Of a DNA stretch of 17,677 nucleotides, positions 1 to 17,677 are shown piece by piece. The number at the start of each line of letters is the position of its first letter. The first letter of the stretch is position 1. The DNA comes from Deltaproteobacteria bacterium RIFOXYA12_FULL_61_11 (lineage in GTDB: Bacteria > Bdellovibrionota_F > JAHFAK01 > YA12-FULL-61-11). The notes beneath the pieces are model-generated. The model ran no database searches, was not told the DNA's origin, and saw only the letters and a program-made list of their open reading frames with translations. A program made the position numbers and the translations under genes. The stretch covers positions 6,220-23,896 of the forward strand of contig MGSU01000342.1 in assembly GCA_001799195.1 (NCBI GenBank). The letters run 5' to 3'.

Positions 1-1
1 G

Positions 2-226
2 TACTACCTCGCCCTGGCCCGCGATTGTTTCCCCGGTTGGGAGGGCACGAGCGGGGGGCTGGGCCTGACCCCGGTCCTGCGCCTGGACGCCTTCCCCGGG
101 GACGCCATCCAGAGCCTCTCGCTCTTCCTCGGCCTGGAGCTGACCTACTTCACCGGCCTGCCGCGCAACCAGCTCGACCTGCCGCACGAAGAGGCCTACA
201 AACCCGGCGGCAACGAACGGGATTGA
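2..226 (+). CDS. C-terminal part of an unidentified protein (5' end outside window)
   Basis: A frame open from the window edge ends in TGA at 224-226 and gives about 74 residues. The codons favour G/C in third position, as expected for this high-GC DNA, and the peptide reads naturally. It contains a long alternating hydrophobic stretch (LSLFLGLELTYFTGL) that would suit a beta-strand, followed by a polar charged tail ending NERD. No catalytic motif is visible. An outer-membrane or other beta-rich protein is conceivable, but it does not end in the aromatic residue usual for beta-barrels. I do not recognise the family. An overlapping ATG-initiated frame at 25-246 is Pro/Arg-rich and is a shadow of this one. 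Confidence 0.55.
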   Translation, partial: YYLALARDCFPGWEGTSGGLGLTPVLRLDAFPGDAIQSLSLFLGLELTYFTGLPRNQLDLPHEEAYKPGGNERD

Positions 227-253
227 AGACGTTCCCCCATGTGTGAACGCCCG

Positions 254-282
254 TTGACTATCATACCAATGCGTGGAATTAT
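254..282 (+). promoter_or_regulatory. Candidate sigma70-type promoter for the AT-rich gene
   Basis: TTGACT (254-259, 5 of 6 to the -35 consensus) and AATTAT (277-282, 4 of 6 to the -10 consensus) are separated by 17 bases. The start codon follows about 36 bases later. The 92-base gap also holds a weak 5-bp inverted repeat, CGTTC/GAACG (230-234 and 245-249), just after the upstream stop. No T-run follows it, so it is a poor terminator. The promoter suggests the next gene is transcribed independently of the upstream one. Confidence 0.4.
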
Positions 283-318
283 TTAGAGCTTCGAGGTAAC
301 AGATCGGAAGGGGGGGCC

Positions 319-1809
319 TTGAAACAAGGGCAGGAAAGGATCCTCTTCGGTAAGGAAAAAGAAAAAGCCGGCCAGCTTGGACTACGAGTTCGCTGGTATC
401 AGCGTAAGTTGTTGGCATACTGTGGTGTTGCAACGATAATCACGAGTATTATCAGTATACTTCTGGTCGGAAATGCGTCGCGACAAGCCTGGTTCAGGAA
501 TCTTCTTCTTGAACGAATTGGGACAGGTGATGTCTTCGAGTTGCGACCAAAGAACATTCACAATGATGGAGCCATGGAGAACGAGGCTGTCGATATTCTA
601 TATGAACTTGAAAATTATTGGAAATTCGAACAACGCCGATGTGATGAAATCACCGATCCGATGTATCAGCTCATTTGCTATCGATTAATCCTCCGCCCCC
701 ATATGCTCGCTTTTATTTCGAAAAGCTCAGAAGCTCCGTTATTCAGTGAGGATGATCATGCAGATAAAACAGGAGCGCTGGGAAAAAAATTAATCATCTT
801 TCGAAAGGCAATGCGAATACCGGAGCCAATACCAAGTATGAAAAGATGCAATCAATTGAACCTGATAAACGATATCGGCGAGTGCATTTTCTATGCAACC
901 TATCGTACCATAGTCAATCTCCAGAGCGATCCACGAAGGAAAATTCACAGCATGCGTCTTATATGCGATGAGATAGAAGATCTCAATTGGAAGTCAGAAT
1001 GCTATTTTCATCTTGCAGATGAAATTGTTTTACAGGGACTTTTTGAGCAGTATTCAGAGGCAGTAGTTGAATCATGTATACAATCGATTCAATTCAAAGA
1101 TTTTGGTTGTTTCAGTCACACCATCATCAATGTATCCCTTGGGCAAGCTCTTGTTCTATGTAATACCATGTTGCACAATGATACCCAAGTCTTTAAGGAA
1201 TGTATGATTGAACAGTGCTATTCCGGCTATGGCCGCATGCTTTCAACAACGCATGTGTTTGAAGATACACAAAGTCAGGCTGACCAAATGAAGGGGCTCT
1301 TGCAGGTAGTACGTTATTGTAAGCAATTGAACCATGAAACCGCAGTTCGAGCTTGTATTCAAGGTTGTTTTTGGCGTCTGAACGAATTCGAGAATCAAGG
1401 AAAGCGTAGAAGGCTGTTTCATCAGGCATGCAATACTATGAACGGTAATAAAAAAGATACTTGTATATCCATGTTTGGTCTTATCGAAGGTCAAGCAAAC
1501 CGGGAACTCTCACTGAAGCTCCAACCTCTGCCACGATCATGGCAACCAACGTTCTGTTACCAATTTGGAATCGGCTTGTTACTGTCATCAAAATTCAAGC
1601 TAATGGATGCAATAACTACATGTTCCCATGCTGGCATTTGCGAGTTCGAATGCTATTATGGGTTGATCAATCAACTTGATATGTTCAAAACTGTCAAACA
1701 CACGGATACTCTTGGTATGTGCGATTTTTTTCCGGGGGAATATCAGCAAAAATGCTATGCTTCTGTAGCTCTTTCTGAGTACCAGCATGCCGGATCAAAA
1801 AAACGGTAA
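319..1809 (+). CDS. Membrane-anchored protein with paired-cysteine helical repeats, unknown function
   Basis: This 496-residue protein is not one I recognise. The start is TTG at 319, chosen because GGAAG (306-310) sits 8 bases upstream and because this start keeps a basic N-terminus followed by one membrane segment (about residues 31-50). By the positive-inside rule the remaining roughly 445 residues would be extracytoplasmic. That part holds 22 cysteines, many in C-x(10-11)-C pairs: 108/120, 177/189, 216/228, 253/264, 334/346, 371/382 and 468/479. Cysteines at 216, 253, 295, 334, 371 and 413 recur every 37-42 residues, the size of a helical-hairpin (TPR- or Sel1-like) repeat. The typical unit reads C-x(11)-C-aromatic-x-x-A. 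Disulfide-stabilised solenoid is my inference. The gene is far more AT-rich than every neighbour, suggesting recent acquisition. It is convergent with the glycan operon. Confidence 0.85.
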   Translation: MKQGQERILFGKEKEKAGQLGLRVRWYQRKLLAYCGVATIITSIISILLVGNASRQAWFRNLLLERIGTGDVFELRPKNIHNDGAMENEAVDILYELENYWKFEQRRCDEITDPMYQLICYRLILRPHMLAFISKSSEAPLFSEDDHADKTGALGKKLIIFRKAMRIPEPIPSMKRCNQLNLINDIGECIFYATYRTIVNLQSDPRRKIHSMRLICDEIEDLNWKSECYFHLADEIVLQGLFEQYSEAVVESCIQSIQFKDFGCFSHTIINVSLGQALVLCNTMLHNDTQVFKECMIEQCYSGYGRMLSTTHVFEDTQSQADQMKGLLQVVRYCKQLNHETAVRACIQGCFWRLNEFENQGKRRRLFHQACNTMNGNKKDTCISMFGLIEGQANRELSLKLQPLPRSWQPTFCYQFGIGLLLSSKFKLMDAITTCSHAGICEFECYYGLINQLDMFKTVKHTDTLGMCDFFPGEYQQKCYASVALSEYQHAGSKKR

Positions 1810-1816
1810 TTCACCG
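1797..1816 (-). terminator. Weak intrinsic terminator candidate for the minus-strand glycan operon
   Basis: Read on the minus strand, past the stop codon at 1841, the sequence forms CGGT-GAATT-ACCG. This is a 4-bp stem, 5 with a G-T pair. It is followed directly by seven T (1803-1797). A second GC-rich hairpin, CGGCG/CGCCG with a 3-base loop, lies at 1820-1832. The stem is short, so efficiency is doubtful. The site overlaps the last codons of the convergent gene at 319-1809, and no T-run serves the plus strand here. Confidence 0.3.
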
Positions 1817-1840
1817 CCTCGGCGTGGCGCCGCGTCTCGA

Positions 1841-2869
1841 TCAGGTCCCAGGATGCCCGGATATCGCGGACTTCCATCGCGCTTTGGCCAACCCGAGCGA
1901 GTAAGTGCCGAAGCCCAGCCAACGGCCGAGAGCGTTGTGCAGGGTGGAGGTGAGGAGCAGCCGCAGCGCTTGACCGGTCGTGCCGGGTAGGTGCCTGGCG
2001 AGCCTTGCGGCCTGCGGCAAGAGGGACAGGGCCACGAAGGACATGGCCAGGAGGGCCCAGCCGAGCGGGGCCAGACTCCAGGGTAAAAGCAACAGGGCGA
2101 GGAGCAGGCCGCTGGTGCCGAGAAAACGGAGGAAGGGGGGCGAGAACCAGCCGCCTCCGAGGAGGAAGAGACTCGGCGAGCGGAGGGCCAACAGGGCAAT
2201 AGCTTGGCCGGCGCTGCGGTGGGCGGCAAGGAGTGCGGCCCGATCGAGGTGGCGTTTCCAGGTTACCCGGACCGTACTGAGCCGGCGCAGGGAGAGGCCG
2301 CGTTGTCTGGCGCGGAGAGAGAATTCGGTGGCCAGGGCAGAACGCTCGGAAAGGAGCGGGTCGAGTGCGCCGCAGCGTTGCAAGGTCCGGGGTTCCGCAA
2401 GGAGCAGTTCGGTGGAGAGCCGCGGCAGGTCGGCGGTTCCGAGACGCTGATCGGCGAAGATATCCTCGAACCAAAGGAGCGAGGGTAGATCGTCGGCGAA
2501 GTGCGGGCTGATCGAACAGGTGGCCACGGTGTCGTCATTGAGGGGCGGGAGAGCCAGGAGGTCCCGGGTGAAGCCCGTGCTGACCAGACAATCTTGAGAA
2601 ATCAAACAGCACAGATCGACCTCGAGCTTCTCCAGACCGGCATTCAGAGCAGCCCCCAACGTGGGAAAGTTCCCCTCGAGCAGGAGGATCTGGGCGGGAA
2701 GGTGTTCGGGTCGCGGAGCAACCTCACCGACCGGCACGGCGAGGATCGAGTCGAAAGGGGGACCTTCTTGCTCGCCAAGGCTGCGCAGGCACTCGAACAA
2801 GGTCAAGCTGCCGCGGTCGAAGGCGACCACGGCGCCGAGCCGTAGAGGGGTACGGAGTTCCTCAGTCAT
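1841..2869 (-). CDS. Family 2-like glycosyltransferase, degenerate active site, C-terminal membrane segments
   Basis: The protein has 342 residues. Residues 10-210 follow the GT-A (GT2) plan: an N-terminal beta-alpha start (LGAVVAFDRG), an ALNAGL segment near 74-79 resembling the 'N-x-G' sugar-nucleotide region, and LISQDC at 89-94 where a DxD metal motif would be expected. TEFSLRARQRG (181-191) matches the usual 'ED..L..R.R..G' pattern with the Asp lost. Two hydrophobic stretches (about 251-266 and 268-286) suggest membrane anchoring. The ATG overlaps the upstream oxidoreductase stop by 8 bases, and AGGA lies about 8 bases upstream of it. As the last gene of the five-gene operon it probably acts on the same glycan. 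The missing DxD leaves it unclear whether it is catalytic. GT2-like fold is fairly sure; donor and acceptor are unknown. Confidence 0.75.
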   Translation of the reverse strand: MTEELRTPLRLGAVVAFDRGSLTLFECLRSLGEQEGPPFDSILAVPVGEVAPRPEHLPAQILLLEGNFPTLGAALNAGLEKLEVDLCCLISQDCLVSTGFTRDLLALPPLNDDTVATCSISPHFADDLPSLLWFEDIFADQRLGTADLPRLSTELLLAEPRTLQRCGALDPLLSERSALATEFSLRARQRGLSLRRLSTVRVTWKRHLDRAALLAAHRSAGQAIALLALRSPSLFLLGGGWFSPPFLRFLGTSGLLLALLLLPWSLAPLGWALLAMSFVALSLLPQAARLARHLPGTTGQALRLLLTSTLHNALGRWLGFGTYSLGLAKARWKSAISGHPGT

Positions 2870-3848
2870 GTTCCCAGTCCTGCCTCGTCAGGGGCCTTCC
2901 GAGCGCCGCGGAACGTTTCGCGGCCTCGACCAGAGCCACGTCCTCGAGCCCAGCCGTCGCATCCACGCGGGGGGAGGCTCCCTTCGTGATCATGGCCAGA
3001 AAATGCTCGGCCTCGCGCCGGTACATGGTCAGGGGAGGATGCCCGGAGAAATCGAGGCACCGGGGGGTGGTGCCGGTGGAGGACGCCACGGTGAGCGTCC
3101 GGCCGACGAGGTCCCAAGTGAGGCCCGCGCGCTCGCCGCAGAGTTGGAGGTGGCGGATGGGCAACGGCTGGAGATAATCGAGGTGGACATTGGCCCGCAC
3201 AGGGCCGGGAAAATCGATGACCAGGTCCGCGCTGTCCTCGACATCGAGTTCGAGCCTGCCAAGGCGACCGGCTGAGCAATACACCGTTTCGGCGCGACCG
3301 AAGAGGCGGCGCAGATAGTCCAGCTCGTGGCTGGCGTCGAGCAGGATACCCCCGCCCAGGGCTTTCTGGGCGCTGTAGGTGCGGCGGTAGTCGACTTCGC
3401 GCCAGGCCGGGAGCCAGGAAGAGCAGACCGCCCGGGCATGGAAGACCTGACCCAGTTCGGTCTCCAGGATCTGTTCCAAGGCTTCGAACTCGGGTCTGAA
3501 CACCAGGTTGTAGCCGACCAGGACTCGGTTCGCGGCGCGGTGCAGGTCCCTTACGAGTTCGGGATCGGTGAGGTCGCAGAGGATGGGTTTCTCGACCAGG
3601 ATCGGCTTGCCGGTGGGTAGGAGCAAATGGAGGTAGTGGGCGTGGAGCGCGTTGGGTGCAGCGAGGACGTAGCCGTCGACCGGCAGGTCCGGCAAGGCTC
3701 GATCGGTGGGTACGAGGGTGAGGGGGGAGCCTGGTTCGAGGCGGGTGAGGGCCGGATCATGGATGAAGAGCTCGCAACCGAGGGCCGTGAACGAGGTGAC
3801 GTGCTTGCGGCCCATGGAGCCGTATCCGACGACCGCTAACCTGATCAC
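2862..3848 (-). CDS. Gfo/Idh/MocA-family NAD(P)-dependent oxidoreductase
   Basis: The protein has 328 residues. The GTG start at 3848 is chosen because it overlaps the pseC stop as GTGA and because the Rossmann motif GYGSMGRKH then begins at residue 8. A longer frame starting at 4010 adds only Pro/Arg-rich shadow sequence. Family signatures are the dinucleotide-binding glycines (8, 10, 13), VEKP at 85-88, and GGGILLDASHELDYL at 165-179, which includes the Asp and His of the usual catalytic region. The segment SWLPAWREVDYR (144-155) before it resembles oxidoreductases found in nonulosonic-acid clusters (from memory, not searched). It probably oxidises or reduces a sugar or sugar-nucleotide made by PseB/PseC or a related intermediate. 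The exact substrate cannot be read from sequence. Its 3' end overlaps the next gene by 8 bases. Confidence 0.85.
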   Translation of the reverse strand: MIRLAVVGYGSMGRKHVTSFTALGCELFIHDPALTRLEPGSPLTLVPTDRALPDLPVDGYVLAAPNALHAHYLHLLLPTGKPILVEKPILCDLTDPELVRDLHRAANRVLVGYNLVFRPEFEALEQILETELGQVFHARAVCSSWLPAWREVDYRRTYSAQKALGGGILLDASHELDYLRRLFGRAETVYCSAGRLGRLELDVEDSADLVIDFPGPVRANVHLDYLQPLPIRHLQLCGERAGLTWDLVGRTLTVASSTGTTPRCLDFSGHPPLTMYRREAEHFLAMITKGASPRVDATAGLEDVALVEAAKRSAALGRPLTRQDWEHD

Positions 3849-4996
3849 GCCTGCTCCTCGCGGAGCTCGGCGATGGCGCCGCGCACGACGGCCACCACTT
3901 CGGCGACCTGGCCATCCTCGAGCTCGGGAAAGATGGGCAAGCTGAGCGCCGCCCGGTAGTAGTCCTCGCAAGCGGGGAGGCTCGGGCGGCCGAAACGTTC
4001 CACGAAGCACGTATGATAGTGGATCGGGACATAGTGGACCTGCAGGCGTACTCCCGCGGTGGCGCAGAGGGCGAAGAGCTCGGCCTTGTGTTCTCGCAGG
4101 AAGGGGTCCGTGAGCCTGGCGACCAGGAGGTGCCAGGAGGGCTCGGTGCCGAGTCTGGCCAGGGTCAGGGTCAGGTCGCGGTCCCCGGCGAGCAGGTCTT
4201 GGTAGATCCGGACCAAGTCGCGCCGGCGTTGCAGGAAGTGGTCGCTGCGACCGAGTTGCGCAAGGCCCAGGGCTGCTTGCAGGTCGGTCAGGCGGAAGTT
4301 GTAGCCCACCTCGACCACGTCATAGAACCAGGGGGGGGCGCTGGGCAGGTCTCGGACGATGCCGTGGTTGCGGAGCCTTGCGAGGCGGTCGCGCAGGCCG
4401 CGGTCGTTGGTGGTGATGGCTCCGCCCTCGCCCGTAGTGATGTGCTTGACCGGATGGAAGCTGAACACGGTCAGGGCCGAGTGCCGACAACTCCCGACCG
4501 GAATGCCGCCGTAGCTCGAGGCCAGGGCGTGACAGGCGTCCTCGAGCACCAGGCAGTCGTGGCGGGCCGCCAGCGCGGCGATTTCGGCCATGGGACAAGG
4601 ATGGCCGGCGAAGTGAACCGGCAGGATGGCCTTGATGGTCGGGTCGCCCTCGAGGAGCGCTGCCAGGTGCGCGAGGTCGAGGTTGGCGGTCGCCGGGTCG
4701 AGGTCGCACAAGACCGGGCGCAACCCATTCAGGATGATCGCGTTGACCGTGGCGATGAAGGTATTGGAGGTGGTGACCACGGCCGAACCCGGGGGAAGGT
4801 CGAGGGCCCGGACGGCAAGGATCAAAGCCGCGGTGCCGTTGGCGACGGCCACGGCGTACCGTGCCCCGACCAGCCCCGCAAGGGCTTCTTCGAAGCGTTC
4901 GATGGTAGGCCCCTGCGTGAGCAGCGGGGCTCTGATAGCCTCCAGCAACGCCTGGACATCCTCGTCGCCGATGCTCTGTCGTCCGTAGGAAATCAT
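3845..4996 (-). CDS. pseC: PseC-like UDP-4-amino-4,6-dideoxy-AltNAc aminotransferase (DegT/DnrJ/EryC1 family)
   Basis: This 383-residue, cytosolic, PLP-dependent sugar aminotransferase is predicted to aminate C4 of the 4-keto-6-deoxy sugar made by PseB, using glutamate as donor. Motifs are LLTQGP (25-30), ANGTAAL near 52-58, LEDACHA (151-157, Asp for the PLP pyridine nitrogen), SFHPVKHIT with the PLP lysine K184, GYNFRLTDLQAALGLAQL and a final QVHYVP. It aligns by eye with Helicobacter pylori PseC in length and order. ATG at 4996 is the family-like start. The strong GAGGAGG, however, is about 16 bases upstream and better spaced for a CTG at 5008, so initiation is uncertain. A still longer frame from 5080 lacks a ribosome site. 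It follows pseB by 46 bases and overlaps the next gene as GTGA. Confidence 0.8.
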   Translation of the reverse strand: MISYGRQSIGDEDVQALLEAIRAPLLTQGPTIERFEEALAGLVGARYAVAVANGTAALILAVRALDLPPGSAVVTTSNTFIATVNAIILNGLRPVLCDLDPATANLDLAHLAALLEGDPTIKAILPVHFAGHPCPMAEIAALAARHDCLVLEDACHALASSYGGIPVGSCRHSALTVFSFHPVKHITTGEGGAITTNDRGLRDRLARLRNHGIVRDLPSAPPWFYDVVEVGYNFRLTDLQAALGLAQLGRSDHFLQRRRDLVRIYQDLLAGDRDLTLTLARLGTEPSWHLLVARLTDPFLREHKAELFALCATAGVRLQVHYVPIHYHTCFVERFGRPSLPACEDYYRAALSLPIFPELEDGQVAEVVAVVRGAIAELREEQA

Positions 4997-5042
4997 GGTC
5001 TTGGTCAGGGGTGCCTCCTCGGGACAGGGGCTTGCCACGGCC

Positions 5043-6020
5043 TCACAGGGTGGAGAGAATGTGCTGGAAGGCGGCGGCATCGAGCCATTGGTCGTTTCGA
5101 TCGCTGGTATAGCTGAAGTGTTCGTCCACGCGGGTCCCGCGACGGCTTGCCCTGGATCCCCACCAGGGGAACTGGGGTTCGAGGAGGTAGTGGTCGCCGA
5201 GCTCGAGGGTGCGATCCGCGTCGTCCTCGGAGATGAGCACCTCGTGGAGTTTCTCGCCCGGTCGCTTGCCGATCTCCTCGATTATGGCCTGGGGGTTGAT
5301 TGCCAGGGCCATGTCGACAATGCGCATGCTGGGAATTTTCGGTACGAAGATCTCACCGCCCTCCATATCCTCGAGACAACGGAGGATGAAGGAGCAGGCC
5401 TGCTCCATGGTTATCCAGAACCTGGTCATCCGGCGATCGGTAATCGGAAATTTCCCGCTGCGGGCGAGTTGCAGGAACGTGGGCACCACGCTGCCTTTGC
5501 TGCCGATGACGTTGCCGTAACGGACAACCGAGAAACGGCAGCCGTTCCCTCCCGCATAGCTGTTGCCGGCGATGAACAACTTGTCCGAGCAGAGCTTGGT
5601 CGCGCCGTAGAGGTTGATCGGGTTGCAGGCCTTGTCCGTGGACAGAGCGATGACCTTGGTCACCCCCTGGTCGATGGCCGCGTTGATGATGTTCTCGGCG
5701 CCCAGGATATTGGTTTTGACCGCCTCGAAGGGGTTGTATTCCGAGGCCGGCACCTGTTTGAGAGCCGCGGTGTGAATAATATAGTCGACTTTGTAGAAGG
5801 CCCGTTCGAGGCGATCGCGATCCCGCACGCAGCCCAGGAAATAGCGCAGCGAGGGATAGTCCGCGAAGGTCGCGCGGAGTTGGTGCTGCTTGAACTCGTC
5901 TCTGCTGAAAACCAGGATCTTGCGGGGGGTGTGCTCCCGCAGGATGGTCTTGATCAGGTGTTGGCCCAGCGAGCCGGTACCCCCGGTGATGAGAATGGTC
6001 TTGTCGTTCAGGAAGCTCAT
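5043..6020 (-). CDS. pseB: PseB, UDP-N-acetylglucosamine 4,6-dehydratase (inverting)
   Basis: This 325-residue extended short-chain dehydrogenase catalyses C4,6-dehydration with C5 inversion of UDP-GlcNAc, the first step to pseudaminic acid in known systems. Visible features are the NAD-binding GGTGSLG (13-19), the catalytic STDK (T128, D129, K130) and Y138-x3-K142 in INLYGATK. Later come RYGNV, MTRFWIT, GGEIFVPKIPSM and GEKLHEV. The last groups are diagnostic for PseB rather than ordinary epimerases or RmlB. Length and spacing match H. pylori FlaA1/PseB. The start overlaps the Maf gene stop as ATGA and has an excellent ribosome site (GGAGAGGAGG, about 5 bases upstream). The retaining dehydratase (PglF/legionaminate type) is a less likely alternative because that family is usually much longer with a membrane domain. 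Confidence 0.88.
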   Translation of the reverse strand: MSFLNDKTILITGGTGSLGQHLIKTILREHTPRKILVFSRDEFKQHQLRATFADYPSLRYFLGCVRDRDRLERAFYKVDYIIHTAALKQVPASEYNPFEAVKTNILGAENIINAAIDQGVTKVIALSTDKACNPINLYGATKLCSDKLFIAGNSYAGGNGCRFSVVRYGNVIGSKGSVVPTFLQLARSGKFPITDRRMTRFWITMEQACSFILRCLEDMEGGEIFVPKIPSMRIVDMALAINPQAIIEEIGKRPGEKLHEVLISEDDADRTLELGDHYLLEPQFPWWGSRASRRGTRVDEHFSYTSDRNDQWLDAAAFQHILSTL

Positions 6021-7891
6021 GGTTCCTCCTCTCCCTCGACCAGTTGCAGGCAGCGCTTACAGGTAGCTCTGAAGGTCTCGAACCACGTGCCGAGGAGGTC
6101 GAGCTTGCGTTCGACCGCTCCGGGCTCGGCCAGGCTGATCTTGAAATACGGAGCCATCAATTCTAAGTGCGTGCGGTGGAAGAGGTCCAGGACAATGGCC
6201 TGGGTGGCCGAGGTCGTGCCGAGGGCTTCTTTCTGTAAGGCCTGCAGTTGTTCGAGCAGCAGTTTGCGTTCGGTGCCGCGGTCGAGGAACACGAATTTCT
6301 GGGGGGTACGGGTGCGTTCGATGAAGCGCAAGGCCTGCTCGGCGTGCTCGATCCTCTCGAGGAGTGCCTTCCTGAAGGCGGTCAAGAATTCCTCGAACGC
6401 CGTGAGGTTGTCGGCTTGCTGTTCGGGAGTCGCCGGAGCCGCCAACTGCTGAAGAGGCGCAGCGGTGTCGAGCTTCGGGAGTGCCGAGAAATGAGTCGCG
6501 GCCACGGCCGGGTCCAATCGCACGGTACCGTGAATGGCTGCTCCGTGGGTATTCGGGATGGCGTTGTAGACCGTGGGACCGCCCTTCTGGATCATGTATT
6601 CCAGGACCCGGCGCATGAAGTCCCAGATCAGGGTCGTGGGAATGGGGGAACCCGAATTACCGGGGATCTCGAGCACCTTGTCGCGACGTTCCTCGGCCAG
6701 GGGAAGATTGAGTTGGTAGTCGATACCGCTCGCGTGGGTAGCGCCCGAGGTCTGGTCGTAGGCGAAGTCTTGCCCGAAGAGGTAGATCGGGTCGCAACCG
6801 GCCAGGCGCAAGGCCTGGAAGGCTAGGGTGGCGCAGGAAGGCCCAAGGAACTGGCGTTCGTGGGGGATGGGCAACCAGGCGAAGCTGCTGTTCGCCTGGA
6901 AGGCCATGACCCGTGGTTGGGGCGTCATGGCCAAGATTTCGGGCAGGAGGACGGGGATGGTCAAGGTCAGGAGAGACGAGGGAGCGCGGTGGTGTTCGAA
7001 AAACTTCCGGACCAGGGGAACTCGCTCGATGGTCGAGACGAAGTTCGGCACCACGCCGTGGCCGAGGAGCAGGTCGAGGGCCGAGTCGCAGGCGACCGAG
7101 AGGGCCTTGGGCACGAGCTCGCGCAACAGGTCGAGGGAGAGGGCCAAGGAAGGGCCGGAGGCCAGGACGATCCCGGGCAGGCCGCGGAAAGCGCCGGACA
7201 GACAGGAGAGTTGGGCCGAAGCACAGATTTCCCGGCGGTTGGCGATGATGTTGCCGATGCCGATGAAGGCGTCTTCCGCGGAATTGCCGATGCCCAGGAT
7301 CACGTTGTCCAGCGCGTCGCGGAGGATGCGCGAGACCTCGATGTAATAGGTGGGGAAGAGGTTGACCGCGGGTTCGAGGTTGAGGTGTTCGATGCAGTCG
7401 CCGTAATAATAGAGACCATCTTTGAGGAAGTAATCGATGAACCGGGGAGCGAGTCGCTCGAGCGGCTCGCCGACCAGGAAGGTCACGCGAGGGTGGGTCA
7501 GGAGCGGCCGCAGATCGTTGACCCTGAGGGCAGCGCGGAAGATCGCCGGTTCTTTCTCGATCACGATGAGGTAGCTGTTCTCGGGGTGGGGCCGCTTGAA
7601 GTATTCGAGCAGATGATAGCCGAGACCGAGGCCGTAGAAGACGAGGATGCGCGGCACCCGTTTGAAGGTCGTGAAGGTGACGAGGTCTTTGGCCTCGTAG
7701 AGCGGGTTGTAACAACTGTGGAGGTACTCTTCGTTCCCCTGTTCGGTCCGCACCAGGAGGGTCGGGTACCCGGAGGAGGTGTCCATGAGCTTGGCCGTGA
7801 CCCCGGTGTCCTCGGCAGCGTCCAGCCGGGCCGAGAGTTCGGGATGGTGGCTGCTCAGGAGGCGCAGGTTGTCGTCCAGGTAGTCGGCCAC
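6017..7891 (-). CDS. Maf-type (motility-associated factor, DUF115) glycosyltransferase
   Basis: The protein has 624 residues from GTG at 7891. Maf proteins transfer pseudaminic or legionaminic acid onto serine/threonine of flagellin in the cytoplasm. Hallmarks in order are an N-terminal domain with YGLGLGYHLLEYF (about 86-98), NSAEDAFIGIGNIIAN (about 203-218), then the DUF115 core beginning VLASGPSL (about 242-249). VACDSALDLLLGHGVVPNFV and STIER follow, and later YLFGQDFAY. The C-terminal about 130 residues are helical and charged. GTG is preferred over the in-frame TTG at 7906 because GGAG lies 7 bases before it and because the promoter candidate would leave almost no leader before the TTG. 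It is first of the five genes, with an ATGA overlap into pseB. No flagellar gene is nearby, so the acceptor could be flagellin encoded elsewhere or another surface protein. Confidence 0.85.
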   Translation of the reverse strand: MADYLDDNLRLLSSHHPELSARLDAAEDTGVTAKLMDTSSGYPTLLVRTEQGNEEYLHSCYNPLYEAKDLVTFTTFKRVPRILVFYGLGLGYHLLEYFKRPHPENSYLIVIEKEPAIFRAALRVNDLRPLLTHPRVTFLVGEPLERLAPRFIDYFLKDGLYYYGDCIEHLNLEPAVNLFPTYYIEVSRILRDALDNVILGIGNSAEDAFIGIGNIIANRREICASAQLSCLSGAFRGLPGIVLASGPSLALSLDLLRELVPKALSVACDSALDLLLGHGVVPNFVSTIERVPLVRKFFEHHRAPSSLLTLTIPVLLPEILAMTPQPRVMAFQANSSFAWLPIPHERQFLGPSCATLAFQALRLAGCDPIYLFGQDFAYDQTSGATHASGIDYQLNLPLAEERRDKVLEIPGNSGSPIPTTLIWDFMRRVLEYMIQKGGPTVYNAIPNTHGAAIHGTVRLDPAVAATHFSALPKLDTAAPLQQLAAPATPEQQADNLTAFEEFLTAFRKALLERIEHAEQALRFIERTRTPQKFVFLDRGTERKLLLEQLQALQKEALGTTSATQAIVLDLFHRTHLELMAPYFKISLAEPGAVERKLDLLGTWFETFRATCKRCLQLVEGEEEP

Positions 7892-7921
7892 GGGCTCGCT
7901 CCGCAATGGCGCCAGAACGGT

Positions 7922-7950
7922 ATCTTACGACTCGTCCGGTAGGGCTGCAA
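7922..7950 (-). promoter_or_regulatory. Candidate promoter of the glycan operon
   Basis: On the minus strand TTGCAG (7950-7945) and TAAGAT (7927-7922) are exactly 17 bases apart. They match the -35 and -10 consensus at 3 and 4 of 6 positions. Transcription would begin near 7914, giving about 23 bases of leader before the GTG at 7891. The position is right for the five-gene unit that follows, but the -35 match is modest. Confidence 0.35.
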
Positions 7951-7957
7951 TCGAAAA

Positions 7958-7977
7958 GAACCGTGTCTCGTCGGTTC
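7958..7977. repeat. 6-bp inverted repeat just upstream of the glycan promoter
   Basis: GAACCG (7958-7963) and CGGTTC (7972-7977) are perfect inverted copies around an 8-base spacer. On the minus strand the second arm is followed by TTTTC, so this could be a small hairpin or terminator. Its place 8 bases upstream of the -35 element would also suit an operator or activator site. No function can be assigned from sequence alone. Confidence 0.3.
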
Positions 7978-7996
7978 GATAGTGATCCAGCCTTAG

Positions 7997-8086
7997 CAGG
8001 ACGAGAGCGGCGAGGTCTGGTACCTCGGCGAGGATGCCAAGGATCTCCATGGCCTCGAGCATCTCGACGCCAGCGCGGAGGCCTGA
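7997..8086 (+). pseudogene. 29-codon relic of a 'QD-x-x-G-x-VWYLGED' hypothetical secreted protein
   Basis: Between an in-frame TAG (7994-7996) and TGA (8084-8086) lies a frame starting QDESGEVWYLGEDAKD. It matches from memory the pattern 'QD..GNVWYFGED' common in hypothetical exported proteins. There is no start codon, and the upstream frame is closed, so only a fragment remains. Codon use is high-GC like the host. The remainder of such a protein (usually a downstream segment with a GSWEAG-like motif) is absent. It lies in the 298-base gap between the divergent Maf and kinase genes. Chance resemblance is possible, but the WYLGED core is distinctive. Confidence 0.4.
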
Positions 8087-8099
8087 GACCTTAATACCG

Positions 8100-8129
8100 T
8101 GGACAGGCCCGGTTCGATCGGGTTAGGAT
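8100..8129 (+). promoter_or_regulatory. Candidate promoter of the histidine kinase gene
   Basis: TGGACA (8100-8105, 5 of 6) and TAGGAT (8124-8129, 4 of 6) are spaced by 18 bases, followed by about 55 bases of leader. The translation start at 8190 has AGGGAG about 9 bases upstream. It is the best sigma70-like pair in this gap on the plus strand. Confidence 0.35.
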
Positions 8130-8189
8130 GGACTCATCGCCGCCCGAGTACTCTCCTCCACGACTGCAACCATCAAGGGAGCTGCAGGT

Positions 8190-9611
8190 ATGATCGACTC
8201 CTCCAAGCGTCCGCATCACCTTGACATGCAGGAGATTCCGCGCGCCATCCTCGAGCTGGGCTGGCTGCTCGATGCCTTCCCCTTTCCCGTCCTCATCGTG
8301 GACGAACAGCACACCATCTACCTCGTCAACAAGGTCGTCGCGGAACAGGCGGGCCGCACTCCGGCCGAACTCCAGGGAGCATACTGTCCGAGGGTTATCC
8401 ACGGTCTCGACGAGTACCCGCACTGCCCCATGCCCGAAGCCTTGGCGACGAACGGACCGGTGGAGCGCGAAGTCTATGACCCTGATACGGATCGCTGGTT
8501 CGCGGTCTCGCTGTGGCCACTGCCGACCTTCCCCGGGCTCTCCCATCGGCTGTTCCTCCACGCGGTGCGGGACATCACCGAGCAGATGCAGGCCACCCGC
8601 GAGCGAAGCATCTACCAAAACCTTCTCAACGGGGTGCTCGATGCCATCACCGACCCGCTCTACATCATCGATGTCAACACCTATGAGATCATCACGGGGA
8701 ACCGTGCGTCCGGCTTTCACGCCCACCCGAAACCGATGCGCTGCCACCAGCTCACCCACCGGTCGCCCGAACCCTGTGGTGGAGCCAATCATTACTGTCC
8801 GCTCGTGGAGGTGATGAAAACCCGCTCCTCGGTCACCGTCGAGCACGTCCACTACGGCGACGATGATCAACCCCGCTACTATGAAGTTCATGCGTATCCG
8901 GTCTTCGACGAAGACGGCAGCATCGGGAAAATGGTCGAATACTCCGTCGACATCAGTCGACGGAAGCAGCTCGAAAAAAGTCTGACCGATTCTCTCAAAC
9001 AGAAAGACCTCTTGCTGGCCGAGGTGCATCATCGGGTCAAGAACAACCTGGCGATCGTCGCTTCGATCCTGTCGCAACAAGCTCGGCAGCATCTCGGTCA
9101 GGCGCGGGAGACCCTGCTCGAAGCCAAGGAACGCATCACGGCGATGGCCTTGATTCACGAAACGCTCTACGCAAACGACACGTTCGACAGCATCGACATC
9201 GCCCGGCTTGCTCGATCGCTTGCCCACGCGATGACCCAGACCAAGGTCGGCTCCGACCCTAGCATCCTTCCCCAAGTCGTCGCGCCGGACCGGGTCCGCT
9301 TGGAGCTCGACCAGGCAATACCGTGCGGTATGCTGCTCAACGAACTCCTGTCGAACTCCTTCCAACATGCCTTTGTCGGCAGGAAAACCGGAACGGTGGT
9401 CATCACCATCGTCGAGACCGCCGTTCGGTTGCGTCTCATCGTGATGGATGACGGCATCGGCTTCGACCGAGGCGCGACCGGCAACTCTCTCGGCATGCGG
9501 CTGATCAACGCGTTGGTGGAGCAACTCGAGGCGACCTTGACGATAGACTCCTCTGCGCTGGGCACAAGGGCAGAGGTCGAGTTCACTCGTCAAAGCCGAC
9601 CCAGCCGGTGA
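8190..9611 (+). CDS. Orphan soluble sensor histidine kinase, PAS-PAS-HisKA_2-HATPase
   Basis: The protein has 473 residues with no membrane segment, so it should be a cytoplasmic sensor kinase. The order is PAS 1 (about 22-133), PAS 2 (about 145-260), a short coiled linker ending DLLLAEVHHRVKNNLAIV (HisKA_2 phosphoacceptor box, H280/H281, the latter before Arg), then the ATPase. The N-box is NELLSNSFQHAF (384-395) and the G-box begins DDGIGFD (420-426). The ATPase has the short form typical of HisKA_2/HWE kinases. Both PAS domains carry Cys/His clusters: C-x(5)-HG...PHCP in the first, RCH-x(3)-H...PC-x(5)-CPL in the second. They resemble 'C.....HG...PC..CP' PAS domains suspected of redox or metal sensing. 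No response regulator lies in the window, so its partner and signal are unknown. It is divergent from the glycan operon and could control it (inference from position only). Confidence 0.9.
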   Translation: MIDSSKRPHHLDMQEIPRAILELGWLLDAFPFPVLIVDEQHTIYLVNKVVAEQAGRTPAELQGAYCPRVIHGLDEYPHCPMPEALATNGPVEREVYDPDTDRWFAVSLWPLPTFPGLSHRLFLHAVRDITEQMQATRERSIYQNLLNGVLDAITDPLYIIDVNTYEIITGNRASGFHAHPKPMRCHQLTHRSPEPCGGANHYCPLVEVMKTRSSVTVEHVHYGDDDQPRYYEVHAYPVFDEDGSIGKMVEYSVDISRRKQLEKSLTDSLKQKDLLLAEVHHRVKNNLAIVASILSQQARQHLGQARETLLEAKERITAMALIHETLYANDTFDSIDIARLARSLAHAMTQTKVGSDPSILPQVVAPDRVRLELDQAIPCGMLLNELLSNSFQHAFVGRKTGTVVITIVETAVRLRLIVMDDGIGFDRGATGNSLGMRLINALVEQLEATLTIDSSALGTRAEVEFTRQSRPSR

Positions 9612-9771
9612 TGAACCTTTCGTAAGGTCGATTCAGCGGCGCGTATGAAAACAGCACGCCATGAGGAACGGGCACCAAAGCCTTCTGCTCGCATTGTTCC
9701 TGGGTAGTTCGTGGTGGTGCGGTCGGTACCGGCTGTAGGACCCGCAGGACGAATTCGACGGGCATTATTGC

Positions 9772-9800
9772 TTGACAATCGTGTAATTCAATGACATGAA
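9772..9800 (+). promoter_or_regulatory. Candidate promoter of the glycoside hydrolase gene
   Basis: A perfect TTGACA (9772-9777) is followed after 17 bases by CATGAA (9795-9800), a weak 3 of 6 match to the -10 consensus. The start codon is 58 bases further on. A factor-assisted promoter would fit a perfect -35 with a poor -10. The rest of the 246-base gap (9612-9857) shows no strong hairpin or convincing gene. Confidence 0.4.
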
Positions 9801-9815
9801 ACCAATTCGTCATTG
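9789..9815. repeat. 7-bp perfect inverted repeat overlapping the -10 region (possible operator)
   Basis: CAATGAC (9789-9795) and GTCATTG (9809-9815) are perfect inverted copies with a 13-base centre. The left arm touches the -10 element of the promoter at 9772-9800 and the right arm spans the expected start-site region. That position suits a dimeric repressor, or a 5' hairpin in the transcript. No regulator gene is adjacent. Confidence 0.35.
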
Positions 9816-9857
9816 CGCAGCGCGTAATGCCGGTGGCCATGCTCATGGAGTTCGACG

Positions 9858-10952
9858 ATGAATGCCCTTCGTATGCTCTCGATTTGTTGCCAAGCGATCC
9901 TCCTGATCGGGTTAGGCTCCTCGCTGCCGAGTTGTCTCGGCGTGGACCGGGACCTTCGCGGAACGACCGTGTTTCGGTTGAACCCCGTGCCGGTCGCCGC
10001 CGTCAAACCCGGCAGCGCTGACGAAGACAGCTATCAGGTCTACCTCCCCCTGGTCCTCAACCGCTACGGCAACGATGCCCGGTTCGCCGTGAACAACGGT
10101 TGGGGGAGCGACTGCTGTCAGTACGAGGAAACGGTGCTCGGTCTCGTGCCCCATGTCGGCGGCAACCAGCACGAGCTTTTGTCCTGGAACCTGGTACAGA
10201 GCTTCCAGGTGGCCGAATGGTACGACTGGTTCAACGCAGGGCACGATCCGGACATCGCACCGAACAGTTGCACATGGTCGATCGAGCAGTACCGCGCCGG
10301 CGGCGACGGCCTGGTCGATCGCAGCGGCTGCGCCGCGTGGCTAGGGGCCAATCCCGGCAAGGTCTGGTTGATCGGCAACGAGCCGAACGGACCGTACTCG
10401 ATCGGCGGGAACGGGCTGACCCCTGAGGAATACGCCGGGATGTACCACCAGGTCGAGCAGTTCCTGCGCGCCACGGATCAAGGGGCGAAGATCGGCGTGG
10501 CCGGCTGGGCCGGTTCGCTCTGCGAAACCGGTTTGAGGGACTACGTCGTGGCCGCGGTAGAGAGCCATTTCCAACACTTCGGACCGATGACCCCGGACTA
10601 TTGGACCCTGCACATCTACACCTGGTCCTCCGACATCACCGCGTGCCGGGGCGCCTTGGAGTGTCACCGGCAACTGTTGGCCGACTGGCGCGCCCGAGGG
10701 CTGGTCGGCGGCACCGCAGAAACGTGGATTACCGAGACGGCTTGGAGCGGCAACGACCAGCGCCGGATCGGCGAGACCGAGATGAAGGCCTTCATGACCA
10801 ACTGGTTCTCCTACTTGCGCACCCAACCCGACGTGACCCGCTGGTTCTGGTGGGTGTGGCATCCGGACACCACGCTCGTCGCGGGAGGAGCGCCCACCGA
10901 GGTCGGCGCCTGTTACGCCGAGTTGTCGCACGGTGCGGAGACTTGCCCTTGA
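9858..10952 (+). CDS. Secreted or lipoprotein glycoside hydrolase, clan GH-A-like
   Basis: The protein has 364 residues. The N-terminus has a hydrophobic export signal (about 5-25) ending LPSC, an imperfect lipobox with C26, so lipidation is possible. The segment VYLPLVLNRY (61-70) is the linker motif seen after signal peptides in many Chloroflexi exported proteins. The catalytic domain (about 75-360) fits a (beta/alpha)8 clan GH-A enzyme: VWLIGNEPNG (169-178) with E175 as candidate acid/base, and WITETAWSG (290-298) with E293 as candidate nucleophile. It is rich in Trp and has several Cys outside the signal. Substrate and exact GH family are not readable. GGAG lies about 8 bases before the ATG, and a promoter with an overlapping dyad lies upstream. 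It appears to be transcribed alone. Confidence 0.8.
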   Translation: MNALRMLSICCQAILLIGLGSSLPSCLGVDRDLRGTTVFRLNPVPVAAVKPGSADEDSYQVYLPLVLNRYGNDARFAVNNGWGSDCCQYEETVLGLVPHVGGNQHELLSWNLVQSFQVAEWYDWFNAGHDPDIAPNSCTWSIEQYRAGGDGLVDRSGCAAWLGANPGKVWLIGNEPNGPYSIGGNGLTPEEYAGMYHQVEQFLRATDQGAKIGVAGWAGSLCETGLRDYVVAAVESHFQHFGPMTPDYWTLHIYTWSSDITACRGALECHRQLLADWRARGLVGGTAETWITETAWSGNDQRRIGETEMKAFMTNWFSYLRTQPDVTRWFWWVWHPDTTLVAGGAPTEVGACYAELSHGAETCP

Positions 10953-11121
10953 GCACTGCGAGTGAGTGATCGAGATCAGTGGGCCGGCCGAAACTTCCGC
11001 GACTTCCTCGACAATCCGAGCGGTGCGTGCTAGGAGGGGTGGTTTTGCGGGGAGGGCGGCTCGACCCTTGGCGGAGCGAACGGCAGAGCCGACCCGGAAC
11101 AACCTAGACGAGCGACGGACG
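10953..11121 (+). other. Intergenic leader of the RNase Z-like gene
   Basis: This 169-base gap contains a small palindrome TGATC-GA-GATCA (10967-10978) and a weak promoter-like pair, TCGACA (11008-11013) and TAGGAG (11031-11036), spaced by 17 bases. No clear terminator for the hydrolase gene is seen. The frame of the next gene stays open back to a GTG at 10966, but that extension is Arg/Ala-rich and not family-like. Confidence 0.25.
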
Positions 11122-12084
11122 ATGGCAGTCGTGACCCAATTGGGATCGAGCAAACGAGGCGACCCCTCCCTGCTGATCAAACTGTGCAACAAGAAGCGGG
11201 TCTTCCTCTTCGACTGCGGCGAGAGCAATTTCACGGCTTCGCAGCTCAAACAGGTCGACGTGGTCTTGATCTCCCATGCCCATGTCGATCATTTCATCGG
11301 CTTCGACCGCTTACTGCGGGTCAACCTCACCGACGCGAAGGACATCCTCGTGCTCGGGCCTCCGGGGATCGTCGAGAACGTCGAAGGCAAGTTGCGCGGC
11401 TACACCTGGAACATCACCGAGAAGCTGCACCTGCGCCTCTTCGTGGCCGCCTTGTACCACGAGGACAGTCGGGTCTACCGTTTCGACAGTGTCGAAGGTT
11501 TCGTGCGCCATCCGACCGACCGCCTCATCGATTCCCGGCAACCGCTCGAGGACGATGACCTGACCATCACCACCGCCGCGCTGGATCACAAGATCCCGAG
11601 TATCGCTTACTGCCTTCTGGAAAAACAATTCTACAACGTGCGCAAGGACAGCCTCGAACGGCTCGGGTTCGGTCCCGGACCGTGGCTCGGCGAACTCAAA
11701 CGCCGCGTCGGTAGTGGCGAGGACCTCTCGGGAACGCTGCAGGTCCACGAGCGCACCTTCACGCTGGGCGAGCTCAAGCGAGAGCTGTTGCTGCCCAAAC
11801 AACGGTTCAAGATCGTCTATGTCACCGACGTGATCTATGCACCCGAGAACCGGGCCAAGATCGTGGAACTCGCCCGCGATGCCGAGCTCTTCTTCTGCGA
11901 GGCCTATTTTCGCAAAGAGGACGAGGAACGTGCCCGCAACGCCTTCCACCTGACCACGGAACAGGCCGGGTTCCTGGCTGCCGAGGCCGGGGTGCACCGG
12001 CTGGTCCCGATCCACATCTCCAAACGCTACCAGAACGTCGCCGACGTCCTGGCCGAGATCGCGACGGTCTTCGAAAGGATCTGA
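11122..12084 (+). CDS. RNase Z-like metallo-beta-lactamase-fold hydrolase
   Basis: The protein has 320 residues from ATG at 11122, with no strong ribosome site. It belongs to the tRNase Z (ElaC) branch of the metallo-beta-lactamase fold, phosphodiesterases that trim tRNA 3' ends using two zinc ions. All expected ligands are present: H52, H54, D56 and H57 in SHAHVDHF, H156 in ALDHKIPSIAY, D236 in YVTDV, and H298 in IHISKRY. GFGPGPWLGELK corresponds to the GP-motif of the flexible tRNA-binding arm, and LTTEQAG plus the final helix are typical. It differs from classical RNase Z in having VDH-x-x-GFDRLLR instead of GDH-x-x-GLPGLL, a variant subfamily whose substrate may not be tRNA. Its stop lies one base from the stop of the convergent vWA gene. 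Confidence 0.85.
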   Translation: MAVVTQLGSSKRGDPSLLIKLCNKKRVFLFDCGESNFTASQLKQVDVVLISHAHVDHFIGFDRLLRVNLTDAKDILVLGPPGIVENVEGKLRGYTWNITEKLHLRLFVAALYHEDSRVYRFDSVEGFVRHPTDRLIDSRQPLEDDDLTITTAALDHKIPSIAYCLLEKQFYNVRKDSLERLGFGPGPWLGELKRRVGSGEDLSGTLQVHERTFTLGELKRELLLPKQRFKIVYVTDVIYAPENRAKIVELARDAELFFCEAYFRKEDEERARNAFHLTTEQAGFLAAEAGVHRLVPIHISKRYQNVADVLAEIATVFERI

Positions 12085-12085
12085 T

Positions 12086-13588
12086 CTACAACTCCCCCTC
12101 ATCCTCGCTGGCATCTTCGGGTACGGAGCTATCGGCGCTGGCCGTATTCTCGGGCACGGAGAGATCGGGAGTTGCCTCGGCCGCGAGCAGGGCCGCGTCG
12201 AGGTGGCCGGAGAGGGCTTCGAGTCTCGTCAGGAAGGGGCCGGCGTACTTTGTTTTCGCTGCGGCGAGCGATTTCTCGAAAGCCTGCAGGTGTTCTCTGG
12301 CCTTGGTGAGGTCCGACCGGTCGTAGGCTTCGGCCAGAGCGCGCAGGGAGCGCCCCAGTTGATCGGCGAGGCGCACGGTCTTGAAGGTCGTACTGCCTTG
12401 GGCCGGGACCAGGGCAGGACCATCGTAGGATCGATCCGAGGAGCTGTCCTCCCAGCCTTCGAAGCTGGTGTGCAGACTCAAACTCCCCAGTTCGGCCTGG
12501 CGGAACTCTTGGCACACGGTCACCGAGGAACCGCTCGGGAGAGGTCGTCCGGCGAGCAGGGTCGAACTGGGTTGATAGGTGCGGCCCGGGGTGAATTCGG
12601 GCCGGTCGAGGGAAACCCCGGCCGGGTAGTGCACGGTTAAGCCAACCCTCTGACCGGGTGCGGAGAGGAGGTGATGGAGGTGTTCGAAGTCCCCGGTCGA
12701 GGGGAGTGCCGGGAAGGGGTAGACCAAGGCGTCGGAACCGCGGGCCAGCGTGGCAAGAGCAGCGCTCGAACCGTCATCGCCGAGGTCGATTACCAGCAGG
12801 TACAGTCCCTTGGCCGTGGTGATGTCGAGCAGCCGTTGCAGCCTGGCCGCTTCGGTGGACGGCAGGGAGAAGCCGCCGTCGGTGAGCAGGAGGATCCGGG
12901 AGGTAGCGAACTCCTGGGTCGCCGTCGCTCGGGGCTCGAGGACCTCGTCGATGAGGGCGTCGGGAGAGAAGCGAGCATCGGAGGAAGCATCGGTCAACCT
13001 CGCGGCCAGTTCGGTGAGCGCCGCGTCGTCGCTGGCTTCTGCCGCCACCGGGACGAGCGCGGTATCGAGGGTGGCGAAGGTGAGGGTTTCCCCCTCCGTG
13101 AGCTGAGCGCGAAAGCCGGTCAGGAAGGCGGTGACCCTGGAGGGGAGGTCGTTCGAGGCCATCGAGGGCGAGCTGTCGACAATGGCTTGGAAATGCAGGG
13201 CCTTTTGAGGTGTCACCGAGGGGGGGAGCGCAAGGCGGGCCACCAGGAGATGCAGGCCGTTGCCGCTCTCGAGGGGGACGATGGAGAGATCGAGGGAGGG
13301 GTCGGGGTTGGAGGCGGTGAAGGCGGGGAGCAGACCCTCCAGGAAAGACCTGGTGGCGAAGGTCTCAGGGGGGGGAATGACCGCGCGGCGGGTGAGTAGC
13401 ACCTCGGCATGGCGCAGTCCCGGAACGCCCCAGGCGTTGAGTTCGGCCCCGAGCTCGAGCGGCAAGGGGCGACGTTCGTCATCGGTGGTCCAGGTCGGAT
13501 CGTCGGGGGTCTCTTGGGAAGAATCTTCCCCGACCGGAGTGACGCAACTGACGAGCCAGGAGAGGAGGAGGACCGAGAGGGTTTTCAC
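12086..13588 (-). CDS. vWA-domain lipoprotein
   Basis: The protein has 500 residues from GTG at 13588, which overlaps the upstream stop as GTGA and begins a clean lipoprotein signal (VKTLSVLLLSWLVSC, C15). The frame running back to 13882 is a shadow of the neighbour. Position +2 is Val, so outer-membrane sorting is expected if the Lol rule applies. The vWA domain spans about 130-310. Its metal-ion (MIDAS) motif D138-x-S-x-S is in VDSSPSM, with a second acidic site in LLTDGG (D237). These imply divalent-metal-dependent protein binding. A C-terminal region (about 425-475) is helical with coiled-coil character, and the tail is acidic and low-complexity. It resembles YfbK-like vWA proteins. It is the last gene of the four-gene envelope operon. 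Confidence 0.85.
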   Translation of the reverse strand: MKTLSVLLLSWLVSCVTPVGEDSSQETPDDPTWTTDDERRPLPLELGAELNAWGVPGLRHAEVLLTRRAVIPPPETFATRSFLEGLLPAFTASNPDPSLDLSIVPLESGNGLHLLVARLALPPSVTPQKALHFQAIVDSSPSMASNDLPSRVTAFLTGFRAQLTEGETLTFATLDTALVPVAAEASDDAALTELAARLTDASSDARFSPDALIDEVLEPRATATQEFATSRILLLTDGGFSLPSTEAARLQRLLDITTAKGLYLLVIDLGDDGSSAALATLARGSDALVYPFPALPSTGDFEHLHHLLSAPGQRVGLTVHYPAGVSLDRPEFTPGRTYQPSSTLLAGRPLPSGSSVTVCQEFRQAELGSLSLHTSFEGWEDSSSDRSYDGPALVPAQGSTTFKTVRLADQLGRSLRALAEAYDRSDLTKAREHLQAFEKSLAAAKTKYAGPFLTRLEALSGHLDAALLAAEATPDLSVPENTASADSSVPEDASEDEGEL

Positions 13589-14841
13589 CGTGGCACCTGT
13601 CGGAGACTGGATTGTTGGACGATGCGGAAGCCCCCGCTCTGCAAGGTGTCGGAGAGCTCGCTCTGGCTGGTTCGCTCGAGGTGGTAGAACACGGCGCCCG
13701 CGGGCAGGGCGGAGAGGTCGAGTTCGGCCTTGCCCAGGTCTTCGACGGGCAGCCGTAGGATCGGGTCGACCTCCTCCTGGTTCGACCGGACGACCAGGGT
13801 CGTCCGGTATTCGGTGTCCCTGGGTAACCAGGAAACGGTCAAGAGGTTGCCTACGAGTTCGTGTTCTATGGAAGAGAAACACTCGGGGATGGTTTGGTGG
13901 TGAGCGAAGAGCCGCCGGTCGTCAGGGTCGAGCAGGTCCACGGAATAGCGGCGGCCCGGGGCGAGGACGTCGAAGTTCGTACGGTAGGTTCTGGCCTTGG
14001 GGTCTTCGAGGCGTTGACTGCCCATGAGTACGGTACCGTTGAGCGCGAGCTTGAAGATGGTGCCGTTCAGTCCGGACGTGAGGATCCCCTCGGCCAAACG
14101 GAAACTCACCTCGGCACTCGGCCGGGGGGTGGCATCGCAGTCGGGGAGCACGACCGAGAAATCGGCTTCGAGGTGTTCGACGATCAGGTCGTTGGTGAGG
14201 GTGAACTCGCGGGTACGGCTGCTGAGGGTGATCACCTCGAGTGCATGGGGCTCGAGTTCTCCCGAACGGGTGATGCGCTGTTTCTGCAGGTGCAGCAGGT
14301 GGCTGCCCGGTTCCGTCGGAGGGGTGGCGAGCTCGTACCGGCCCGTGTCCGGGAGGTTGAGCGCCAGGGCGCGATCGTCGATCCAGACGGTCACGGTATC
14401 GAGCGTTGCAAAGGGAGACCACTCGGGTGTGAGTTGGCCACCCAAGGGAAGACGTTTGAGTGATTGGGGGTAATCGATGGAGAAAGCAGCTGGGGGGTCG
14501 GCCTGCAGTGCAATGGTTTCACCGGTGGGTTGATAGAGGATCTGCACCTGGAAGGATTGCGCTTTGGGCAGAGGGCCGTCGGTCCGTTCGAGACGATAGC
14601 CGCGATGCTCGTCGAAGGGGATTGCTTCGCCGTTGACGGAGAGGGTGTAGTCGCTGCTGAAGTAATGACTGTGAACCTCGAGGGGCGGAGCCGAGATGAC
14701 GATGCGTTGGTCTTTCTCGAAGAGGTGGATGGTGATCTTGGCCTCGGCCTCGAAGAAGGGCTCGTCGTAGTCGATGGGCATACAGCTCCAAAGAAGGAGA
14801 GCCATGAGCACGACGCCGAGTTTAAAAAGCTTGGTCCGCAT
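13585..14841 (-). CDS. Beta-rich lipoprotein of unknown family
   Basis: The protein has 418 residues. It has a lipoprotein signal MRTKLFKLGVVLMALLLWSC with C20 (LWSC lipobox). The remainder is dominated by alternating hydrophobic/polar stretches and short loops, suggesting several beta-sandwich (Ig- or fibronectin-like) domains. Examples are KITIHLFEK and RIVISAPPLEV near the start and TVTVWIDDRALAL in the middle. Only two cysteines are seen in the mature part (in LPDCDAT and PECFSS), possibly one disulfide. I do not recognise the family and see no catalytic motif. The start ATG at 14841 has GAGGT about 4 bases upstream and lies 20 bases inside the upstream gene's 3' end. It is tightly coupled between a TSP3 lipoprotein and a vWA lipoprotein, so it is probably part of the same surface assembly. 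Confidence 0.8.
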   Translation of the reverse strand: MRTKLFKLGVVLMALLLWSCMPIDYDEPFFEAEAKITIHLFEKDQRIVISAPPLEVHSHYFSSDYTLSVNGEAIPFDEHRGYRLERTDGPLPKAQSFQVQILYQPTGETIALQADPPAAFSIDYPQSLKRLPLGGQLTPEWSPFATLDTVTVWIDDRALALNLPDTGRYELATPPTEPGSHLLHLQKQRITRSGELEPHALEVITLSSRTREFTLTNDLIVEHLEADFSVVLPDCDATPRPSAEVSFRLAEGILTSGLNGTIFKLALNGTVLMGSQRLEDPKARTYRTNFDVLAPGRRYSVDLLDPDDRRLFAHHQTIPECFSSIEHELVGNLLTVSWLPRDTEYRTTLVVRSNQEEVDPILRLPVEDLGKAELDLSALPAGAVFYHLERTSQSELSDTLQSGGFRIVQQSSLRQVPR

Positions 14842-16591
14842 GGTACCTCAAATACTTGCCGAAGAGGATGGACACCGAGCGGCTGCGATTGCTGAGAGTG
14901 AGAAAGTCCGGTTTCTGGTCGTCGTCGACGAAGCCCGTGCGCAGGAGTTCCGGACCATTGTTGACCCGCAGGAGCTCGCGATAGCGATCGGCTTCGACGG
15001 AGGAAAAATCCTCGGCGGCGAGGGGAGTATCGGTGGGCATTACGGTGAAGGCGAAGAGTTCCAAGGTACTCTCAGTGCCGGAGAGGACGGCGACCAGCCG
15101 ATGCTCCCCGTCGCGGAGGACCTCGAGAGCCGTGGGCCGAACGCTGCTGTGCACCTCGAGGAGCGCGGAGAACAAGCCGTGCTCGTGGCGAGAGATGGAA
15201 AAACCCCGCTCGTCGAGCAGGACGAGGTCCGGGAGACGGTCGGCATCCACGGTCGTCAGGCCGAAACCCAGGTAGGGTTTCTTCGCGAGGGCTTGCCCGG
15301 AGCCGCGGTAGGTTCCGTCTGCCTGGAGGTAGAAGATACTCAAGGAAGGGGTTTGTTCGTTGAGCACGAGCAGATCCCGGCGCGTGTCGAGATCGAGGTC
15401 GAGCCAGTGCAGACTTCGTCCCCCCTGCTCCAGCGGTAGGAGTTGCCGACCCAGTTCCTTCCCCTCGAGGTCGAACTCGAGTACGGTCAGGAGGGCTTCG
15501 GCTGCCGACGTAGCTGCAAGGGTAATGCGGCCGGATACCCCTGCGTTGAGCGCGACGTGGTCAGGTCGGATCGGTACGAAGGGGCGGGCGACAGCATCGA
15601 AACCCTCGCCCTCGTCCCTCAGTAGGACGGCTTGACCATCGGCTTCTCGCCAGGCGAGGACCACCGGTTTTCCCGCATTGTCGAGCGCGGTGGCCAGACC
15701 TGTTGCCTCGGGCAGAGCGAGGTCGAATTCCATGATTTTACTGAAATTCCCATCATCCTGCAAACTGAGCGCCTTGAACCAGCCCGTCTCGGCGGAGAGC
15801 AGCAACAGCTCGGCAGTGCCGTCGGTGTCGAGGTCGAGGAGTTCGAGGTCGGCCGTGGGGCTATCGAGCGCCACGGTGGCGATCAAATCCTGGACGTCGA
15901 TGATGCCATCGCCATCGGTGTCCTGCTTCGTCGGATCGGTCCCGGTAACCGTGGCTTCGAAATGATCGGGTAGCCCGTCCTTGTCGGTATCGGGGGTCAA
16001 GGGGTCGGTCCCTGCATCGTGCAGCCCGTTGTAGACGCCGGTGTTCCTCTCCTGGCCGTCGAGTAGGCCGTCGCCATCGCTGTCTTCCTTGAGAGGATCG
16101 GTGCCGAGATTGCTCTCCTCGAGGTTGATCGATCCGTCGGCGTCGTAGTCCAGACCATACGTATAGATGGCCGAGGAGGGGCGGGAGTGCTGGGCTCCGG
16201 AAACGACCTGGATCTGGACCAAGAAGGGGGGGCTGCGGCGGGTCATGCCGGGCAGGACGGCCGAGGTGCTATCGGCGCTGACCTCGAGTTCGATCAGGTC
16301 GTTGTCGTCCGGTCCGTACTGGAGGAGGTAGGCGTCGATGGCGGGATGGTCGAGGCGGTTCCATTGGACGGTGAGCTCGTCCTGGTCGTCGTAAGGGCCG
16401 AAGGCGGCGAAGCGGAGCTGGAAGGAGTCGGTGGTGCGCACGAGCGAGGAGCAGGCCGCGGGGTTGGCACAAGCCTCGGCCGGGGGAGGGACCTCGGCGT
16501 TCGGATTCCAGAAGTCGAGAGGATTGTCCCGGGTGTGTTCCTCGACCGACGTACAAGCGGTGAAAAGCAACAGCCAGGCGAGGAGGCGCAT
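14822..16591 (-). CDS. Lipoprotein with thrombospondin type 3 calcium repeats and FG-GAP/VCBS-like propeller
   Basis: The protein has 589 residues from ATG at 16591. A GTG one codon earlier (16594) overlaps the PEGA gene stop as GTGA. GGGAGG is 6 bases before the ATG but only 3 before the GTG, so ATG is preferred. The signal MRLLAWLLLFTAC ends in a lipobox (C13). Next is a fibronectin III-like stretch (about 50-145), then acidic calcium-binding TSP3 repeats (about 148-235) with cores DSDGDGLLD, DTDKDGLPD and DTDGDGIID and interspersed GTDP. The C-terminal half repeats 'hhhDhDxDxxxDLhhL' (LLDLDTDGTAELLLL, LDLDLDTRRDLLVL, TVDADRLPDLVLL, FVDDDQKPDFLTL), as in FG-GAP/VCBS beta-propellers. It is probably a calcium-stabilised cell-surface adhesin or scaffold. 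Confidence 0.88.
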   Translation of the reverse strand: MRLLAWLLLFTACTSVEEHTRDNPLDFWNPNAEVPPPAEACANPAACSSLVRTTDSFQLRFAAFGPYDDQDELTVQWNRLDHPAIDAYLLQYGPDDNDLIELEVSADSTSAVLPGMTRRSPPFLVQIQVVSGAQHSRPSSAIYTYGLDYDADGSINLEESNLGTDPLKEDSDGDGLLDGQERNTGVYNGLHDAGTDPLTPDTDKDGLPDHFEATVTGTDPTKQDTDGDGIIDVQDLIATVALDSPTADLELLDLDTDGTAELLLLSAETGWFKALSLQDDGNFSKIMEFDLALPEATGLATALDNAGKPVVLAWREADGQAVLLRDEGEGFDAVARPFVPIRPDHVALNAGVSGRITLAATSAAEALLTVLEFDLEGKELGRQLLPLEQGGRSLHWLDLDLDTRRDLLVLNEQTPSLSIFYLQADGTYRGSGQALAKKPYLGFGLTTVDADRLPDLVLLDERGFSISRHEHGLFSALLEVHSSVRPTALEVLRDGEHRLVAVLSGTESTLELFAFTVMPTDTPLAAEDFSSVEADRYRELLRVNNGPELLRTGFVDDDQKPDFLTLSNRSRSVSILFGKYLRYHADQAF

Positions 16592-17676
16592 CACCAGCCT
16601 CCCAGGGTGAAGGTCAGACCGGTGCTCCCCAGCTCGGCGCCGGTTCCGCCAGGGCCTTGCAGCAAGGTCCGGGTCTCTCGGACATCGAGATAGTAGTAAA
16701 AAGCCACCGAGCCGAGAATGGTCCCCGTGGTAGCGGCGATGATGGCCTGGAGGAGTTGGCGTTCTGCCGTGTGGCGGCGGTTGCGATAGGTTTCGAAGGC
16801 TTGGTCCATGTCTTGTTGGACCACCGCGAAGGAATAGTCGGTATAGGCTTCCCCGGCTTCTCCAGCAGCTTGATCCCGCCGATAGAGGGCAATGCCGGCG
16901 TAGGCGAGGACGGCGCCGCCGACGCTGCCGGCGAGTATTGCCATGGTCTTGCTGGTCTCGAGCCTGGAGCGAAGATGGCGACTATCGGGCAATAAACGCA
17001 AGTCAAGTCGACGCTCTTCGTTGGGAGCGAGGAGTACGGATTGGCGTAACTCTTCGAAGTTCTTGCGGTACACGGTGAGTTGGTGCCGCCCGGCAGGCAG
17101 GTTCGAGCGGGTCAGGGGGGTGGTACCCAGATAGGTACCGTCAAGACTCACCGAGGCTCTCGAGGGTGTGGAGGAGAGGTGCAGTATGGCCGGCAGGGGG
17201 ATCAGGGGATCGGTGATCACGAGGTGCTCGTCGGAACGAATCTCGATGGTACGCTTGAGCGGACGATAGTCCAGGTGTTGCACTAGGAGGAGGTGCTCGC
17301 CCTCGGCCAAGGTCAGATCCGCGCAGCGTTCGGTGGGCATACGCTCGCCGTCGATCCAGACTTCGCCCGGGGGTATGGTCGCCACGGTGATGGTTCCGGT
17401 GCGATGGGCGAGGGTGAGATCGAGGACCGCCTCTTTGTCCTCTTCGAGGGTCACGGTCCTCACGAGGTCGAAGCAACCGGTGCGGGCGAGCCGCAGTTCG
17501 TGAACGCCGGGTTCGAGCTGGAAGTTCTCCAGGGGGGTGGTGCCGAGCAAGCGTTCGCCGAGGTAGACCGAGGCCTGGGCTGGGGTGCTGCGCAGGGTCA
17601 GTCGTCCTGGGGTCCTAAACTCCAGTTCTACCCGGGCCAACTCGTCGCGACGGATGTCGAGGTCCCGCAGCAGTGG
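16591..17676 (-). CDS. PEGA-repeat membrane protein (N-terminus outside window)
   Basis: The frame is open to the window edge, giving 361 visible residues that read naturally from the edge (PLLRDLDIRRDELARVELEF). The true start is therefore upstream of 17677, and the TTG at 17640 is only an internal codon. Counted from that codon there are three PEGA-type beta repeats: about 10-80 (STPAQASVYLGERLLGTTP), 81-146 (IPPGEVWIDGERM) and 150-217 (STPSRASVSLDGTYLGTTP). Two membrane segments follow (about 232-253 and 297-318), separated by a charged helical stretch. PEGA repeats are surface or periplasmic modules thought to bind cell-wall polymers or other proteins. The C-terminus is short and ends LTFTLGGW. 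It is the first visible gene of the four-gene envelope unit. Confidence 0.85.
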   Translation of the reverse strand, partial: PLLRDLDIRRDELARVELEFRTPGRLTLRSTPAQASVYLGERLLGTTPLENFQLEPGVHELRLARTGCFDLVRTVTLEEDKEAVLDLTLAHRTGTITVATIPPGEVWIDGERMPTERCADLTLAEGEHLLLVQHLDYRPLKRTIEIRSDEHLVITDPLIPLPAILHLSSTPSRASVSLDGTYLGTTPLTRSNLPAGRHQLTVYRKNFEELRQSVLLAPNEERRLDLRLLPDSRHLRSRLETSKTMAILAGSVGGAVLAYAGIALYRRDQAAGEAGEAYTDYSFAVVQQDMDQAFETYRNRRHTAERQLLQAIIAATTGTILGSVAFYYYLDVRETRTLLQGPGGTGAELGSTGLTFTLGGW

Positions 17677-17677
17677 G

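Follow-up and report, generated by a model that had tools for sequence, protein, structure and literature searches.

The window, by which we mean the whole 17,677-base stretch of DNA that was analysed, contains four long open reading frames (ORFs) that follow one another on the minus strand from position 17676 to position 12086, according to the ORF list of the window. They and their junctions are as follows, in the direction of transcription.

16591..17676, minus strand: gene for a PEGA-repeat membrane protein, 361 aa visible, 5' end missing (Pfam, hydropathy)
16589..16593, minus strand: one-base overlap of the PEGA stop and the TSP3 start, TGATG (sequence reading)
14822..16591, minus strand: gene for a TSP3/FG-GAP lipoprotein, 589 aa; start ATG at 16591, with GGGAGG 6 bases upstream
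14822..14841, minus strand: 20-base overlap of the end of the TSP3 gene and the start of the orphan gene (ORFs and sequence)
13585..14841, minus strand: gene for an orphan exported protein, 418 aa, with signal peptide; start ATG at 14841; 'beta-rich' by inspection only
13585..13588, minus strand: four-base overlap of the orphan-gene stop and the vWA start, GTGA (sequence reading)
12086..13588, minus strand: gene for a divergent vWA lipoprotein, 500 aa; start GTG at 13588 (profile, hhalign, Foldseek)

Gene junctions and proposed translational coupling

Read along the operon, the junction overlaps measure 1, 20 and 4 bases, in agreement with an earlier note on this DNA, which had reported overlaps of 1-4 bases at two junctions and 20 at one. 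The same note described a four-gene module. Four overlapping ORFs are indeed present, but the PEGA gene is cut by the end of the contig (G000:C342, 23,896 bases), which coincides with the end of the window, and its start is absent. Because the contig stops inside this gene, four genes is a minimum, and the operon may extend further upstream. We looked for an overlapping contig to extend it, and the last 200 bases matched no other contig convincingly. An RNase Z-like gene lies convergently downstream of the operon, with its stop adjoining that of the vWA gene, and promoter- or terminator-like sites in the operon stretch number no more than about chance level. From their order, strand and overlaps, the four genes are probably co-transcribed on a single transcript.

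The overlaps had also been taken to mean equal, coupled production of the proteins, and this part of the earlier proposal is not borne out. A Shine-Dalgarno-like sequence (GGGAGG, GAGG or AGG) precedes every one of the visible starts, three in all, at a distance of 4-7 bases, and 4- or 1-base overlaps were seen in 8/26 same-strand neighbour pairs, seven of them outside this operon (about 7/24 of the other pairs), in a crude survey of ten stretches holding module paralogues, the window or rpoB, which is not a random sample. Since overlaps are common in the genome and the starts have Shine-Dalgarno-like sequences of their own, the overlaps here are not evidence of equal production. Among the sampled pairs is a row of ExbB/ExbD/TonB-like genes, a lipoprotein gene and a TonB-dependent receptor-like gene (L003:164-5799, plus strand; names by translation reading), with 4-base overlaps at several junctions.

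The frequency of overlaps elsewhere favours an explanation in which the genes share a transcript by genome economy only, with the exported proteins being of unrelated function and having no common job. TSP3 and PEGA paralogues elsewhere in the genome, which stand without the other operon partners, speak for the same explanation. Set against this, the locus has three successive overlapping junctions and all of its visible products are of envelope type, which suggests common use; we consider genome economy a possible explanation of the whole arrangement, though a doubtful one.

At the other end of the window, positions 1-2000 are low in GC (0.46-0.50, vs 0.59-0.67 elsewhere) and contain a 496-residue Cys-rich ORF (319-1809, plus strand) with no convincing Pfam match. 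Since 15 consecutive N (L003:6205-6219) immediately precede the window, foreign DNA and a scaffolding error are both possible origins of this low-GC start.

Domain content of the four products

The PEGA gene product matches Pfam PEGA in three stretches (E 9.9e-36; 121.9 bits vs a cut-off of 20.8), and hydropathy indicates that the three repeats are followed by two transmembrane segments, at residues ~244-265 and 308-326. It resembles the LIC10124 family in its tandem PEGA repeats and matches the LIC10124 model with E 1.5e-14, but at 53.5 bits vs a cut-off of 650 it does not belong to that family. It further differs in its two C-terminal transmembrane segments, a comparison made with its N-terminus out of sight. 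The same genome encodes several PEGA paralogues, and in some of these what looks by eye like a TolB/CsgG-type domain precedes the repeats. By analogy, the missing N-terminal part of the window protein may be a region of this type. At another locus (L072:5333-9252, minus strand), two large PEGA-repeat proteins are encoded by genes that overlap by 4 bases, and each has a TolB/CsgG-like region, judged by eye, in front of its repeats.

The second protein comprises a weakly Fn3-like N-terminal part (Tencon, E 0.07), a TSP3 repeat region (residues ~147-237) with four TSP3-type DxDxDG calcium motifs at residues 148-224, and an FG-GAP/propeller-like part (residues ~250-589). The matches to TSP3_bac (E 1.6e-4, 21.9 bits, cut-off 25) and FG-GAP_3 (E 4.7e-4, 21.1 bits, cut-off 26.9) both lie just under the respective Pfam cut-offs. 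TSP3 repeats were matched in 74/386 genomes across the domain, and in the 386 genomes the protein found matches only via the repeats or part of the propeller.

For the third protein, no relative was found in Pfam or NCBIfam and no significant one in the PDB, nor was a credible relative seen in the 386 genomes across the domain and 195 genomes of the G029 phylum, which is probably Myxococcota. A weak match in genome G375 (E 0.006) was rejected, as it falls in a frame with abundant Leu and Arg that appears to be non-coding. An AlphaFold model of the orphan protein reached a pLDDT of 32.5 and was discarded as worthless.

Lipoprotein signals had been reported for three of the products. Those of the TSP3 protein (LFTAC) and the vWA protein (WLVSC) meet the strict lipobox pattern, but the orphan protein has an imperfect lipobox (LLWSC), with Trp at -2, that is off consensus and fails the strict pattern. 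In all three exported proteins the residue that follows the Cys is something other than Asp, and the E. coli rule would therefore send them to the outer membrane.

Due to its divergence, the fourth protein gave no match to Pfam VWA at E<1. However, its matches in the 195 genomes of the G029 phylum have E values of 1e-6 to 1e-3, and a vWA profile made from matches finds the protein at 1.1e-12. Two of the matches taken for YfbK were Pfam-checked and have both YfbK domains. We distinguish a YfbK-like N-terminal segment (residues 61-127), the vWA domain (~128-290), a strand-rich part, and a three-helix C-terminal part (400-472). Comparison by hhalign with seven YfbK proteins gave a probability of 96.4% (E 1.3e-9) over residues 61-273, including the N-terminal PPPET..FL segment. 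Five other vWA proteins, two of them Pfam-checked and lacking both YfbK domains, scored equally (96.4%, E 1.4e-9, residues 98-330). As a control, the orphan protein was compared with the same profile and gave a probability of 1%. The AlphaFold model has a mean pLDDT of 51, with values of ~80 at best in the vWA core and C-terminal helices, and Foldseek matched it to vWA domains of the ArnAB/Sec23-24 type, of inter-alpha-inhibitor heavy chains and of integrins, with E down to 1e-12. A vWA Rossmann-like fold is thus supported by sequence profiles and by a predicted structure, the latter a fold match at low-to-moderate model confidence that supports the fold class only. The metal site had been described as an intact MIDAS. 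By alignment, the DxSxS motif (D138, S140, S142) and the loop-3 Asp (D237) are kept, but the column of the loop-2 Thr holds Phe207, with Ser208 next to it, so 'intact' was an overstatement.

YfbK proteins combine vWF_A (PF12450), VWA and YfbK_C (PF12034), and the vWA protein shares with this family its export, an N-terminal RR..PPPET..FL-like motif and DxSxS. As the hhalign match spans both the PPPET..FL segment typical of YfbK and the vWA domain, the protein could have arisen from YfbK by duplication and divergence, and the set could be an envelope or stress unit of the YfbK type. We consider this decidedly unlikely. The protein has a three-helix C-terminal part and no YfbK_C by Pfam, the match to YfbK stopping at residue 273; it lies below the PF12450 threshold, with no hit in the Pfam scan or in a genome search at E<=10, yet that same search finds two canonical YfbK genes elsewhere in the genome, both standing without these operon neighbours. 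It is also set apart from the family by its gene neighbours and by its metal site, which according to the alignment has no Thr, and other vWA proteins match it equally well. Proteins of the bacterial CaCC and inter-alpha-trypsin inhibitor heavy chain type have a similar layout, with vWA followed by strand-rich and helical parts, but identity is ~20% and the neighbours are again different. A further YfbK-like protein (L209:4027-5286, plus strand) resembles PF12450 in its N-terminal part, with a score of 16.8 bits that lies below the cut-off, and has an apparent YfbK_C-type end, apparently with no vWA domain between the two.

Gene order, lineage and named systems

The set of genomes analysed includes one other member of the class, the sole further representative of the phylum in that set, and a search of it found none of the four proteins (vWA, orphan, TSP3, PEGA). 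We then scanned 50 stretches besides the window for the three module types; each surrounds a match to TSP3, PEGA or vWA, or the spurious match to the orphan, and is at most 20 kb long (three are <5 kb, at contig ends). PEGA, TSP3 and vWA occur together in none of these, and TSP3 with either of the others in none, as judged by a simple TSP3 pattern that missed some stretches chosen for a TSP3 match. An insensitive scan of genome contigs for exact 8-residue matches to the four concatenated proteins, with repeats removed, found nothing. A vWA gene stands beside a PEGA gene in one stretch, in genome G397 (L181:7270-10757, plus strand), where the genes for a PEGA protein and then an alpha-2-macroglobulin-like protein come directly after one for a vWA lipoprotein. 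This was judged a coincidence because the PEGA protein is built differently and because of the nature of the next gene, as read from its translation.

The earlier note had named conserved gene order as a check on its proposal, and the outcome speaks against that proposal: no conserved order was found across the one class-mate genome, the 386 genomes and the 195 genomes. This does not amount to a clean refutation. The phylum is represented by two genomes in the set and close relatives are almost unsampled, so the absence is weak evidence, and the order may still be conserved among close relatives. A 285-residue stretch of RpoB shows ~49-56% identity to Myxococcota and further delta-type bacteria, which puts the lineage in their neighbourhood; the full protein is 65.5% identical to that of the class-mate.

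That position is one reason to consider a myxobacterial-type gliding and adhesion machine, with the vWA protein as CglB and the TSP3 protein as CglD. In the Glt gliding complex, CglB serves as a surface adhesin of vWA type (PMC13104615). The TSP3 protein matches the CglD model with E 5.9e-12 and the MtsD and MtsC models weakly. The gliding adhesins CglB and CglD and the cohesion proteins MtsC and MtsD resemble the window proteins in carrying vWA and TSP3 modules on surface-exposed proteins. However, the CglD match (NF033765) covers residues 148-259, that is, TSP3 repeats only, at 44.2 bits vs a cut-off of 400, and such repeats are widespread, as noted above. No Glt or Agl gene was noticed in the window or contig, and the vWA protein is closest to YfbK/CaCC-type proteins. 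A gliding role of this kind appears very improbable. Beyond the shared TSP3 repeats, the four proteins match no defence, secretion or motility family, an anti-phage library gave no match, and literature on PEGA+vWA or TSP3+vWA systems yielded nothing relevant. The earlier view that no named system has this composition therefore agrees with the lack of a family match to any named secretion or motility system.

A candidate set of binding-type envelope proteins

The sequence analysis supports a description of the set as an uncharacterised lipoprotein operon that encodes exported, mostly lipid-anchored proteins of binding-type modules. Our preferred reading, with a probability of about 0.5, is a lineage-specific operon of envelope-exposed binding-type proteins, perhaps forming one assembly. 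We counted in its favour the gene order and overlaps, the export signals, the domain content, the vWA relationship seen by profile, HMM and fold, the number of promoter- and terminator-like sites (about chance level at most), and the lack of a match to defence, secretion or motility families other than through TSP3 repeats; we counted against it that no relative has the same order, which leaves the grouping of the proteins without evolutionary support, and that the vWA metal site is without Thr.

In the preferred reading, all four products would be placed in the envelope: the membrane protein with PEGA repeats and the three that are exported, at least two of the latter having good lipoboxes. 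TSP3/propeller and vWA proteins belong to families in which bound Ca2+ or Mg2+ aids ligand binding. Judging by these domain types, the most likely job of the set would be binding, the target being a surface, a polymer or another envelope protein. The vWA protein would be the putative part that binds with metal assistance, and the TSP3/propeller protein would act as a spacer or partner stiffened by calcium. The earlier note had gone from binding modules to one surface complex. Exported binding-type modules are indeed present, but the step to a complex draws on overlap alone, and even within the preferred reading the odds that the four products form one complex are no better than even. Bolder still would be the idea that this little-sampled phylum has a new multiprotein machine of its own for envelope adhesion or anchoring. 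In it, the PEGA membrane protein would carry the metal-assisted vWA lipoprotein, the calcium-stiffened TSP3/propeller lipoprotein and the orphan lipoprotein; this we regard as unlikely.

As it stands, the locus is a caution that overlapping genes alone do not show a complex. Should the four products prove to act jointly, they would constitute a surface-binding machine from a phylum for which very few genomes exist, and this would give a first handle on the attachment of such cells.
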